DNA of 64,000 bases, from the NCBI RefSeq assembly GCF_021295095.1, contig NZ_JAJLQX010000018.1:1-64000 (forward strand), given 5' to 3'. Below the pieces are notes generated by a model. That model did not search any database and was not told the DNA's origin. It worked only from the letters and a program-made list of their open reading frames with translations. Position 1 is the first letter of the stretch, and each line of letters starts with the position of its first letter. Both the position numbers and the translations under genes were made by a program. Positions 1 to 64,000 of this stretch are shown in pieces. This stretch comes from Phocaeicola oris (GTDB lineage: Bacteria; Bacteroidota; Bacteroidia; Bacteroidales; Bacteroidaceae).

Positions 1-136
1 TTAAGCTTAGCAAGGTGTTATGTTCACCCCGTAGCTGCAGATTAAAGATAAGTCTAAATCATAAGAAAAAATATTGTTATTAAAATTATTTTTGGAGCAA
101 CAGCTCTTTGATTCTGCAAAGTAACAGTAAGTTTGT

Positions 137-155
137 GTTATGGGTGCCCCATAAC
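137..155. other. Candidate oriT palindrome upstream of mob genes
   Basis: A perfect 8-bp inverted repeat, GTTATGGG and CCCATAAC around TGC, lies about 65 bases before the chosen mobC start. A related string, GTGTTATGTTCACCCCGTAG, occurs at about 14-33. Relaxase genes usually sit beside their origin of transfer, and such origins usually carry short inverted repeats. The function is inferred; no nick site can be read from sequence alone. Confidence 0.35.
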
Positions 156-218
156 CTCGTCCCAGCTCTGCGTGACGAAGCATCCCGTTGGTCTATGATT
201 CAGAAAACAGATAATGAT

Positions 219-578
219 ATGACAAGAAATTCCGGAGGACGACCTCCTCTAAAAATAGAAGAAAAAATGAACTACCGTGTTTCTGTAAAAATGAACACGG
301 AACAGTATTATACATTAAAGGCCAAAGCTCAAAGTGCCGGAATGACCATACCCGAGTTTGTCCGTGTAACGATATTCAAAGTGAATGTCATACCACGACT
401 ATCAAAAGATGAAGCGTGGCTCATCCGTCAATTATGCGGTATGGCAAACAATGTTAATCAACTGGCACACAAGGCAAATGCCGAGGGATATTTTACGGTG
501 ACCAAAGAGTGGGAGCAAATGGCTGTACTTATAGATGAACTTATTAAGCGTATCAAAAAATGTTCGGAAAAATCATGA
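219..578 (+). CDS. MobC-like mobilisation (relaxosome accessory) protein
   Basis: Small basic protein of 119 residues beginning MTRNSGGRPPLK. The segment after the start (YRVSVKMNTEQYYTLKAKA, then a helix with PEFVRVTIF) looks like the ribbon-helix-helix DNA-binding fold of Bacteroides MobC/MobA relaxosome proteins, which bind oriT and load the relaxase. The reading frame is open back to 108, but the upstream part crosses the candidate oriT palindrome and looks non-coding, so I prefer the ATG at 219. Its 3' end overlaps the relaxase gene by 19 bases, indicating one operon. The integrase that would belong to such an element must lie left of the window. Confidence 0.75.
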   Translation: MTRNSGGRPPLKIEEKMNYRVSVKMNTEQYYTLKAKAQSAGMTIPEFVRVTIFKVNVIPRLSKDEAWLIRQLCGMANNVNQLAHKANAEGYFTVTKEWEQMAVLIDELIKRIKKCSEKS

Positions 579-1507
579 TTAGAACAAACTTCAGACGTGT
601 TGTAGATTATGCCATAGACATGAAGAAGGATGCTGAATTGATCGATTCAGAAGGTGTTCGCACAAAAGATAATGCCTCCATCGCCGAGAGCTTCGAAATT
701 CAGGCACAAATGCGACCACAAGTAACCAACAAAGTAGGGCACATTGCCCTTAGCTTCTCGCCCGAAGACCGAGACCGTTGTACCAATGAATTTATGGTAA
801 GGGTTGCACAGGAGTATATGCAGCGCATGGGTATCGGCAATACTCAATACATCATTGTGCGACATTACGACCATGAACATCCACACGTCCATCTGATCTA
901 TAATCGCATCAACAACGATGGGAAAACCATTTCTGACAGTCATCAGCGTGACCGTAATCGGAAAGTGTGTAAGGAACTAACCATGAAATATGGCTTATAC
1001 ATGGCTACAGGAAAAGAGCAGGTAAACAGAGACCGATTGCGGCAACCTGACAAATCAAGATATGTCATTTACGATGCTCTTAAAATTCTATTGCCACAAT
1101 GTACGAGTTGGAAGGATTTACAGAGTACACTTGCCGAGCAGGATATTTCATGCGAGTTTGTTTATAGAGGTCAAACAGGAGCTATTCAGGGCGTTGTCTT
1201 CATCTTAAATGGGTATCGTTTCACAGGATCAAAGATCGACCGTCGGTACAGTTATTCCAAGATAAGCAAGTCTCTACGGCTGAATCAATTGGCAGCAGAA
1301 CGACAAAAACGCTTAGCATCTGCCGTTTCCCCTCATGTCGCCAATTCTGTAGGTATATCGCAAGTTCACACCTCTCATCATTCTCTCACCAATATAGTGA
1401 ATCAGAACGCCAATACCAACTCCCGCAATGCGGAGAACGAAGTGGGTGGCTATGACGATGTGGATAATGAGGAAAACTTTAAACGCAGAAATGGGCTAAA
1501 ACTTTAG
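560..1507 (+). CDS. Relaxase / mobilisation nuclease
   Basis: DNA strand transferase that nicks oriT and leads mobilisable DNA into a recipient. The 315-residue protein starts MFGKIMIRTNFRRVVDY, as Bacteroides relaxases do, with a candidate catalytic tyrosine at Y17. A GHIALSFSPED segment (about 60-70) is followed by the metal-binding histidine motif RHYDHEHPHVH (about 101-111), the signature of the PF03432 relaxase family. The C-terminal third is basic and polar, with low-complexity Asn/Ser. The start overlaps the end of mobC, suggesting translational coupling. It looks intact though somewhat short. No coupling protein or type IV secretion genes are visible, so the element would be mobilisable rather than self-transmissible as far as can be seen. 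Confidence 0.85.
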   Translation: MFGKIMIRTNFRRVVDYAIDMKKDAELIDSEGVRTKDNASIAESFEIQAQMRPQVTNKVGHIALSFSPEDRDRCTNEFMVRVAQEYMQRMGIGNTQYIIVRHYDHEHPHVHLIYNRINNDGKTISDSHQRDRNRKVCKELTMKYGLYMATGKEQVNRDRLRQPDKSRYVIYDALKILLPQCTSWKDLQSTLAEQDISCEFVYRGQTGAIQGVVFILNGYRFTGSKIDRRYSYSKISKSLRLNQLAAERQKRLASAVSPHVANSVGISQVHTSHHSLTNIVNQNANTNSRNAENEVGGYDDVDNEENFKRRNGLKL

Positions 1508-1530
1508 CAGATCATAAATACAATAGAAAT

Positions 1531-2631
1531 ATGGATATAAAGATTATAAATGTCCTTTTCACTGATAAAATGAAACAGGGCAAACTGTTAGCAAAGAAAC
1601 TGATAGAGTTGTATGGAAAAGTCGTAGAATTGAACCTACTGATTGATAAAGAAACGAAGTCGGTCCCTTCCCTATCAGGAGATGTACAGAAGTTGTTAGA
1701 CGAAGAACCGTCTCAATCCTCTGTGGAGGGATGGGCAGAACGTATCAAAATATTCTTTCAGACATTACTCTCGCCTGTTGATGATACGATAAGGCTTGTA
1801 GATGTTGCTACAGTGCAGTTGCAGAACAGACCAAGAGAAAACTCAGAAAATGGGAACCTCCCCCTCACTAAATCCGACCTGATAGCCATGTGGAATGCCG
1901 AGGTACTCGAATTTGAGGTAAACCAACAAATCAGAGATATTGATGGGGAGCCGATTACTGTTTTCGAGAACTTCAAAGAACGACCAGCCGAGTTTCTTCT
2001 CAGAATGGATTACGAATTACGCAAGGGCAGCAATAGACTGGATATGTTGACATACAAGATGAACGATGCCGCTAAAAAACAGTTTGCCGAAACAGTTTCC
2101 CAAATGGTGCTGGAGAAAACTACAGGTAGAATTGCTACGAAAGTTGCGGATCAGGTTACTGAGAATATATCTAAAGTCATCAATACTCAGTTGTCGAACA
2201 ACAAGAAAATGGCTAATGAAGGGCGACTACTGTCCAAGCCACAGAATAAAGCGCCGCAGTTAGGCAAGAAACGATGGACACAGCTATATCTCAACAATGA
2301 AGTTCGGTGTCTGTATATCTTTATCACTTTCTTGCTGCTGTTTATTGTCTGCCTGGGATTTGCAAATGGAGAAAAGACGAACATCATCAACAGATACGAA
2401 AGCATATTGGGGTACAATGCCGACAAAGCATTACAATTCGATTATATCCAAGCGGTTGGCCAAGCAACACCTGCAACACTCTTAAAACTGGATTCTATCT
2501 TCGTTACCCATCGTTTACCAGAAGCGATTAAACGGATAAAGGAGTATGTCGCCAATTACCAAACTGCACAGAAAGAAGCCATCAACAAGCGCATTCGTGA
2601 GGATTTGCAGCGAAAAGAAAAGTGGAAGTGA
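1531..2631 (+). CDS. Membrane-anchored third protein of mob operon, unknown function
   Basis: A 366-residue protein I do not recognise, 23 bases after the relaxase and so probably in the same operon. Residues 1-250 are soluble, mainly helical and charged. One clear transmembrane helix follows at about 261-279 (LYIFITFLLLFIVCLGFANG), then a charged helical tail of about 85 residues rich in Lys, Arg and Glu. Such a single-span protein could tether the relaxosome to the membrane or to a coupling protein, but this is inference from position only. A short GC stem followed by a T run (AAGCC and GGCTT, about 2679-2699) lies after the stop and may be a weak terminator. Confidence 0.6.
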   Translation: MDIKIINVLFTDKMKQGKLLAKKLIELYGKVVELNLLIDKETKSVPSLSGDVQKLLDEEPSQSSVEGWAERIKIFFQTLLSPVDDTIRLVDVATVQLQNRPRENSENGNLPLTKSDLIAMWNAEVLEFEVNQQIRDIDGEPITVFENFKERPAEFLLRMDYELRKGSNRLDMLTYKMNDAAKKQFAETVSQMVLEKTTGRIATKVADQVTENISKVINTQLSNNKKMANEGRLLSKPQNKAPQLGKKRWTQLYLNNEVRCLYIFITFLLLFIVCLGFANGEKTNIINRYESILGYNADKALQFDYIQAVGQATPATLLKLDSIFVTHRLPEAIKRIKEYVANYQTAQKEAINKRIREDLQRKEKWK

Positions 2632-2752
2632 TGAGGAATAGTGATTTCATTAGAGACTGACGCACTTTCGATTCTTGCAAGCCTTTCTTGTGGCTTTTTG
2701 CTCCTAGGGGGAGTAGCAGGAATTTACGCTGGTTATTGTGGTTGACTAAACT

Positions 2753-3733
2753 TTAATCCCCGCCTTTTCCCAACCGTTTGATAGCATTGAGATAATCTCG
2801 TTCAACATCACTGATGGTACGCTGTTTGTATTTCCGATATTCGTTTGTGGCATGCTCCATAGCTTCCTCATGCGACACGCTTCCAGCATCTTGCAAGAGT
2901 TGTTCGCCTGACATGGTGAGAAGTCGGTCAAGGTAGTTGGCCCAATCATTCATAGTCATCGGGTGTTCCCTCTCTGCCTGACGCTCCGCAAAATCCAAAT
3001 ATCCGGATACTAATTGTCCCATGGCGTGAAGTTCTTTCTCGTTGAGATAGTTCTTTGCCGTGCGAGCCTCCATCAGTGTGGGCTGATTGCCCTTGAAAGT
3101 AAGCAATCCCATAAAGTCCTTTTCTGCGTCTGCACGTTCCACAATGAGTTCTGCAGCAGTATGCCCATGGATGGCATAATGAATTTTGTTTTGCACCTTC
3201 TGGAAGAATTTCTGCGATACCGACGCACGAGGATCATAATCGATACTTGTGGCGTAAATCTCCAATACTTGACGATACAACACCTTCTCAGTGGCACGAA
3301 TATCCCGAATACGTTCCAAAAGTTCCTTCCAATAACCTCCGCCACCTAACTTCTTCAAGCGTTCATCATCCAGTGTAAAGCCCTTGACAATATACTCTTT
3401 CAGCCGTATGGTTGCCCACTGACGGAAACGTGTTGCTATGATACTACGTATCCGATAGCCAAGAGCGATAATCATATCCAGATTATAATAAGTAGTTAGG
3501 TATGACTTGCCGTCCGCAGCAGTTGTTCGGAATTTCCGAACAACTGAAGCTTCCTGCAATTCACCCTCCTCAAAGATATGCTTGATATGCTCACTTACAT
3601 TAGATTTGCTGGTCTGATACAATACACACATCTGTGCCTGCGTTAGCCACAATGTTTCATCTTCGAGCTTCACATCTATTTGGGTCCGCCCGCTTTCATC
3701 TGTGTATATGATAATCTTGTTTTTTTCTTCCAT
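2753..3733 (-). CDS. RhuM family protein (long form)
   Basis: A 326-residue protein of the virulence RhuM family (PF13310). The N-terminal part (about 5-125) has the family pattern: IIIYTDESGRTQIDVKLE, a helix-turn-helix-like stretch WLTQAQMCVLYQTSKSNVSEH, then YYNLDMIIALGYRIRS and RFRQWAT. The C-terminal 200 residues are helical and charged, without Fic motifs. The biochemical role of RhuM is not established; homologues recur in defence and mobile islands. It faces the mob operon tail to tail and lies 153 bases beyond the end of the restriction operon on the same strand, so it may be its last gene or a separate unit. A second RhuM relative lies at 13997-15008 on the other side of the hsd genes. 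Confidence 0.85.
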   Translation of the reverse strand: MEEKNKIIIYTDESGRTQIDVKLEDETLWLTQAQMCVLYQTSKSNVSEHIKHIFEEGELQEASVVRKFRTTAADGKSYLTTYYNLDMIIALGYRIRSIIATRFRQWATIRLKEYIVKGFTLDDERLKKLGGGGYWKELLERIRDIRATEKVLYRQVLEIYATSIDYDPRASVSQKFFQKVQNKIHYAIHGHTAAELIVERADAEKDFMGLLTFKGNQPTLMEARTAKNYLNEKELHAMGQLVSGYLDFAERQAEREHPMTMNDWANYLDRLLTMSGEQLLQDAGSVSHEEAMEHATNEYRKYKQRTISDVERDYLNAIKRLGKGGD

Positions 3734-3886
3734 TTATTATAACATCTATGTCAACTTTTTATTTTATAGGGCCTCTGCCATCATGGTATAATCACGTTTG
3801 TCTGCTGTATTAAGCAATTTAGTAGAGACATAATTCAAATGTAGGAGAAGATGAGAGCTGGCTCGCTTCAAGCTTAGAATACAAGC

Positions 3887-4867
3887 CTAATCTCTCTTAG
3901 ATTGCCTAACTTCAAGCATTGGATAATCTATTATCTTGTCCCTTCCCAATAGTGTATCTATTTTATTCCTTCCTATTACATATCTCTTTTCATTTGGAAT
4001 ATATGCAACATCATTTGTGCCGCCAGGATAAAATAAAATCATATCAATAATGAGTCCAGTCAAATACTCTTTTTCTTTGTCATGCGGAATTATCAAATTG
4101 AAATGCCCCATCTCTAGAGTTTCATTAGGGAATATTGGTTCCATACAATTGCATGAAATTTTAAGCCTCTTTTCATCTAATGCAGTGTAAGAAAAGCCCT
4201 CATGAACTGGAAACTTAATATGGCAATACGCAACAACCTTGTTTAGATAAATATTTAGTTTATATGTTTGACAAACTGAATATCCATCATTTGTTATTTT
4301 AGCCATAAACTCGTATTCATCCTTTGTTTCAGTACTCTTCATCTTATATAGCCCGCAACCGTCAATCGACAAAGGAGGATTAGCTTGTCTGTTCATTATA
4401 TCGCGGATTTCAAAATCTTCCATTATTTCAATGGTTGCATTTCGCCTTATATGGTATAAGTGATTGGTCAGATTTTGATGAGCTGTTTGACTTTTAGGCA
4501 CCTCGACTACAAAGATTCCGCCTTCTTGATTGTATGGGATATATGTTATCTCAATATCCTTAATGCGTGGAGATATGTTTGATGAAATAATTTGGGCAAG
4601 TTGATCTTTGGACATACTATCAGAAGGAATTGGCTTAATTTCTTCTGGTATAGCATGTTCTTTTGTGGTTTCCTTTTGATTTAACCCATAGATAATAATT
4701 CCACCATTTGCATTTGCCATGGCACTAATATCTTTTGCAATATCTTCTCGACGCTTTTGTTTGTCATCAGCAAACGAGCGTTTATATTCCATTTCCGTTG
4801 ATTCTTCAACAGCATTGCTAATCAGCAAACGAATGTCTTCTATTGTCTTTATACTCATAAACACCAT
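3887..4867 (-). CDS. AlbA_2 (Schlafen-type) ATP-binding domain protein
   Basis: A 326-residue protein with an N-terminal AlbA_2 domain: EMEYKRSF at about 26-32, then ISAMANANGGIIIYGL at about 47-62, typical of this nucleotide-binding family, which is common in defence islands. The C-terminal half (about 165-326) is a beta-rich region I cannot name. The start codon overlaps the stop of the upstream metallopeptidase gene as TAATG, so translation is probably coupled and it is the last tightly linked gene of the hsd operon. A second in-frame ATG lies at 4858, but the TAATG overlap favours 4867. Its role beside a type I system is unknown; an accessory effector is possible. A decayed relative of the same domain lies at 15783-16010. 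Confidence 0.8.
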   Translation of the reverse strand: MVFMSIKTIEDIRLLISNAVEESTEMEYKRSFADDKQKRREDIAKDISAMANANGGIIIYGLNQKETTKEHAIPEEIKPIPSDSMSKDQLAQIISSNISPRIKDIEITYIPYNQEGGIFVVEVPKSQTAHQNLTNHLYHIRRNATIEIMEDFEIRDIMNRQANPPLSIDGCGLYKMKSTETKDEYEFMAKITNDGYSVCQTYKLNIYLNKVVAYCHIKFPVHEGFSYTALDEKRLKISCNCMEPIFPNETLEMGHFNLIIPHDKEKEYLTGLIIDMILFYPGGTNDVAYIPNEKRYVIGRNKIDTLLGRDKIIDYPMLEVRQSKRD

Positions 4868-5544
4868 TAAAAATCTACTTCTAAAACATTACCATTGTCC
4901 CTAAGCCAGATCTTCGCGTTTTCGTATGATGGAATTTGAATTGATACTATATTCCAAAACTCCGAAGAATGGTCAGAAACTCGAAGATGAGCTAATTCAT
5001 GCACAATCAAGTACTCAATGACAAATATAGGAGCCTTGATGATGCGCCAATTGAAATAGACATTCCCCTTAGGAGTACACGCCCCCCATCTGTATTTCAT
5101 TGTATCAGTAACAGAACAACTATTATAGTTAACACCTAACTTTTGGGCATACGACTTTGCCATTGGTTCAATTTTTGTAAGTGCGTATTTCTTATACCAC
5201 GCCACGAAAAGTTCATGCGCCCTTCCCTGATTGTTTTTTGAGATGCGAAAAGAGAAACCATCGTATTGAATGCCTCTTATATTTTCATCAACCACAAGTA
5301 GGGAACAGTTTCTGCCCATTAACATCATGCTTTCGCCTGATACAAATTCCTTCTTGGTTGGCTCTGTCGGATATTTGTAAGTGTCATTGACTTTCTCTTC
5401 TATCCACTTTTTTTTCTTTTCAACTATTTCTTGAATACGCGAAGCAGCGAGGCCTTCAGGGGCCTTCACAATCACCCGTCGGTCCCGTTCCACGACAATA
5501 CCGATAGTTTTTCTTCGATTACTGTATTCGATTTCGTATAGCAT
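4867..5544 (-). CDS. YgjP/DUF45-type zinc metallopeptidase
   Basis: A 225-residue protein of the SprT-like/YgjP (DUF45, WLM-like) group. The zinc site is visible: HELAH at 182-186 with E183 as likely catalytic base, and H192 in DHSSEFW as third ligand. RWGACTPKG (152-160) is the conserved strand preceding it. The length is normal for the family. The start overlaps the hsdR stop as TAATG, and its own stop overlaps the next start in the same way, so it is an integral part of the restriction operon. Such genes are often found in type I restriction loci, but the substrate is unknown. No signal peptide; it should act in the cytoplasm. Confidence 0.88.
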   Translation of the reverse strand: MLYEIEYSNRRKTIGIVVERDRRVIVKAPEGLAASRIQEIVEKKKKWIEEKVNDTYKYPTEPTKKEFVSGESMMLMGRNCSLLVVDENIRGIQYDGFSFRISKNNQGRAHELFVAWYKKYALTKIEPMAKSYAQKLGVNYNSCSVTDTMKYRWGACTPKGNVYFNWRIIKAPIFVIEYLIVHELAHLRVSDHSSEFWNIVSIQIPSYENAKIWLRDNGNVLEVDF

Positions 5545-8500
5545 TATAAATCAGAAATTATAGTTGTATGTTTGGTTTTCGCCACTTCCATAATCCTGGT
5601 AATGATCTGCTGCCGTTTGGCGACAATACCCGGCATTGAGCAAAAATCAGGAGAGAGAAGAATTTTCTGTAGTTCACTTTTCAGCTGATTTTGAGCCGGT
5701 GTACTGTTCCAGAAACCGCGAAGGCGAAGTTCGGTTTGCAACTTCTCAACGATGTTGATGGTCAAGGCGACACACTTACTTACCTGATCTTCCGTAAGTT
5801 CTTCGTCGTTGTATAATTCTGACTTGAAAATACGGAAGAATGTCATCTGCCGCTTACGATCAAGCCCATAGGTGTTTTCCTTTTCACGGTCGCGTATGCG
5901 CTGACGCAGTTTCTCCAGCTCTTCGTATATCTTTTTCCAATTACCCATAAAGTCCTTCAGAATCTCTTCCAGAGCTTTAGAGAAAGATGCAAAAAGTTCA
6001 GGGTCTTCATCAATATTCACTTCTATGTAATTTCTGATGGCATGTTCTGTGGCTGCCGCCTTTGTCTTTTCAGACTTGCGCTTCTTGACTTCCTCGGTAA
6101 ATTTGTCGCTAATAATAGAGATGGGCGCTATCTTTTCTTCGATACCCTTGGATTTGAGATACTCGTCAGCGATGGCACGTAGCTTTTGCGGGATGCCTTT
6201 CATGCTGAATCGACCATCCCGAAGATGCTTTAATGCCAAAGCGTTTATCTCTGTAAACGATTTCCAGTCCATCAGATAATCCAAAGCCTCTTTCTTGGGT
6301 AGGACTGCATTAAACGCCCAGGTGAAATCTCCATATAGCTCCAGCCATTTTGCACGTGCTTCTTCGTCATAGAAGAGATCAAAGAAAGCATCCTCGTCTG
6401 TGAGATCAGTCAATCCTTGTTCCTTCAAGAAACTCCAAATGGCAGCATGCGTTTCTTTTAGTTGTTGTAGCAACTCCTCCTCATCGACTATGCAAGTAAG
6501 TGTTTCATCGGTTTCATCTGAATCAATTTTACCTTGCTTCTCATCGTAGTAATCAATGGCTTTTTTGAGATGATGGCCTATACCAACGTAATCCACAACA
6601 AAGCCGTAATCTTTGCCATCCCCACCCACACGGTTAGGACGGGTGATGGCTTGAAGCAGATTGTGAGCCACAAGTACACGGTCAAGGTAGAGCACCTGCT
6701 CTATTGGAGCATCAAAACCTGTAGTGAGCATATTGTTGACGATGATGATGCCCACATCGCCTTTGATTGTCGGGTCTTCTTCGTCCTCACCATCGTAGGG
6801 CAGTTTGAAAGCCTTGATGCTGCGTTTATGATAGGTAGAGTCTGTGTATTGCTTTATCTCCAGTTCATCGTTGCGATCACCTGAAATTACTACAGCTGCA
6901 CGTACCTTTTTCAATCTTTCTATATCGATGCTTAGAGGATTGTCGTTTTCAAGTTCCTCAATCTTAGCTTTTAGCGCTTCTTCTATCATGCGTTTATACC
7001 TTACAGCGGCAATTCTGGAATTGGCAATGACCTGAGCCTTAAAACCACCTGGGAAAATTTGCGAAACATAATGGTCTACCATATACTTTGCCTTCTCCCT
7101 TATAGTGTTTTCGCTGTCAAGGTATGCGTCGCGAGAACCAAAGCCCAAAATTTGCAAACGTTCCTGTATGTTATAGTCGCTGAATACATCTTCAAACTTT
7201 TTGTCCATACCCACTTTGTCTTCTACTTCAGCATTGTGGGTAAAGCCCTGATAGATGATTTCAAGTGTAACGCCGTCGTCAATGCTTTGGCGCATGGTGT
7301 AGCTGTCTATATAGTCTCGGTATAAGCGTTCGGTTTTGGGGGTAGGTGTACCCGTAAAACCTATGCGAGTGGCGTTAGGCAGGGCACGCTCAAGGTTGGC
7401 GCCCAGCAATGAGTATTGTGAGCGATGAGCCTCGTCGGTGAGAATAAGCACCTTCGGACTTTCATTCAAGACAGGGAAAATCTGTATATCATCCAACTCG
7501 CCCGATTCCTGGAACTTATGTATCATGGCCATCACAAGGTCGGAAGTGTTGGTACTCAGAAGTTCCTTCAGACTGCACATAGGCTTGTCTTTCCTTGGAT
7601 TGATAAACTCTGCTTTCTTGAGGTTAAAACCTACGCCGCCACCGGTGTCGCCTAATTGCTCTTCAAGCTGTGTGCGGTCAGTGACAAATACCACCTTCCA
7701 CGACTGCAAAGCGGGTATAAGTTGCATTTGGCGCACCAGGAACATCATGGTGAGCGATTTTCCAGAACCTTGCGTATGCCACAGTATGCCGCCACGCTCT
7801 TCTTTTGTCTTGCCATTTTGCAGGCGTTCCACCATTTTCTTAACAGCACGGAACTGCTGATAGCGACAAACTATCCTTATTTTCTTGCCCTTGTCGTTGA
7901 TAGAGAAGACCGAGAACACGCGGATGATGTCGAGGAGGTTTTGGTGTGAAAGCATACCTGCCACCAGCCGCTGTTGGTCATTGGGTGCACTCAGCCCGTG
8001 TTTCAGGTCGTTCAACGTCATGGGGTATGGGTCGGTCCAACGATAGAAATACTTTTCACGCTGGGTGGTGACGGTTCCTGCCTTCGCTTCATTCCGACAA
8101 GTTACTATTAAGAACTGGTTATATTGGAACAGAGCAGGATTCCCCTCGCCTGTGTCACCACGTTGCTCCGAGTAGCTCATCAATTGGTCAATGGCTTCGG
8201 GCAATGGTTCTGATACTTTTGGCGATTTAGCCTCCACAACAACAATCGGCAGACCATTTAGGAACAAAACAATGTCTGGAATAATGTGATGATCTGTACC
8301 GGGAATAGCCACCTTGAACTGCGATATGGCAGTGAAGATATTGTTCTCTGGATGGTCGAAGTCTATATATCGAACTGACGGCGACTGTTCGCCCGTCTGC
8401 TCGTTTCGTGCCACCGACGTTCCTCCAACCATGAGATTGAATATGCGCTCATTGTTTTCGAGTAGGGTACTACCTTTTTCATAAGTGGTAATGCTGTTGG

Positions 8501-8771
8501 TCACTTCGTCTATCTGGCTGTCTGTCAAGAACGCATTGATTTGCTTCAATGCCTTTCTGAGTTTAGGCATCAGCACTACTTCGGAGAACGATGTGCGGTA
8601 GCTCTCAGATGGCTGTTGTTGCATCTTGAGCTCTATCACCTCGTTAGCACCATTTTTCCAGCCCAACTCTTTCAACTGTTCCATGAAAGGGTGTTCCACG
8701 CTGATATACTCATCGATTTTCAGTTGTTGCCGACGAGATGTTTCATATGTATTGTCGTTGGTCAGTATCAT
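5544..8771 (-). CDS. hsdR: Type I restriction endonuclease, R subunit
   Basis: The motor and nuclease subunit of a type I restriction enzyme, 1075 residues. The N-terminal PD-(D/E)XK nuclease is visible as IPDIVLF (D166) and VVVEAKSPK (E180, K182), followed by a conserved Gln-containing helix (AIDQLMSY). A superfamily 2 helicase core follows: Walker A HTQGSGKS ending at about 339, DEAH in ILTDEAHRSQ, GFTGTP, and the C-terminal lobe with TTGFDAP and QAITRPNR. A helical C-terminal region of about 300 residues docks on HsdM/HsdS. It translocates DNA using ATP and cleaves far from the recognition site. The gene starts 13 bases after hsdS and looks intact. Confidence 0.96.
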   Translation of the reverse strand: MILTNDNTYETSRRQQLKIDEYISVEHPFMEQLKELGWKNGANEVIELKMQQQPSESYRTSFSEVVLMPKLRKALKQINAFLTDSQIDEVTNSITTYEKGSTLLENNERIFNLMVGGTSVARNEQTGEQSPSVRYIDFDHPENNIFTAISQFKVAIPGTDHHIIPDIVLFLNGLPIVVVEAKSPKVSEPLPEAIDQLMSYSEQRGDTGEGNPALFQYNQFLIVTCRNEAKAGTVTTQREKYFYRWTDPYPMTLNDLKHGLSAPNDQQRLVAGMLSHQNLLDIIRVFSVFSINDKGKKIRIVCRYQQFRAVKKMVERLQNGKTKEERGGILWHTQGSGKSLTMMFLVRQMQLIPALQSWKVVFVTDRTQLEEQLGDTGGGVGFNLKKAEFINPRKDKPMCSLKELLSTNTSDLVMAMIHKFQESGELDDIQIFPVLNESPKVLILTDEAHRSQYSLLGANLERALPNATRIGFTGTPTPKTERLYRDYIDSYTMRQSIDDGVTLEIIYQGFTHNAEVEDKVGMDKKFEDVFSDYNIQERLQILGFGSRDAYLDSENTIREKAKYMVDHYVSQIFPGGFKAQVIANSRIAAVRYKRMIEEALKAKIEELENDNPLSIDIERLKKVRAAVVISGDRNDELEIKQYTDSTYHKRSIKAFKLPYDGEDEEDPTIKGDVGIIIVNNMLTTGFDAPIEQVLYLDRVLVAHNLLQAITRPNRVGGDGKDYGFVVDYVGIGHHLKKAIDYYDEKQGKIDSDETDETLTCIVDEEELLQQLKETHAAIWSFLKEQGLTDLTDEDAFFDLFYDEEARAKWLELYGDFTWAFNAVLPKKEALDYLMDWKSFTEINALALKHLRDGRFSMKGIPQKLRAIADEYLKSKGIEEKIAPISIISDKFTEEVKKRKSEKTKAAATEHAIRNYIEVNIDEDPELFASFSKALEEILKDFMGNWKKIYEELEKLRQRIRDREKENTYGLDRKRQMTFFRIFKSELYNDEELTEDQVSKCVALTINIVEKLQTELRLRGFWNSTPAQNQLKSELQKILLSPDFCSMPGIVAKRQQIITRIMEVAKTKHTTIISDL

Positions 8772-8784
8772 AAACCAATATTTT

Positions 8785-10008
8785 TTAGATTCTTACTCTG
8801 CCTGTGATAAGGTCTGAAAGGAGACCTTGCTTTTGATTTTGCAGTGATTTTATTTGCTCTGAATGTTTGTTTTTAAAGGTAATAATATCTTGAATTGCTT
8901 CTACAATTAAATGTTGTTCTTCCGATGACGATGGAAAGGAGATATAAAATTCCTCAACATTTTTTTTCGTTATATTGGGGTCTTTCCTTATACTGACTGC
9001 ATTCCTCCTCCATCGAAGTCTGTTTTGTTGGAGATAATAAAGAGTATAGTATGGATTTATATCAAATCGCGGAGATGATAAGGCACAAATTGCTTGGTTT
9101 ATTCCAGACTTCATTTTTAGAATTGCTGTCCTTCCTATTTGGATCCACCCACCATACATGGCTATCAAAACAGAACCTTCCGGTTGCAATTTAAGAGGCG
9201 TGTTTTGCATACAAAATTCCGAAATATATTCATCTGTCTTATAGATTTCACCCTCATTCAAATCTAAAGTTTTTGTCCAAGGGTAAATTCCCGACTCGAA
9301 AAATCGTGATACACTTCGCGAGGGAGTAATACCTGATTTTATGGATGAATAAATCTCTTTGATAGTTTTACATTCCCATTCCTCAGGTATTCTTCCCAGC
9401 GGTGAATCCTTGAATTTATGAGTTTTCTCGCGCCGTACATTGCCGTGGCTGTCAATACCTCGGGAGAGCAAGTCTTGCATCAAGCCTCGCTTTATCAGTT
9501 CGTATTTATCAATGAGCGATTGCGTTTGCAAAAGCGTATCATCAAGTTTGGATAATGCGTCGGCGATACGTTGTTGCTCATCTTTCGATTTGGGAATGAT
9601 TATCTCGTGCCGCTTAAAGTCCTTCTTTTGAAGATGTTTTAAACCGCTTCCTTGAAAATAATTGATGTCAATGTATTGCTTCAGAAATAGCAGTATATAG
9701 AACATAAATTTGGGACAGATGTCTTCTTTAGCTCCAAGCACGTAGGTATCGGTGGAATAGGCTGCTTCACCATTGAAGTATTTTACATTTGCCATTCCAC
9801 CTGTAGCCAGATATATGTTCTCGCCATCCACAAGTTTACAATCGTGTTGCAGAACAGCCTCGCCACTTGTGAAGAAGGGGTACCAACCATAGTTTGCAGC
9901 ATCGTCCACCTTTATGGGCGACTTTCCACGTTCAACGACACACTCACCGATAGTAATCTTACGCCAACCTTTTGGAATAATGATTTTTTCCTTCTCCATA
10001 TCAGTCAA
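8785..10008 (-). CDS. hsdS: Type I restriction system specificity subunit S
   Basis: The DNA-recognition subunit, 407 residues. Two target-recognition domains are seen (about 12-150 and 205-350), each followed by a long helical spacer repeat: one begins DEQQRIADALSKLDD, the other SSEEQHLIVEAIQDI. Each half ends with a similar motif (LMQDLLSRG and LLSDLITGR). This two-half layout is standard for recognising a split sequence. The start overlaps the end of hsdM by 8 bases. I see no second hsdS, inverted half-gene or invertase nearby, so specificity switching by recombination is not indicated inside the window. The specificity cannot be predicted from sequence alone. Confidence 0.95.
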   Translation of the reverse strand: MTDMEKEKIIIPKGWRKITIGECVVERGKSPIKVDDAANYGWYPFFTSGEAVLQHDCKLVDGENIYLATGGMANVKYFNGEAAYSTDTYVLGAKEDICPKFMFYILLFLKQYIDINYFQGSGLKHLQKKDFKRHEIIIPKSKDEQQRIADALSKLDDTLLQTQSLIDKYELIKRGLMQDLLSRGIDSHGNVRREKTHKFKDSPLGRIPEEWECKTIKEIYSSIKSGITPSRSVSRFFESGIYPWTKTLDLNEGEIYKTDEYISEFCMQNTPLKLQPEGSVLIAMYGGWIQIGRTAILKMKSGINQAICALSSPRFDINPYYTLYYLQQNRLRWRRNAVSIRKDPNITKKNVEEFYISFPSSSEEQHLIVEAIQDIITFKNKHSEQIKSLQNQKQGLLSDLITGRVRI

Positions 10009-12883
10009 CGTATTTGAGTTTTTTGAGGATATCGTTCAGTTCGTGCATCACACTGTCGCGATCTGCTGTGATCTGCTTTGCCGATACGGCATACTTGTCA
10101 TACAGATGTTCACTGGCTTCAATTACTTCTCTCCACGCCTGCTCGATGTAGCGATTAAGCTGGTCGGCAATGATATTGTAATGCTTCTGCAATATCAAGG
10201 TGCGCGTTTCCTCTTCGGTTATTTGGCCGCCAATAGATAGCATGGCCGCATCATAGCCGCTGAGCAGTTGTTGTATCTTCACAACTTCCTTCTGAAGTTT
10301 AGTAAACTTCTTCTTCGGCTCTTTGAGTATATTTTTAGCCTGAGCTACTTTTGTTAGTAAAGCGTTCTGTTCGGCAGTCCTCTTGTTTTTGCTTGAGGGT
10401 ACCGACTTTTTTATCTCGTCTAATGAGGCAAGAATGGATTCTATAGAAACATCTTCTGCGGGAATACAGAATTGCAATCCCGTCTGTTCAAGGAAACCAG
10501 TGGCGTGTAGGGTTATTTCTCCAATCTCATTGTTTGCTTGATTCAACAATCTTTCAGCATATTGCTTTTTAGATTCCGCGCCAAGACACTTCAATTCCAA
10601 GTGCAAGTCGAGAGTTTTTTGCAACTGGTCATACTCTGATTTTGCAGTCTTTAGTGCTTCCTCACATGCTTTGAGCTTTGCCGAATACACCTCTAAATCG
10701 CTGGCTTCCTCAGTTCCATCTTCACAATCCTTTAGTGCTATCGCAAGTTGCTCGTATGCCAGTTTGGGCGTGTGCTTTACGTCTTTCGCGTCTTCATCTT
10801 CGGTAGGTTCCTCGGGCTCATACTCAACAGCTTCAAGCACTTGCTCGACAACATCTTCCAACTTGACTTCGCAGTTTGTAATTTCTTCTCGTTTCTTGTC
10901 AATAGCTTGCTGCTCACCGGAAAAAAACATGGCAGTAACAAGATCGTTATATTCGGGATAGATAAGGTCAATATCCCATTTGCGTTGCATGATGCTCTTC
11001 AGGTCATACTTGACCCCGTCCCACCAGTTGACAAAGATTCCAGCCACCTGATGTTGGTCGAGCATACCTATAGGTTCAAGAGCCTGACGCATGGAGTGCA
11101 TCAAACTGTTGCGGACTTTCGGGAGCAGTGCGTCGCGATGTCCCGCAATAGAGGCAAACTCTTCGCTAGCAGTTCCCCACCATGCAGAAAGGTGGTTATG
11201 CAGCTGCGACACTATAGCGTTTACCTCACCGCTTTCTTCAACAGCCTTTTTAATCTCATCGCGATTGTTTACCGAAAATTGACGATAGGTGTCATTGCCG
11301 TCCTCGAAAAGGGTAAAGGTGTCAAAATGTATCTTTGAGGAAAGAGTATTATTGATTTCCTCAATCTCGGAAGTAGGGACACCACCCACCAGATGGGCAT
11401 GAACGTCATGGTGCTCGGGTGCAGGAGTGTTGTCTACATACTTGCGGATATTTAGAGTGTAGTCGTTTTGCTCAATCTCTGACAAGTCAACCAAACGTGA
11501 ATAGTTTGGTACTTCCATCTTGTTTAGATACACGTAAGAAATCTTTTCTATGTCTTCTGGGCGAAGAGTATTTTGCTTTTTACCCTCTTTGTATTCTCTA
11601 TCGGCATTGATAAAAAACACCTTGCCCTTCATATCTTCAGACTTGCGTTTTGAAAATATCATTACGCATGCAGGAATGCCAGTGCCATAGAACAACTGCG
11701 GTGGAAGCCCTATCACACCTTCGAGCACGTCAGCGTCACGTTGAAGCATGGCAGTACGGATTTCCTTTTCTTTTCTGCCTCTGAACAACACGCCATGAGG
11801 CATGACTACCACCACACGACCACCCTTTCTTTCATCACAGCTGGCCAGCATGTGTTGAACAAACATAAGGTCTGCCTGTTTGGCATCCTCTGGCGTGAAG
11901 CCATAGATGAAACGGTCTTTGTACTGCATTTCCTCAGTAGAATACTTCTGAGAAAATGGTGGATTGGCAATCACACGGTCAAATTTCATAATTTTGCCAT
12001 TCTTCGTGTGTTGAGGGTGTTCGAGTACATCGCCTAATTTGATGTGAGAATCAGTGATGTCATGGAAAATCATGTTCATCTTACAAATGGCTACAACCCC
12101 ATCTTTGTTGTCTTGACCATAAAGTGCCAAATTCTTCGGGTTTTTGCCTTCATCTTCAATATACTGGTACGCCTGAATAAGCATACCTCCTGAGCCAACA
12201 GTTGGGTCATAAACAGACATACCCTCATCCACCTGCAACAGTTTCACCAACAGGCGTACAACCGTACTGGGCGTATAGAATTCGCCACCTTTCTTACCGG
12301 CACTATCAGCAAAATATTTCAGGATAAATTCGTATGCAGCACCCAATAAGTCAGGAAACTCAAAATTTTTGTTCAACAGTGGAGGAAAGTTATTGAACTC
12401 CTCTATCATCTTGCGAAGATCGCTATTTTTTATGAAGGGCGTGCCGTCACCGTTTTTCTTGTTAAAGTCAATACGGTCTATGAGAATGCCCTGTAACACA
12501 TTTTTATTGGCATCCTCAATGGCAGCCAATGCCTTGTTCAGCATCGATCCAATATCTGTCTTGAGATCGCGCAAGGAAGGAATCTCGGTTTCATTCTCCT
12601 CGTCATACCAGCCTTCATTCCATCTGGCACGTTTCGGGATAAAAAAGGTGTCGCCGTATGTGATCGGGTCCTCTAATAATATTTCGAGTGTTTTGTCAGG
12701 AAAATGCTGATAATCTTTCTTTAGCTGCTCTCTTTTCTCCTCAAACACATCTGACATGCGCTTTAAGAAGAGCATGCCAAATATGTACTCCCTGTATTCT
12801 GATTCCTCCATGTTCTTGCGCAGATAATCTGCAATACGCATGAGGAATGATTCCAATCCGCTAAGTTTGATTTTATCTTTCAT
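10001..12883 (-). CDS. hsdM: Type I restriction system adenine methyltransferase, long form
   Basis: The N6-adenine methyltransferase subunit. An N-terminal HsdM_N helical domain (about 5-170) precedes the catalytic domain: SAM-binding motif DPTVGSGG at 226-233 and catalytic NPPF at 307-310. The usual fold seems complete by about residue 510. The protein is 960 residues, whereas classical HsdM is nearer 500; the extra 450 residues are helical and partly coiled-coil, with an acidic stretch EYEPEEPTEDEDAKD. It is first of the functional hsd genes, overlapping hsdS by 8 bases. Transcription probably starts upstream of the broken XRE gene, from the element at 13136-13143. The extension could replace part of the S or R contacts; that is inference. 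Confidence 0.95.
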   Translation of the reverse strand: MKDKIKLSGLESFLMRIADYLRKNMEESEYREYIFGMLFLKRMSDVFEEKREQLKKDYQHFPDKTLEILLEDPITYGDTFFIPKRARWNEGWYDEENETEIPSLRDLKTDIGSMLNKALAAIEDANKNVLQGILIDRIDFNKKNGDGTPFIKNSDLRKMIEEFNNFPPLLNKNFEFPDLLGAAYEFILKYFADSAGKKGGEFYTPSTVVRLLVKLLQVDEGMSVYDPTVGSGGMLIQAYQYIEDEGKNPKNLALYGQDNKDGVVAICKMNMIFHDITDSHIKLGDVLEHPQHTKNGKIMKFDRVIANPPFSQKYSTEEMQYKDRFIYGFTPEDAKQADLMFVQHMLASCDERKGGRVVVVMPHGVLFRGRKEKEIRTAMLQRDADVLEGVIGLPPQLFYGTGIPACVMIFSKRKSEDMKGKVFFINADREYKEGKKQNTLRPEDIEKISYVYLNKMEVPNYSRLVDLSEIEQNDYTLNIRKYVDNTPAPEHHDVHAHLVGGVPTSEIEEINNTLSSKIHFDTFTLFEDGNDTYRQFSVNNRDEIKKAVEESGEVNAIVSQLHNHLSAWWGTASEEFASIAGHRDALLPKVRNSLMHSMRQALEPIGMLDQHQVAGIFVNWWDGVKYDLKSIMQRKWDIDLIYPEYNDLVTAMFFSGEQQAIDKKREEITNCEVKLEDVVEQVLEAVEYEPEEPTEDEDAKDVKHTPKLAYEQLAIALKDCEDGTEEASDLEVYSAKLKACEEALKTAKSEYDQLQKTLDLHLELKCLGAESKKQYAERLLNQANNEIGEITLHATGFLEQTGLQFCIPAEDVSIESILASLDEIKKSVPSSKNKRTAEQNALLTKVAQAKNILKEPKKKFTKLQKEVVKIQQLLSGYDAAMLSIGGQITEEETRTLILQKHYNIIADQLNRYIEQAWREVIEASEHLYDKYAVSAKQITADRDSVMHELNDILKKLKYVD

Positions 12884-12904
12884 TATTTCCCGTTTCTTAA
12901 AAGG

Positions 12905-13108
12905 CTATTCATTCCCTGGCGTAAGCAACTCACGCTTATCTATATTAAGAAGTTTGGCTATTTTATCTATTGTATTCAGATCTGGCTGAATGGAGTTTTG
13001 GCACTACTTACTTACAGTGGTTGCAGACTTGCCGAGCTCTTGGGCAAGCCATTTCCCTGTTTTGTTCTGTTCTACAAGAACAACTTTTAATCGGTTTATA
13101 TTAGCCAT
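12905..13108 (-). pseudogene. XRE-family regulator of the hsd operon, amber codon at position 35
   Basis: Reading leftward from the ATG at 13106-13108 gives a 67-codon helix-turn-helix protein: MANINRLKVVLVEQNKTGKW, then LAQELGKSATTVSK, a TAG, then CQNSIQPDLNTIDKIAKLLN and a short tail to the stop at 12905-12907. Both halves fit the short Cro/C1-type regulators usually found at the head of Bacteroides type I loci, where the stop position normally holds Trp (SKWCQN). A single TGG to TAG change at 13004-13006 explains it. The open frame on both sides and the intact operator suggest a recent mutation or suppression. It lies 21 bases before hsdM, so it is probably the operon's first gene and autorepressor. 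Confidence 0.8.
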
Positions 13109-13113
13109 ATAAA

Positions 13114-13138
13114 TTGCATTAATCGAAATTTAATGCAA
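13114..13138. promoter_or_regulatory. Operator-like inverted repeat for the XRE regulator
   Basis: TTGCATTAA and TTAATGCAA form a perfect 9-bp inverted repeat with a 7-base spacer. It lies between the -7 element and the ATG of the XRE gene, overlapping the expected transcription start. Small XRE repressors typically bind such a site to control themselves and the genes behind them. Binding is inferred. Confidence 0.6.
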
Positions 13139-13143
13139 ATATA
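13136..13143 (-). promoter_or_regulatory. -7 element of the XRE-hsd operon
   Basis: On the minus strand this reads TATATTTG, an exact match to the Bacteroidales -7 consensus TAnnTTTG, 28 bases before the XRE start codon. It overlaps the right arm of the operator-like repeat, so a bound repressor would block it. Confidence 0.6.
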
Positions 13144-13196
13144 TCAAAATTTGTGGGAACGGCAAAGAATGCAAGGAAAAGTTTCTATAAAGTTCA

Positions 13197-13384
13197 TTAT
13201 GATGTTTTTGATTCCTTCATTATTTCCAACATGGTTTTTGGACCCTTTATTCTTTTTATCATTCTTATTTTAAACTCTTCAGGGTTAGACCTACGAAAAT
13301 CGTTGGCAAATACTTTGTGGACAAAATAGATACATTGTTCACGGCTTCTTCCTGCAAGCAGAAATATGCTGGAAATCTGAAAGA
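13197..13384 (-). other. Open frame without start codon; possible gene remnant
   Basis: The stretch between the XRE operator and the 181-residue membrane protein is not plainly intergenic. In one minus-strand frame it is open and reads like protein: FLLAGRSREQCIYFVHKVF, ANDFRRSNPEEFKIRMIKRI, KGPKTMLEIMKESKTS, then a stop at 13197-13199. I find no convincing start, and the frame differs from that of the upstream gene. It may be the former C-terminal part of the gene at 13385-13930 after a frameshift, or a remnant of another gene. Confidence 0.25.
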
Positions 13385-13930
13385 CTATTCCTTGATTATA
13401 TTTTCTAATGTGTGGAGGGATTTTTTCTGCTCTATTACGATTTCTCCAGTCTGCACAAACAATTTAGCACAATTACGCAAGGCAAGTTGGGTGGTTGCGT
13501 CAAAAAATACTATCTGATCGTTGAACCATTCCAGAACTTCTTCATTCTTTGCATTTTGCTCCTGTTGTAGTTTTGCATCTTTTTCTGCAATTTTATTTTC
13601 TATGTCTCTTATAGTTGCTAAATCTTCCGCTGTCTTTATTTGGTTTATAGGTAGAGTTTCTGCCTCTTCTCCCTCTTTGGAAGGAACATCCTGTTGCTGA
13701 ACCTGTGCCTCTTCAATTGATTTTTGACGTTCCAATACAGCACCCCCTACACAAACTGCTGCTGCAATAAAGTCTACAACAAGACAGGCAGCAGAACTGA
13801 TGAAATCCCAACGTGCCGATAGATTTGCGTAAAGTTGGTAAATGGCAAAAGTACCCATGAGGATAGCTGCAACATAGTACACCCATATTCTTGTGCGCCG
13901 CTCAAAGAAAGACATCGCCACCAATATCAC
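13385..13930 (-). CDS. Two-span membrane protein with helical cytoplasmic tail, unknown function
   Basis: A 181-residue protein I do not recognise. Two hydrophobic helices are clear: about 16-36 (VYYVAAILMGTFAIYQLYA) and about 43-66 (FISSAACLVVDFIAAAVCV). The remainder is charged and probably coiled-coil, including a Glu/Gln-rich stretch. The first codon of the frame is GTG at 13930; an ATG at 13915 (MSFFERR) is a likely alternative. It lies between the restriction operon and the broken RhuM-Fic gene, on the same strand as both. Small two-span proteins with soluble tails are frequent in defence loci as membrane effectors, but there is no direct evidence here. The 3' end may be frameshifted (see 13197-13384). 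Confidence 0.5.
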   Translation of the reverse strand: MILVAMSFFERRTRIWVYYVAAILMGTFAIYQLYANLSARWDFISSAACLVVDFIAAAVCVGGAVLERQKSIEEAQVQQQDVPSKEGEEAETLPINQIKTAEDLATIRDIENKIAEKDAKLQQEQNAKNEEVLEWFNDQIVFFDATTQLALRNCAKLFVQTGEIVIEQKKSLHTLENIIKE

Positions 13931-13996
13931 GGGAACAAGCAGAACTATAAAAAGGGATGGTACTCAAAGATGATCAAACAACATCAGCTTACTCTT

Positions 13997-15008
13997 TTAG
14001 TTGCTCTTATTGATAAGATTTACCACCACTTTCACCATCACGTCCTTCTCTTCCGTCCGGTTCTCCGCTATCATCAGCGTAAGGGCTACGAGGGTGTTGT
14101 CGGCTATACGCTTGGAGCCATCCTCACGATAGAGAATATGGTTGTTGTTCATAAACCAAAGAAAGAGTGTGGCGGCAATACGTTTGTTTCCGTCACTGAA
14201 TGAATGGTTCTTGGTAACAAGATAGAGAAGCATTGCTGCTTTCTCCTCTACGCTGGGATAAAGTTCTATGCCTCCAAAGGTCTGGTATATTTGTCCGATA
14301 GAGCTTTTGAAGGAATTATCCTTTTCGTTGCCAAAGAGAGCGGAGCCGCCAAACTTATCACGGAGCATATTTATCTCGTGCATGGCATTCTCGTAGGTGG
14401 CGTGAAAAGACTCTTCCTTGGTTGTTTTAATGATATTGAGCCGTTGGTAGTCGTAGTCATCAAGCGTATCGAAGGGCATAAGTATAGTCCACCACCACAT
14501 CAAACAAGGCATTGCTCTCATCAGTTATTGGGACAGGTTGCTGCTGAATGGCTCTGCTCACCACCTGCACCAGTTGGCGCAGTTCGGCAATCTGCTGTTT
14601 GCGTATGCGCTCGTTCACGGCATAGCCTTTGATGAGGTATTGCTTCAAGACAGAAGTCGCCCATTGACGGAAACGTACCCCTCTTTGACTATGTACCCGA
14701 TAGCCAACGGATATAATCACGTCCAGATTATAAACTGTATACTCTTGTATCTGCTTTTTATCTGCGATAGCACCGTGCTGAGTGGTATGTGTATTTTTTG
14801 CACATACCACTTTTTCGTCCAATTCACCCTCTTTGAAGATATTGCGGATGTGCCGACCAATCACAGTTCTGTCTTTTCCAAAAAGTTCACTCATTTGGGC
14901 TTGGCTAAGCCACACGGTTTCACCTTCCAACTTCACATCAAGTTGGGTTCTGCCATCTTCACTCTCGTAGATGACGATTTCATTATTAAGATTCAGCGGT
15001 TCTACCAT
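13997..15008 (-). pseudogene. RhuM-Fic fusion protein split by a frameshift
   Basis: Two overlapping frames are halves of one gene. The N-terminal half (15008 to about 14474) is RhuM-type: GRTQLDVKLEGETVWLSQAQ, the YTVYNLDVIISVGYRV segment and RFRQWATSVLKQYLIKGYA. The C-terminal half (about 14474 to 13997) is Fic/DOC, with the adenylyltransferase motif HSFSDGNKRIA (HxFxxGNxR) and a flap-like GGIELYPSVEEKAA segment. The junction is the run GCCCTTCGATACG on the minus strand (GGG at 14474-14476 on plus); removing one base joins DYTYA to FDTLDDYDYQRL and gives a 336-residue fusion. Fic domains modify target proteins with AMP or similar groups. As read, the first half stops after ALRYA. Decay, phase variation or a sequencing error would each explain it. 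Confidence 0.85.
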
Positions 15009-15037
15009 TTACTTATGATTTACTATTGATATATTGG

Positions 15038-15045
15038 CAAAGTTA
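15038..15045 (-). promoter_or_regulatory. -7 element upstream of RhuM-Fic
   Basis: Minus-strand TAACTTTG, matching TAnnTTTG, 30 bases before the start codon at 15008. Confidence 0.5.
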
Positions 15046-15266
15046 CAAAAAAATATCTTATGCTTTTCTTATTTTATTTGTCTTTTTATTTGGGATAATA
15101 TGTCGTGATTATGTAGCGTTAGTAGCTATGTATCAGTCATATAGGTATGATTTCTTATAAGATACTCTGTGTCATTCTCTTGTAAAAAATGTCCTGCACA
15201 GAGTCTTTTTAGAAGGCAAATAGGATAAATATCCACTTATTGGTACAGTTATCATACCACCATATT

Positions 15267-15584
15267 CTACTTTCTTGAAGCTCTTTTCCTGTTTTTCACT
15301 TCCAGGTCTTGCATCATGTGCCCAAGCACATCATCTTTGGCGAGTTCAAGGAGGTCGTTTTCAAGTTGTAGGGCATAAAGCACTCTCGCAACAGTACCAA
15401 AGGAGACCGTGGAAGAACCTTTCTCCAAACGTGCAAGCGTCAGTCTGCTGCATTGCGCACGCTGTGCCACCTGATCCATCGTTAGGTTCCTGCGAAGTCT
15501 TGCCAGTCGAAACTGTTCACCTACTATATTCAACTTCTCTTGTAATCCTCTGGTCATCCAATTAGATTTCGTGAATTTTGTCAT
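15267..15584 (-). CDS. HipB-like XRE regulator, no HipA partner visible
   Basis: A 105-residue protein from the ATG at 15582-15584 (the frame is open further back, but MTKFTKSNWMTRGLQEK is the better start). It has a Cro/C1 helix-turn-helix: LARLRRNLTMDQVAQRAQCS followed by LARLEKGSSTVSFGTVARVL. The C-terminal part (LLELAKDDVLGHMMQDLE, then basic residues) resembles HipB antitoxins, which normally precede and overlap a hipA kinase toxin gene. Here the downstream 258 bases hold no hipA and the next gene is RhuM-Fic. It may be an orphan antitoxin, or it may regulate the RhuM-Fic gene. The DNA-binding call is firm; the HipB assignment is by resemblance. Confidence 0.8.
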   Translation of the reverse strand: MTKFTKSNWMTRGLQEKLNIVGEQFRLARLRRNLTMDQVAQRAQCSRLTLARLEKGSSTVSFGTVARVLYALQLENDLLELAKDDVLGHMMQDLEVKNRKRASRK

Positions 15585-15764
15585 AATGTATCTTTTATAT
15601 TGCGAATATACATAATAATATCTGATGAATGATACTTTATGGTAGAGATTCATTCAACTTAATTAGATATAAAGAAGCTGTAAAGTCTGGATAATGGATT
15701 AGAAAATACACCCATTATTTTCATAAATCACCCATAAAAGCAAGCTTCTTTTTGAAGAAAATCG

Positions 15765-15772
15765 TATATTTG
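15765..15772 (+). promoter_or_regulatory. -7 element upstream of the AlbA_2 fragment and EVE-nuclease gene
   Basis: TATATTTG, an exact TAnnTTTG match, in a divergent region between the HipB-like gene and the rightward genes. It could drive transcription through the fragment at 15783-16010 into the gene at 16015. Confidence 0.45.
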
Positions 15773-15782
15773 TTTTGCGATA

Positions 15783-16010
15783 GAGGAGAACAAGAGAATA
15801 GAAGCATTGCGGACGAAGCCGGAAGGGCTGACTCTCGACCACAAAAGTGTCAAGATGGACGCAAAGGCTTTGGCTGTGATGTTTGTGACGATGGCCAACG
15901 CCGATGGGAATGACATTGCCATTGACATTGAGGCAGTTGCAACTCTTGGAATTATCAGACATAAAGAACTAACCAAGTCTGGTAAATGGATAATCTTAAA
16001 ACAATCATAA
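15783..16010 (+). pseudogene. Truncated AlbA_2 (Schlafen-type) domain fragment
   Basis: The frame reads EENKRIEALRTKPEGLTL, DHKSVKMDAKALAVMF, VTMANADGNDIAIDIE, then turns into unrelated sequence and stops at 16010. The pattern of a charged residue followed by KS, then DAKAL, then MANADG-D-IAI-IE, matches the start of AlbA_2 proteins, where the domain continues for at least another 60 residues. No ATG precedes residue MDAKAL (15855); TTG at 15807 is possible. I therefore read it as an N-terminal remnant. The EVE-nuclease gene begins 4 bases after its stop, so this piece could still affect that gene's translation. Confidence 0.55.
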
Positions 16011-16014
16011 ACTC

Positions 16015-17586
16015 ATGATAATGAATAAGACTTTATGGAATTACTATAAGCAATCGGTCGATGGGAAAAAGGCGATAGACTTGTTCAAACCCGAACCTGA
16101 TGATGCTTATCAAGCTGTTGAACGTATTGCAGAATTTTTGAAAAACTGGGATAAAGACATAGATCCACACCACCTTGGTGATGGCTTGTTTATATATGAG
16201 GTTAACATAGCAGAACGCCATCTCTTAAATGGAGAGCCTTCCAGCCGTAACACTTTTGAAACTTTTGTTGAGACTTATGATCTAAAGGAATTTGACCTGC
16301 AGGGAGAAAATATAATTTGGTCAGAAGATCGTTATTTCATCCCTGTAGATAAATTCCGACAAAAGGCAGCAACTGTAGATGCACTTTCCATGTATTTGTA
16401 TTATTGCGACTCTTATTTCAAACCCATTCTTCTTCCACGACGTTTCGATATTATTCAAAGGAGTTGTGACGTTCTTGGAATAGAGCTGCCAGCTATTCCT
16501 CATACAAAGGATTACAAAGAGTTCTTAATGTATTATTATGATATATGTGGTGTGCTGAATGAATTCCAACAAGAAAATGAATTGACGGATGCAGAACTCT
16601 GCGCTTGTCTATATGATTATGGAGCAAGGGTCCTGTTAGATGACAAAAGTCATGTTGAAGGTGAACTACCACAGCCCACTAATGTATGGTTGACAGGTGC
16701 ATCAGGTAAAGGAGATTTTGATTTTCTTGACTCTTTAGGCAAACAACAAGATTCTAAAACTTCTATTTGGGCCTGTAATGAAAGGACACGTAAGGGGGAT
16801 TTGATAATCGTGTATTGCACCTCACCCCGAAGTTACCTTCATTCTATCTGGAGAGCTGATTCAACTGGTATTTTCAACCCCTTTGATTATTATCATTGCC
16901 GTACTACCGTCCGTGATGGGGTTAGACTTCCTCAAATTAGTTTTTCGGATTTAAAAGATGATTCTTATTTTTCACAACTGCCTATTGTACGGCGGAATTT
17001 GCAAGGGGTGAATGGTATAGAATTATCTGCCAAAGATTACTCTGAATTATTGAAATTAGCAAAAAGAAAGGGTGGCAATACTACTGACTACCCTCAACTA
17101 TATATTGGTGGAACAGTGGATTTCGGAGAAATCAGACTTGAAAAGGATGTAGAAGAAAGCATTCTCATTCCTTTATTGAAACGAATAGGTTACAATGATT
17201 CTGACTGGACGAGACAACTTCAATTAAAAGCTGGGCGAAAAGAGAAGGCAATACCTGATTTCGTGTTTTTCCCACAAGGTGCTACTCACTTTGAAAGTGC
17301 ACCTTTAGTGATAGAGGCAAAACTAGATATGTCCTCAATGGTTGAAGAACAAAAAGCATTTCGCCAAGCACTCTCATACGCACGTTTGCTTCGTTCCAAG
17401 CTAATGGGAATTTGTGACAAGGAGCGTCTTGTGATTTATGCTCTTGATACTTCTGGTAGTTGTAATATAGAAAGGCCTTTGTTTGATAACCATTGGCAAG
17501 CTATCTATTCTGATGAAATCATTGGTGCGAAGTTGAATCAATTGATTGGAGCTGAAGTAATAAAAGAGAAATGTAGCGCTTTATAA
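16015..17586 (+). CDS. EVE-like domain plus PD-(D/E)XK nuclease fusion, putative defence enzyme
   Basis: A 523-residue protein in three parts. Residues 1-215 are helical and unrecognised (SRNTFETFVETYDL, then Tyr-rich helices). Residues about 222-350 resemble the EVE/PUA-like fold: VWLTGASGKGDFDFLD, then IWACNERTRKGDLIIVYCTS followed by a strand with IWRADST, the pattern by which EVE domains form a pocket for modified bases. Residues about 372-480 resemble the nuclease head of type I R subunits: E380/E381, D415 in IPDFVFF, E434 and K436 in VIEAKLD, and Q451 in FRQALSYARLL. The order suggests a modification-dependent nuclease. Starts are ATG at 16015 or 16021. It is intact and more AT-rich than the downstream core genes. 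Both domain calls are from motif reading. Confidence 0.65.
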   Translation: MIMNKTLWNYYKQSVDGKKAIDLFKPEPDDAYQAVERIAEFLKNWDKDIDPHHLGDGLFIYEVNIAERHLLNGEPSSRNTFETFVETYDLKEFDLQGENIIWSEDRYFIPVDKFRQKAATVDALSMYLYYCDSYFKPILLPRRFDIIQRSCDVLGIELPAIPHTKDYKEFLMYYYDICGVLNEFQQENELTDAELCACLYDYGARVLLDDKSHVEGELPQPTNVWLTGASGKGDFDFLDSLGKQQDSKTSIWACNERTRKGDLIIVYCTSPRSYLHSIWRADSTGIFNPFDYYHCRTTVRDGVRLPQISFSDLKDDSYFSQLPIVRRNLQGVNGIELSAKDYSELLKLAKRKGGNTTDYPQLYIGGTVDFGEIRLEKDVEESILIPLLKRIGYNDSDWTRQLQLKAGRKEKAIPDFVFFPQGATHFESAPLVIEAKLDMSSMVEEQKAFRQALSYARLLRSKLMGICDKERLVIYALDTSGSCNIERPLFDNHWQAIYSDEIIGAKLNQLIGAEVIKEKCSAL

Positions 17587-17767
17587 AGATGTTAAACTTC
17601 CTAAATGCCTCCTTCCATGTTATGGTCATTTATCTCCACGTGGCATTATCTGTTGGCAGGCACTTTGTTTATTGCGACACAATACTGTAACTTGTTGATT
17701 ATCAGAGATAGTAAGATTCGAGGAGGTTGAAATAAACTGAGATAAAAATCCAAAATTATCGGAAACC

Positions 17768-17800
17768 AAATCCGTGTAGCTCAACGAGTTACACGGATTT
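17768..17800. repeat. 15-bp hairpin with 3-base loop
   Basis: AAATCCGTGTAGCTC and GAGTTACACGGATTT pair over 15 bp with one G-T pair and an AAC loop. No T run follows on either strand, so it is not a standard terminator. It could be a remnant of a mobile-element end, a recombination site or a structured RNA. Confidence 0.6.
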
Positions 17801-17910
17801 CCCATTTTAAGGGGCCTGGTGATAGTTATCAATTTCTATTCCATATTTGTACCAAATCTGTATTGCAACAAAAAAGTCGTAAAGAAGCGACTAAAGTCGA
17901 CTTAAAAGTA

Positions 17911-17962
17911 TTAAACCCAAATCGGTCATTAGAAATATGCCTAATGACCGATTTGGGTTTAA
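17911..17962. repeat. Perfect palindrome, 22-bp arms, 8-base loop
   Basis: The left arm (17911-17932, starting TTAAACCCAAATCGG) is the exact reverse complement of the right arm (17941-17962); the loop is AAATATGC. Ten bases further on the MITE-like element begins. A perfect 22-bp match implies recent formation, active selection or junction of two element ends. It could also terminate transcription. Confidence 0.75.
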
Positions 17963-17972
17963 TATAATTATT

Positions 17973-18193
17973 ATTGCTGTCCGGTAAAAAAGTAGACAAG
18001 CGGCGCAAGTCGCTAATTATCTCGTATTTGCAGGGAGATTGGGATATAGGGGCTTACTTTTTCTGCATGTTACATAAATCCCTATTACCCATTCTTTTCT
18101 TACTGATTAGACCATAAATGCGGCTTATTTCTTCACATTTTGGCTCATTTTGTGAGTTATTCCTTGACTTCATAAGTTTTACCGGACAGCAAT
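17973..18193. mobile_element. MITE-like element with 17-bp terminal inverted repeats
   Basis: ATTGCTGTCCGGTAAAA at 17973-17989 is repeated as its exact reverse complement at 18177-18193. The 221-bp interval has no open frame of note, which is the structure of a miniature inverted-repeat element or an internally deleted insertion sequence. No exact target duplication is obvious; the flanks are very AT-rich. A full-length parent with these ends is expected elsewhere in the genome. Confidence 0.6.
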
Positions 18194-18216
18194 ATATAAA
18201 TTATCATAAATAAAAA

Positions 18217-18244
18217 GAGGATGTGAGCAATTTGACACACCCTC
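18217..18244 (-). terminator. Terminator-like stem facing left
   Basis: GAGGATGTG and CACACCCTC form a 9-bp stem with one mismatch and a 10-base loop; on the minus strand it is followed by TTTTT. No leftward gene ends here, so it may be left over from a lost gene or element. Confidence 0.4.
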
Positions 18245-18511
18245 ATGAACGAGCAAATTCTTCTGATGAATACGAGAATTCATACATATTTCTTTCTGCG
18301 TTCTTACATATATATGTAGTAACCGGTTTCGATTAGCTTTCAAAAGGTTGTGTATCAATCTGGTGGCATCTCAATTTCTATATTGATGTAGACATAGAAA
18401 TAACCACATCTTTCTATTCAGAAGTCTTTGAAAGTGCTTCCTGTTTGACTTGCTTTGTGGATAAAAACCGAATTAAGCCGATAAAATGACACGGCATTCC
18501 GAAAAAATATT

Positions 18512-18519
18512 TAATTTTG
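18512..18519 (+). promoter_or_regulatory. -7 element of the pantothenate/CoA operon
   Basis: TAATTTTG matches TAnnTTTG, 20 bases before the ATG at 18540. It lies inside the longer open frame that begins at 18486, which argues for the later start. Confidence 0.5.
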
Positions 18520-18539
18520 CATCGTTTTTGATTACCACA

Positions 18540-19379
18540 ATGAATAAAATTGGTATAATTGGCGCAGGGAAGGTCGGTGTTTCGTTGGGGCGTTATTTCC
18601 AAATCAACGGTCTTTCTCTATCCGGATTTCATGATAGAGATTTGGAGTCGGTCACTTATGCATCCCGATTGACACATACCGAGTGCTTTGCTGAAATCCA
18701 TCGGCTTGTTGACTTTAGCGACGTGGTGTTTTTTACAGTACCCGATGGTATGATAGCCCACGTGTGGGAGCAATGCCGTCTGTTTGATATCAAGGGGAAA
18801 TATTTCTTTCATTGCAGTGGGGTGTTGAGTTCGACAGTTTTTGAAGGCTGTCATGAGTTGGGAGCCTATGCATGCTCTGCCCATCCTGTATGTGCGGTGA
18901 GAAGCCGCGATGACAGCAAGGCTTTCGAAGGCAAGTTTGTGGTGGCCGAGGGAGACGAGTTGGGATTGAGTCTGTGCAGAGCCATGACAATCAAGACGCA
19001 CAACCCTCTTCGGATTATACAGGCAGTTGATAAGGCTAAGTATCATGCTGCGGCTACTATCTCCAGTAACCTTTTTTGTGCCTTAGCTCAGATGAGTGAA
19101 CAATTGATGTCCGACTGTGGTTTTGACGAGGAGGCCGCTCACAGGATCCTTGTTCCCTTGATGCTTGGCAATATACAGAATATTGTTGAAAAGGGTTGTA
19201 TATCTGCTTTGACCGGACCTATGGAGCGTGGCGACGCAAGTACTATCGCACGCCATTTAGAAGTTTTGGAGGGTGACAACAGGGAGGTTTATCGATTGCT
19301 CTCATTGCGATTGGTTGATATGGCCTTGCACAGGCACCCTGATAGAGATTATGATAATATATTGAAATTGTTAAAGTAA
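18540..19379 (+). CDS. Rossmann/DUF2520 dehydrogenase, candidate ketopantoate reductase
   Basis: A 279-residue NAD(P)-binding protein: MNKIGIIGAGKVGVSLGRYF carries the GxGxxG fingerprint, DVVFFTVPDGMI continues the Rossmann fold, and the C-terminal half matches DUF2520 (HCSGVLSS, then AHPVCAV, and a helical domain with KYHAAATISSNL and GPMERGD). It begins the operon containing panB, panC, panD, coaBC and coaX, in which the only missing step is reduction of ketopantoate to pantoate, normally done by PanE or IlvC. The gene is therefore a strong candidate for that step, like the alternative reductase named PanG in other bacteria; I recall PanG as this family but cannot verify it. Its stop overlaps the panB start (TAATG). 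Confidence 0.85.
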   Translation: MNKIGIIGAGKVGVSLGRYFQINGLSLSGFHDRDLESVTYASRLTHTECFAEIHRLVDFSDVVFFTVPDGMIAHVWEQCRLFDIKGKYFFHCSGVLSSTVFEGCHELGAYACSAHPVCAVRSRDDSKAFEGKFVVAEGDELGLSLCRAMTIKTHNPLRIIQAVDKAKYHAAATISSNLFCALAQMSEQLMSDCGFDEEAAHRILVPLMLGNIQNIVEKGCISALTGPMERGDASTIARHLEVLEGDNREVYRLLSLRLVDMALHRHPDRDYDNILKLLK

Positions 19380-20209
19380 TGACGAAGAATACCATATTAA
19401 CTTTCCGTAAGAAAAAGCGGGAAGGAAAGAAACTGACAATGCTTACGGCCTACGATTATACTATGGCAAGGATAATCGACGCCGGACAAGTGGATGCCAT
19501 ATTAGTTGGCGATTCATTAGGTAATGTAATGCTGGGTTATGCCGACACAGTGTCGGTTACGATGGATGACATGGTGCATCACTGCGCAGCCGTGTCGCGC
19601 GCAACCTCTCATGCGTTGGTAGTGGGTGATATGCCGTTCATGTCATTTCAGACCTCTGTAGAAGAAGCTCTGCGTAATGCCGGTCGTCTCATGAAAGAAG
19701 GTCGGGTTAACGCAGTGAAGTTGGAAGGTGGGCACAGAGTGTGCCCACAGATTAAGGCTATGGTGCAGGCGGGTATTCCCGTTATGGCTCATCTGGGGCT
19801 GACTCCGCAGTCGGTCAACGCCATTGGCGGATACAGAGTGGCGGGTCGTACCAAGGGTAAGGCCGAGTTGCTGCTTGAAGAATCACTGGCGGTACAAGAC
19901 GCTGGTGCATTCTCATTAGTACTCGAATGCGTACCTGTTCGACTGGCTTCGCTCATCGCCCGAAGACTGGATATACCGGTTATAGGAATAGGATCGGGAA
20001 ACGGGTGCGACGGACAAGTACTTGTCACACAGGATATGATGGGTATGAGCACAGATTTCACTCCGAAGTTTGTTAAAGTGTTTGCTCCCGTGGGTGATGC
20101 CATGCGTAAAGCTGTGGCCGACTATGTTCAGGCTGTTGAGTCTTGCGAGTTTCCAGAGGAGCAGCATGGTTTTGCCGTTGATGACGAGGCTATAGAAGGA
20201 TTATATTAA
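19379..20209 (+). CDS. panB: 3-methyl-2-oxobutanoate hydroxymethyltransferase
   Basis: Transfers a hydroxymethyl group from methylene-tetrahydrofolate to ketoisovalerate, giving ketopantoate, the first committed step to pantothenate. The 276-residue sequence has the family's features: LTAYDYTMARIIDAG, DAILVGDSLGNVMLG (metal-binding Asp), the VGDMPFMSFQ segment, AVKLEGG, VMAHLGLTPQSVNAIGGY and IGIGSGNGCDGQVLV. Length is normal (about 265-280). The start codon overlaps the preceding stop; panC follows after 25 bases. Cytoplasmic. Base composition is clearly richer in G+C than the island to its left (36 of 60 bases in 19801-19860). Confidence 0.97.
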   Translation: MTKNTILTFRKKKREGKKLTMLTAYDYTMARIIDAGQVDAILVGDSLGNVMLGYADTVSVTMDDMVHHCAAVSRATSHALVVGDMPFMSFQTSVEEALRNAGRLMKEGRVNAVKLEGGHRVCPQIKAMVQAGIPVMAHLGLTPQSVNAIGGYRVAGRTKGKAELLLEESLAVQDAGAFSLVLECVPVRLASLIARRLDIPVIGIGSGNGCDGQVLVTQDMMGMSTDFTPKFVKVFAPVGDAMRKAVADYVQAVESCEFPEEQHGFAVDDEAIEGLY

Positions 20210-20234
20210 ACGTTTTTAAACATTTCTTATCAAG

Positions 20235-21089
20235 ATGATTCAAGTAGTGCATGAAATAACGAAAGTAAGGGAAATTGTGGAGCAATGGCGTCAAGATGGG
20301 TACACGGTTGGTTTGGTACCTACCATGGGATTCCTGCACGCCGGACACAAAAGTTTGATTGATCGTGCGGTGAGTGATAACGACCGTGTGGTGGTCAGTG
20401 TGTTTGTTAATCCAATTCAGTTTGGTCCCAATGAGGATTTGGCTCGTTATCCCCGCGATTTAGAGGCTGACACGAGATTGTGTCAAGACAGCGGTGCCCA
20501 TCTCATCTTTAATCCCGCTCCCGAGGAGATGTATGCAGATGGCTTTTGTTCGTTTGTTGACATGATCGGACCTACCTCGGAACTTTGTGGCAAGTCACGC
20601 CCTGGACATTTCAGAGGTGTTTGTACTGTGGTGAACAAGTTGTTTAATATTGTACGTCCCGATAGGGCTTATTTTGGCCAGAAGGATGCACAGCAGCTGG
20701 CAGTCATTCACCGCATGGTGACTGATCTCAACATTCCTGTCGAGATAGTACCTTGCCCTATCGTACGTGAAAATGACGGTTTGGCACTTAGCTCACGTAA
20801 CACTTATTTGAGTACAGAGGAGCGTCAAGCCGCTTTGGTGTTGTCCAAGGCCATACGTTTGGGACAGCAACTCGTCGCTGATGGTCAGCGCAACGCACAT
20901 AAAGTGGTTGAAGTTATGAAAAGATGCATCGAGGCGGAGCCTTTGGCTGAGATTGATTACGTGGAGGCTGTTGATTTTCACTCCATTCAGAAGATAGATA
21001 CCATTCGTCACGAAGTACTCTTTGCGATGGCTGTCTACATAGGGAAGACGCGCTTGATAGATAATTTTATCGTTAATATAGACAAATAA
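20235..21089 (+). CDS. panC: Pantothenate synthetase (pantoate-beta-alanine ligase)
   Basis: Joins pantoate and beta-alanine using ATP. The 284-residue protein has the nucleotidyltransferase signature VPTMGFLHAGHKSLI with HAGH at 35-38, then SVFVNPIQFGPNEDL, RPDRAYFGQKDAQQL and the second ATP-binding motif LALSSRNTYLS (KMSKS-like). All catalytic segments are present. It lies between panB and panD, which supplies its beta-alanine, so substrate supply and use are encoded together. The panD start follows 3 bases after its stop. Confidence 0.97.
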   Translation: MIQVVHEITKVREIVEQWRQDGYTVGLVPTMGFLHAGHKSLIDRAVSDNDRVVVSVFVNPIQFGPNEDLARYPRDLEADTRLCQDSGAHLIFNPAPEEMYADGFCSFVDMIGPTSELCGKSRPGHFRGVCTVVNKLFNIVRPDRAYFGQKDAQQLAVIHRMVTDLNIPVEIVPCPIVRENDGLALSSRNTYLSTEERQAALVLSKAIRLGQQLVADGQRNAHKVVEVMKRCIEAEPLAEIDYVEAVDFHSIQKIDTIRHEVLFAMAVYIGKTRLIDNFIVNIDK

Positions 21090-21092
21090 GCC

Positions 21093-21506
21093 ATGTGGAC
21101 ATATTTATTGAAGTCGAAGATACATCGTGCCACAGTTACGCAAGCCGAAACCGATTATGTGGGAAGCATTACCATCGACGAAGCTCTGCTCGATGCCGCT
21201 GGTATTCGTGAATATGAACGTGTACAGGTGGCTGATGTCAACAATGGTCAGCGCTTGGAGACCTATGTCATTATGGGTGAGCGTGGAAGTGGCATCATCT
21301 GTCTTAACGGAGCAGCAGCTCGTCTGGTCAATGTGGGAGACAAGGTGATTATCATGGCCTATGTAATGATGGAGGATCGCGAGCTGGAGGGCTTTGATCC
21401 CAGAGTGGTATTTGTTGACGATAACAATAAGACGACTCGGGTTGTCAATTACGAGAAGCATGGACTCTTCAGTGATCAGTCTAATCCAAATATCGATAAC
21501 AAATGA
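21093..21506 (+). CDS. panD: Aspartate 1-decarboxylase
   Basis: Makes beta-alanine from aspartate. It is synthesised as an inactive chain that cleaves itself between Gly24 and Ser25 to form a pyruvoyl group; the site is visible in DYVGSITID. Other conserved parts are [12 protein letters not shown] at the N-terminus (Lys and His of the active site) and [19 protein letters not shown]. Length 137 residues, slightly longer than the usual 117-127 because of a C-terminal tail. Its end overlaps coaBC by 4 bases. Confidence 0.97.
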
Positions 21507-22702
21507 TGAAAGGCAAGGTGATTGTGCTCGGTGTGACCGGCAGCATAGCAGCTTATAAGATTGCTTCCTTGGCCAGTTGGCTGGTTAAGGAGGGGTGCGA
21601 AGTGCATGTGGTGATGACTGCTCACGCCACCAATTTTATCACTCCCATTACTTTTGAGACCATTACGGGCAACAAATGTCACGTGGACACTTTTGATCGC
21701 AACTTTGAGTTTCACGTCACTCATGTGGCATTGGCTAAGAGGTTGGATGCCGTATTGGTGGCTCCCGCTACAGCAGACATCATTGGTAAAATGGCTGCCG
21801 GTATTGCCGACGATATGCTTACCACATTGATCCTTGCATCGACATGTCCTATTATCATTGCTCCGGCCATGAACACCCGCATGTATCTTAATTCAATTGT
21901 GCAAGAAAACCTGAAACGACTTGAGCAGCACGGAATGATAGTCATACCTCCGCAGGAGGGTAGGTTAGCTTGCGCTGATGTGGGCGTGGGGAAATTGCCT
22001 GACGAATCAGTACTGATGGCTTATCTTCGCAAAAGCATAGCGTATGCTAAAGACATGAATGGGTTGCGTGTGCTGGTTACTGCCGGTCCTACGTGCGAGG
22101 CCATCGATCCGGTGCGCTATCTTACGAATCATTCTACAGGTAAGATGGGGTATGCGATAGCACAGGCTGCTATGGAGCGCGGAGCGGAAGTGACACTTGT
22201 CAGTGGTCCGACGTCTTTGATATCTCCTGTGGCGATCAATACCGTTATGGTGAGATCGGCAGAAGAGATGGCTGACGAGGTATTGCAACGGTTTGTCAAC
22301 TGTGATTTGTTAGTCAAGGCTGCCGCGGTAGCTGACTATACCCCGATTGACTACAACCCTGAGAAGATAAAAAAGGGGAGGGGCGATATGGAGCTGAGGC
22401 TCAAACGTACCGTTGACATATTGGGCAGTGCCGCTAAGCAAAAGCGCGATGGACAGCAGGTATGTGGGTTCTCTATGGAGACTGAGAACCTTGTTGAAAA
22501 CTCGCGACGTAAGCTTCTAAGTAAAGGACTTGACCTTATCGTGGCTAACAGTCTCAAGCAGGAAGGTGCGGGCTTTGGAGCAGATACTAATGTTGTTACC
22601 CTTATAAGCAAGAACGATGTGCGTCAGTTGCCACTCTTGTCTAAAGAGGTGGTGGCGCATCGGGTGCTCGACGCTTTGTTGGCATTACGCATTAAGCCTT
22701 GA
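21503..22702 (+). CDS. coaBC: Bifunctional phosphopantothenoylcysteine synthetase/decarboxylase
   Basis: Performs two consecutive steps from 4'-phosphopantothenate to 4'-phosphopantetheine. The N-terminal CoaC half (about 1-190) binds [34 protein letters not shown] with the active-site His, and APAMNTRMY. The C-terminal CoaB half (about 190-399) has [29 protein letters not shown] and the nucleotide-binding KRTVDIL and [15 protein letters not shown] segments. 399 residues, normal. The start overlaps the end of panD by 4 bases (ATGA); an ATG one codon later is equally possible. coaX follows after 3 bases. Confidence 0.96.
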
Positions 22703-22705
22703 AGT

Positions 22706-23461
22706 ATGATACTCTGTGTAGACATAGGCAATAGTACCGTATATGTAGGTTTGATGGATGTCGGGTGTGTGGTGGACAGTACCCATATTGCGCGAGACGC
22801 TCAAGCCTATATAGACAACCTGAAAGTATTTATGGGTGAACGGCAGGTAGAAGCAGTGGCAGTCTCCTCCGTTGTCCCACTTGAGACGACCGCGATGATT
22901 GATGCTACGCGTCGGTTGACCGGTTTGTCGCCTTTGCTTGTCAAGCGTGAGCTAAAACCAATGTTTCCGACGGTATTAGATTCTCCTTCGACTTTGGGGG
23001 CCGATCGTATTGCCGACACTACGGCGGCTATGCGCGATTACGATTTACCATTGATAGTAATTGACTTGGGCACAGCCACCACATTCTCGGTGATGGACAG
23101 ACAAGGCGTGTTTCTGGGCGGTGCCATCTGTCCGGGGATTGTCACTTCCTTTCGTACGCTGACAGACAAGGCGGCACAGCTTAAAGGCTACAAGCTCGAA
23201 GTACCGACGCACGTGGTCGCTACTAATACCCACGGCTGTATCGGCAGTGGCATTATCGTGGGACATGCAGCCATGATTGACGGTATGGTGGCACGCATCG
23301 AGGAGGAGACCCACGAGACTTATAATGTCATTCTTACAGGAGGCATGGCATCAACTGTCCAACCTTTCTGTCGGCGGGCGACGCATGTGGATGACACCCT
23401 CATTTTGCGAGGTATTTACGCGATGTATGAAGACTATCAGGCTGCTTCTAAAGAGGTATAG
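22706..23461 (+). CDS. coaX: Type III pantothenate kinase
   Basis: Phosphorylates pantothenate, the entry step to coenzyme A. The 251-residue ASKHA-fold protein shows the type III motifs: ILCVDIGNSTVYVGL (phosphate 1), SPSTLGADRIADT (pantothenate-binding region with GADR), LIVIDLGTATTFSV (phosphate 2), and GGAICPGIVTSFRTL. CoaX enzymes need a monovalent cation and are not inhibited by CoA, so flux control would lie elsewhere. It closes the operon, so one transcript could encode every step from ketoisovalerate and aspartate to phosphopantetheine. A 22-bp repeat array starts about 110 bases after its stop. Confidence 0.95.
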   Translation: MILCVDIGNSTVYVGLMDVGCVVDSTHIARDAQAYIDNLKVFMGERQVEAVAVSSVVPLETTAMIDATRRLTGLSPLLVKRELKPMFPTVLDSPSTLGADRIADTTAAMRDYDLPLIVIDLGTATTFSVMDRQGVFLGGAICPGIVTSFRTLTDKAAQLKGYKLEVPTHVVATNTHGCIGSGIIVGHAAMIDGMVARIEEETHETYNVILTGGMASTVQPFCRRATHVDDTLILRGIYAMYEDYQAASKEV

Positions 23462-23570
23462 ATAATCAAAAAACATCTCGTTCGTTATGCTCTTTCTTAT
23501 TCCGAACAGAGATATAAATTGGGGTTCTTTAGTTCAGATTAAAAGTCCATCCTAATCGGTTACTGTTCCG

Positions 23571-23688
23571 TTGCGTAAGGAGGCGGAAGGTGATGCATAT
23601 AGCCGAATAAAGTGATCCGCATGAATCATTCAACTCATCCGCATGAACCGATCAACTCATCCGCATCACTTTTTATCTTCATACGCAT
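23571..23688. repeat. 22-bp phased repeat array A
   Basis: Four clear cores, ATCCGCAT at 23615, 23637 and 23659 and ATACGCAT at 23681, start exactly 22 bases apart. Two degenerate cores continue the phase to the left: ATGCATAT at 23593 and TTGCGTAA at 23571. Spacers resemble one another (GAATCATTCAACTC, GAACCGATCAACTC). The clear part is bracketed by AAAGTGAT and ATCACTTT. It lies downstream of both flanking genes. Confidence 0.8.
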
Positions 23689-23752
23689 GTTGTATCTTAT
23701 AGCTGATAGCCGATTCGTTTAATAAGAAGTCTATAGAGAGTGGTATATAAAA

Positions 23753-23785
23753 ATAGGGCTCAGCGTTATGATCCCTGAACCCTAT
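23753..23785 (-). terminator. Terminator of the sugar isomerase-like gene
   Basis: ATAGGGCTCAG and CTGAACCCTAT form an 11-bp stem with one mismatch; on the minus strand the stem is followed by a T-rich run. It lies 26 bases after the stop at 23811. Confidence 0.6.
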
Positions 23786-23810
23786 CATCTATTTATTCTG
23801 AGTTGGAATC

Positions 23811-24746
23811 TTACTTGACAAAATCTTTCGATAACAAGTACTTGGCACTGGCTTCAACACCATCCCATTGATCACGATTGAAACGGCGATCTCTTTCCAA
23901 TTCTACATAGAAACCTATCAGCCCGTTCTTATAAGCTACGTTGAAAATCTTTTCGAAGTTCATCATACCTGAGTCGCCAAGAATCCAGCGGTCTTTGATG
24001 TGAAGTAGTTTGTAACGACCGGAATAATCTTCCAACCATTCGCAAGGATCCTGCTGCCCCATAACAGCCCAATAGCAATCCAGCTCAAATATTACTTTCT
24101 CAGGATCTGTGTTCTTCAAGAAGATTTCTTCGATATACTTACCCTCTTTTTGAGCATCAACACCGGCATTGGCAACTTTACGGAACTCACCGCTGTGGTT
24201 GTGGTATCCCCAAAGGATTCCGGCAACATTAGAAATTTCACCGGCATTGTTATAAACCTCTGCAACCAACTTGGCATCGTCTTCTGTTTCAATCTGAGGC
24301 AAGCCCGGTTGAACCATGTTGCGAACTCCTAACTCATGGTGCATTTCAACAGCCTTTTTCCAGAAATCGGAAATTTGAGAAAGGTTTTCGCGGGTATATT
24401 TACGTACAGGTGGGTTCAGGTGAGAACCTGTAATTTTCAAGCCTGCATTCTCGGCAGCTGTACGGTATTCTTGAGCAGTAAAGCCGCCGAAATCTCCGGT
24501 GTCACCTCTATAGCCACAGATTTCTAACTCGGTGTAACCCATTTTTGCAATGCGATCCATTCCGGTCGAAAGATCTTTTTCCAATTTGCCGGCTAACGAA
24601 TAGGTCTGCAAACCTATGTGTTTCTGATCTTTAACAGCATGGATGGAATCTGCTGAGAAGAAATGCTTCGCAGCGTCTGCTTTTACTGCCAAGCCACTCA
24701 TTGCGAGTGCTGACATACCTTTCAAAAATGTTCTTCTATTTACCAT
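23811..24746 (-). CDS. Tat-exported sugar phosphate isomerase/epimerase-like protein
   Basis: A 311-residue protein of the xylose-isomerase-like TIM-barrel family (AP_endonuc_2 fold). The N-terminus MVNRRTFLKGMSALAMSGLA is a twin-arginine signal with a cleavage region near VKADAA, so the folded protein is exported. The barrel part includes IGLQTYSLAG, YTELEICGYRGD, GSHLNPPV, WGYHNHSGEF (metal-binding His), VIFELDCYWAV and KLLHIKDRW. Such proteins in Bacteroidales are usually annotated for carbohydrate epimerisation, with substrate unknown. It stands alone, with its own promoter and terminator. Confidence 0.88.
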   Translation of the reverse strand: MVNRRTFLKGMSALAMSGLAVKADAAKHFFSADSIHAVKDQKHIGLQTYSLAGKLEKDLSTGMDRIAKMGYTELEICGYRGDTGDFGGFTAQEYRTAAENAGLKITGSHLNPPVRKYTRENLSQISDFWKKAVEMHHELGVRNMVQPGLPQIETEDDAKLVAEVYNNAGEISNVAGILWGYHNHSGEFRKVANAGVDAQKEGKYIEEIFLKNTDPEKVIFELDCYWAVMGQQDPCEWLEDYSGRYKLLHIKDRWILGDSGMMNFEKIFNVAYKNGLIGFYVELERDRRFNRDQWDGVEASAKYLLSKDFVK

Positions 24747-24847
24747 AATATGTAATTTTTATGATTCATGTATTATTCATTAACAAAGACAGTGTAGGTT
24801 GGATGCAGTAAAGTTTATTAGCTTACTGGAACATAATTCATCTCATA

Positions 24848-24855
24848 CAAAGATA
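24848..24855 (-). promoter_or_regulatory. -7 element of the sugar isomerase-like gene
   Basis: Minus-strand TATCTTTG, exact TAnnTTTG, about 100 bases before the start codon, implying an untranslated leader of roughly 95 bases. Confidence 0.5.
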
Positions 24856-24926
24856 AATAAAATCCTTTTTAGGTTGTCATTCTAAAAGAATAAAATTAAC
24901 ATTTATTTGTTGTTGAAGTCGAAAGG

Positions 24927-25940
24927 CTAAAATCTCCCCGGAATTTTATTTCCACAGAGCAGGCATTTATCTGTCGGTATATTCTTCTCAATGCTATAAC
25001 CTTTCCGCTTTATTAATAGTTGATGACAATGTGCGCAGTATGTGTTCTCTCCGTCTGTCTTATTTACATTTCCGAGATAAACATAGCGCATACCTTCTTT
25101 TTCTGCTATTTCCTTTGCTTTCAACATATCGTGAATAGGAGTTGGAAAGGTATTTCCCATCTGATATTGTGGAAAGAATCGGCTGAAATGTAATGGGAAG
25201 TCGGCAAATCCATATTCTACAAGCCAGTGACACATATTGCGAATCAATGTTTCATTGGTATTTATATTTGGAATGAGCAGATTTGTTATTTCCAGCCATA
25301 CGTTGGCTTCTTTACATATTAATAAGGTATTGAGAACGGTTTGCAAATGTCCGCGGTTTATCTTCCAATACAGCTCATCGCTAAACGATTTTAAGTCGAT
25401 ATTTGCTGCGTCAAGTACTGTGGTTATTTTCTTCATAGGTTCCCTGTTGACATAACCTGCAGATACGAGTACTGTTTTTATGTTGTTTTGTTTTGCTAAA
25501 ACAAAGGTGTCGTATACATATTCGAAATAGGTGAGCGGCTCGGTGTATGTGAAGGCAAGTGTGTTTATTTGCAGCTTTTTACACTGTTCGATTATCTTTT
25601 CGGGGGATGCATTTATGTGACGGATTTCTGTAGGATCAGCTTGTGATATTTCCCAGTTCTGACAATTTTTGCATGCAAGGTTACAGCCTGTGCAAGCAAC
25701 AGAAAGACAGTCGGAGCCCGGATAGAAGTGTAGCAAGGGCTTCTTTTCAATTGGGTCGACAGCTATGGCACAAGGTTTCCCATATACTACGGAGTAGAGC
25801 TTTCCGTGGTAATTCACTCGGCTGTGACATAATCCGTATTGTCTATCTTTTAAATCGCATTGATTAGGACATAAGTCGCATTGTACACCCCGTTCTGTCG
25901 GGTGATAATAAGTTGCTTCTTTTCCTATATCGTTGTTCAT
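24927..25940 (-). CDS. amrS: AmmeMemoRadiSam system radical SAM enzyme
   Basis: A 337-residue radical SAM protein. Near the N-terminus CDLCPNQC is a cysteine cluster. The radical SAM site is CNLACKNC (CxxxCxxC), in CTGCNLACKNCQNWEISQ. A zinc-ribbon-like pair (CAHC and CLLC) lies at the C-terminus. This order is that of the AmmeMemoRadiSam group, which occurs with AMMECR1 and Memo proteins; the reaction is unknown. The start overlaps the upstream Memo-AMMECR1 gene by 4 bases (ATGA), so the three activities form one two-gene operon. Cytoplasmic, with no signal sequence. Confidence 0.93.
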   Translation of the reverse strand: MNNDIGKEATYYHPTERGVQCDLCPNQCDLKDRQYGLCHSRVNYHGKLYSVVYGKPCAIAVDPIEKKPLLHFYPGSDCLSVACTGCNLACKNCQNWEISQADPTEIRHINASPEKIIEQCKKLQINTLAFTYTEPLTYFEYVYDTFVLAKQNNIKTVLVSAGYVNREPMKKITTVLDAANIDLKSFSDELYWKINRGHLQTVLNTLLICKEANVWLEITNLLIPNINTNETLIRNMCHWLVEYGFADFPLHFSRFFPQYQMGNTFPTPIHDMLKAKEIAEKEGMRYVYLGNVNKTDGENTYCAHCHQLLIKRKGYSIEKNIPTDKCLLCGNKIPGRF

Positions 25941-27415
25941 TTTTTGTTCTCCTTAAAAATAATAGCTTCGTAGGTATAGAGGTCGGCATCTTTCCATTCG
26001 TCCCATCCTATCCCCGCCTTGTCTCTGGCACAGTGTCCCAGAAATTCTTCCTTGGTCCAGTTTACTTCGTTAGCTACTTGAGGTAAGAAAGTACCGCTGC
26101 GGAAGCCTTTTTTTATATAAATGCCCTGCTTTCCATATTGAAATTCTTCCACTGAGTGAATTTTCTTTAATGGGGTGAGAACTGATATTTCTATGTTTAT
26201 TTCCGATAGTTCATTGATGGTTACTTCATTGAATCTGGGATCTTCGAATGCTGCTTCTTGAGCCATCTCCTCAACAACTCCGTAAAGCGGAGTGTTACTT
26301 CCAAAGTGCCCGATGCACCCACGTAATTGGTTTTCGATGTATAGTGATACAAACGCTCCGCATTTCTCTTTTAGCGCAGGAGTAATATCAGTTTCCTTAT
26401 AAGGTTTTTCAGCTGATTGGTTCAATTTGTTTTTTATGCTCTGACGGGCAATCTTCAGCAGCGTTTGTCTCTCCTCATTATTCAGAGAAAACAGTTGGGT
26501 GGTTGTGTCGGTGATAATGAAAGCATGATATCCCACTACCCTGTCTTTCTCCGCATACGCTACATCACCCGAATTTTTGTAAAGCAAATGATGAATATTC
26601 ATCGGTCTATCTTTCATCATATATAATAAGGTAGCGATGGCACACTGTCCACAAGCACTGGTTACCAAATTTTGATAGTTCCCTTGTTCGTTGGTTTGAA
26701 TAGCCTGATAGAATTTGTTTATATCGCCCGATAGAATCGCTTCTTCTGTGCGCTTATCCACTTTATTCGCATCCTCATAGCAAGGATAATGAGAAAAATC
26801 GCTGCTGATAACGAACAGGTTCTTTTTATTGAAATATGGTTTCAATACTTCGGCTATCTGACAGATACGGTTATCGTTTTGTGTGCTTATGATAATCGGT
26901 ATAATATCCGGCATCTTTTTTAAATGATATTGTAGTAAAGGCAGTTGTACCTCTATGCAATGTTCTTTGGCATGCGCTTGAAACTTATACGTGAAAAGAG
27001 CATGTTTGGCAATGGCAGAGCAGATATCCTTAGCTACTTTTATATTGCCCAAAGGAGTAGCATAATAGTCGTTTACCGTATTCACAGATGCTCCGTTGAA
27101 GTAGATTTGATGACTTGGTCCGATTAGGAAAATATGCTCATACACATGTTTCGGATTGATCTGTGCGACTGCTGCTGCAGCCACTGCCCCCGAATAGATC
27201 CATCCGGCATGAGGAACAATGATAGCAGTAATGTCTTCACGTGTCTTTGTGTTTTTGTAATGGTTAAGGTATTCAGATAAAGTAGCTTCTACATTCTTTT
27301 TTGACGTAGGGTAGAAAGAACCTGCGACAGCCATCGGCCGAATATTCGATTGGCTGCTCATTTTATTCAATCCAAGCATAGTTAGGAATATTAATATGGC
27401 AATTAGTTTATTCAT
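25937..27415 (-). CDS. Memo-AMMECR1 fusion (AmmeMemoRadiSam proteins B and A)
   Basis: A 492-residue two-domain protein. The Memo domain (AmrB, about 28-300) has PMAVAGSFYP, TAIIVPHAGWIYSGAVAAAA, LIGPSHQIYFNGAS, ISSDFSHY and SACGQCAI; histidines in these motifs match the metal-binding set of the MEMO1/extradiol-dioxygenase-like fold. The AMMECR1 domain (AmrA, about 310-492) has GAFVSLYIENQLRGCIGHFG and AAFEDPRFNEVT. The first 25 residues (MNKLIAILIFLTMLGLNKMS) look like a signal peptide, which is odd for a partner of a cytoplasmic radical SAM enzyme. The function of the system is unknown. Confidence 0.92.
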   Translation of the reverse strand: MNKLIAILIFLTMLGLNKMSSQSNIRPMAVAGSFYPTSKKNVEATLSEYLNHYKNTKTREDITAIIVPHAGWIYSGAVAAAAVAQINPKHVYEHIFLIGPSHQIYFNGASVNTVNDYYATPLGNIKVAKDICSAIAKHALFTYKFQAHAKEHCIEVQLPLLQYHLKKMPDIIPIIISTQNDNRICQIAEVLKPYFNKKNLFVISSDFSHYPCYEDANKVDKRTEEAILSGDINKFYQAIQTNEQGNYQNLVTSACGQCAIATLLYMMKDRPMNIHHLLYKNSGDVAYAEKDRVVGYHAFIITDTTTQLFSLNNEERQTLLKIARQSIKNKLNQSAEKPYKETDITPALKEKCGAFVSLYIENQLRGCIGHFGSNTPLYGVVEEMAQEAAFEDPRFNEVTINELSEINIEISVLTPLKKIHSVEEFQYGKQGIYIKKGFRSGTFLPQVANEVNWTKEEFLGHCARDKAGIGWDEWKDADLYTYEAIIFKENKK

Positions 27416-27562
27416 CGTCCTAATTTAATCATTTTTAGAAACAGATAGTTTTATTTTTTGGGATTTAACATAGTTATTGCTTTTTGGCTTTTTCTATGCT
27501 CAATTCCGGATATTGGATGAAACTTTTCATTGGATGATGAAAATTATTCATTTATTTTTTCG

Positions 27563-27570
27563 TATCTTTG
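27563..27570 (+). promoter_or_regulatory. -7 element of the gldB operon
   Basis: TATCTTTG, exact TAnnTTTG, 37 bases before the ATG at 27608. It falls inside the longer open frame starting at 27530, so that earlier start is unlikely. Confidence 0.6.
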
Positions 27571-27607
27571 CAAGGTAACGGTTCTTGATAATAAAAATAT
27601 AATCTGG

Positions 27608-28606
27608 ATGCGTAAGATGCTTATTCTCATATTGTCTGTATTTGTTTTTACTTCATGCGATTGGAGTGGAAGAACGAATGGGCATGAGAATAATTCTAAA
27701 GTCACCATAGAGCGCTATGACCGTTTGCAGTTTGAATCGGTGACAATGAACAATGTCGCTTCGCTTCAGAAAATGAATACTGATTACCCACAAGCTACCA
27801 AATTACTTATTGAGGATGTGCTCGGCATCGGTGATGTGAGTGATCCGGAGATAGACAATGAATTATTATCTTTCTTCTCGGATACTATAGCGCGTAAATT
27901 AATGAACGATGTTGAAAATAAGTATCAAGATGTTAGCGGAATAGAAAAGGAACTATCTAAAGGTTTTTTGAACATACGTAAGGATTTAAATTTCTTTCCT
28001 ATACCTCGTATCTATACGCAAATATCCGGTCTTAATCAGTCGATCGTGGTTGGCGACAGTCTGGTTGGAATTAGTCTTGATAAGTATATGGGTATCGATT
28101 ATCCACTTTACAAACGTTATTACTACGATATGCAAAGTCGTTTCATGGATTCGAAGCGTATTGTCCCCGATTTCTTTTATTACTATCTTCTCAGTCAGTA
28201 TGAGCTGCCATTCAATTTTGGACGAACTTTACTCGATGTAATTATGCATCGTGGAAAGGTGCATTGGCTTATAAAAAAGGCACTGGATTATGATTCTATT
28301 GAAGAAGAGCTTGGTTATAATAAAGAGGAAGAAAAGTGGTGTAAGAAGAATAAAAGGGCACTTTGGAAGTTTGTTCAGGAGCATGATCATTTGAATGCGA
28401 CCGACCCTATGATAGTCCGCAGCTATATGAATTATCCTTATTTTACTATTATAAATGATGAAAATACTCCTTATGGTATAGGGATTTATTTAGGATATCA
28501 GTTGATTGATCAGTTTATGAACTCCCATCGGAATGTATCTGTCAAGGAATTAATGGAGCGTACTGATTATCGAAAGATGTTACAGGATACCAAAGTTAGT
28601 TTTTGA
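27608..28606 (+). CDS. gldB: GldB-like gliding-motility lipoprotein
   Basis: A 332-residue lipoprotein from the ATG at 27608: MRKMLILILSVFVFTSC is a signal peptide with a lipobox ending at Cys17. The mature part matches the GldB family (ERYDRLQFES, an FYYYLLSQYELPFNFGRTLLD segment, then HRGKVHWLIKKAL and TPYGIGIYLGYQLIDQF). GldB is required for gliding in Flavobacterium, but homologues occur widely in non-gliding Bacteroidales, where the role is not settled; a link with envelope biogenesis or protein export is usually assumed. The next gene starts 15 bases after its stop. Confidence 0.87.
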   Translation: MRKMLILILSVFVFTSCDWSGRTNGHENNSKVTIERYDRLQFESVTMNNVASLQKMNTDYPQATKLLIEDVLGIGDVSDPEIDNELLSFFSDTIARKLMNDVENKYQDVSGIEKELSKGFLNIRKDLNFFPIPRIYTQISGLNQSIVVGDSLVGISLDKYMGIDYPLYKRYYYDMQSRFMDSKRIVPDFFYYYLLSQYELPFNFGRTLLDVIMHRGKVHWLIKKALDYDSIEEELGYNKEEEKWCKKNKRALWKFVQEHDHLNATDPMIVRSYMNYPYFTIINDENTPYGIGIYLGYQLIDQFMNSHRNVSVKELMERTDYRKMLQDTKVSF

Positions 28607-28620
28607 TTTATCTTATTAAC

Positions 28621-29325
28621 ATGGAAACGGCATTATACTTAATTCCTGTTACCTTAGGCGATACTGCGATAGAACGTGTATTGCCGACTTTCAATAAGGA
28701 AATTATTTCTCAAATAAGATATTTTATTGTCGAGAATATCCGTTCTGCTCGTCGTTTCTTAAAGAAGGTAGACAGTAGAATTGATATTGATTCCCTTACA
28801 TTTTATGAACTCAATCAGCATACTGATCTGAAGGCAATAGGTGATTATCTCAATCCTTTGATTGCAGGTAATGCGATGGGGGTAATATCCGAAGCCGGTT
28901 GTCCGGCTATTGCTGATCCCGGTGCTGATGTAGTGGCTATGGCTCAACGGAAGAGTTTGAAAGTGATTCCGTTGGTTGGTCCTTCATCTATCATCCTTTC
29001 GGTCATGGGATCCGGATTCAACGGACAGAGTTTTGCTTTCAATGGTTATCTGCCTATTGAACCGGGAGAGCGTACGAAGAAGATAAAGGACTTGGAGCAG
29101 CGTGCTTATACTGAGAATCAGACGCAGCTCTTTATAGAGACTCCATATCGCAACGGAAAGATGTTAGAGGATCTGACGCGTGTCTGTAAATCGCAGACAC
29201 ATCTATGTGTAGCGGCTAATATCACTCGCCCTGATGAATTTATTAAAACTAAAACCATAAAGGAATGGAAAGCAAAGCTCCCTGACTTGTCTAAAATACC
29301 GTGTATCTTTCTTATATATAAGTAA
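28621..29325 (+). CDS. Tetrapyrrole-methylase-family SAM methyltransferase (RsmI-related)
   Basis: A 234-residue protein starting METALYLIPVTLGDTAIERV. It has the fold of the RsmI/tetrapyrrole methylase family: FIVENIRSARRFLKK, GVISEAGCPAIADPGAD (the GDAGTPxISDPG-like loop), PLVGPSSIILSVMGSGFNGQ and FIETPYRNGKML. RsmI methylates C1402 of 16S rRNA, but this shorter form, common in Bacteroidales, may act on another substrate. The frame is open to a TTG at 28603, which would overlap gldB; the ATG at 28621 fits family N-termini better. It is probably co-transcribed with gldB and the next gene. Confidence 0.85.
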   Translation: METALYLIPVTLGDTAIERVLPTFNKEIISQIRYFIVENIRSARRFLKKVDSRIDIDSLTFYELNQHTDLKAIGDYLNPLIAGNAMGVISEAGCPAIADPGADVVAMAQRKSLKVIPLVGPSSIILSVMGSGFNGQSFAFNGYLPIEPGERTKKIKDLEQRAYTENQTQLFIETPYRNGKMLEDLTRVCKSQTHLCVAANITRPDEFIKTKTIKEWKAKLPDLSKIPCIFLIYK

Positions 29326-29327
29326 TC

Positions 29328-30047
29328 ATGTTTAAGTTCATCATCAACCAGATGCCTATCGAGGCTTATCTTATGAATCTTGTATTTTGTTTTCTACCTT
29401 ATCTTATTGTAGGAATCATATTAGGTGGATTGATTTATAGGCGGAAGGATGAACAGTATTATGCAAAAATGCGTTTCATTGCTTTGGATGGGGAAGGGCG
29501 GTTGTTCAAGTTTGGTAAGGGGCTTTTTTACTTCGGCTTTTTTCTTTTATTTATGGGACATATCATAGGATTACTGTTGCCTCAGGTTGCTTATGAAAGT
29601 TTTGCCAAGAATGAAGTGCGTGAGCAAGTCAGCTTAGCTGCAGGTGCTGTCAGTGGAGTAATTGCTCTTTTTGGTTTGATTCTTGTAATAGCTCACAGGT
29701 ATGAGAATGTACAGTTGCGTACAGCAGATAAATGGTTGGTGGCGCTTCTTTTTGTTCAGATAGTCACAGGATTGTTAGGCGAGGTGATATCATTCACTTC
29801 ATCAACAAAGAATTATATGAGCATTCATCAATGGGCTCAGGGATTGGTCATCTTCAAGCCGGATTCTTGGTACTATTTAGCAAAGGTACATCCGCTTATA
29901 TTGTTTCACATGGTGATAGGGATCATGATGTTTCTTATCTATCCGTTTAAGTTGCTGCATCTGGCTATTGCTTTGGTTTGGCAAAGCAAACATGTTTCTT
30001 CGCATGATATGACGACCGTACCAGAGGAGCACTCTCCACAGCCTTAA
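29328..30047 (+). CDS. NarI-like membrane cytochrome b subunit, orphan
   Basis: A 239-residue membrane protein with about five hydrophobic helices (near 12-35, 65-86, 103-122, 135-155 and 186-215), resembling the nitrate reductase gamma subunit NarI, which carries two haems and passes quinol electrons. Candidate haem ligands are H78 (FMGHIIGLL), H123, H188, H194 and H211. No narG, narH or narJ is present in the window, so its electron acceptor is unknown. It starts 2 bases after the methyltransferase gene, and its last 83 bases overlap lipA on the opposite strand. The hydrophilic tail (HDMTTVPEEHSPQP) is encoded in that overlap. The family call is moderate. Confidence 0.65.
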   Translation: MFKFIINQMPIEAYLMNLVFCFLPYLIVGIILGGLIYRRKDEQYYAKMRFIALDGEGRLFKFGKGLFYFGFFLLFMGHIIGLLLPQVAYESFAKNEVREQVSLAAGAVSGVIALFGLILVIAHRYENVQLRTADKWLVALLFVQIVTGLLGEVISFTSSTKNYMSIHQWAQGLVIFKPDSWYYLAKVHPLILFHMVIGIMMFLIYPFKLLHLAIALVWQSKHVSSHDMTTVPEEHSPQP

Positions 30048-30828
30048 AGCCTTTTTCTATTCCTATTTCATGGTATTTTCTGAATTGATCGGGAGTAATA
30101 TATTCATGTACATGGTAATGCTTGTGTGTAGGCTGTAAATATTGTCCGATAGTAAGGACAGAACAGCCTATTGCCAACAGGTCGTCCATCAGTTCTTCTA
30201 CCTCTTCAGGAGTTTCTCCGAGTCCTACCATGATACCGCTTTTCGCTGTGATACCATTTTCTGCAATCTGTTTCAATACTTGGAGGCTGGTGTCGTATTT
30301 GGCCACGCTGCGTACTGTATCTGATAACCGGCGTACGGTTTCCATATTGTGGGATATGATATTCGGTCCGGCATCTATCACCTGTTGAATCAGTTCAGTC
30401 CGACCACGAAAATCTGGAATAAGGACTTCGAATGTAGTGTTCGGGTTCAATCGTTTTATCTCCTGAATGGTTTTTACCCAATGAGCAGCACCTAAGTCAG
30501 GTAAATCGTCTCTGTCTACAGAAGTGATCACTGCATGGTCGAGTTTCATTAATCGAATGCTTTCAGCTACGTGTGTAGGCTCATCAGGATTCAATGGTAA
30601 AGGTTTACCTGTAGATGTGTTACAGAATTTACAGCAGCGGGTACAAATATTTCCGCCAATCATAAAGGTGGCTGTACCGTTCCCCCAGCATTCGCTGCGA
30701 TTAGGACAGAGTCCACTGCTGCATATAGTATGGAGATGGTGCGATTCCACAATTTGCTTTGTCGCTGCGTATCGTGGATTTACACCTATGTCAATTTTCA
30801 ACCATGAAGGTTTACGAACATGTTCCAT
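29965..30828 (-). CDS. lipA: Lipoyl synthase
   Basis: A radical SAM enzyme that inserts two sulphurs into octanoyl groups on lipoyl domains. The 287-residue protein has both iron-sulphur sites: CSSGLCPNRSEC (auxiliary cluster, Cx4Cx5C) and CTRCCKFC (CxxxCxxC). Other conserved parts are ATFMIGGNICTR, VITSVDRDDLPDLGA, SHNMETVRRL, KSGIMVGLGET and the C-terminal VRSSYHA (conserved Arg-Ser-Ser-Tyr). The 3' end overlaps the cytochrome gene tail to tail by 83 bases. It follows the DPP-IV gene by only 5 bases, so the two may share a transcript. Confidence 0.97.
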   Translation of the reverse strand: MEHVRKPSWLKIDIGVNPRYAATKQIVESHHLHTICSSGLCPNRSECWGNGTATFMIGGNICTRCCKFCNTSTGKPLPLNPDEPTHVAESIRLMKLDHAVITSVDRDDLPDLGAAHWVKTIQEIKRLNPNTTFEVLIPDFRGRTELIQQVIDAGPNIISHNMETVRRLSDTVRSVAKYDTSLQVLKQIAENGITAKSGIMVGLGETPEEVEELMDDLLAIGCSVLTIGQYLQPTHKHYHVHEYITPDQFRKYHEIGIEKGFKAVESAPLVRSSYHAKKHVCFAKPKQ

Positions 30829-30833
30829 GTCTG

Positions 30834-33041
30834 TTACTTCAAATTGTTAATAAAATACTCCGTTACTTTGGTCATCAGGTGACGACGAGTATTACCTCCA
30901 TAAATGCCGTGGTCGCGGTTGGTGTAGAGCTGTTGATCGAATTGCTTATCAGCTTGTACCAATGCTTCAGCGTACTCTGCGTCATTCTGATAGTGTACAT
31001 TATCGTCGGCTGTTCCTTGAATCAACAACAGCTTTCCGTGCAACTTATTGATTCTTGTCATACAAGATGAAGCATCGTATCCGCCAATATTTTCCTGTGG
31101 AGTACGCATAAAACGTTCTGTATACACGGAATCGTAGAAACGCCAGTCGGTAGGAGCGGCAATAGCAACACCGGCTTTGAACACCGGAGTTCCTTCACTC
31201 ATAGCCATGATGGTTTCATAGCCACCATAGCTCCATCCCCAGATACCGATATTTTGTCCATCAACATAAGGGAGGCTTTGCAAATATTTTGCGGCTTCAA
31301 CCTGATCTTGTGCTTCTTTTACACCGATAGCCATATACGTACATTTCTCAAAGTCAGCTCCCCGACCACCCGTACCTCGTCCGTCAACACAAGCGCAAAT
31401 GAATCCATGCTCTGTCATGTAGGCCTCAAAGATGCCACCATTACCCATAGCACCGATATACCATTGATCGAGAACCTGTTGTGATCCCGGTCCGCTATAC
31501 TGATGCATAATGACCGGATATTTTTTATTAGGGTCGAAGTTGACCGGTTTCATCATCCAGCCATTCAGTTCTGTTCCTTGCGAGGTTTTGAATGTGAAGA
31601 ATTCTTTCTTTGGCATTGGCAGATTAGCTAACTCATTCTTTAGCGTATTGTTGTCTTCCAGTGTGGACAGTGTTTTTCCTGTATTGTCTTTAATCGTGAT
31701 GACAGGAGGTGTGGTAGCATTGGAAAACGTGTTAATGAAGTAATGCATATTCTTGCTGAATATAGCACTGTTGGTACCTTCGTCATTGGTCAGTTTCGTT
31801 TTTCTTCCTTTAGCATCTACCTTCCATACATTACTACGTAACGGACTGCCTTCATTACTGATATAATAAAATTCGTTTTTTGCTTGGTCCCATCCCATGA
31901 AATCGCTGACTACAAAGTCTCCTTTTGTAATCTGTTTGACCAAATTACCGCCTATGGTGTAGAAGTATAGATGATTATAGCCGTCTTTCTCGCTCATAAC
32001 CACAAAGTGCGTGGGATAGAACTGAATGCCATTATATACACCTTCTTTTACATAACGCTCATCTTGATCGCGCAGAATGAGTTTACATAGCGTACTGCGT
32101 GGGTTGGCAAAGTATAAGTCGTAACGATTCTGTTGACGGTTCAATGTCATGACAGCTAACTTTTCCGGATCATCAGTGAACTTGATACGGGGAATGTATC
32201 CGTCGGCATCCAATGGCACATCAAGGGTACGGTCGACTTTGCTCTTGATGTCGAAAGTGTGAACGGTAACCTTTGAGTTATCTACACCTGCCAACGGATA
32301 TTTATATGAGTAGAATCCCGGGTATTGTTTGTATTGTTCGTGTTCAGGTTCCAGACCTTTATAATAAGGAATGTTGAACATAGGAACTTTGCTTTCGTCA
32401 AAACGGATGTAAGCAATCATCTTGCTGTCGGCTGAGAAATCGAAAGCACGATTGAACTCGAACTCTTCTTCGTACACCCAATCGGGGATGCCATTGATGA
32501 TTTCATTATACTTTCCGTCGTTTGTAACTTGCGATTCTGCATTTCCGAAGAGCAATTTGATGAGCCAGATATTATTATCGCGGACGAATGCAATTTGTGT
32601 CCCGTCGGGAGAGAACAGAGGTACTTGTTGAGGACCGCCTTCCGACAACGGTTCCAGTTTATTGTTCTTTACGTTGTAGATGTAATATACAGCCGTGAAC
32701 GAACGACGGTAGATATGCTTCGTTTGTGTTTGAATCAGTATCAAGCTCTCATCGGGCGACATGATATAGTCATCGAATGTTTTGAATGTACATTCACGGG
32801 CTTTACTCGTATCGAACACAGTCTCAATCTCCTTGCCTGTCTTGAATGAGTATTTCATGATTCGTTTGTAATCGCCGCTTATTTGCGTATAAGTCTCTCC
32901 GTCATTGCAAGCTTTCACGCTGCGAATACTCTTTGAACGGTATGTTATATTAGCTACGTCGTTGATGGAAAAATGTTGTGCTGCTGCCGTGAGTACACAA
33001 CAAAATACGAATAAGAATATGCTAAGCTTCTTCATAATCAA
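30834..33041 (-). CDS. Dipeptidyl peptidase IV (S9B), secreted
   Basis: A serine exopeptidase that removes dipeptides after Pro or Ala. The 735-residue protein starts with a signal peptide (MIMKKLSIFLFVFCCVLTAA, cleavage after AAAQ). A beta-propeller domain (about 40-480) includes the DPP-IV motif DWVYEEEFEFNRAF. In the C-terminal alpha/beta-hydrolase domain the triad is Ser604 in GWSYGGY, Asp679 or Asp680 in GTADDNVH, and His711 in RDHGIYGG. Likely periplasmic. lipA follows within 5 bases. The divergent gene at 33114 has its own promoter. Confidence 0.94.
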   Translation of the reverse strand: MIMKKLSIFLFVFCCVLTAAAQHFSINDVANITYRSKSIRSVKACNDGETYTQISGDYKRIMKYSFKTGKEIETVFDTSKARECTFKTFDDYIMSPDESLILIQTQTKHIYRRSFTAVYYIYNVKNNKLEPLSEGGPQQVPLFSPDGTQIAFVRDNNIWLIKLLFGNAESQVTNDGKYNEIINGIPDWVYEEEFEFNRAFDFSADSKMIAYIRFDESKVPMFNIPYYKGLEPEHEQYKQYPGFYSYKYPLAGVDNSKVTVHTFDIKSKVDRTLDVPLDADGYIPRIKFTDDPEKLAVMTLNRQQNRYDLYFANPRSTLCKLILRDQDERYVKEGVYNGIQFYPTHFVVMSEKDGYNHLYFYTIGGNLVKQITKGDFVVSDFMGWDQAKNEFYYISNEGSPLRSNVWKVDAKGRKTKLTNDEGTNSAIFSKNMHYFINTFSNATTPPVITIKDNTGKTLSTLEDNNTLKNELANLPMPKKEFFTFKTSQGTELNGWMMKPVNFDPNKKYPVIMHQYSGPGSQQVLDQWYIGAMGNGGIFEAYMTEHGFICACVDGRGTGGRGADFEKCTYMAIGVKEAQDQVEAAKYLQSLPYVDGQNIGIWGWSYGGYETIMAMSEGTPVFKAGVAIAAPTDWRFYDSVYTERFMRTPQENIGGYDASSCMTRINKLHGKLLLIQGTADDNVHYQNDAEYAEALVQADKQFDQQLYTNRDHGIYGGNTRRHLMTKVTEYFINNLK

Positions 33042-33060
33042 ACTTTCTATGTTTATGTAG

Positions 33061-33068
33061 CAAAGTTA
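33061..33068 (-). promoter_or_regulatory. -7 element of the DPP-IV gene
   Basis: Minus-strand TAACTTTG, matching TAnnTTTG, 20 bases before the start at 33041. Confidence 0.5.
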
Positions 33069-33091
33069 AAACTATTTGTTTGAAAAAAGGC

Positions 33092-33099
33092 TATCTTTG
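33092..33099 (+). promoter_or_regulatory. -7 element of the YhcC-like gene
   Basis: TATCTTTG, exact TAnnTTTG, 15 bases before the ATG at 33114, giving a very short leader. Confidence 0.55.
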
Positions 33100-33113
33100 A
33101 CGATAAATATAAG

Positions 33114-34049
33114 ATGCAAACGCCGAATAGATATCATGATTTGTCAGGATTCTTTGCGGAGAAGTTCCCGTTTAAGGTCCAAAAGATTTCCATCAACGCA
33201 GGATTTACTTGCCCTAATCGCGATGGAACAGTGGGGTATGGTGGTTGTACTTATTGTAATAATCAGACTTTTAATCCGGAGTATTGCAAGACAGAAAAAA
33301 TAGTTGCCCAACAGTTGGAAGAAGGTAAACAATTTTTTGCTCGGAAATATCCGAATATGAAGTATCTGGCCTATTTCCAAGCTTATACCAATACCTACGG
33401 AGAGCTTGACAGATTGGCGCGTATGTACGAGGAGGCTCTTTCTGTGGATGATGTGGTAGGGATGGTGATAGGAACGCGCCCCGATTGTATGCCGGATGAA
33501 TTACTTAATTATTTGACAGAGTTGAATAGGCGTACTTTCCTTATTGTAGAATATGGAGTAGAGAGTACTAATGATGAAACATTAAAGCGAATCAATCGCG
33601 GACATGATTATCGGACAGCTGTAGAGGCTGTTCAACGGACTACAGAGAAAGGTATTCTTGTTGGAATACATCTTATTTTAGGCTTGCCGGGTGAAAGCCG
33701 TGAACAAATTTTAGACGAGGCAGAAGAAGTATCTCGATTACCGGTTATTTTACTGAAGTTGCATCAATTGCAATTGATTCGCGGTACTTGTATGGCAAAA
33801 GAATATGCCGAACATCCTGAACGGTTTCATCTTTATGCGGCAGATGAATATGTGGAGTTGGTGGTTGATTTTCTGGAACGGCTTCGTCCAGATATAGTGC
33901 TTGATCGGTTTGTTTCCCAGTCCCCGAAATATCTTCTCATTGCCCCTGATTGGGGACTGAAGAACTTTGAATTCACCGAGAAAGTAAAGAAATGTTTGTT
34001 ACAACGGAATACGTTTCAGGGAAGATTATTCAATCCCTTATCCTGCTGA
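33114..34049 (+). CDS. YhcC-family (TIGR01212) radical SAM protein
   Basis: A 311-residue radical SAM protein of the YhcC/TIGR01212 family. Visible features are KISINAGFTCPNRDG followed by GGCTYCNNQTF (the cluster cysteines), YLAYFQAYTNTYGE, VIGTRPDCMPDELL, LIVEYGVEST, INRGHDY, GIHLILGLPGE and LKLHQLQLIRGT. The reaction is unknown. It is monocistronic, divergent from DPP-IV, and followed by a repeat array rather than another gene. Confidence 0.92.
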   Translation: MQTPNRYHDLSGFFAEKFPFKVQKISINAGFTCPNRDGTVGYGGCTYCNNQTFNPEYCKTEKIVAQQLEEGKQFFARKYPNMKYLAYFQAYTNTYGELDRLARMYEEALSVDDVVGMVIGTRPDCMPDELLNYLTELNRRTFLIVEYGVESTNDETLKRINRGHDYRTAVEAVQRTTEKGILVGIHLILGLPGESREQILDEAEEVSRLPVILLKLHQLQLIRGTCMAKEYAEHPERFHLYAADEYVELVVDFLERLRPDIVLDRFVSQSPKYLLIAPDWGLKNFEFTEKVKKCLLQRNTFQGRLFNPLSC

Positions 34050-34092
34050 GTATTTGTGAAGTTTGCTTTTTATAAGCTCATCATTCAATATG

Positions 34093-34188
34093 ATATGTAT
34101 CATCGGGCGAAGTGATACGTATGAATCTCCCAACTCATCCGCATGAACCGATCAACTCATCCGCATGAACTTGTCAACTCATACGTAT
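34093..34188. repeat. 22-bp phased repeat array B
   Basis: Clear cores ATACGTAT at 34115, ATCCGCAT at 34137 and 34159, and ATACGTAT at 34181 are 22 bases apart; a degenerate core ATATGTAT at 34093 extends the phase. The two outer clear cores are perfect palindromes. Spacers (GAATCTCCCAACTC, GAACCGATCAACTC, GAACTTGTCAACTC) resemble those of array A, and the second is identical to one there. Confidence 0.8.
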
Positions 34189-34331
34189 CAGTTTTGGAAG
34201 AGATGACCGTCATCCTATTTGTTCATGCTGAATGCTTTAACTGCCTAAATAAAAAGTATGCACGAACACCTGATACTATTCTTAGCTTACGGATTTTTTA
34301 TATTTTATTCTGACAGAATAAACAAAAACAG

Positions 34332-34339
34332 TATCTTTG
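34332..34339 (+). promoter_or_regulatory. -7 element of the DUF389 gene
   Basis: TATCTTTG, exact TAnnTTTG. It contains the TTG that begins the longest open frame (34337), so translation must start later, at 34355, with a leader of under 15 bases. Confidence 0.6.
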
Positions 34340-34354
34340 TCATTAAAAAATGAT

Positions 34355-35704
34355 ATGGAACAGAAAGAGAAAACATTGTGGCAAGTTGTGAAGGGCTACT
34401 TCAATGCGTTGCCCGATAAAGAGAATGAAGAAGAAACGGTAAAGCAGATAAGCAGCGGTGTTGTTTTTCACGGCGCTAATCTTTGGGTATTGGTTTTTGC
34501 TATTTTTATTGCCTCACTCGGATTGAATGTTAATTCTACGGCGGTTATTATCGGTGCCATGCTTATATCTCCATTGATGGGTCCTATCATCGGAATGGGA
34601 CTGGCCATTGGGATCAGTGATTTGGAATTACTGAAGCGTTCTATTAAAAATTATCTTGTGGCAACGGTTATCAGTGTTCTTACGGCTACACTTTATTTCT
34701 TTATTACACCGCTGAATGAGGCGCAATCGGAGTTACTTGCCCGAACATCGCCCACACTTTACGATATGTTGATTGCCCTATGTGGTGGCGCGGCAGGTAT
34801 TCTTGCTCTGTCAACAAGGGGTAAAGGAAATGTGATACCGGGAGTTGCTATTGCTACGGCATTGATGCCTCCTCTTTGTACAGCAGGTTACGGGCTGGCT
34901 GTAGGTAACTTTTCTTATTTCTTCGGAGCGTTTTATCTTTTTTTTATCAATACTGTATTCATTGCGTTGTCAACCTTTTTGGGAGTTCGGATGCTACATT
35001 TCAAGTATAAAACATTCATAGATCCGGCACGATTGACAAAGGTTAAGAGGTATATTATCGGTATCGTGGTGCTGACAATGATTCCTGCAACCTATATGAC
35101 TGTTCAGATTATTCGCCAAAGTGTGCTGGATAATAATACGAGAAAATTCGTCAAAAACGAACTTTCTTTCAAGGGGACACAGATTATTTCCCAAAGTCGG
35201 GATGAAAAGTTAAAAACGTTGAATGTAGTTGCTGTTGGTCGTATCATTACACCGGAGTCTATTGGTAAGGCACGTGAGTTAATGAATCGGTATCGGTTGG
35301 ACAACTATGAACTAAACGTTATTCAAGGTTCACAGTCAGACAGTTTGTTGTTACTGAATCAAGCACTTAACACGGCCGCGACAAATAAAGAGATAACCAA
35401 CCGCAAGTTATTGGAGCAAGACAACCGGATTCATACGTTGGAAGCGCAATTGGCTGACTATACTCGTTATACTACATTGGGGAAGGATATTCGTAAAGAG
35501 GTGAAAGCAGTCTGTCCGGAAGTGAAGAGTATCAGCCTTTCACAGATAACGGAGGCAAAAACAGATACTTCTGCCACTTTACAATACGTTTTGGCAGTGA
35601 TAGATTGCCGGAAAGGATTAAAAAGTGTAGAACGGGAACGTTTACGTAGTTGGTTGAAGGAACGTGCTCGGGCCGACAGTTTACGTCTATTGGTTACGCA
35701 ATAG
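34355..35704 (+). CDS. DUF389 (TIGR00341) membrane protein
   Basis: A 449-residue protein starting MEQKEKTLWQVVKGYFNALP. The membrane core (about 45-245) has the DUF389 signature: GLNVNSTAVIIGAMLISPLM followed by GPIIGMGLAIGI, then GILALSTRGKGNVIPGVAIA and TALMPPLCTAGYGLAVGNF. The C-terminal 200 residues are soluble and partly coiled-coil. The function of DUF389 proteins is unknown; the Gly/Pro-rich hydrophobic core suggests a channel or transporter. Monocistronic. Confidence 0.88.
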   Translation: MEQKEKTLWQVVKGYFNALPDKENEEETVKQISSGVVFHGANLWVLVFAIFIASLGLNVNSTAVIIGAMLISPLMGPIIGMGLAIGISDLELLKRSIKNYLVATVISVLTATLYFFITPLNEAQSELLARTSPTLYDMLIALCGGAAGILALSTRGKGNVIPGVAIATALMPPLCTAGYGLAVGNFSYFFGAFYLFFINTVFIALSTFLGVRMLHFKYKTFIDPARLTKVKRYIIGIVVLTMIPATYMTVQIIRQSVLDNNTRKFVKNELSFKGTQIISQSRDEKLKTLNVVAVGRIITPESIGKARELMNRYRLDNYELNVIQGSQSDSLLLLNQALNTAATNKEITNRKLLEQDNRIHTLEAQLADYTRYTTLGKDIRKEVKAVCPEVKSISLSQITEAKTDTSATLQYVLAVIDCRKGLKSVERERLRSWLKERARADSLRLLVTQ

Positions 35705-35912
35705 GAACACTTTCGTTATGTGTGCCTCGTTATTGTCTCTACAGATTATTTTATATTACTTATTATCATTGCGACAGACTTCGGTGCTCTCTGGTATTTG
35801 TATTTCTTTGAACGTAAGAATCGAAAGTTGCTGAATTATTTTGGTTTCTATTTTATATTAAATTATTTTTGTATATTGCAAACAAGATAGTTATTAGTGC
35901 CCCAGACAGTGT

Positions 35913-36488
35913 ATGAAGAATGCAGGACTGAATACCGATTTGCTTGATAAAGCCATTATTTTTGCGGTGAACGCGCATCATGGTACAGAACGCAGAGGGA
36001 AAGCTATACCTTACATTGTTCATCCCATGGAGGCGATGGAGATAGTAGCCACGATGACTAATGATCAACATTTGTTAGCAGCTGCAGTGCTTCATGATAC
36101 GGTGGAAGATACGGACTTAACCATTGGAGATATTCGTCGTGAGTTCGGAGGAAAGGTGGCCGATTTGGTTGGATTTGAAACCGATATACGTGAGACAGCC
36201 GATGGGCATTTTGTTGAGTGGAAAGAACGTAAGATGATAGCTATTGAAAAGCTGAATCAGGCCGGAAGGGAAGAGAAAATTGTTACGCTGGGTGATAAAT
36301 TGTCTAATATACGAGCCATAGCCAGGGACTATTGCAGGCAAGGAGAATCGTTTTGGAATTTGTTTCATGAAAAAGATAAAGCAGTGCATGCGTGGAGGTA
36401 TAAAGCACTGGCAGAGGCTATGAAAGAGCTGGCCGATACAGAGGCCTATCAGGAATTTGATTCTTTGGTAAAGAAAGTATTTGGATAA
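35913..36488 (+). CDS. HD-domain hydrolase, small alarmone hydrolase-like
   Basis: A 191-residue stand-alone HD protein related to the hydrolase half of SpoT and to MESH1. Motifs are H21/H22 region in NAHHGTERRGK, YIVHPMEAM (H37), VLHDTVEDTDLT (H61, D62, E65, D66) and VTLGDKLSNIRA (Asp metal ligand). These match the manganese site that removes pyrophosphate from (p)ppGpp; substrate specificity is inferred. The next gene begins 38 bases after its stop, so the two are probably co-transcribed. Confidence 0.85.
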   Translation: MKNAGLNTDLLDKAIIFAVNAHHGTERRGKAIPYIVHPMEAMEIVATMTNDQHLLAAAVLHDTVEDTDLTIGDIRREFGGKVADLVGFETDIRETADGHFVEWKERKMIAIEKLNQAGREEKIVTLGDKLSNIRAIARDYCRQGESFWNLFHEKDKAVHAWRYKALAEAMKELADTEAYQEFDSLVKKVFG

Positions 36489-36526
36489 TCGTTGATTTAG
36501 ATATAATAACTTTAAAAAATACGGAA

Positions 36527-37159
36527 ATGGATACTACAAAGAAATTCGTGATCACGATTAATCGTGAAATAGGTTCTGGTGGAGGTTCCATCGGTAGAGA
36601 ATTGGCTAAACGTTTGGGCGTTGATTTTGTTGATAAGGCCATTGTTGAAACGTTAACAAAAAAGTTTGATCTTTCTGTAGAAGAAATCGAGAAACTGAAG
36701 GCTGAGAAGTTCAATTGGTGGAATGAGGTTGCCAATACTTATGTGAACCGCTACTATATGAGCGAACGTTTTGATCTTGACACTATTGTGCCTACTACCG
36801 AGAATATCTTTAAAGTAGAGTCTCAGGTATTAAGAGAGATTGCGGCGCAAGGATCATGTGTTATCGCCGGACGTTCAGGATTCTATATCTTCAGGGATGA
36901 GCCTAACTCTGTCAAGATTTTTATTCAGAGTACAAAAGAGAAACGTTTGGCACATATTATGGAAAAACGGAATGTCTCAAGTGATAAAGCTGAGAAGATT
37001 ATACAAAAAGTGGACGAAGGTCGTGAAAATTATACAAAGAAATTCTCAGGGACCAGTCGTTATGATACTCGTAATTATGATTTGGCTATCAACGTGGCAA
37101 ATATGACGACGGATGAGGCTGTTGATTTGATTTTGAAGTTTATCGAGATGAAGAAATAG
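36527..37159 (+). CDS. Cytidylate-kinase-like family protein
   Basis: A 210-residue P-loop protein of the Cytidylate_kin2 family (PF13189): VITINREIGSGGGSIGREL replaces the standard Walker A loop, followed by GVDFVDKAIVETLTKKF, GSCVIAGRSGFYIF and YDLAINVANMTTDEAVDLI. Some residues of true CMP kinase are not obvious, so the substrate is uncertain. It lies between the HD hydrolase and a flavodiiron protein on one strand. Confidence 0.85.
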   Translation: MDTTKKFVITINREIGSGGGSIGRELAKRLGVDFVDKAIVETLTKKFDLSVEEIEKLKAEKFNWWNEVANTYVNRYYMSERFDLDTIVPTTENIFKVESQVLREIAAQGSCVIAGRSGFYIFRDEPNSVKIFIQSTKEKRLAHIMEKRNVSSDKAEKIIQKVDEGRENYTKKFSGTSRYDTRNYDLAINVANMTTDEAVDLILKFIEMKK

Positions 37160-37197
37160 ATTGTTTTTCTGCTTACTCGACATATAAATAAATTATT

Positions 37198-38382
37198 ATG
37201 GAATTAAAAGGAAATGTTCATTATGTCGGTGTGAACGACCGACAGAAATATTTGTTTGAGAATTTATGGCCATTACCGAATGGTGTATCATATAACTCAT
37301 ACCTTATCGCTGATGATAAAATTGCTTTAATAGAAACAGTGGATGTGCGTTACTTTGAAGTGTACATCAAGAAGATTAAGAATGTGATAGGAGAGAAGCC
37401 TATCGATTATCTTATTATAGATCACATGGAGCCTGATCATTCCGGTTCTATTGGTTTGATAAAAAAATATTATCCGGATATTACGTTGGTAGGCAATGTG
37501 AAAACCTTTACTATGGTAGAAGGCTATTATGGCGTTCAAGGAAATCAGTTAGTGGTAAAGGAAGGTGATATACTCGATTTGGGACATCATAAGTTGCAGT
37601 TTGCCATGATTCCAATGGTCCATTGGCCGGAGACGATGGTTACTTTCGATATGACTGAAGGCATTATCTTCACCGGTGATGCCTTGGGTGCATTCGGTGC
37701 TTTAAATGGTGGCGTTATTGATACTCAAATTAATACCGATGGTTATTGGAGCGAGATGGAACGTTACTATTCTAATATTGTTGGCAAGTATGGAATTCCT
37801 GTACAGAAAGCTTTAGCTAAGTTGAGTTGTCTGCCAATTAAAATGGCTTGTCCTACACACGGACCGGTCTGGACTGAGCAGTTGCCGAAAGTCATCGGTA
37901 TTTATGATCGTATGAGCAAATATGAAGCTCAAGAAGGTGTGGTTATCGTTTATGGTACGATGTATGGCAACACCGAAATGATGGCTGAAATCATTGCTGA
38001 AGAACTGAACAGACAGGGCATTAAGAACATTATTGTGGAGAATGTTTCACGCAAGCACCATTCGTATATTATTCAGGAAGTGTTTAATTATAAGGGACTG
38101 ATTTTAGGCTGCCCTACCTATAATACGGATATCTATCCTGAGATGGAAGCATTGCTTGGAGAGTTGGCTTCACGTGATATCAAAAACCGTTACTTTGGTT
38201 GGTTTGGCTCATTTAGTTGGGCAGGAAATGCTGTTAAGAAGATAGGAGCCTATAATGAGAAACTGAAATACGAGCAAGTTGGCACACCCGTAGAAATGAG
38301 GCAGGCTATGAAACCTGTTACAGAGAAAGAGTGTCGTGCGTTGGCAAAGGCTATGGCTGACCGGTTGAAAGCCGATCGGTGA
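37198..38382 (+). CDS. FprA-type flavodiiron protein
   Basis: A 394-residue enzyme reducing oxygen or nitric oxide to protect anaerobic metabolism. The N-terminal beta-lactamase-like domain carries the di-iron ligands HMEPDHSGS (HxExD), MIPMVHWPETMVTF and GDALGAFG, with THGPVW (His) closing the set. The flavodoxin domain begins near VVIVYGTMYGNTEMMAEIIA (FMN phosphate loop), with LGCPTYNTDIYP and GWFGSFSWAG. Full length. It starts 38 bases after the kinase-like gene and ends head to tail against the YciO-type gene on the other strand with no gap. Confidence 0.95.
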   Translation: MELKGNVHYVGVNDRQKYLFENLWPLPNGVSYNSYLIADDKIALIETVDVRYFEVYIKKIKNVIGEKPIDYLIIDHMEPDHSGSIGLIKKYYPDITLVGNVKTFTMVEGYYGVQGNQLVVKEGDILDLGHHKLQFAMIPMVHWPETMVTFDMTEGIIFTGDALGAFGALNGGVIDTQINTDGYWSEMERYYSNIVGKYGIPVQKALAKLSCLPIKMACPTHGPVWTEQLPKVIGIYDRMSKYEAQEGVVIVYGTMYGNTEMMAEIIAEELNRQGIKNIIVENVSRKHHSYIIQEVFNYKGLILGCPTYNTDIYPEMEALLGELASRDIKNRYFGWFGSFSWAGNAVKKIGAYNEKLKYEQVGTPVEMRQAMKPVTEKECRALAKAMADRLKADR

Positions 38383-38994
38383 TCAGCTGTTTAGTTCTCC
38401 CTTTCCTTGACGAATAATTTCAGGATAGTCTGTAGTGCAATCTATAACGGTGGATGGTTTTATCCCTCCGATACCTCCATTAATGACTAAGTCGACATCA
38501 TTGCCGAATTTCTCGTCAATAAGTTCGGGATCCGTAATATATTCAATGTCTTCATCTTCTTCACGCGGTAACGTCGTGGAGAAGAGGGGGGCATTTAATG
38601 CCATGCAGATATCTTTTACAATGTTATTGTCCGGAATGCGGATGCCTACTTCTTTTCTATTTCGGAAGACCTTGGGAAGATTACTGCTGACAGGAAGCAC
38701 AAAGGTGAACGGGCCGGGCAAATTCCTTTTCATTAATTTGAATGTAGAGTTACTTACTTTGGCATATTCACTGATATGGCTTAAGTCGGAGCAGATAATA
38801 GACAGATGATGTTTTGACGGGTCAATCTTTTTTAATCGGCAGATGCGTTCTACTGCCTGATTTTTCATTCCATTACAACTGATAGCGTACACGGTATCTG
38901 TAGGAATGATAATAATTCCTCCGTCATTTAGCAATTGGATTATCTTATCAATATCCTTTGGATTATTATTTTTTTCGTATAATTTGAATAACAT
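38383..38994 (-). CDS. Sua5/YciO/YrdC family protein (threonylcarbamoyl-AMP synthase type)
   Basis: A 203-residue protein from the ATG at 38992-38994, two bases after the stop of the helicase gene. It has the YrdC fold: GIIIIPTDTVYAISC, ICRLKKIDPSKHHLSIICSD, RNLPGPFTFVLP, VGIRIPDN, APLFSTTLP and GGIKPSTVIDCTTDYPEIIR. Sua5/YrdC members make threonylcarbamoyl-AMP for tRNA t6A; YciO members share the fold with uncertain role. Substitutions such as KHHLSII (for KR-P-pl) lean toward the YciO side. The frame extends upstream inside the helicase gene, which is why the shorter start is chosen. Confidence 0.88.
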   Translation of the reverse strand: MLFKLYEKNNNPKDIDKIIQLLNDGGIIIIPTDTVYAISCNGMKNQAVERICRLKKIDPSKHHLSIICSDLSHISEYAKVSNSTFKLMKRNLPGPFTFVLPVSSNLPKVFRNRKEVGIRIPDNNIVKDICMALNAPLFSTTLPREEDEDIEYITDPELIDEKFGNDVDLVINGGIGGIKPSTVIDCTTDYPEIIRQGKGELNS

Positions 38995-38996
38995 AT

Positions 38997-41000
38997 TTAT
39001 TTCTTTTGTTTCTTTTCTCTCAGTTTTTGAGCAATCGCCCAATGAATTCCGGCTTCCTCTTCCTTACCTTGTCTGGAAAGAGTATCACCGAATAACTCAT
39101 GCGCTTTGGCATGATCAGGTTTTAGCGAAATCGCCTTATCAAAGTCGGCAGCCGCGCTATCAAAATCATTCATGTCCAGCCGGACTCTCCCCCGGTTATA
39201 GATAGCTTTGAATGATTTAGGATTTAGTTTTACAGCCATGTTCAGGCATTTCACTGCTTCATCTGATAGTTTCTCATCGTAAAGTGTAATACCCTTACGT
39301 ACCAGTGCGTTTACATAGGTTGGATTCATCTCCAAAGCCTTGTTGTAATTAGCTAAAGCAGCTTTTGCGTCATGAGCCTGTGTGATGCATTCATTACCCA
39401 TCTGATAATATTCCTCCGCATATTTCTCCAGACTTTTCTGCTGTTCTGTTATTCTGGTCTTTAAATTTTGATTTTGCTCTTTTAGGTGATTGATGATGTT
39501 CAGTTTACGGCGTATATACCGTTTTGCCAAAGGCCGTTCTATATCGTAACGGGAATGGATGGCAAGGAAGAATTGTTTAAGGGCTTCATCAAAGTTTCCT
39601 TCATCGAATGCTTTTACTGCTTCGCTATATTGTATGTCGGCTTGAGCCTGCTTTAGTGCTTTATCCACAGCCTGTTGATCATTGAAACGAGCAGCGAAGT
39701 TCTTTACTTCCGGACGGATAAATATATCGCTTTGAGTAATAGGCTGGCATAATTGGATGCCATTAAGCGAAGTGCAACGGCTCAGTGCAACATACGCTTG
39801 TCCTCCGGCAAAGACACCACCGGAGAAATCTATAATCACATTTGAAAATGTCAATCCTTGACTTTTATGAATCGTGATAGCCCAAGCCAGACGAATGGGG
39901 TATTGAATGAATGTGCCTAATTCTTCTTCTTCAATTTTCTTTTCCTTTTCATTATAAGTGTAGCGGATATTGCTCCACTTTTCTTGTTGTACTTCATATT
40001 CCATACCATCTTCTGTAACGACCCATAAAGTACCGTCTTCCTCATCTAAGGTGGATATTTCTCCAATGGTTCCGTTCACCCAACGTTTGTCGGGATCATT
40101 CTTGATGAAGATAATCTGTGCGCCGATTTTTACTTCCAAATCTAACAGTGTTGGTAATGTATTTTCAGGAAAGTCGCCTTTTACTTCACCTTTAAGGATG
40201 ACAGATTCCCCCGGTAGCTCTTCTAATTTCTTTTCGTTGATAAAATCTACCGTATCTCTTCGCGTAGCCAATGTGATATGCATATCCTTATTATTCTCCT
40301 CGATAGAAGTATTGTAACGCATGTTCAACAGTTGGAGATCGGCAGCTCCTGCTTGATTATTCCGGATATGATCGAGTACACTGATAAACACTTTATCAGT
40401 CTGACGGTACATTTTTTTTAACTCTATACTTATTAAATCAATCTGACTGAATACTTTTGCTGAGAAGAAATACTGGTTGGGATAGTAATGGCTCAAAATC
40501 TCTCGCTCATCATTTTTTATAACCGGTTCTAATTGGAATACATCACCAACAAAGAGCATCTGCTTACCACCAAATGGCTCTCGCATATTATGGGCGTACA
40601 CACGTAATATTTTATCTATGAAGTCGATGATATCAGCCCTGACCATGGATATCTCATCAATGATGATCAATTCCACTTCTTGAATGAGTTTGCGGTGGGC
40701 TGAAGAATATTTCAGGAAACTGTATAGCTTACCACCTTTCAGACTGAAGTTAGGGTCATCTGGAAGTAACGGATAAAAAGGAAGCCGAAAGAAACTGTGG
40801 ATAGTGGTTCCACCGACATTAATGGCTGCAATGCCTGTAGGTGCCAATACGATATGTTTTTTCTTCGTCACTTCGCATACGTATTTTAAAAAGGTAGACT
40901 TTCCAGTCCCCGCCCTTCCGGTGAGGAAGACAGACTGATGAGTGTACTGAATGAGATTCAGCGCATTCTTAAATTCGGTGTTATCGGTATCTATCTTCAT
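38997..41000 (-). CDS. PIF1/RecD-like helicase with C-terminal TPR domain
   Basis: A 667-residue superfamily 1B helicase. Motifs are Walker A GRAGTGKST (28-36), the IIIDEISMVRADIID segment (Walker B), FVGDVFQLEPV, a Q-rich motif III region, and LAWAITIHKSQGLTF followed by YVALSRCTSLNGI near 420-445. The last 200 residues are TPR repeats (EYYQMGNECITQAHDAKAAL, then NYNKALEMNPTY, AVKLNPKSFKAIYNRGR and DKAISLKPDHAKAHELFG), normally protein-interaction modules. This fusion is seen in other Bacteroidetes. The helicase call is firm; targets are unknown. It is followed tightly by the YciO-type gene. Confidence 0.93.
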   Translation of the reverse strand: MKIDTDNTEFKNALNLIQYTHQSVFLTGRAGTGKSTFLKYVCEVTKKKHIVLAPTGIAAINVGGTTIHSFFRLPFYPLLPDDPNFSLKGGKLYSFLKYSSAHRKLIQEVELIIIDEISMVRADIIDFIDKILRVYAHNMREPFGGKQMLFVGDVFQLEPVIKNDEREILSHYYPNQYFFSAKVFSQIDLISIELKKMYRQTDKVFISVLDHIRNNQAGAADLQLLNMRYNTSIEENNKDMHITLATRRDTVDFINEKKLEELPGESVILKGEVKGDFPENTLPTLLDLEVKIGAQIIFIKNDPDKRWVNGTIGEISTLDEEDGTLWVVTEDGMEYEVQQEKWSNIRYTYNEKEKKIEEEELGTFIQYPIRLAWAITIHKSQGLTFSNVIIDFSGGVFAGGQAYVALSRCTSLNGIQLCQPITQSDIFIRPEVKNFAARFNDQQAVDKALKQAQADIQYSEAVKAFDEGNFDEALKQFFLAIHSRYDIERPLAKRYIRRKLNIINHLKEQNQNLKTRITEQQKSLEKYAEEYYQMGNECITQAHDAKAALANYNKALEMNPTYVNALVRKGITLYDEKLSDEAVKCLNMAVKLNPKSFKAIYNRGRVRLDMNDFDSAAADFDKAISLKPDHAKAHELFGDTLSRQGKEEEAGIHWAIAQKLREKKQKK

Positions 41001-41050
41001 GAGTGAACAAACGACTTATTGGTAGTAGTGATGGAAGTTTAGTCGATTAT

Positions 41051-41533
41051 TTATTTGTTTAGGAAATCATTCGTGAAGATGAGTGGGAGAATATCCGTTA
41101 CGCTATTTATAATATAAATATACTTCTTACTGTATAGTAGAATTTGAATAGGTTTACCATATCGTTTCTCTGTTTCCATCAGTACTTGGCGACATGATCC
41201 ACAGGGTGGACAAGGATTTTCGGTAAAGTCTTGCTGATCTTTTGCTGCGATGGCCAGCATCTTTACAGAAGCCAATGGGTATTGAGCATTGGCATAAAAG
41301 ATGGCTGTGCGCTCTGCACAGGTTCCCGACGGATAAGCTGCATTCTCCTGATTGCTTCCGGTAATGACCTTGCCATTGCTTAACAGTACAGCCGCCCCAA
41401 CCGAGAAGTGGGAGTAGGGAGCATAGCTGCGTGATGTAGCATCTTTCGCGGCATTAACCAGAATACGTTCGGTCTCATTTAACTCATCGTAATTCACTAC
41501 CTTTATATTAATCTCTATTTTCAAATTTTCCAT
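41051..41533 (-). CDS. cdd: Cytidine deaminase
   Basis: Converts cytidine and deoxycytidine to uridine forms for salvage. The 160-residue enzyme has zinc ligands C72 in TCAERTAIF (E74 catalytic) and C111 and C114 in CPPCGSCRQ, with SHFSVGAAVLLSNG and GSNQENAAYPSG before them. The start is 13 bases after the glucosaminidase stop, so it is third in the operon beginning at 43099. Confidence 0.95.
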   Translation of the reverse strand: MENLKIEINIKVVNYDELNETERILVNAAKDATSRSYAPYSHFSVGAAVLLSNGKVITGSNQENAAYPSGTCAERTAIFYANAQYPLASVKMLAIAAKDQQDFTENPCPPCGSCRQVLMETEKRYGKPIQILLYSKKYIYIINSVTDILPLIFTNDFLNK

Positions 41534-41545
41534 GAGTTTTTATTC

Positions 41546-42445
41546 TTAACGGAGACGGATATAGTTGTCTACTTCCAAAGTGGAAGTATCCGGCTTCATT
41601 CGGTTCATCTTATATAAATACTTCAACTGAATGCCATACATTTGCGAGATAGAATGCATAGACTCTCCTTGCTTGACTTTATGGATGATATGATCCTCGT
41701 CAGCGCGTGTATGTTTCTTTTCCAAATAAACGATGTCTCCGGACTGCAAAATGTATCCTTTATACAAGTCATTGTACTTTATTAACTTTTTTTGTGAGAT
41801 ATCAAATTCTTTTGAGATAGATTTCCATGTATCTCCTTGGCGTGCAATGATATAAAGTAAATCGTTTGAAAGATATGGTTGATGAGGATTTGGATTTTCC
41901 ATGACCCACTGATGCTCGTACTTGGCACCCTTTCTGTCATATTGGTATAGTTTATATGTTTCAATGATTCCAATTAACCGATTGGCGTAAGTCGGATCAG
42001 TGGCATAGCCTGCACGTTTCAGTCCTCGAGCCCATCCCTTGTAATCTTTCGGATTGAGTTGAAACAAAAATGCATAGCGTCGTCCTGTTCTCAGAAACTT
42101 AGCGTGATCTTCATACGAATCTTTTACTTTTTTATAGGCACGAAAACATTCGTTACGAGCATCATCGTCATGAAGAACTGTTTTGCCTTCCCAACTCTTG
42201 CCACATTTTATTCCAAAATGATTATTGGAGTAACGGGCCAGAGTACTGGTTCCGGCTCCCGATTCAAGCAACCCCTGAGCCAGTGTAATGCTGGCAGGAA
42301 TATGAAACTTCTCCATCTGATCAATGGCGATATCTTTGTACTTTTTGATGTAATCATCGTACGATTGGTTCCAACTTTGCGCATTTGCTTGAAAAGTACA
42401 TATCAGAAACAGTGGTATCAACAGAACAATATTCTTTATCTTCAT
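41546..42445 (-). CDS. Secreted glucosaminidase (FlgJ-type) with two LysM domains
   Basis: A peptidoglycan hydrolase of 299 residues. Signal peptide at 1-22 (IVLLIPLFLICTFQANAQ). The glucosaminidase domain (about 30-170) has ITLAQGLLESGAGTSTLA with the catalytic Glu, NNHFGIKC, SYEDHAKFL and AGYATDPTYA. Two LysM modules follow: one near 200-240 (YIIARQGDTWKSISKEFD) and one near 250-298 (HKVKQGESMHSISQMYG), which bind cell-wall glycan. Its start is 6 bases after the stop of the CBM9-like gene. Likely acts in the periplasm during wall turnover. Confidence 0.93.
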   Translation of the reverse strand: MKIKNIVLLIPLFLICTFQANAQSWNQSYDDYIKKYKDIAIDQMEKFHIPASITLAQGLLESGAGTSTLARYSNNHFGIKCGKSWEGKTVLHDDDARNECFRAYKKVKDSYEDHAKFLRTGRRYAFLFQLNPKDYKGWARGLKRAGYATDPTYANRLIGIIETYKLYQYDRKGAKYEHQWVMENPNPHQPYLSNDLLYIIARQGDTWKSISKEFDISQKKLIKYNDLYKGYILQSGDIVYLEKKHTRADEDHIIHKVKQGESMHSISQMYGIQLKYLYKMNRMKPDTSTLEVDNYIRLR

Positions 42446-42451
42446 TATTTA

Positions 42452-43099
42452 TTACGATTCAAAGTATAATTCTCCAAAGAATTCCGGACAATGGAAATTC
42501 GGACTATCAGTCTTAATAGGGTTCCATGAAAGGAAATGAGGTGTTTGTAATTCATCTCCGCATTTGTAGAAGTTGGCACGAATAAGGGTGTTGTCGAGTG
42601 AAGTGATGTGATGCTTGTAGAATACCTCGTAAGGAATAACTAAGGCTACTTCCCAACGACTTTTGCCAATTTTTTCGTCGAATGTTTTATGTCCGAGTGA
42701 ACTCCAACGGAGTACTTTTTTCATGATTTCCGGAGAAGCCATCTCACGCCCTTGCCTGCTGGGACCACATTCTAAGAGAATGGTTCCGATGCAGTTACAT
42801 TCTAAATTGTAATAGATGTTGTCGCCACCGGGGGCAGAAAAAAATTCTACACAAGAATCTGTCCATACATGACCGGCGTCTTCACCATACTTGGCACGAC
42901 TGCTTTTCTCTTCCACACGGTAATGGATAAGGATTGCGTCGTTAGTGTGAGCAATACGGAATTCAACTTTCGGTTTATATGGATAATCTTTTTCCCAGTC
43001 AACGGTATTGATAGGAATAAACTCTATGCCTGCGCTATCCAATATAGAAGGAATGGCAGTAGCGTTGGATATTTTTTTTGAAATCTTTTTTACGTTCAT
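42452..43099 (-). CDS. Carbohydrate-binding family 9-like protein
   Basis: A 215-residue protein of the CBM9-like/DOMON fold: KVEFRIAHTNDAILIHYRVE, then VWTDSCVEFFSAPGGDNIYYNLE, RWEVALVIPYEVF and an RANFYKCGDELQTPHFLSW ending. The family occurs in Bacteroidales, often without a signal peptide as here, and its ligand is unknown. It is the first gene of an operon with the glucosaminidase and cytidine deaminase. The promoter at 43130 fits the ATG at 43099. Confidence 0.85.
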   Translation of the reverse strand: MNVKKISKKISNATAIPSILDSAGIEFIPINTVDWEKDYPYKPKVEFRIAHTNDAILIHYRVEEKSSRAKYGEDAGHVWTDSCVEFFSAPGGDNIYYNLECNCIGTILLECGPSRQGREMASPEIMKKVLRWSSLGHKTFDEKIGKSRWEVALVIPYEVFYKHHITSLDNTLIRANFYKCGDELQTPHFLSWNPIKTDSPNFHCPEFFGELYFES

Positions 43100-43129
43100 G
43101 ATATTTGGATTTATAATCTGTTATTATTG

Positions 43130-43137
43130 CAAAGATA
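43130..43137 (-). promoter_or_regulatory. -7 element of the CBM9-glucosaminidase-cdd operon
   Basis: Minus-strand TATCTTTG, exact TAnnTTTG, 31 bases before the ATG at 43099. Confidence 0.55.
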
Positions 43138-43386
43138 GTATATTTCTTTATATTCTGAACGACGACAATGAATTAATCGAGATGGTCTTCTGAGTTTTAA
43201 CATTCAAAGACCGATTAGTCCACTTTAACGGGAAGGTAGTGATTACAGATGAAAATATTAAAATGTGTGGGTAAAATGAATAATGTGAGTTTCGACGATT
43301 CTAAAACAATACGAACAGTGCGTCATTGTTCCTTTTTAAATAGATACACTGCTTAGAGAATATCAACAATATAAGCTACTGATTTG

Positions 43387-43504
43387 ATGTGTATGAGTTG
43401 TTCAACTGACGCGGATGAGTCAACAAGTTCATGCGTATGAGTTGACAAGTTCATGCGGATGAGTTGGTCGGTTCATGCGTATGAGTTGCTCGATTCATGC
43501 GTAT
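43387..43504. repeat. 22-bp phased repeat array C (six copies)
   Basis: Cores at 43387 (ATGTGTAT), 43409 (ACGCGGAT), 43431 (ATGCGTAT), 43453 (ATGCGGAT), 43475 (ATGCGTAT) and 43497 (ATGCGTAT) are exactly 22 bases apart. Relative to arrays A and B the consensus is reversed (GAGTTG follows rather than CAACTC preceding). Spacers vary more than cores: GAGTTGTTCAACTG, GAGTCAACAAGTTC, GAGTTGACAAGTTC, GAGTTGGTCGGTTC, GAGTTGCTCGATTC. Confidence 0.85.
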
Positions 43505-43812
43505 GACTTTTCCTCCGTCTCTTTATGACCATTTTAATGGATCAAACAAAAGGGGAAAAACACCTTACCAACATGCTATATGGACCATATTCTACCCTTG
43601 TAGGTTTCTGCGTGACCTTTCTGTTATTTCATTGAACTCACGTTAAATTAGGAGAGTGGGAGAGGAATAATTAAACATTTCTGATCACAAATAATAGCTT
43701 TCATTCTTTATTACTACATTTCAATTGTTAGTCGACTCTTTAACTCATCAAAAAATAAGCAGGTTTTGCGAAATTTTATGGCCAATTAATTTTTTCTTTC
43801 AAACGGAAGCAC

Positions 43813-43820
43813 TATATTTG
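43813..43820 (+). promoter_or_regulatory. -7 element of tonB
   Basis: TATATTTG, exact TAnnTTTG, 36 bases before the ATG at 43857. A small perfect hairpin (GTGCAA TG TTGCAC, 43825-43838) lies at or just after the expected transcript start and may protect the leader. Confidence 0.6.
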
Positions 43821-43856
43821 TGACGTGCAATGTTGCACAAATTAAAAAAAAGTAAT

Positions 43857-44549
43857 ATGGAAATTAAAAAATCTCCGAAAGCAGATCTCGAAGGTAAAAG
43901 AAGTACCTGGCTGCTTATTGGGTACATTTTCATTCTTGCCATTACTTTTGTCGCATTCGAATGGAGTGAGCGCGATATGAAGGTTGACTTGAATGCTGCT
44001 GTAGCCGATATTGATTTTGAAGAGGAGGTTATTCCTATCACAGAACAGGAACAACCCAAACAAGCTCCTCCTCCACCAGAGGCTCCAAAGGCAGAGGAAG
44101 TCTTGGAAATTGTAAAGAACGATGCCAATATTCAGGAATCTACGATTCAAGCGTCAGATGATACGAAGAAAGCCGTAGAAGTTAAATATACTCCTGTACA
44201 GCAGGTTGTTGAAGAGGAAGAACCGGAAGAAGAACAAATCTTCCAAGTTGTAGAGGAAATGCCTGAATTCCCCGGTGGTATGGCAGAATGTTTGAAGTTC
44301 TTAAGTAAGAATATAAAATATCCTACCATTTCTCAGGAAAATGGTGTACAAGGTCGTGTAATCATTCAGTTTGTTGTTAACCGTGACGGTTCTATTGTAG
44401 ATCCTCAGGTAGTTCGTGGCGTTGACCCTTATTTGGATAAAGAAGCATTACGTGTGGTATCATCCATGCCTAAATGGAAACCTGGAAAACAACGCGGTAA
44501 ACCGGTTCGTGTAAAATATACCGTACCTGTAACGTTTAGATTACAGTAA
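43857..44549 (+). CDS. tonB: TonB-family energy transducer
   Basis: A 230-residue protein that carries proton-motive energy from the inner membrane to outer-membrane transporters. One N-terminal membrane helix (about 18-36, LLIGYIFILAITFVAFEW), a Pro/Glu-rich periplasmic spacer (EQPKQAPPPPEAPKAEE), and a C-terminal TonB domain (GGMAECLKFLSKNIKYP, then QGRVIIQFVVNRDGSIVDPQ and MPKWKPGKQRGKPVRVKYTV). I use the ATG at 43857 because the earlier frame overlaps the leader hairpin. The exbB/exbD genes, its usual partners, lie 2 kb downstream in a separate operon. Confidence 0.95.
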   Translation: MEIKKSPKADLEGKRSTWLLIGYIFILAITFVAFEWSERDMKVDLNAAVADIDFEEEVIPITEQEQPKQAPPPPEAPKAEEVLEIVKNDANIQESTIQASDDTKKAVEVKYTPVQQVVEEEEPEEEQIFQVVEEMPEFPGGMAECLKFLSKNIKYPTISQENGVQGRVIIQFVVNRDGSIVDPQVVRGVDPYLDKEALRVVSSMPKWKPGKQRGKPVRVKYTVPVTFRLQ

Positions 44550-44570
44550 TTTTTACTATCATAATTTTAT

Positions 44571-44600
44571 GAAGGCCGCCTTCGGGAGGCCTTCTTTTTT
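44571..44600 (+). terminator. Rho-independent terminator after tonB
   Basis: GAAGGCC and GGCCTTC pair around a TTCG-type loop, followed by TTTTTT. It lies 22 bases after the tonB stop. The longest open frame of the next gene would start inside it, at 44569, which argues against that start. Confidence 0.9.
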
Positions 44601-44616
44601 CTATCGGATTCAAACT

Positions 44617-45594
44617 ATGATTTATTCTTCTTCTCAGTTGCTTGATAAGTTTAATGCTTATCTCCTCCGGCTTTCTTTAGACCGGAATCCCAAAGGACTA
44701 TATGAACCTATTATTTATGAGCTTTCTTTAGGAGGCAAACGATTACGTCCTATTTTAATGATGTTTGCTTATTTATTATATAAGGATGATGTTGATGTTC
44801 TGCTTCCTCAAGCCGCCGGATTAGAGATATATCATAACTTTACTTTGCTCCATGACGATGTGATGGATCATTCGGCTTTACGCAGAGGTAAGCCTACCGT
44901 TCATAAAGTTTGGAATGAGAATACAGCAGTTCTTTCCGGTGACGCAATGACTATTCTTGCCTATCAGTTGATGTGTCAGTGTAAAGCCCCATATATAAAT
45001 AAGGTATTGGACGTGTTCAGTAAGACGGCTTTGGAAATATGTGAAGGGCAACAGTATGACATGGATTTTGAGGTCAGAGATAATGTGTCGATAGAAGAAT
45101 ATATTGAAATGATTCGTTTAAAGACTTCTGTACTTTTGGCAGGAGCATTGAAGATAGGAGCCATATTAGCCGATGCTTCGGAAGAAGAACAACAGAAGTT
45201 ATATGATTTTGGAATAAAAATAGGTCTTGCATTTCAGTTGCAGGATGATTATTTGGATGTTTATGGCGATTCAAAGGTGTTTGGAAAACCGATTGGAGGA
45301 GATATTTTGGAAAATAAAAAGACATTTATGTTGATCTCCGCGTTAAACCTGTCGGAAGAAAAACAACAGCAGGAAATGATGCGGTGGATTCGGGCTAAAG
45401 AGTTTAATCCCAAAGAGAAGGTAGCGGTTATCACTTCTATTTATAATCAATTAGGTATTGGCGATTTGGTTGTAGAGAAAATTAAAACATTATATAATGA
45501 GGGACTCTCTATTCTAAGTTCGGTAAATGGAAGAGAAGCGTATAAAAGCGAACTTGAAAAGTTTGCCAATCATTTAATGAAAAGGAATATGTAA
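44617..45594 (+). CDS. Polyprenyl diphosphate synthase
   Basis: A trans-prenyltransferase of 325 residues from the ATG at 44617 (MIYSSSQLLDKFNAYLLRLS). First Asp-rich motif LLHDDVMDHSALRRGKPTVH (DDxxD), lysine/arginine motif GGKRLRPILMMF, and second Asp-rich motif FQLQDDYLDVYGD. It extends isoprenoid diphosphates, probably for the menaquinone side chain. Chain length cannot be judged firmly. The terminator just upstream separates it from tonB. Its stop overlaps the tatD start (TAATG). Confidence 0.92.
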   Translation: MIYSSSQLLDKFNAYLLRLSLDRNPKGLYEPIIYELSLGGKRLRPILMMFAYLLYKDDVDVLLPQAAGLEIYHNFTLLHDDVMDHSALRRGKPTVHKVWNENTAVLSGDAMTILAYQLMCQCKAPYINKVLDVFSKTALEICEGQQYDMDFEVRDNVSIEEYIEMIRLKTSVLLAGALKIGAILADASEEEQQKLYDFGIKIGLAFQLQDDYLDVYGDSKVFGKPIGGDILENKKTFMLISALNLSEEKQQQEMMRWIRAKEFNPKEKVAVITSIYNQLGIGDLVVEKIKTLYNEGLSILSSVNGREAYKSELEKFANHLMKRNM

Positions 45595-46367
45595 TGATTG
45601 ACACTCATGCGCATTTATATGGGAAAGAGTTCGATGACGACCGTACCGCTGTTATGCAGCGGGCAAAAGATGTCGGTGTTGAGCGTATATTCCTTCCCAA
45701 TGAAGATGAAACTACGTTGGCTGCTGTTTTGACCGTTTGTGAGGCTAATCCGGGGTTTTGTTATCCGATGATTGGCTTTCATCCGGAATGTGTAGATAAG
45801 GATTTTAAAAAGCGTCTGCTACCTATGAAAGAGCTTTTGCAACATAAAAATCCTTATATAGGAATAGGAGAGATAGGCATGGATTTGTATTGGGATAAAA
45901 CCTATTTGAAAGAACAACAAGAGGTCTTGGAGATACAAGTACAATGGGCTATGGAGTTTCATCTTCCGCTCATGATTCATTGCCGATCGGCTTATTCCGA
46001 ACTTTTTGAAATATTGGAACCATATAAAAGACAGTTGACCGGTGTATTTCATAGCTTTTCCGGAACAGAAGAAGAAGCATCCAAGCTTTTGGATTATGAT
46101 GGCTTTATGCTGGGGATAAATGGAATAGTAACATTTAAGAAGAGCACGCTGTCCGAAGTATTGGCTTCAACTGTTCCATTGGATCGCTTGGTTTTGGAAA
46201 CAGATTCTCCGTATTTGGCTCCGGTACCATATAGGGGGCGGCGTAATGAGAGTAGTTTTGTGAAAGAAACGGCAATGAAGCTTTCGTCGGTTTATTGTGT
46301 TGGTTTTGGGGAGATAGATCGTATTACAACAAAAAATGCATTAAAAGTCTTCAATTCGTTCGTTTAA
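45594..46367 (+). CDS. TatD-family metal-dependent hydrolase
   Basis: A 257-residue amidohydrolase-fold enzyme; TatD proteins are described as DNases or D-aminoacyl hydrolases. Metal ligands are visible in MIDTHAHLYG (HxH), IGIGEIGMDLYWD (Glu), PLMIHCRSAY (His), GVFHSFSG (His) and LVLETDSPYLAP (Asp). Normal length. The start overlaps the stop of the prenyl synthase gene, so they share an operon. Confidence 0.94.
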   Translation: MIDTHAHLYGKEFDDDRTAVMQRAKDVGVERIFLPNEDETTLAAVLTVCEANPGFCYPMIGFHPECVDKDFKKRLLPMKELLQHKNPYIGIGEIGMDLYWDKTYLKEQQEVLEIQVQWAMEFHLPLMIHCRSAYSELFEILEPYKRQLTGVFHSFSGTEEEASKLLDYDGFMLGINGIVTFKKSTLSEVLASTVPLDRLVLETDSPYLAPVPYRGRRNESSFVKETAMKLSSVYCVGFGEIDRITTKNALKVFNSFV

Positions 46368-46543
46368 GTTTTTAAAGTTTATTAATTTTGTAGCGATAAA
46401 AGAAGAATTGTTTCCTATAAAAGGTGCTACATTAAAAAAAAACAATACATTTGTAGATAAAATTGCTTGCTATTACCAAATTTCTTTGTAATTTGCACCC
46501 GATTTATAAAAAGACGATGATATTGCTGTATGGAGACAGTGAG

Positions 46544-46631
46544 GGAGAGATGCTCGAGTGGTTGAAGAGGCACGCCTGGAAAGCGTGTAAACGTCTAAAG
46601 CGTTTCGCGGGTTCGAATCCCGCTTTCTCCG
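46544..46631 (+). tRNA. tRNA-Ser (GGA anticodon)
   Basis: An 88-base class II tRNA. The acceptor stem GGAGAGA pairs with TTTCTCC; the anticodon arm CACGCCTGGAAAGCGTG shows anticodon GGA; a long variable arm (AACGTCTAAAGCGTT) marks a Ser-type tRNA; the T arm is GCGGGTTCGAATCCCGC. The discriminator base is G, and CCA is not encoded. It lies between tatD and exbB on their strand. Confidence 0.96.
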
Positions 46632-46702
46632 CAGTTGATTAGAACATGGAAATATATGTTAAACAATAATTAATTAATTAATCTTAAAAAATTAGACACA
46701 CA

Positions 46703-47476
46703 ATGAAAAAGTTATTTGCAATTCTTGCAGTGATGGGAGTTCTTACCCTTGGTACAGTACCTGCAGTGGCTCAGGATGAGGCTGCAGCCCCAGCTCAAAC
46801 AGAAGAAATGGCAGTTCCTGCTGCTGAAGAAGGTGGAAGTATCCACAAGGCAATTAAGACTAAGTTTATCGAAGGTAGCGCAGGCTTCATGTCATTGGTT
46901 GCTATTGCATTGGTAATTGGTCTTGCTTTCTGTATTGAACGTATTATTTACTTAAGCTTGGCTCAGGTTAATACAAAGAGATTAATGAAAGCTGTTGAAG
47001 AGAATCTTGAAAAAGGTGATTTGGAAGGAGCTAAGACCGTTTGCCGTGATACTCGTGGTCCTGTTGCTTCTATTTGCTATCAAGGTTTGATGAGAGTTGA
47101 TCAAGGGCTTGACGTTGTTGAGCGTGCTATTACATCCTACGGTGGTGTTCAGGCAGGTTATCTTGAAAAAGGTTGCTCTTGGATCACATTGTTCATCGCC
47201 ATGTCTCCGTCATTAGGATTCTTGGGAACTGTTGTTGGTATGGTTCAGGCATTCGATAATATCCAGAAAGTTGGTGATATTTCTCCAACAGTCGTTGCAG
47301 GAGGTATGAAGGTTGCTTTGATCACTACTATCTTCGGTTTGATCGCAGCTTTGATCCTTCAGGTTTTCTATAACTATATTCTTTCTAAGATTGAGGAAAT
47401 TACAAGCGATATGGAAGATTCTTCAATCACATTACTTGATATGGTAACAAAGTATAATTTGAAATATAATAAATAA
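46703..47476 (+). CDS. exbB: MotA/TolQ/ExbB proton channel protein
   Basis: The proton-channel subunit energising TonB, 257 residues. An N-terminal signal-like segment (MKKLFAILAVMGVLTLGTVP, ending VAQDEA) and an Ala/Glu-rich linker precede the channel: a first helix around FMSLVAIALVIGLAFCIERI, and the conserved core ITLFIAMSPSLGFLGTVVGM with VQAFDNI, then PTVVAGGMKVALITTIFGLI. This is the standard Bacteroidales layout. It heads a four-gene operon with an unknown membrane protein and two ExbD proteins. Confidence 0.94.
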   Translation: MKKLFAILAVMGVLTLGTVPAVAQDEAAAPAQTEEMAVPAAEEGGSIHKAIKTKFIEGSAGFMSLVAIALVIGLAFCIERIIYLSLAQVNTKRLMKAVEENLEKGDLEGAKTVCRDTRGPVASICYQGLMRVDQGLDVVERAITSYGGVQAGYLEKGCSWITLFIAMSPSLGFLGTVVGMVQAFDNIQKVGDISPTVVAGGMKVALITTIFGLIAALILQVFYNYILSKIEEITSDMEDSSITLLDMVTKYNLKYNK

Positions 47477-47485
47477 TTAGGAATA

Positions 47486-47953
47486 ATGGCAAAGTTATCT
47501 TATAAATTCTCTTATCGAATTCTTTATGTCCTCTTTGCAATTATTATAGTTGTTTTGGGATTATTCTACTTTGTAGGATATAATAATCCGATGGGTGAAT
47601 ACAATGCTCCTCAACATACGGAGACATTGATTATCTTGCTCTATGCTTTGGCTATTTTTGCATTCGTCATGTTCTTTATCGGAAAGTTTACCCACGTGGT
47701 TTCTTTATTGAAGAATGAACCAAAGCAGGGTCTTCGTTTCTTGATATTTGATATTGTTTTGATTGCTTTATTGGCGATTACATGGGCAATTGGTTCTACT
47801 GACCCTGTGACATTAACAGACGGTTCGGTTTTCTCAGATGCTTCAATGATTAAGCTTACTGACTGTATGCTTAATTCACTTTATATATTGTTAATTGTTG
47901 GAGTTGTTGGTTTATTATTGAACCTTTCCGGTATATTTAAGAAGATTAAGTAA
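47486..47953 (+). CDS. Small four-helix membrane protein of the exb operon, unknown
   Basis: A 155-residue protein, almost all membrane helices (about 8-28, 49-68, 84-103 and 128-148). I do not recognise a named family. It lies 9 bases after exbB and 20 before the first exbD, so it is probably made with the TonB energy complex; an accessory role in that complex is inferred from position. Confidence 0.75.
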   Translation: MAKLSYKFSYRILYVLFAIIIVVLGLFYFVGYNNPMGEYNAPQHTETLIILLYALAIFAFVMFFIGKFTHVVSLLKNEPKQGLRFLIFDIVLIALLAITWAIGSTDPVTLTDGSVFSDASMIKLTDCMLNSLYILLIVGVVGLLLNLSGIFKKIK

Positions 47954-47973
47954 TAGTTTAAAAGAGTAATAAA

Positions 47974-48570
47974 ATGGCAAGAAAGAAAAAAGAAGTACCT
48001 CAGGTCAACTCTAGCTCTACAGCCGATATTGCCTTTATCTTACTTATCTTCTTCCTTATTACGACATCAATGGATACTGACCGTGGTTTGGCAAGACGTT
48101 TACCACCACCACCAGATCCAAATGCTAAAAAGGATGATAATATTATCGTAAAGGAGCGTAATGTTCTTCAGGTTCGTTTGAATAAGGATAACCAACTTAT
48201 GTGTGGTTCCGATTGGATTAACGTTAACCAGTTGAGAGCAAAGGCTAAAGAGTTTATAGCTAACCCGAATGATGAACCATCACTCCCGGAAAAGCATACG
48301 AAGAATATTCCATTGTTGGGAGGTGATTGTCAGATTACAGAGAACCATGTCATTTCAGTTACGAATGACGTTGGTACCAGTTATCAGGCATATATTGAAG
48401 TTCAGAACGAGTTGGTTGCTGCTTACAACGAACTTCGTGATGAGTTAGGCAAACAAAGATTTGGTAAAGCATTTAATGAATGTTCAAAGGAACAGCAAGA
48501 GGCTATCAAACAGTTTTATCCTCAGAAGATTTCTGAAGCTGAACCTAAAAAATATGGAGAAAAGAAATAA
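47974..48570 (+). CDS. exbD: ExbD/TolR biopolymer transport protein (first copy)
   Basis: A 198-residue ExbD family protein. SSSTADIAFILLIFFLITTSMDTD is one membrane helix with the conserved proton-carrying Asp in TADIAF. A Pro-rich stretch (RLPPPPDPN) leads to a long periplasmic domain, with a low-homology insertion about 105-130. Its stop overlaps the second exbD start by one base. Confidence 0.92.
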   Translation: MARKKKEVPQVNSSSTADIAFILLIFFLITTSMDTDRGLARRLPPPPDPNAKKDDNIIVKERNVLQVRLNKDNQLMCGSDWINVNQLRAKAKEFIANPNDEPSLPEKHTKNIPLLGGDCQITENHVISVTNDVGTSYQAYIEVQNELVAAYNELRDELGKQRFGKAFNECSKEQQEAIKQFYPQKISEAEPKKYGEKK

Positions 48571-49034
48571 TGGGAAGATTTAATAAAACAGGAAAACGTG
48601 GAATGCCGGCATTGAATACATCTTCATTGCCAGACTTGGTCTTCTCTATCTTATTCTTCTTTATGATGGTAACAAGTATGCGTGAAGTTACTTTGAAGGT
48701 ACAATTCAAAGCACCGGCTGCTACTGAGCTTGAGAAGTTGGAGAAGAAATCCTTGGTTTCGTTTATCTATATAGGTAAACCAACTCAGGAATATGCAAGA
48801 AAGATTGGTACTGAGAGCCGTATTCAGTTGAACGATAAGTTTGCTGAACCGAGTGAAGTAGGTGATTATATTTATCAGGAACGTGAGAATATGAGTGAGG
48901 CTGACCAACCATTTATGACAGTTTCCATCAAGGCCGATAGGGATACTAAGATGGGTATTATCACAGATGTTAAGCAGGCTCTTCGTAAGGCTTACGCCTT
49001 GAATATTAACTACTCTGCTGTACAGCGTCAGTAA
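48570..49034 (+). CDS. exbD: ExbD/TolR biopolymer transport protein (second copy)
   Basis: A 154-residue ExbD family protein. The helix is in SSLPDLVFSILFFFMMVTSM, with the conserved Asp in LPDLVF. The periplasmic domain is compact and more typical than that of the first copy (VSIKADRDTKMGIITDVKQA). The two ExbD proteins may form a heteromeric pair around ExbB. The operon ends in the strong terminator at 49052-49093. Confidence 0.93.
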   Translation: MGRFNKTGKRGMPALNTSSLPDLVFSILFFFMMVTSMREVTLKVQFKAPAATELEKLEKKSLVSFIYIGKPTQEYARKIGTESRIQLNDKFAEPSEVGDYIYQERENMSEADQPFMTVSIKADRDTKMGIITDVKQALRKAYALNINYSAVQRQ

Positions 49035-49051
49035 TTATTAATGCTACATAG

Positions 49052-49093
49052 AAATAAAGGGAGGTTGTCGTTTAGATAAACCTCCCTTTATTT
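49052..49093. terminator. Bidirectional terminator between exbD and the GNAT gene
   Basis: AAATAAAGGGAGGTT and AACCTCCCTTTATTT form a perfect 15-bp stem with a 12-base loop, with A and T runs on both sides. It sits between convergent genes. Confidence 0.9.
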
Positions 49094-49124
49094 GTTTGAA
49101 GATGGTGTTTATAGATATATACGT

Positions 49125-49652
49125 TTATACCATTCCGTATACCTCTTTATATAGAGTATTTTTTATCTTTTCGTAGTTTTGCTCCATGTCTATATCTCCG
49201 TAGTTCATAATGTACATGGGATAAGCTTTGTCTGTTGGACGATATGGTGGTTGCATATAATCGTGATGATCTAATTTGAATCCGGCCCGTAGGTAGAAGT
49301 TTATTCTGCGTTTGGCGAGTTCATCATCCGGACGCTCAACTTCAATGATGATAGGTTTCTTTATTTTATTCAGAAGTGTCTCTATTATTTTAGTGCCATA
49401 GCTTCTATTTCGAATTTGTTTGCTTATGGCAAAGTGTTCTATGTAATATATATCAGGGAATTCCCAGAAGTTGAGCAATCCTATCGCTTTTTTATCATCT
49501 TCCAATACATTGCAGCAGAACAGAGGTTCATAATCAGTGTTATTACGTTGTAGAGACAAATCCCGTCTTTCATTTGCCGGAAATGCCTCTACAAGAAGAT
49601 CTTCTACAAACTGATAAATCTCATCAGCCGTAGTGATAGGCCGAATGTTCAT
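49125..49652 (-). CDS. GNAT-family N-acetyltransferase
   Basis: A 175-residue GNAT-fold protein. FCCNVLEDDKKAIGLLNFWE, then YYIEHFAISKQIRNRSYGTK carries the acetyl-CoA loop (QIRNRSYGT, of R/Q-x-x-G-x-G/A type), and FYLRAGFKLDHHDYMQPPY is the C-terminal signature. The substrate is unknown. Its start overlaps the M64 peptidase stop by one base, so the two are co-transcribed. Confidence 0.88.
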   Translation of the reverse strand: MNIRPITTADEIYQFVEDLLVEAFPANERRDLSLQRNNTDYEPLFCCNVLEDDKKAIGLLNFWEFPDIYYIEHFAISKQIRNRSYGTKIIETLLNKIKKPIIIEVERPDDELAKRRINFYLRAGFKLDHHDYMQPPYRPTDKAYPMYIMNYGDIDMEQNYEKIKNTLYKEVYGMV

Positions 49653-50941
49653 TATTTATCTATATAGAATTTTATCAGACGTTCTAAAGCCCGTTGACAA
49701 ACAGGACAAAAAGCAGGAGCTTCGTTAATCTTCATACGGCACTCTGTTGCCGGTCGGTAAACACCTCCATGTTGTGTATAGCCACCACCTTCGTATACGC
49801 CTACTGCTGTATAAATGTCCGGTTCTTTTGTTTTCACCGGAGTTGGAATAGGAGTTCCTTCCGGTAGCATATCCTGCCATTTGCTTCCAAAGTCAACTAA
49901 TGTAGTCAGATTGGGCTCCCATGGCTCAACATCTTTTGGGTAAAGCGGGCTCTCTGCCGCTTCGTATGCGTATTCGTCGGCCAAACCACCGAAACTGTGC
50001 CCGAATTCGTGGACAACAACCGGCTCATACATGCGGTGATGAGAAGTTGTCAGCGTAAATGCGTTATAGATTCCTCCACCTCCGTACGTGTCGGAGTTAG
50101 CGAGGATAATGATATGCTCGTATGGAATGCCGGCAAGCCAATTATGTATCTTCTTAACCTGATTAGTTGTTAAGTAACGATCGGAATAGAAAGTATCGAA
50201 GTGTGAGTTGACAGCCGTCCGCTTCCATTCGTTTTTACGTGGAATACTTACGCCACTGTCTTCCGATGTGCTTTGAACAAGTACCACATTGAAATGCTCT
50301 TTTAATTTCTTGAACGGCTCGTGGTTAAAGATGGCATTAACAGCTTTCTGTGCATCCGCTTCGAAAAGTGGCATCTGTTCTTGAGTATAGCCTTCAGCCA
50401 TAATAGCTATATCAATACAATCTTCGGCATTTCCGTTTTGCAACAGATACTTATGTGGAGTAACATTATTCTCTCCCATACGGTGAATCAGAATATCGGT
50501 TGGTTTTACCGTATGAGTCAGTTCTGCGCTTACTTCGTGGCGTGCGTTCTTAATATTAACAGTTATTTCCACTTCTTGCTTTGGAAAAGGCAGAAGAACG
50601 GTGTGTTGGAATGCCTTGCTTAGATGTTTGGCTTCTTCTTCGCCCAGCCATTCCTGAAACAGACAGGAAAAAGAATTCTTATAAATAATGTTTCTCGTTG
50701 TTTTATCTCTCATAATTACTTCACCATTTCCTGCAAGGGGAATTTCTGACAGATGGGTGTGTCGACCTGCCCAACCGGGTAGGGATACAAGTTCGTCCAG
50801 ACTGATGTACTGCTTGTCATAATTACCGGAGAAAAGGTAATCAATTCGAAGTGTACGATTCTCAAAGTAGGCATTAAAATCTTGTGCCGGAATAGATATG
50901 GCGACAATTAGCGTGACAAATAATAAAAAGAGCTTTTTCAT
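49652..50941 (-). CDS. Secreted M64 (IgA peptidase-type) metallopeptidase
   Basis: A 429-residue protein. Signal peptide at 1-19 (MKKLFLLFVTLIVAISIPAQ). An N-terminal beta-rich M64_N region is followed by the peptidase domain, whose zinc site is EPVVVHEFGHSFGGLADEYA (HExxHxxGxxDE). A Cys pair near the end (CRMKINEAPAFCPVCQRAL) is typical for the family. The name comes from an IgA-cleaving enzyme; the real substrate here is not known. The leftward promoter at 50991 fits its start. Confidence 0.93.
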   Translation of the reverse strand: MKKLFLLFVTLIVAISIPAQDFNAYFENRTLRIDYLFSGNYDKQYISLDELVSLPGWAGRHTHLSEIPLAGNGEVIMRDKTTRNIIYKNSFSCLFQEWLGEEEAKHLSKAFQHTVLLPFPKQEVEITVNIKNARHEVSAELTHTVKPTDILIHRMGENNVTPHKYLLQNGNAEDCIDIAIMAEGYTQEQMPLFEADAQKAVNAIFNHEPFKKLKEHFNVVLVQSTSEDSGVSIPRKNEWKRTAVNSHFDTFYSDRYLTTNQVKKIHNWLAGIPYEHIIILANSDTYGGGGIYNAFTLTTSHHRMYEPVVVHEFGHSFGGLADEYAYEAAESPLYPKDVEPWEPNLTTLVDFGSKWQDMLPEGTPIPTPVKTKEPDIYTAVGVYEGGGYTQHGGVYRPATECRMKINEAPAFCPVCQRALERLIKFYIDK

Positions 50942-50990
50942 ATTAGTGAGAATTAATGATTAACAGCACCTCGTAAGGTTCTGCTTTAGG

Positions 50991-50998
50991 CAAAGATA
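50991..50998 (-). promoter_or_regulatory. -7 element of the M64-GNAT operon
   Basis: Minus-strand TATCTTTG, exact TAnnTTTG, 50 bases before the start codon at 50941. Confidence 0.55.
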
Positions 50999-51071
50999 CA
51001 TTCTTTATTTTAATTCGGTCACCTTTATAAAGAAATCTTTTATAGCTAATATCAATTTTCAAAAATAACTT

Positions 51072-51079
51072 TATCTTTG
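51072..51079 (+). promoter_or_regulatory. -7 element of the Lrp-type gene
   Basis: TATCTTTG, exact TAnnTTTG, 28 bases before the ATG at 51107. Confidence 0.55.
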
Positions 51080-51106
51080 CAATACGACTAATGAGAAATA
51101 TGTGTG

Positions 51107-51577
51107 ATGAGACATCAAATTGATCAATTGGACTGGGAAATTATTAATATGCTGGCTACTAATGCGCGAATGCCTTTCCTTGAGATTGCTCGTTTATGCA
51201 ATGTTTCGGGGGCGGCTATTCATCAGCGTGTGGAGAAACTAACGCGAATGGGAGTGCTAAAAGGCACACATTGGGAAGTTGATCCCGAAGAGGTTGGATA
51301 TGGAACGTGTGCGTTTGTGGGACTTTATTTGAAAGACCCCACGCAACATGAGAAAGTGGTAAAGCAATTACAAATGATACCGGAAGTGACGGAATGTCAT
51401 TATACTACCGGACAATATGATATGTTGATTAAAGTGTATGCAAAAAGTAATCACCATTTGCTAAGTATTATTCATGAGCAACTGCAGAAATTGAACATTG
51501 CACGTTCGGAAACACTCGTTTCGTTTAAAGAAGCGTTTAATCGACAGGTTACCATTCCTAAAGAGAGTTCGGAATAA
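51107..51577 (+). CDS. Lrp/AsnC-family transcriptional regulator
   Basis: A 156-residue feast/famine regulator. The N-terminal helix-turn-helix reads LDWEIINMLATNARMPFLEI, then ARLCNVSGAAIHQRVEKL. The C-terminal RAM domain has TCAFVGLYLKD, VTECHYTTGQYDMLIKVYA and LVSFKEAFNRQV, which binds small effectors such as amino acids. A GTG at 51104 precedes the ATG directly. It is monocistronic, and its targets are not evident from context. Confidence 0.94.
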   Translation: MRHQIDQLDWEIINMLATNARMPFLEIARLCNVSGAAIHQRVEKLTRMGVLKGTHWEVDPEEVGYGTCAFVGLYLKDPTQHEKVVKQLQMIPEVTECHYTTGQYDMLIKVYAKSNHHLLSIIHEQLQKLNIARSETLVSFKEAFNRQVTIPKESSE

Positions 51578-51618
51578 AACAAACGAGGAAAGTCTTTCGG
51601 CTTTCTTCGTTTGTTTTT
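51577..51618. terminator. Bidirectional terminator between the Lrp gene and folA
   Basis: AAACAAACGAGGAAAG and CTTTCTTCGTTTGTTT pair over 16 positions with one G-T pair, with a T run after. It begins at the Lrp stop and ends 9 bases from the folA stop. Confidence 0.85.
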
Positions 51619-51626
51619 AGAGCAAC

Positions 51627-52124
51627 TTATTTCTTTCGTATATAATCGACAAACATATATGAATGTGTATGTCGTTCGTCGGCCGGATGTTTTTCTTCAC
51701 TTTTTTCTTCCCAATATTTATATTGAATAGGGGGGAAGTATGCATCGGCTTCTGATGCCGCATCGTCAATCTTCGTCAACCTGAGTTCGTCTGCCAAAGG
51801 GAGCGCGTCTTTGTAAACCGACGCACCGCCGATAATGAATACTTTCTCATCCTCGGAACAGTGTTTCAGTGCTTCTTCCAGTGAAATGTAATGCTCAGCT
51901 CCGGGGAATGTAATGCCTTTTTGACGGCTTAACACTATATTTCTGCGATTGGGCAACGCACCTTTTGGAAGAGACTCAAATGTTTTGCGTCCCATAACAA
52001 CCGTATTACCGGTAGTTAAAGCCTTGAAGCGTTTCAAGTCGTTCGGCAGGTGATACAGCAGGTCATTACCTTTACCTATGGCGTTGTTCTTGTCAATAGC
52101 GACGATGATAGATATATGTGGCAT
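51627..52124 (-). CDS. folA: Dihydrofolate reductase
   Basis: Reduces dihydrofolate with NADPH. The 165-residue enzyme has IIVAIDKNNAIGKGNDLLYH followed by LPNDLKRFK (substrate pocket with Asp), NTVVMGRKTFESLP, RRNIVLSRQ and KVFIIGGASVYKDALPLADE. It lies 15 bases after thyA, whose reaction makes dihydrofolate, so the pair closes the thymidylate cycle. Third gene of the leftward operon starting at 54264. Confidence 0.96.
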   Translation of the reverse strand: MPHISIIVAIDKNNAIGKGNDLLYHLPNDLKRFKALTTGNTVVMGRKTFESLPKGALPNRRNIVLSRQKGITFPGAEHYISLEEALKHCSEDEKVFIIGGASVYKDALPLADELRLTKIDDAASEADAYFPPIQYKYWEEKSEEKHPADERHTHSYMFVDYIRKK

Positions 52125-52139
52125 TCTATTTTTATTATA

Positions 52140-52934
52140 TTATACGGCAACTTGGCCGGATATGTGCGGCCATGGATTGTAATTCTCTAATTTAAAGTCT
52201 TCGTATTTGAAGTCGAACAGACTCTTTATATCCGGATTTAGTTTCATTGTTGGTAACGGACGCGGTTCGCGCGTAAGCTGCAGCTTGCATTGATCTACGT
52301 GATTCAGATAGATATGCGTATCGCCGGTGGTATGGATAAAGTCGCCGGCTTTCAGTCCGGTAACTTGAGCCATCATCAGCAATAACAGAGCGTACGACGC
52401 AATATTAAACGGAACACCGAGGAACGTGTCTGCGCTACGCTGGTAGAGTTGCAGGCTTAACCGGCCATTGGCTACATAGAATTGGAACATGGTATGGCAA
52501 GGGGGTAAAGCCATCTTATCCACTTCTGCCGGATTCCACGCGCTGACTATCATACGGCGCGAATCAGGATGATGCTTAATCAGATCTACTACATTCGAGA
52601 TCTGGTCTATCACTCCTCCGTTATAATCAGGCCATGCACGCCACTGATGACCGTACACAGGACCTAAGTCGCCATTCTCATCAGCCCATTCGTTCCATAT
52701 ACTCACGCCGTGTTCTTGAAGATACTTTACGTTCGTATCACCTTTCAAAAACCAAAGCAGTTCGTAGATGATTGATTTTAAATGGAGTTTCTTTGTTGTC
52801 AGCAAAGGAAATCCATTATCCAAGTTAAACCGCGTCTGATTACCGAAGATGCTGATGGTTCCTGTTCCGGTGCGGTCGGTCTTCTCAACGCCTTCGGTAA
52901 GGATTCGGTTTAACAAGTCCAGATATTGTTTCAT
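52140..52934 (-). CDS. thyA: Thymidylate synthase
   Basis: Methylates dUMP to dTMP with methylene-tetrahydrofolate. The 264-residue protein has the ThyA active site [19 protein letters not shown] (catalytic Cys), [19 protein letters not shown] and [11 protein letters not shown]. The [13 protein letters not shown] region binds phosphate. It lies between the fucosidase gene (10 bases upstream) and folA, an unusual mixture of surface-glycan and nucleotide functions in one operon. Confidence 0.97.
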
Positions 52935-52944
52935 TTCAAATCTC

Positions 52945-54264
52945 TTATTTTAAAGTCAACTCAACAACATAGTCTACATCGGCCGGAACTTCCGGTAATT
53001 GCAACAAATAACCGCCATCCTGAGCCTTGAACGAAATAGCCTTTTTGTCAATGAACCGAGTGGCACTCTTAATCTTCGCTTCCAAAGGGATATATAATGC
53101 CTTGTCTTTCAAATGGATGATGTGAATGTACAACTTGTCGCCTTTGCGAGTTGAAACACCCCAATCATGAGGAGCAACATCGCCACCTCGGGTTCCATAG
53201 ATGGTTTCACCGTATGAATTCATCCATTGGCCGACTTCTTTCATACGTTGCACGGCTACGGCCGGCAGCTCACCGTTCGGTTGCGGTCCGATATTCATTA
53301 ACAGGTTGGCATTCATTCCGGCAGCCTTTACTAAATAACGAATCAATTGTTCCGTAGTCTTATAGTTCTGGTCTTGAATCTTGTAACCCCACATCCCGTT
53401 CATGGTTTCACATGTTTCCAATGGTAATTGACTGACATCCGTGCCTTTAGAATAACCTGTGACATTCTGACCGGGCAGGTCGCGCTCGAACATTTGGAAG
53501 TCTTCGCCGGAGTAAGGATTACGATGGTGGTTGTTACCAACCAGACAAGACGGTTGCAGTTTGTGAATCAATGCGTACTGTTCGTCCAAACGCCAGTTGA
53601 AGTTGGAGTCTTGGTCATGGTCCCACAATCCATCAAACCAGATAGCTCCGATGGGACCGTAGTTGGTCAATAACTCTGTCAACTGATTATTCATAAAGTT
53701 GAAGTAACTGTTGTAATCGCCGTGTCCGGCAGGGCGACCTGAGAAATGACCGGTCCTTCCTTCCGGATAATCGTCTCTTCTCCAATCTAAATGCGAATAA
53801 TAGAAGTGCAACTTGATGCCTTGTTTCTTACACTCTTCAGCTAATTCTTTCAGCACGTCGCGGTGGAATGGGGTAGCGTCAACTATATTATAATCGGATT
53901 GTTTGGTTCCGAACATGGAGAATCCATCGTGGTGGCGTGAAGTGATAGTGATATACTTCGCGCCCGAAGCCTTGATAGCTGATACCCATTCAGCTGCATT
54001 AAATTTTGACGGATAGAAACCGGAAGCGAGCTTGGCATATTCGTTACGGTCTATTTTGCCCTCGTTCATATACCATTCGCCTTGAGCGGTCATACTGTAA
54101 ATTCCCCAATGTAGGAAAATACCGAATTTCTCATCCTGAAATTCTTTACGGGCTTCTAAATTCTCTTTAGTCGGCTCATATTTCGTGGTATAACTCTGAG
54201 CGAATCCTGCGCCGGAAATCATTAATAAGGCTGCTGCCAACAGGTGTTTCTTTAATGTTATCAT
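52945..54264 (-). CDS. Alpha-L-fucosidase, GH29, secreted
   Basis: A 439-residue glycoside hydrolase removing terminal fucose. Signal peptide at 1-22 ([18 protein letters not shown]). The catalytic barrel includes [42 protein letters not shown] and [11 protein letters not shown] (nucleophile Asp), then [20 protein letters not shown]-terminal beta-domain of about 80 residues follows. The length is on the short side for the family but all core motifs are present. It acts on host or dietary fucosylated glycans in the periplasm or at the surface. Its promoter is at 54310. Confidence 0.94.
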
Positions 54265-54309
54265 AATTTAATTAGATTGATTGTTGAATTGATATCTTAT
54301 CTTAATCAA

Positions 54310-54317
54310 CAAATATA
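54310..54317 (-). promoter_or_regulatory. -7 element of the fucosidase-thyA-folA operon
   Basis: Minus-strand TATATTTG, exact TAnnTTTG, 46 bases before the start at 54264. Confidence 0.55.
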
Positions 54318-54421
54318 AGAGTAATTTTGGCAACGTACAAGCGTTTGTTTGTTTTCCTCTATTCTTTTTTTTATACGATGGGCATCACATAAACTGTTCA
54401 TGAATATAAAGATTTAAACTC

Positions 54422-54539
54422 ATCCGTATCAATCGTCAAAGTGATACGCATCAATCGTTCAACTCATGCGGATGAATCGATCAACTCATCCGCATGAGTT
54501 GCCGAACTCATCCGCGTCATTTTTCACTTTCATCCGCAT
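54422..54539. repeat. 22-bp phased repeat array D (six copies)
   Basis: Cores at 54422 (ATCCGTAT), 54444 (ATACGCAT), 54466 (ATGCGGAT), 54488 (ATCCGCAT), 54510 (ATCCGCGT) and 54532 (ATCCGCAT) are exactly 22 bases apart. The array mixes both orientations of the core. One unit is an almost complete palindrome, CAACTCATCCGCATGAGTTG (54482-54501). A weak seventh core, ATGAATAT, is in phase at 54400. Confidence 0.85.
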
Positions 54540-54660
54540 CGGCGTGGTAGCTGTTGATGATTGCTTTCTCCAAAGATGTATATCTATCTAAAAAGTAATA
54601 TTCTTTAGTGAACAATATGACTTTTTCCATTTCTCTGTCTTTTTCAGCAATAAATCTTTG

Positions 54661-54668
54661 TATCTTTG
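54661..54668 (+). promoter_or_regulatory. -7 element of the rRNA methyltransferase gene
   Basis: TATCTTTG, exact TAnnTTTG, 20 bases before the ATG at 54688. Confidence 0.55.
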
Positions 54669-54687
54669 CCGTTAAAAGAATGAACGT

Positions 54688-56094
54688 ATGGAACTGCCCG
54701 CAGACTTTGAAAAACGGACGATTGAGCTTCTTGGGGAGTCAGATTTCCGGCGACTGAAGGAAGCACTTCAGAAGGAAACTCCTGTGAGCATTCGGGTGAA
54801 TGGCGCGAAATGGCGGCACTACTGCCCGAATAATGAGTTTCTTGCAGAGAATGAGCACGTTCCTTGGTGTCATGAAGGTAGGTATTTAACATCTCGTCCT
54901 GCTTTTACGTTCGATCCTCTGTTTCATGCGGGATGTTACTATGTTCAGGAGGCTTCGTCCATGTTTTTGGCTTACGTGTTAAGGACTTTTGTTAAGGAGC
55001 CTGTACGTATGCTCGACCTCTGTGCCGCACCCGGGGGCAAATCGACTGTGGCACTAAGTGTGTTGCCCGAAGGAAGTTTGTTAGTGGCTAACGAGGTGAT
55101 GCGTAACCGTTCGCGAGTGCTTGCTGAAAATCTTGTTAAATGGGGGCACCCCGATATGCTTGTATCGAGTAATGCCCCGAATGATTTTAGCGTTCTTCCT
55201 GCGTTCTTCGATGTGATGTTGACCGATGCCCCCTGTTCCGGCGAGGGAATGTTTCGAAAAGATGAGGTGGCTGTGGCCGATTGGAGTGTGGATAATGTGA
55301 ATATTTGCCAAAAGAGACAACGTAGTATTTTGTCGGATGTATGGCCTGCGCTTAAAGATGGCGGGTTACTTGTGTACAGTACGTGTACTTTTAATAAGGA
55401 GGAGAACGAGGAGAACGTTGCGTGGATGGTAGATAAGTTGGGAGCGGAGGTATTGAGTATTCCTACGGAGGAAAGTTGGGGCATAACGGGGAATCTTGAT
55501 CGGAATGATTTCCCTGTTTATCGGTTTCTACCCTATAAAACGAAAGGAGAAGGATTGTTTATGGCTGTTCTCCGTAAGAAAGAGTCGGATGAACGGACTG
55601 TTTTGAAAAGAAGATGGAAGAACGATAAAAGTAAAAAGGGAAATGTACCGCTCATTCCAAAGGAAGTGAAGGCGTGGGTGAACGGTTCCGATATGTTCGA
55701 CTTTACTTTGAATGAGAATATAGTTTCTGCTGTTCACAAGCAATTTTCAGGCGATATGATACAATTGCGGCAGGCATTGCGTATACTTCAAATGGGAATT
55801 ACGTTAGGTACATTGAAAGGTAAAGACATTATCCCTTCTCAATCGTTAGCTATGAGTACGATGCTGAATACTCAGGCGTTTCCTGTAGCCGAAGTCGATT
55901 ATGAACAAGCCATCGCTTATCTTCGGGCCGAAGCCATCACGTTGGATGGTACTGTTCCTTATGGGTATGTATTGCTCACTTATAAGCACGTTCCATTAGG
56001 TTTTGTAAAGAATATCGGCAATCGGGCGAATAATCTTTATCCTGACGAGTGGAGAATCCGGTCAACCTATATTCGAAAAACGGAAGTGATATAA
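54688..56094 (+). CDS. RsmF/NOL1-NOP2-type rRNA cytosine-C5 methyltransferase
   Basis: A 468-residue RNA m5C methyltransferase. SAM-binding motif LDLCAAPGGKSTVALS, motif IV DAPCSGEGMFRK and motif VI YSTCTFNKEENEENV contain the two catalytic cysteines. A C-terminal PUA-like/RsmF extension follows (LPYKTKGEGLFMAVLRKKE, then VDYEQAIAYLRAEAI and GFVKNIGNRANNLYP). In E. coli RsmF modifies 16S rRNA C1407; this target is plausible here but not proven. Monocistronic, converging on the fimbrillin-like gene across a C8 tract. Confidence 0.93.
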   Translation: MELPADFEKRTIELLGESDFRRLKEALQKETPVSIRVNGAKWRHYCPNNEFLAENEHVPWCHEGRYLTSRPAFTFDPLFHAGCYYVQEASSMFLAYVLRTFVKEPVRMLDLCAAPGGKSTVALSVLPEGSLLVANEVMRNRSRVLAENLVKWGHPDMLVSSNAPNDFSVLPAFFDVMLTDAPCSGEGMFRKDEVAVADWSVDNVNICQKRQRSILSDVWPALKDGGLLVYSTCTFNKEENEENVAWMVDKLGAEVLSIPTEESWGITGNLDRNDFPVYRFLPYKTKGEGLFMAVLRKKESDERTVLKRRWKNDKSKKGNVPLIPKEVKAWVNGSDMFDFTLNENIVSAVHKQFSGDMIQLRQALRILQMGITLGTLKGKDIIPSQSLAMSTMLNTQAFPVAEVDYEQAIAYLRAEAITLDGTVPYGYVLLTYKHVPLGFVKNIGNRANNLYPDEWRIRSTYIRKTEVI

Positions 56095-56116
56095 AACAAA
56101 AGGAGTGGTAAGATTG

Positions 56117-56124
56117 CCCCCCCC
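56117..56124. repeat. C8 homopolymer tract between convergent genes
   Basis: Eight consecutive C bases lie 22 bases after the methyltransferase stop and 23 bases after the fimbrillin-like stop on the other strand. A matching C8 tract lies upstream of the same fimbrillin locus at 57387. Confidence 0.6.
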
Positions 56125-56146
56125 TTTTAATAGTTATATCTTATTA

Positions 56147-57103
56147 TTACTCTTCTAATGTAGCGGTAATGTGATGAACTTTACCCTGTGTGCCAATATT
56201 AAAGTCCTTGCTAAGCGTGATTTCTTTTGATGCAATGGTAAATTTGTTGTTATTGGCATTAATTGTGAGTTTTAAACCACTTTTTTGTTTACAATAATAT
56301 CCGATTGAATATGCTATTACTTTTCCTTTACTTGGAATAGTGATTTCAGGAGAAAAATAAATTCTGGAAAATTTAACGGGTCCACTGCTATACCATTTTG
56401 GTGAATTTAAATGAGACCAAAAGGAATTATCCCCTATTTGTTTCTCTGACTCGATTTGGATGTAGCTAATAGTTTGTCCCGCTAAAGCGGTGGGGAGTGT
56501 CAGTTCGAATCTTAAAACGGACATTTGTTTTTTTAATGTGACATTTAAACCGGAGGCTGTGATGGTTGGAACTCCTATCATGAAATCTTTAGCCTTAATA
56601 TGGTCCACATTATCGTTTCCTGTTTGGTAAAGCGTATGACCCCTTATGCTCAATGTCTTACGCTTAGAAGCTCTAATAGAAATAAAAGCATCCGAGGTTT
56701 TCCAATCGGCGCTTGCATCGGTGATGTTTTCTGTGATAGCCGGATAAACACAGAGCAAAGAAGCGTATGATCCTTTGGCCGGCATAGTACCGGTAAAGTC
56801 GGCGGTAGCTGCCGGAGCGGTATTATTGCTTGTCAGGTTATACACACCGGTGGCCTTGCCTTCGGCATCTATTGTAATGACAGAAAGCATATCGCCTGCT
56901 TCCCACATACCTTTCAGTATTTTATTCGTAGCGTCATATTCGTATGAAGTACGGGTGGAAGCATCATCGCCGCCAATACTTGCGGTCAGTGTAACCTGAC
57001 GCATCCGGACATTTTCGTTTACCGCCGGTTCATCGTTGTTATTACACGATGAAAAGCCTAACAGCCCTGCTGTCAAAGCCATTATAAAAAGTTGTGTTCT
57101 CAT
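56147..57103 (-). CDS. Fimbrillin-family lipoprotein
   Basis: A 318-residue surface protein. The lipoprotein signal is MRTQLFIMALTAGLLGFSSC with Cys20 in the lipobox. The mature part resembles Bacteroidales fimbrillins: RQVTLTASIGGDDASTRTSY, then MWEAGDMLSVI, a beta-sandwich with FTGTMPAKGSYASLLCVYPA, and FELTLPTALAGQTISYIQIE in the second half. Such lipoproteins form fimbriae or sit on the surface as accessory subunits. It follows a 42-codon gene by 26 bases, and the promoter for both carries a G8 tract, so expression may vary. Confidence 0.8.
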   Translation of the reverse strand: MRTQLFIMALTAGLLGFSSCNNNDEPAVNENVRMRQVTLTASIGGDDASTRTSYEYDATNKILKGMWEAGDMLSVITIDAEGKATGVYNLTSNNTAPAATADFTGTMPAKGSYASLLCVYPAITENITDASADWKTSDAFISIRASKRKTLSIRGHTLYQTGNDNVDHIKAKDFMIGVPTITASGLNVTLKKQMSVLRFELTLPTALAGQTISYIQIESEKQIGDNSFWSHLNSPKWYSSGPVKFSRIYFSPEITIPSKGKVIAYSIGYYCKQKSGLKLTINANNNKFTIASKEITLSKDFNIGTQGKVHHITATLEE

Positions 57104-57129
57104 TTCAATTGGTTGTTTAGCATGTTACA

Positions 57130-57258
57130 CTACGGATTTAATTCTTCACCGGGGCCATAATCACCGACACTTGTCGCAATAAGATTTTGCAACTCCATGT
57201 CGTGGATTTCACACTGCGGCGATACGTAATCGCCTTTTCTTTTTACTGTTTTCTTCAT
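57130..57258 (-). CDS. 42-residue peptide of the fimbrillin locus
   Basis: A short gene: ATG at 57256-57258, stop TAG at 57130-57132. The product begins MKKTVKRKGDYVSPQCEIHD and ends MELQNLIATSVGDYGPGEEL NP. It is basic at the N-terminus and ends in a Gly/Pro/Glu motif. Similar tiny proteins with a GxGxxxPGEEL-like end occur beside fimbrillin-type genes in Bacteroidales, as far as I recall; no function is known. There is no signal peptide in the usual sense. The spacing to the lipoprotein gene and the shared promoter support a real gene. Confidence 0.65.
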   Translation of the reverse strand: MKKTVKRKGDYVSPQCEIHDMELQNLIATSVGDYGPGEELNP

Positions 57259-57523
57259 CTTGCGATTGGTTTTATTTGTTAATAATTAAAATGTTCTGTC
57301 TTTATTTATATCGGTATGTCATTAAACAAAGGAATGATGATAGTGTATTACATCGTTTACAAATATAATTTATATATCTTAAATTACCCCCCCCTATAGT
57401 TAAATCATGTTAATAGCATAATAATTGGTTATATTCAGGACATAAGAGGTGTAGATAACGGGTAAAATACTTTTTAACCGTTAATACACCGTAGTGAATA
57501 ATAAGAAATATGGGAAGTTTCTT
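57259..57523. other. Fimbrillin promoter region and topB downstream region
   Basis: AT-rich stretch before the peptide gene, holding the promoter at 57360 and the C8 tract at 57387-57394. The 3' end of the topoisomerase gene lies to its right. No further gene is seen. Confidence 0.5.
57360..57394 (-). promoter_or_regulatory. Fimbrillin promoter with G8 tract at the -33 position
   Basis: On the minus strand TATATTTG (57367-57360) is an exact -7 element. Exactly 19 bases upstream is a run of eight G (57394-57387), occupying the position where Bacteroidales promoters carry the -33 element. Length change in the run would shift this element relative to -7. Confidence 0.6.
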
Positions 57524-59662
57524 TTAGAAAGACTTGCGGAACGTGCAACCATTCTTCCATTCCGAACAACCGTATGCCGTATTGCCTTTTATAATATGTC
57601 CCTTTCCGCAAAGCGGACACGGCTTCCCTATCCAATTGTCATCAAGATTATCCGGAACGTTCGAAGTTTTAGCTTTTGGTTTGACCGGTTTGGAAGCAGT
57701 CTTTTTAGTTGCAGCGTTTCCTTTTGTCGCGGATTTCTTTGTATTCTCGGCAGGTATCACCGTAATACGCCGGTTGGAGTTGTCGGTTAGTACTTTAAGA
57801 ACAATCTCATTCAGCATTTGCTTTAGTTCGTTTAAGAATTGTGCTGCATTGTACTCTTTTCGTTCTATTTCCCGAAGTTTCTTTTCCCATATACCGGTCA
57901 GTTCGGCCGACTTGAGCAGTTCTTCGTGAATAAGCCCGATCAGTTCAATGCCGGTAGGAGTGGCAATCAGATTCTTTCGTTCCTTACGGATATAATGCCG
58001 TTTAAAAAGTGTCTCTATAATGGCCGCACGGGTAGAAGGGCGCCCGATTCCATTTTCTTTCAACGCGTCGCGAAGTTCATCACTGTCGACAAATTTTCCG
58101 GCCGTCTCCATGGCACGCAATAAAGTAGCTTCGGTGTACGGACGTGGCGGCTGAGTCCATTTCTCTGTCAGCAACGGGTTATGTGGTCCGTTCTCTCCCT
58201 TTTTGAAAGCAGGAAGCGTATGATTAGTTTCGTCCGAATTCATATTCTCATCGGAATCATCGGATTCAGATGTTGTGCTTTCCTGATTAAAAACTACATG
58301 CCATCCTTGGTCTTTAACAACTTTACCTGAAGCTTTGAATTCTATTTTATCTGCTTCACCAATGACGGTAGTTGTGTCGAAGATACAGTCGGGGTAGAAC
58401 GCGGCTATGAAACGTCGTGCAATCATATCGTACACATTGCGTTCCATATCTGTCAAATTATTGGCCGGTTGTCCGGTAGGGATAATGGCATGGTGATCAG
58501 TGACTTTGGAGTTATCAAAAACCTTCTTCGATTTGTTCAGTTTTTTGCCTGCAAGAGGAGCTGTTAGTATTTCATATCCTTTGATTCCTGCGAGGATACC
58601 GGGACATTTCGGATAGATATCGTCACTTAAGTAAGTAGTATCCACACGTGGATAAGTAGTGACTTTCTTTTCGTAAAGTGATTGGATTAATTTCAGCGTT
58701 GTATCAGCAGAGTATGCAAGTTTCTTATTGCATTCCACCTGAAGTGAAGTCAGGTCGAATAAGCGTGGAGGAGCTTCTTTACCCTGTTTCTTCGACACTT
58801 CGGTAATGAAGAACGGAACATTTTTAATGCGATCGATCAGCGACTGACCGGTATCCAAGTCAGTAATAGGAAGAATGCCCCTGTTCTCGACAGATTTCTT
58901 CACATTTTTATTGTCAGTTTTCGCTTCACTTTTTTCTTGTGCCATTTCCTCATCGTTTTTTTTTATGATGGCATTAAATAACGTGCTGCGGTACATGGTA
59001 GCAAGTACCCAATATTGTTTCGGAACGAAATGTTCTATCTCGTATTGACGATTGACAATTAAGGCAAGGGTAGGAGTCTGTACACGTCCAACGGAAAGGA
59101 TTTGTCTGTTTTGTCCATATTTTAGTGTATACAGGCGAGTAGCATTCATTCCGAGCAACCAGTCGCCAATAGTTCTGCTCAATCCCGCTTCGTATAGCGA
59201 TTTGAATGCAGACTGGTCTTGCAGATGTTTAAATCCTTCGCGGATAGCTTCTTCTGTAAGAGAAGAAATCCAAAGCCTTTTTATCGGACAGGCAGCCTTA
59301 GCTTTCTGCATTACCCATCGTTGAATCAGTTCTCCTTCTTGTCCTGCGTCACCACAATTGATAATCTCGTCAGCTTTTCGCATCAATTCTTCGATAATAT
59401 GGAATTGATTTTCAATGCCTTTGTCATTAATCAGTTTGATACCGAAGCGCGGTGGAATCATTGGAAGACTGGATAAGCTCCAAATTTTCCATGAAAGAGT
59501 ATAGTCTTCGGGTTCTTTTAATGTGCAGAGATGTCCGAATGTCCAAGTAACTTGGTATCCATTTCCTTCAATATATCCTTCTTTTCGGTTGTGTGCCCCC
59601 AATACATCAGCGATGTCACGTGCGACAGAGGGCTTTTCGGCAATGCAAACGATCATAGTCAA
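57524..59662 (-). CDS. topB: DNA topoisomerase III (TopB type)
   Basis: A type IA topoisomerase of 712 residues. Toprim domain with CIAEKPSVARDIADVLGAH and DAGQEG (105-110). The active tyrosine is Y337 in VTTYPRVDTTYLSDD. NATRLYTLKYGQ and SVGRVQTPTLALIVNRQYEI are family signatures, and GIGRPSTRAAIIETLFKRHY lies near 560. A Lys/Ala-rich linker leads to one C-terminal zinc finger (CPLCGKGHIIKGNTAYGC, then C). It decatenates single-stranded junctions during replication and repair. ATGs at 59662 and 59656 are both possible. In some Bacteroides such genes lie on mobile elements; here the setting looks chromosomal. Confidence 0.94.
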   Translation of the reverse strand: MTMIVCIAEKPSVARDIADVLGAHNRKEGYIEGNGYQVTWTFGHLCTLKEPEDYTLSWKIWSLSSLPMIPPRFGIKLINDKGIENQFHIIEELMRKADEIINCGDAGQEGELIQRWVMQKAKAACPIKRLWISSLTEEAIREGFKHLQDQSAFKSLYEAGLSRTIGDWLLGMNATRLYTLKYGQNRQILSVGRVQTPTLALIVNRQYEIEHFVPKQYWVLATMYRSTLFNAIIKKNDEEMAQEKSEAKTDNKNVKKSVENRGILPITDLDTGQSLIDRIKNVPFFITEVSKKQGKEAPPRLFDLTSLQVECNKKLAYSADTTLKLIQSLYEKKVTTYPRVDTTYLSDDIYPKCPGILAGIKGYEILTAPLAGKKLNKSKKVFDNSKVTDHHAIIPTGQPANNLTDMERNVYDMIARRFIAAFYPDCIFDTTTVIGEADKIEFKASGKVVKDQGWHVVFNQESTTSESDDSDENMNSDETNHTLPAFKKGENGPHNPLLTEKWTQPPRPYTEATLLRAMETAGKFVDSDELRDALKENGIGRPSTRAAIIETLFKRHYIRKERKNLIATPTGIELIGLIHEELLKSAELTGIWEKKLREIERKEYNAAQFLNELKQMLNEIVLKVLTDNSNRRITVIPAENTKKSATKGNAATKKTASKPVKPKAKTSNVPDNLDDNWIGKPCPLCGKGHIIKGNTAYGCSEWKNGCTFRKSF

Positions 59663-59678
59663 TTGTTATATTCATTGG

Positions 59679-59686
59679 CAAATGTA
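59679..59686 (-). promoter_or_regulatory. -7 element of topB
   Basis: Minus-strand TACATTTG, exact TAnnTTTG, 17 bases before the start at 59662. Confidence 0.45.
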
Positions 59687-59716
59687 TGAAAAACAATTGA
59701 CTTTTTAGTCGATCTG

Positions 59717-60967
59717 TTATTTATGTTGCTTTTTCAACTTCTTGATAGCTTTGTCTAATGCCTCGTCAGGTTGAATAGTATTATATGGTCCCCAGAAGTT
59801 TTCATCGTAGAAAGTAGATACGTTGTCTGATAGTATTTCATACTCGCCGAAGCGATCTTTCCGTGAAATATCTTTCGATTGGCCAATCTTTCTGTCGGTT
59901 ATAACAGTTTCGGCAATAACGGTATAATTAGTGTGGAACAGTTTCTTTTTCCAATCACACTTGAATCGAATAACATCCTGAATATAACTTAAATAGGTAA
60001 CCCCATTATGATCAATGTAGTCTACATGAATGGACACTTCTTGTGGTTTGAAGATTAGGCCTCCTGGTTTCTTTCGAAGTATAGCCTGAATAGCTTTATT
60101 TTTATCGCTCAAATCGAGTTCCATATCAATTCTGGTAAACGAAAGACGTTCTTTATCTATGTAAAGTTTACCGATATAAAGTGCGTAAGGCAAGTCGCGC
60201 GCGGGAAGGAAACTGACCACATATTGTGGGCGTCCGTTGATACTGGCCATATCTTCCATGTGGAATTCATAATTCTCCATCTCATTCACATCAAGGAGCA
60301 ATTCCCTATTTTTTACTAAATCTAAGTTTTTTGCAATGTTTGGGCCGCCAATTAATTTAATGGCGAGCGTATCGCTCACTTTAGTGCTGGCCAATTTACG
60401 TCCTTTCTCAATGGCCACTTTATCACGTTCTGAATCTTCTTTATATTTTGACTTGAATATGTTTGTTACGGCTTCGGATATATTAATATAATGACGTCTC
60501 TTTTCTGCTGTTTCCCTATAGAAGCCTGTAAGGATTCGGTCTTGAGTGTCATAATTAGTTCCAATTTTTTCAATTGCCTGAGTAACAAGTGATCGTGGTT
60601 CATGCCCTTCAATAATTACCTCGCCAAGTGTAGCACTTGACGGGACAAGCCAGAATATTCGGTTCTTCCCCTTCTCTTTTTCTATTTTAAATGTGGAATT
60701 GTAATATCCCATGTGCGAGATTTCTACATTCGTTTCCTGATCTGAAACAGGAATCTTTATAGTAAACTCGCCTTCTTTGTTTGTAACGGTTGCGATTTCC
60801 TCCCCGACGACAGTAATGCTGGCATGTGAGAGAACTTTCTTATTCGATCTATCTTTGACAATACCTTTAACGGTAATGAACTTATCATCATCTGTTGGAT
60901 TTGGATATATAAGTTGAGGCAAGCAGCAGACGAGCAAACATACGATAACGAATTTAATGGCTTTCAT
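59717..60967 (-). CDS. Secreted protein with carboxypeptidase-like regulatory domain
   Basis: A 416-residue protein from the ATG at 60965-60967. Signal peptide MKAIKFVIVCLLVCCLPQLI. A CarboxypepD_reg-like beta-sandwich (about 30-105) reads VKGIVKDRSNKKVLSHASIT and NKEGEFTIKIP. The rest is beta-rich and resembles Bacteroidales proteins in which this domain is joined to an outer-membrane-associated region (ILTGFYRETAEKRRHYINIS). Its function is unknown; periplasmic or surface location is likely. The longer frame (to 61072) overlaps the promoter, so the shorter start is used. Confidence 0.8.
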   Translation of the reverse strand: MKAIKFVIVCLLVCCLPQLIYPNPTDDDKFITVKGIVKDRSNKKVLSHASITVVGEEIATVTNKEGEFTIKIPVSDQETNVEISHMGYYNSTFKIEKEKGKNRIFWLVPSSATLGEVIIEGHEPRSLVTQAIEKIGTNYDTQDRILTGFYRETAEKRRHYINISEAVTNIFKSKYKEDSERDKVAIEKGRKLASTKVSDTLAIKLIGGPNIAKNLDLVKNRELLLDVNEMENYEFHMEDMASINGRPQYVVSFLPARDLPYALYIGKLYIDKERLSFTRIDMELDLSDKNKAIQAILRKKPGGLIFKPQEVSIHVDYIDHNGVTYLSYIQDVIRFKCDWKKKLFHTNYTVIAETVITDRKIGQSKDISRKDRFGEYEILSDNVSTFYDENFWGPYNTIQPDEALDKAIKKLKKQHK

Positions 60968-60998
60968 AACTAATGGTTTTAATGGGGTAACTTCTTTA

Positions 60999-61006
60999 CA
61001 AATATA
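60999..61006 (-). promoter_or_regulatory. -7 element of the regulatory-domain protein gene
   Basis: Minus-strand TATATTTG, exact TAnnTTTG, 32 bases before the ATG at 60967. Confidence 0.55.
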
Positions 61007-61073
61007 GTAAAAGGAAGCAGAAAAACAATCTTTTAATTGTATTTTTTTGACTTTATTTTTAAAGAAAGACAAT

Positions 61074-61103
61074 AAAAAAAGCGGACTAATCAGTCCGCTT
61101 TTT
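61074..61103 (-). terminator. Terminator of the mutA-mutB operon
   Basis: GCGGACT and AGTCCGC form a 7-bp stem with an AATC loop, flanked by A7 and T5, so it works on both strands. It lies 18 bases after the mutB stop. Confidence 0.9.
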
Positions 61104-61120
61104 CTTATGTTGAAGATGAA

Positions 61121-63283
61121 TTATTCTCCTAAAAGAATTTCCATGATCTTACATGCGGCTTTGGCAACTGAAGTGCCTGGGCCAAAGATTGCAGCAACAC
61201 CAGCCTTGTAAAGGAAGTCATAGTCTTGTGCAGGGATAACACCACCGGCAATAACCATAATGTCCTCACGTCCCAATTTCTTTAATTCCTGAATCAATTG
61301 AGGTATTAAAGTTTTATGACCTGCAGCAAGTGAAGATGCACCTATTACATGTACGTCGTTTTCAACAGCTTCGCGGGCAGCTTCTGCCGGAGTTTGGAAC
61401 AAAGGTCCCATATCCACATCAAAGCCACAGTCGGCATAACCTGTTGCAACAACTTTAGCACCACGGTCATGACCGTCTTGTCCCATCTTTGCAACAAAGA
61501 TACGAGGGCGGCGACCTTCTTTCTTTGCGAACTCGTCTGTTAGCTTACAAGCTTTTTCAAAGTCCGAATCATTTTTACTTTCTGATGAATACACGCCTGA
61601 AATAGTTCTAATTATTGCTTTATAACGACCAACAATCTCTTCGCAAGCATCACTAATTTCACCTAACGTACAACGGTCTTGAGCGGCTTTAACAGCCAGA
61701 GCCAATAAGTTGTTAGGACTCTTCTTGCCTTCGTGGAATTCACGGACACATTCAGTGATAGCTTCCAAATCAGATTTACATTTAGCTTCATCGCGGTTAG
61801 CGCGAACCTTATTCAGAATATTTTCTTGTTCTTTACGGACGGCAGTGTTGTCAACCTCAAGGATATCGATAGGATCTTCATGAGCTAAGCGATATTTGTT
61901 TACACCAACAATTACCTGAGAACCGGAATCGATACGAGCTTGAGTACGAGCGGCAGCTTCTTCAATACGCATCTTTGGAATACCTGTCTCAATAGCCTTA
62001 GCCATACCTCCAAGTTTCTCAATTTCTTGGATATGTTCCCAAGCCTTGTGTACTAACTCATTGGTCAATGTTTCTACATAGTAGGAACCTGCCCATGGGT
62101 CGATCTCTTTACATACTTTGGTCTCGTTCTGAATATAAATCTGTGTATTACGTGCAATACGTGCAGAGAAATCTGTTGGTAACGCAATTGCTTCGTCCAA
62201 GGCATTGGTATGTAAAGATTGAGTATGTCCGAGCACGGCAGCCATAGCTTCGATACAAGTACGTCCAACATTATTGAATGGGTCTTGTTCTGTCAAAGAC
62301 CATCCTGAAGTTTGACTATGTGTACGGAGAGCAAGTGATTTGGGTTCTTTGGCACCAAAGCTTTTTACGATCTTTGCCCATAACAAACGCCCGGCACGCA
62401 TCTTGGCAATTTCCATGAAGTGATTCGTACCGATAGCCCAGAAGAATGACAGACGCGGAGCAAATTTGTCTACCGGAATACCGGCATTTACTCCGGTACG
62501 AAGGTAGTCGATACCATCGGCAAGAGTATATGCTAACTCAATATCTGCTGTTGCTCCGGCTTCCTGCATGTGATATCCGGAGATAGAGATAGAGTTAAAC
62601 TTCGGCATATTCTGTGATGTATATTCGAAGATATCAGCGATAATCTTCATTGAGAACGATGGTGGGTAAATGTATGTATTACGTACCATGAACTCTTTTA
62701 AGATATCATTCTGAATAGTACCTGCCATCTCTTCCAACTTAGCACCTTGTTCCAAACCGGCAACAATGTAGAATGCAAGAATAGGAAGCACAGCACCATT
62801 CATGGTCATAGATACCGACATCTTATTCAAAGGAATACCCGCAAACAGCACTTTCATGTTATCTTCGCAACAGATAGATACGCCTGCTTTACCAACATCA
62901 CCAACAACACGAGAGTTATCGGGGTCATATCCACGGTGAGTAGGAAGGTCGAATGCAACTGACAAACCTTTCTGGCCGGATGCTAAGTTACGGCGATAGA
63001 ATGCATTTGATTCTTCTGCTGTAGAGAATCCGGCATACTGACGGATTGTCCATGGACGGAACGGATACATCATTGAATACGGACCACGGAGATAAGGAGG
63101 AATACCGGCAGCAAAATCCAAGTGCTCCATACCTTCAAGGTCTTCTTTTGTATATACTGGGCGAACCTCAATATGTTCAGGTGTCTTCCAATTTGGCTTA
63201 ATGTTGTTAGCTTTCAGCCATTCAGAACCAGATTCGTTCTTGATACCTGAATAAATATCTATGTCTTTAAAATTCTTTCTCAT
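61121..63283 (-). CDS. mutB: Methylmalonyl-CoA mutase large subunit
   Basis: The B12-dependent catalytic subunit (also called ScpA), interconverting succinyl-CoA and methylmalonyl-CoA in the succinate-propionate pathway of Bacteroidales. 720 residues. The substrate barrel has [36 protein letters not shown] and [16 protein letters not shown]. The C-terminal cobalamin domain has [20 protein letters not shown] with the cobalt-binding H605 (DxHxxG), and [12 protein letters not shown] and IAGGVIP. The small subunit gene precedes it by 25 bases in the same operon. Confidence 0.97.
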
Positions 63284-63308
63284 GACTCTTATATTTAACT
63301 GAACAACA

Positions 63309-64000
63309 TTAAATTCCTAATTTCTGATTGTATTCTTTGAGTGTATCAAGAACATTGCACTTAACGTGGATAAAGTTCTCAATACCGGCAGCTTTCAAGT
63401 CTTCCATGCAAGCAGGAGCACCGGCAACTACAAACATTGCGCGGTTGTTCAAATACTTGTAAGCAGGAATAGCGTATGTAGCATATTCGTCATCACTTGA
63501 GCAGAGAACAACGATATTGGCTCCTGCTTTCAAAGCTGCGTCAACACCTTCTTCAACAGTCTCGAAGCCAAGGTTATCAATTACATTATAACCACCGCAA
63601 GCGAGGAAGTTGCAAGAGAACTGCGCACGGGCCTGACGCATTGCCAAGTTGCCGATTGTCAACATGAATGCAGTAGGAACTCTCTTTGCGTTTTCAGTAT
63701 GTATACGAAGATTTTCGAATTCATCAGCCAAACGGGTTGTTTTGATTGCTTTGAATGGAGCTTCCTCCTCCTGATGGCCACAACAGCAATGGCAAGTGAT
63801 AGCTTGTTTACCGTCTGATTTTTCTTTGAAGTTAGGGAATTGATTAGTACCCAGCATGAATTCTTTACGTTTGCCGGCATCGGTATGACGCTTAATGTTG
63901 GTAGCGTTGATATCATCCTGTACCGTTCCTGCCTTAACTGCAGCAAGAAATCCACCTTCATCTTCAACTTTCAAGAAGAGGTCCCACCCAACTTTTGCCA
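63309..64000 (-). CDS. mutA: Methylmalonyl-CoA mutase small subunit, partial at window end
   Basis: The non-catalytic partner of MutB. Only the C-terminal part is in the window: the frame runs open to 64000 (upstream codons read [10 protein letters not shown]), so the TTG near 63974 is not the start. Conserved segments are [16 protein letters not shown], a [20 protein letters not shown] segment, [20 protein letters not shown] and [20 protein letters not shown]. An insertion-like Cys/His cluster, [16 protein letters not shown], stands out. The C-terminal half has the B12-domain fold without the cobalt-binding His, as expected for this subunit. Confidence 0.94.

Follow-up and report, generated by a model that had tools for sequence, protein, structure and literature searches.

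The closest named counterpart of the arrays described here is BrickBuilt (with MITE464/PgRS) of Porphyromonas gingivalis, in which a MITE leader and tail surround an intergenic tandem array of degenerate units, as they do here. As described, the BrickBuilt unit has 23 nt (AGAYCATARTATCCTCTCRTRTG), the ends read GAGACCTTTGCA (GAGACC...), a genome holds 18 or 19 copies of 1 to 22.8 units each, and leader and tail are present in 11 of 19 copies and both absent from 3 (PMC4596501). None of the words helical, palindrom and spacing is used in the main text of that paper. The same source mentions P. gingivalis repeats of 22 and 41 nt, which correspond to periods of two or four helical turns, and assigns ISPg3 to IS5; ISPg3, MITE239 and MITE700 have ends that resemble those found here (PMC4596501, Table 2 and section 7). 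MITECca01 of Cardinium is an IS982-derived element of about 240 bp with 169 mostly intergenic copies; it is comparable to the candidate MITE described below, whose ends are like those of an IS982-like element, and to its intergenic location, and the word tandem is absent from the main text of its description (PMC9769881, in part). REP/BIME elements are dispersed, intergenic, palindromic, species-varying and sometimes tandem, as are the arrays here, and at one end they bear a tag, either GTAG or CGTC, the GTAG type being associated with a RAYT transposase (PMC3733652, in part). Unlike REP/BIME, the units here run head to tail at 22 bp, and a REP/RAYT assignment was rejected because their consensus contains neither GTAG nor CGTC and the Y1 transposase family PF01797 has no match in the genome.

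Here we describe arrays in a window of 64,000 nucleotides from Phocaeicola oris, which is part of contig C9 in a genome of 2.98 Mb assembled in 50 contigs. The names of protein relatives point to kinship with Bacteroides and Parabacteroides. The locus differs from BrickBuilt in its unit, which has 22 nt and an unrelated sequence, and in its ends, which are of the type ACGTGARTTCGAYGAA; the BrickBuilt-like arrangement of leader and tail with terminal inverted repeats is found for one array of the window and for a minority elsewhere. In the literature on this group, with subscription journals thinly covered, we found no account of even spacing or of a two-turn phase.

Unit anatomy and phase

Four intergenic regions of the window carry cores at exact 22-bp steps, and none of the four arrays overlaps a called ORF. 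With strands given in the direction of the half-site GAGTTG, array A (23609..23688, minus strand; cores at 23615, 23637, 23659 and 23681) lies between convergent genes, with AAAGTG preceding its first core and CACTTT following its third. Array B (34109..34194, minus strand; cores at 34115, 34137, 34159 and 34181) lies between tandem genes, and array C (43387..43510, plus strand; six cores from 43387 to 43497, plus GACTTT) and array D (54416..54539, minus strand; six cores from 54422 to 54532) lie between divergent genes. The earlier note had listed 20 cores without a slip in spacing, and all 20 positions indeed hold a core, 17 of them in the strict form ATNCGNAT and three with one fixed base off (43387, ATGTGTAT; 43409, ACGCGGAT; 54510, ATCCGCGT). 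The strict form occurs 40 times in the window, with 12 pairs 22 bp apart, 9 pairs 44 bp apart and 5 pairs 66 bp apart, while every other distance from 8 to 79 bp has at most one pair. Tandem Repeats Finder reports a period of 22 at all four arrays.

The survey was extended to 819 kb, made up of the window and three whole contigs and amounting to about a quarter of the genome, with an array defined as a run of at least three cores with no more than one mismatch, two of them strict. It yielded 47 arrays of this first family (4, 24, 12 and 7 by stretch). Together with the 12 window pairs at 22 bp, against at most 1 in 200 sequences simulated with a first-order Markov model, this bears out the view that such arrays are commoner than chance. 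Among strict-core pairs 12–32 bp apart, 159 of 160 are at 22 bp and one is at 32 bp, and the phase is kept through 527 differences from the majority 14-mer over the 159 spacers of 14 bp. Of all 452 strict-core pairs within 139 bp, 422 keep to the 22-bp comb and 30 do not. In 25 of these 30 the distance falls short by a single base, and in every such case an ATCARAAG insert, present at six places, lies between the two cores, which makes the shift a constant trait of some leaders rather than random slippage.

The oriented consensus of 111 inner units is CRRTTC ATGCGKAT GAGTTG NN (22 nt). With orientation not chosen, two positions outside the search motif are nearly fixed: 213 of 215 units have T at −2, and 209 of 215 have A at 9. 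The adjacent positions −1 and 8 are both C or G in 198 of 215 units but exchange these two letters freely. Such a juxtaposition of fixed and swapping positions is expected from selection and not from slippage. The units are directional quasi-palindromes, mostly arranged head to tail: neighbouring cores are identical in 71 of 159 cases and reverse-complementary in 15. The idea that the core changes symmetrically did not survive, since complementary letters stand at positions 3 and 6 in 15% of the 215 strict cores of the 47 arrays, compared with 35% after shuffling.

The arrays are also bounded in size and distinct at their ends. With one-mismatch cores counted, they have 3 to 9 units, and 33 of 47 have 5 or 6. 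The half-site xACTT is found at 38 of 94 outer positions and 48 of 444 inner ones, and GAGTT shows the reverse distribution (7 of 94 outer, 174 of 444 inner); by array, xACTT stands on both sides in 6, on one side in 26 and on neither in 15 of the 47. Two other readings of the arrays were discarded. A CRISPR is inconsistent with what lies between the cores, which is a shared consensus (GAGTTGNNCRRTTC) and not a series of unique spacers, and a coding repeat is inconsistent with a unit length that is not divisible by three.

The earlier note had favoured cooperative binding by a symmetric protein over simple tandem duplication. The exact phase and the selected letters speak for this preference, but the supposed symmetric change of the core is not found and the units run head to tail; even so, sequence comparison supports the view that the dispersed family would fit a protein on one helix face better than plain tandem duplication. 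We give about an even chance to a model in which the arrays are phased sites for a putative dimeric protein and have been spread in part by MITEs. Under this model, quasi-palindromic sites, one per two helical turns, would be bound by a putative symmetric and probably dimeric protein whose copies would lie next to one another along a single helix face, and distinct outer half-sites (CACTTT, CAGTTT, GACTTT) may often bound the row.

Array families across the genome

A sequence-only three-unit profile (R1), built from 46 of the 47 arrays, has at least 203 matches in the genome (128 of 1811 candidates scored), which overlap within arrays and so are not a count of arrays. A scan of intergenic DNA for self-likeness (threshold 42 of 66) found 56 places at lag 22, 43 at twice that lag (44) and 4 at lag 41, with 0 or 1 at each of the remaining lags from 14 to 49. 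Fourteen of the lag-22 places are additional to the 47 arrays. Three of these are variants of the first family, and the others include 22-bp families (TCACGTGCGTGATACACATGCA, TCTCAATTGAGATTAACACGTA and GTTTCACNTNNGTGAAACAAG) with sequences unrelated to it, which brings the total in the 819 kb to 61 arrays. A further 74 elements were placed on other contigs that have at least two, 14 of them identified by a MITE tail alone. Over a hundred arrays have therefore been located in the genome, and their density implies a total of about 200.

In four hybrid arrays (C33:90173, 113937, 121981 and 145224), a 22-bp array of the form GTTTCAC...GTGAAAC adjoins units of the first family. In two of the cases both kinds of unit were seen within a single MITE. 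The arrangement looks as if inner units had been exchanged.

Association with an IS982-like MITE

A candidate MITE of 361 bp (43283..43643, plus strand) encloses array C, with a leader before the array, a tail after it and inverted ends that resemble those of an IS982-like element. The left end, ATGTGAGTTTCGA at 43283-43295, was recognised by eye and is absent from the two-mismatch list of ends, and the right end at 43628-43643 is ACGTGAGTTCAATGAA on the minus strand with one mismatch. A search with 43511-43700, which contains the tail (43511..43643, plus strand), gives at least 32 genomic matches, one of them the query itself, with 40 of 63 candidates scored. No target-site duplication was seen by eye at this MITE (left ATA, right TAA); as for a near relative with an empty site, 400 kb of genome G001 aligned to our own contigs over just 23 kb, at 70% identity. 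Searches of plasmid and phage collections gave no match to the MITE, and Rfam at gathering thresholds returned only a tRNA.

The end ACGTGARTTCGAYGAA, with up to two mismatches, occurs 75 times in the genome, compared with 2 occurrences of a reversed control pattern, and a hand count from this list gives ten inward-facing pairs spanning 154 to 648 bp. Array content is known for four of the ten: C33:121856-122303 contains an array, C33:99849-100230 contains a few degenerate units, and two pairs on C4 overlap array matches. Ten ends lie 105–110 bp from a contig end, which points to assembly breaks in a multi-copy insertion sequence. An ORF begins 103 bp inside a ACGTGARTTCGAYGAA-type end at both C5:15705 and C1:1842. 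The C1 ORF (121 aa) matches the first 61 of 243 positions of NF033520, the IS982 transposase model, with 28.9 bits (E = 7.8e-7), below the cut-off of 130; a relative on C13 (308 aa, 36% identical over 73 residues) scores 220 bits; and a Pfam search of the C5 ORF gave no match. For these reasons we call the element IS982-like. No complete copy of the element, with an end on each side, was found. In the segment C1:1195-1842 the MITE tail stands at one end and the start of the IS982-like transposase at the other, and the MITE is therefore probably a deletion derivative; the segment itself looks like a step in the origin of the MITE.

These observations bring in a possible alternative, though not the one that we favour, in which the arrays are selfish minisatellites of BrickBuilt-type MITEs and serve only as cargo or as internal repeats bound by the transposase. 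The position of array C between two such ends, the excess of ends over the control, the inward-facing pairs, the C1 segment and the intergenic location shared with BrickBuilt are all as this alternative would have it. Conversely, 27 of the 61 arrays have a flank in common with another array and 34 have none in common with the others. A 12-base scan found an end within 600 bp of 9 arrays, with both ends for one, although some of these may be chance, and found none within that distance for 52 of 61. In 24 arrays with neither a shared flank nor a nearby transposon end, the letter constraint is equally strong (110, 107 and 99 of 110 units), and the narrow range of unit numbers differs from the 1 to 22.8 of BrickBuilt. 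The concern raised beforehand, that the arrays might prove to belong to a known element, is borne out in part: it applies to array C, which the earlier note had called the cleanest, although 34 arrays have flanks unlike those of the other arrays. In the model of phased protein sites, the IS982-like transposase would move MITEs that carry some arrays, array C among them, as cargo, and the MITE ends would decay after transposition while the array was retained.

Spacing along the chromosome

The shortest of the 57 gaps between the 61 arrays measures 4.4 kb, and the median is 10.6 kb. Arrays no more than 400 bp apart were merged into one, so that hybrid arrays within one element do not contribute gaps. 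Only 3 of the 57 gaps are shorter than 5 kb, compared with a mean of 15.8 and a lowest value of 7 in 2000 random intergenic placements. The coefficient of variation of the gaps is less striking (37 of 2000 permutations reached so low a value), owing to several voids of 30–57 kb. These array-free voids, at C22:96-153 kb, C33:28-73 kb and C11:235-265 kb, could be acquired islands. The 14 arrays outside the first set, which include the three first-family variants, keep their distance as well: none has a neighbour within 5 kb, compared with 7.2 expected, and 1 of 2000 simulations was as low. On the 14 other contigs with at least three elements, 0 of 44 gaps are below 5 kb against a null mean of 8.6, with incomplete lists and a uniform null.

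If the arrays were MITE minisatellites, even spacing could arise from transposition immunity or from the recombinational loss of close pairs, but the arrays of the other families also keep their distance. If they are instead sites for a protein, the spacing, with a median gap of about 10 kb, may reflect a role at the scale of the chromosome, such as marking or anchoring nucleoid domains, rather than the regulation of single genes. One difficulty for this reading is that, if each family had its own protein, even spacing across families would need a further explanation, and if a single protein bound them all, the divergence of their sequences would be odd.

Array direction correlates weakly with GC skew (r = 0.39, p = 0.007) in a post hoc comparison; without ambiguous arrays, 42 remain and p is 0.06.

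Gene context, RNA folding and gyrase wrapping

Of the 46 first-set arrays with neighbouring genes on both sides, tandem regions hold 20, convergent regions 15 and divergent regions 11, compared with 76, 39 and 44 background intergenic regions of at least 200 bp. Gene calls here are crude longest ORFs; 42 of the 46 arrays overlap none, and four overlap one by 23–53%. In relatives, 19 arrays are tandem, 11 convergent and 7 divergent, against a background of 210, 85 and 106. With gene context near background in both this genome and relatives, a function as terminators or promoters was rejected.

It is unlikely, in our estimation, that the arrays act as RNA elements whose hairpins, formed once the arrays are transcribed, would serve in the termination, stabilisation or processing of transcripts. 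Folding of the GAGTTG strand does give z-scores of −3.6 to −5.0 relative to shuffled sequences in all four arrays folded, and a terminator-like hairpin lies at the end of array C. Opposite two T residues of the spacer, A or G, which would pair with them, occurs in 150 and 145 of 159 spacers, and with G-U pairs counted, the pairing of cores at a distance of three or four units is somewhat above that of shuffled ones (2 to 88 of 1000 shuffles as high). However, there is no excess of Watson-Crick pairing within cores, between neighbours or at any distance tested, and compensatory changes are absent, both across the spacer and inside units. The 11 of 46 arrays between divergent genes, a share near background, are a further point against a role in transcripts.

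We consider it very improbable that the arrays are strong DNA-gyrase wrapping sites that mark supercoil domains, as E. coli BIME-2 might suggest. According to PMC6379681, BIME-2 elements serve as gyrase sites, and in E. coli the gyrase motif shows a GC periodicity of 10.75 bp. The length of 5 or 6 units (about 110–130 bp), the two-turn phase, the positions at which G and C are swappable and the even spacing would all suit such sites. The predicted GC signal failed to appear, however: in 50 array sets, S/W power near 10.5–11 bp was 0.073, compared with 0.089 expected. Two signals that had not been predicted were seen in the same range, in purine/pyrimidine power (0.138 versus 0.089, Fisher p = 1e-5) and, less so, in keto/amino power, which was above shuffles (0.123, p = 0.003).

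From the phase, the selected letters, the distinct ends, the narrow unit number and the even spacing with no marked bias in gene context, taken together, we infer that a row of dimer sites would explain the arrays better than RNA elements or inert repeats.

Arrays in relatives

The sequence of the first family is nearly private to the genome of the window. R1 matched 2 of 39 relatives, with two hits at a single locus of G001 and one in G006, and, under stricter filters, 2 of 117 other Bacteroidota genomes (G047 and G052). The geometry is more widespread. In 1.34 Mb made up of 80 loci around one gene, the leading lags are 21 and 22. In 140 loci (2.41 Mb), nearly all from named Bacteroidales or from the genus of the window and with crude gene calls, we found 52 intergenic tandem arrays, with periods of 21 (16 arrays), 22 (15), 23 (2), 41 (5) and 42 (3) and 11 others scattered, so that 33 of 52 have periods of 21–23 bp and 8 of 52 have periods of 41–43 bp. 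Palindromy is significant in 12 of 41 phased arrays of relatives. A small control of 18 stretches from other Bacteroidota (358 kb, of which 56 kb is intergenic) contains 6 arrays, one of them at 22 bp, in a stretch that had been picked for its R1 match.

Arrays of relatives can be dispersed in their own genomes. With both strands counted, an array from an uncultured Parabacteroides (L134) has 46 matches in its own genome and one from Parabacteroides sp. PF5-9 (L122) has 80; the former also has 25 weak matches in PF5-9, and neither has a match in the window's genome, G001 or G006. The array of G001 occurs once in G001, with 14 weak matches in the window's genome, which indicates that relatives' arrays are not always dispersed. 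A lag scan from 10 to 89 over 400 kb of PF5-9 found 18 places at 22, 10 at 44, 2 at 12 and none elsewhere. The arrays there fall into three families, two of them dispersed and one found a single time, all unrelated to the first family, and 0 of 35 gaps are below 5 kb, compared with a null mean of 5.3.

A tentative and rather doubtful generalisation from these comparisons is that Bacteroidales chromosomes may be punctuated every 5–20 kb or so by two-turn phased palindromic arrays that would organise the chromosome and whose geometry and spacing are kept while their sequence diversifies from species to species and even from locus to locus, with a putative protein family reading them and MITEs as one route of spread. 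If the spacing and phase across unrelated sequences were confirmed, these sites would mark the chromosome by geometry and not by one sequence, and would provide a handle on nucleoid organisation in a major gut phylum. Even if the arrays were MITE cargo, the 22-, 23- and 41-nt repeats of Porphyromonas would be linked to a pattern present in many relatives.

At L101, L103, L112, L134, L244 and other loci, arrays of 21–23 or 41–43 bp have a sequence that differs per locus, even within G001. Finally, two loci from the same phylum but a different class, L262 (G047) and L263 (G052), carry a few 22-bp repeats with the CAACTCAT and GACTTG half-sites of the first family, which could reflect horizontal transfer or convergence.
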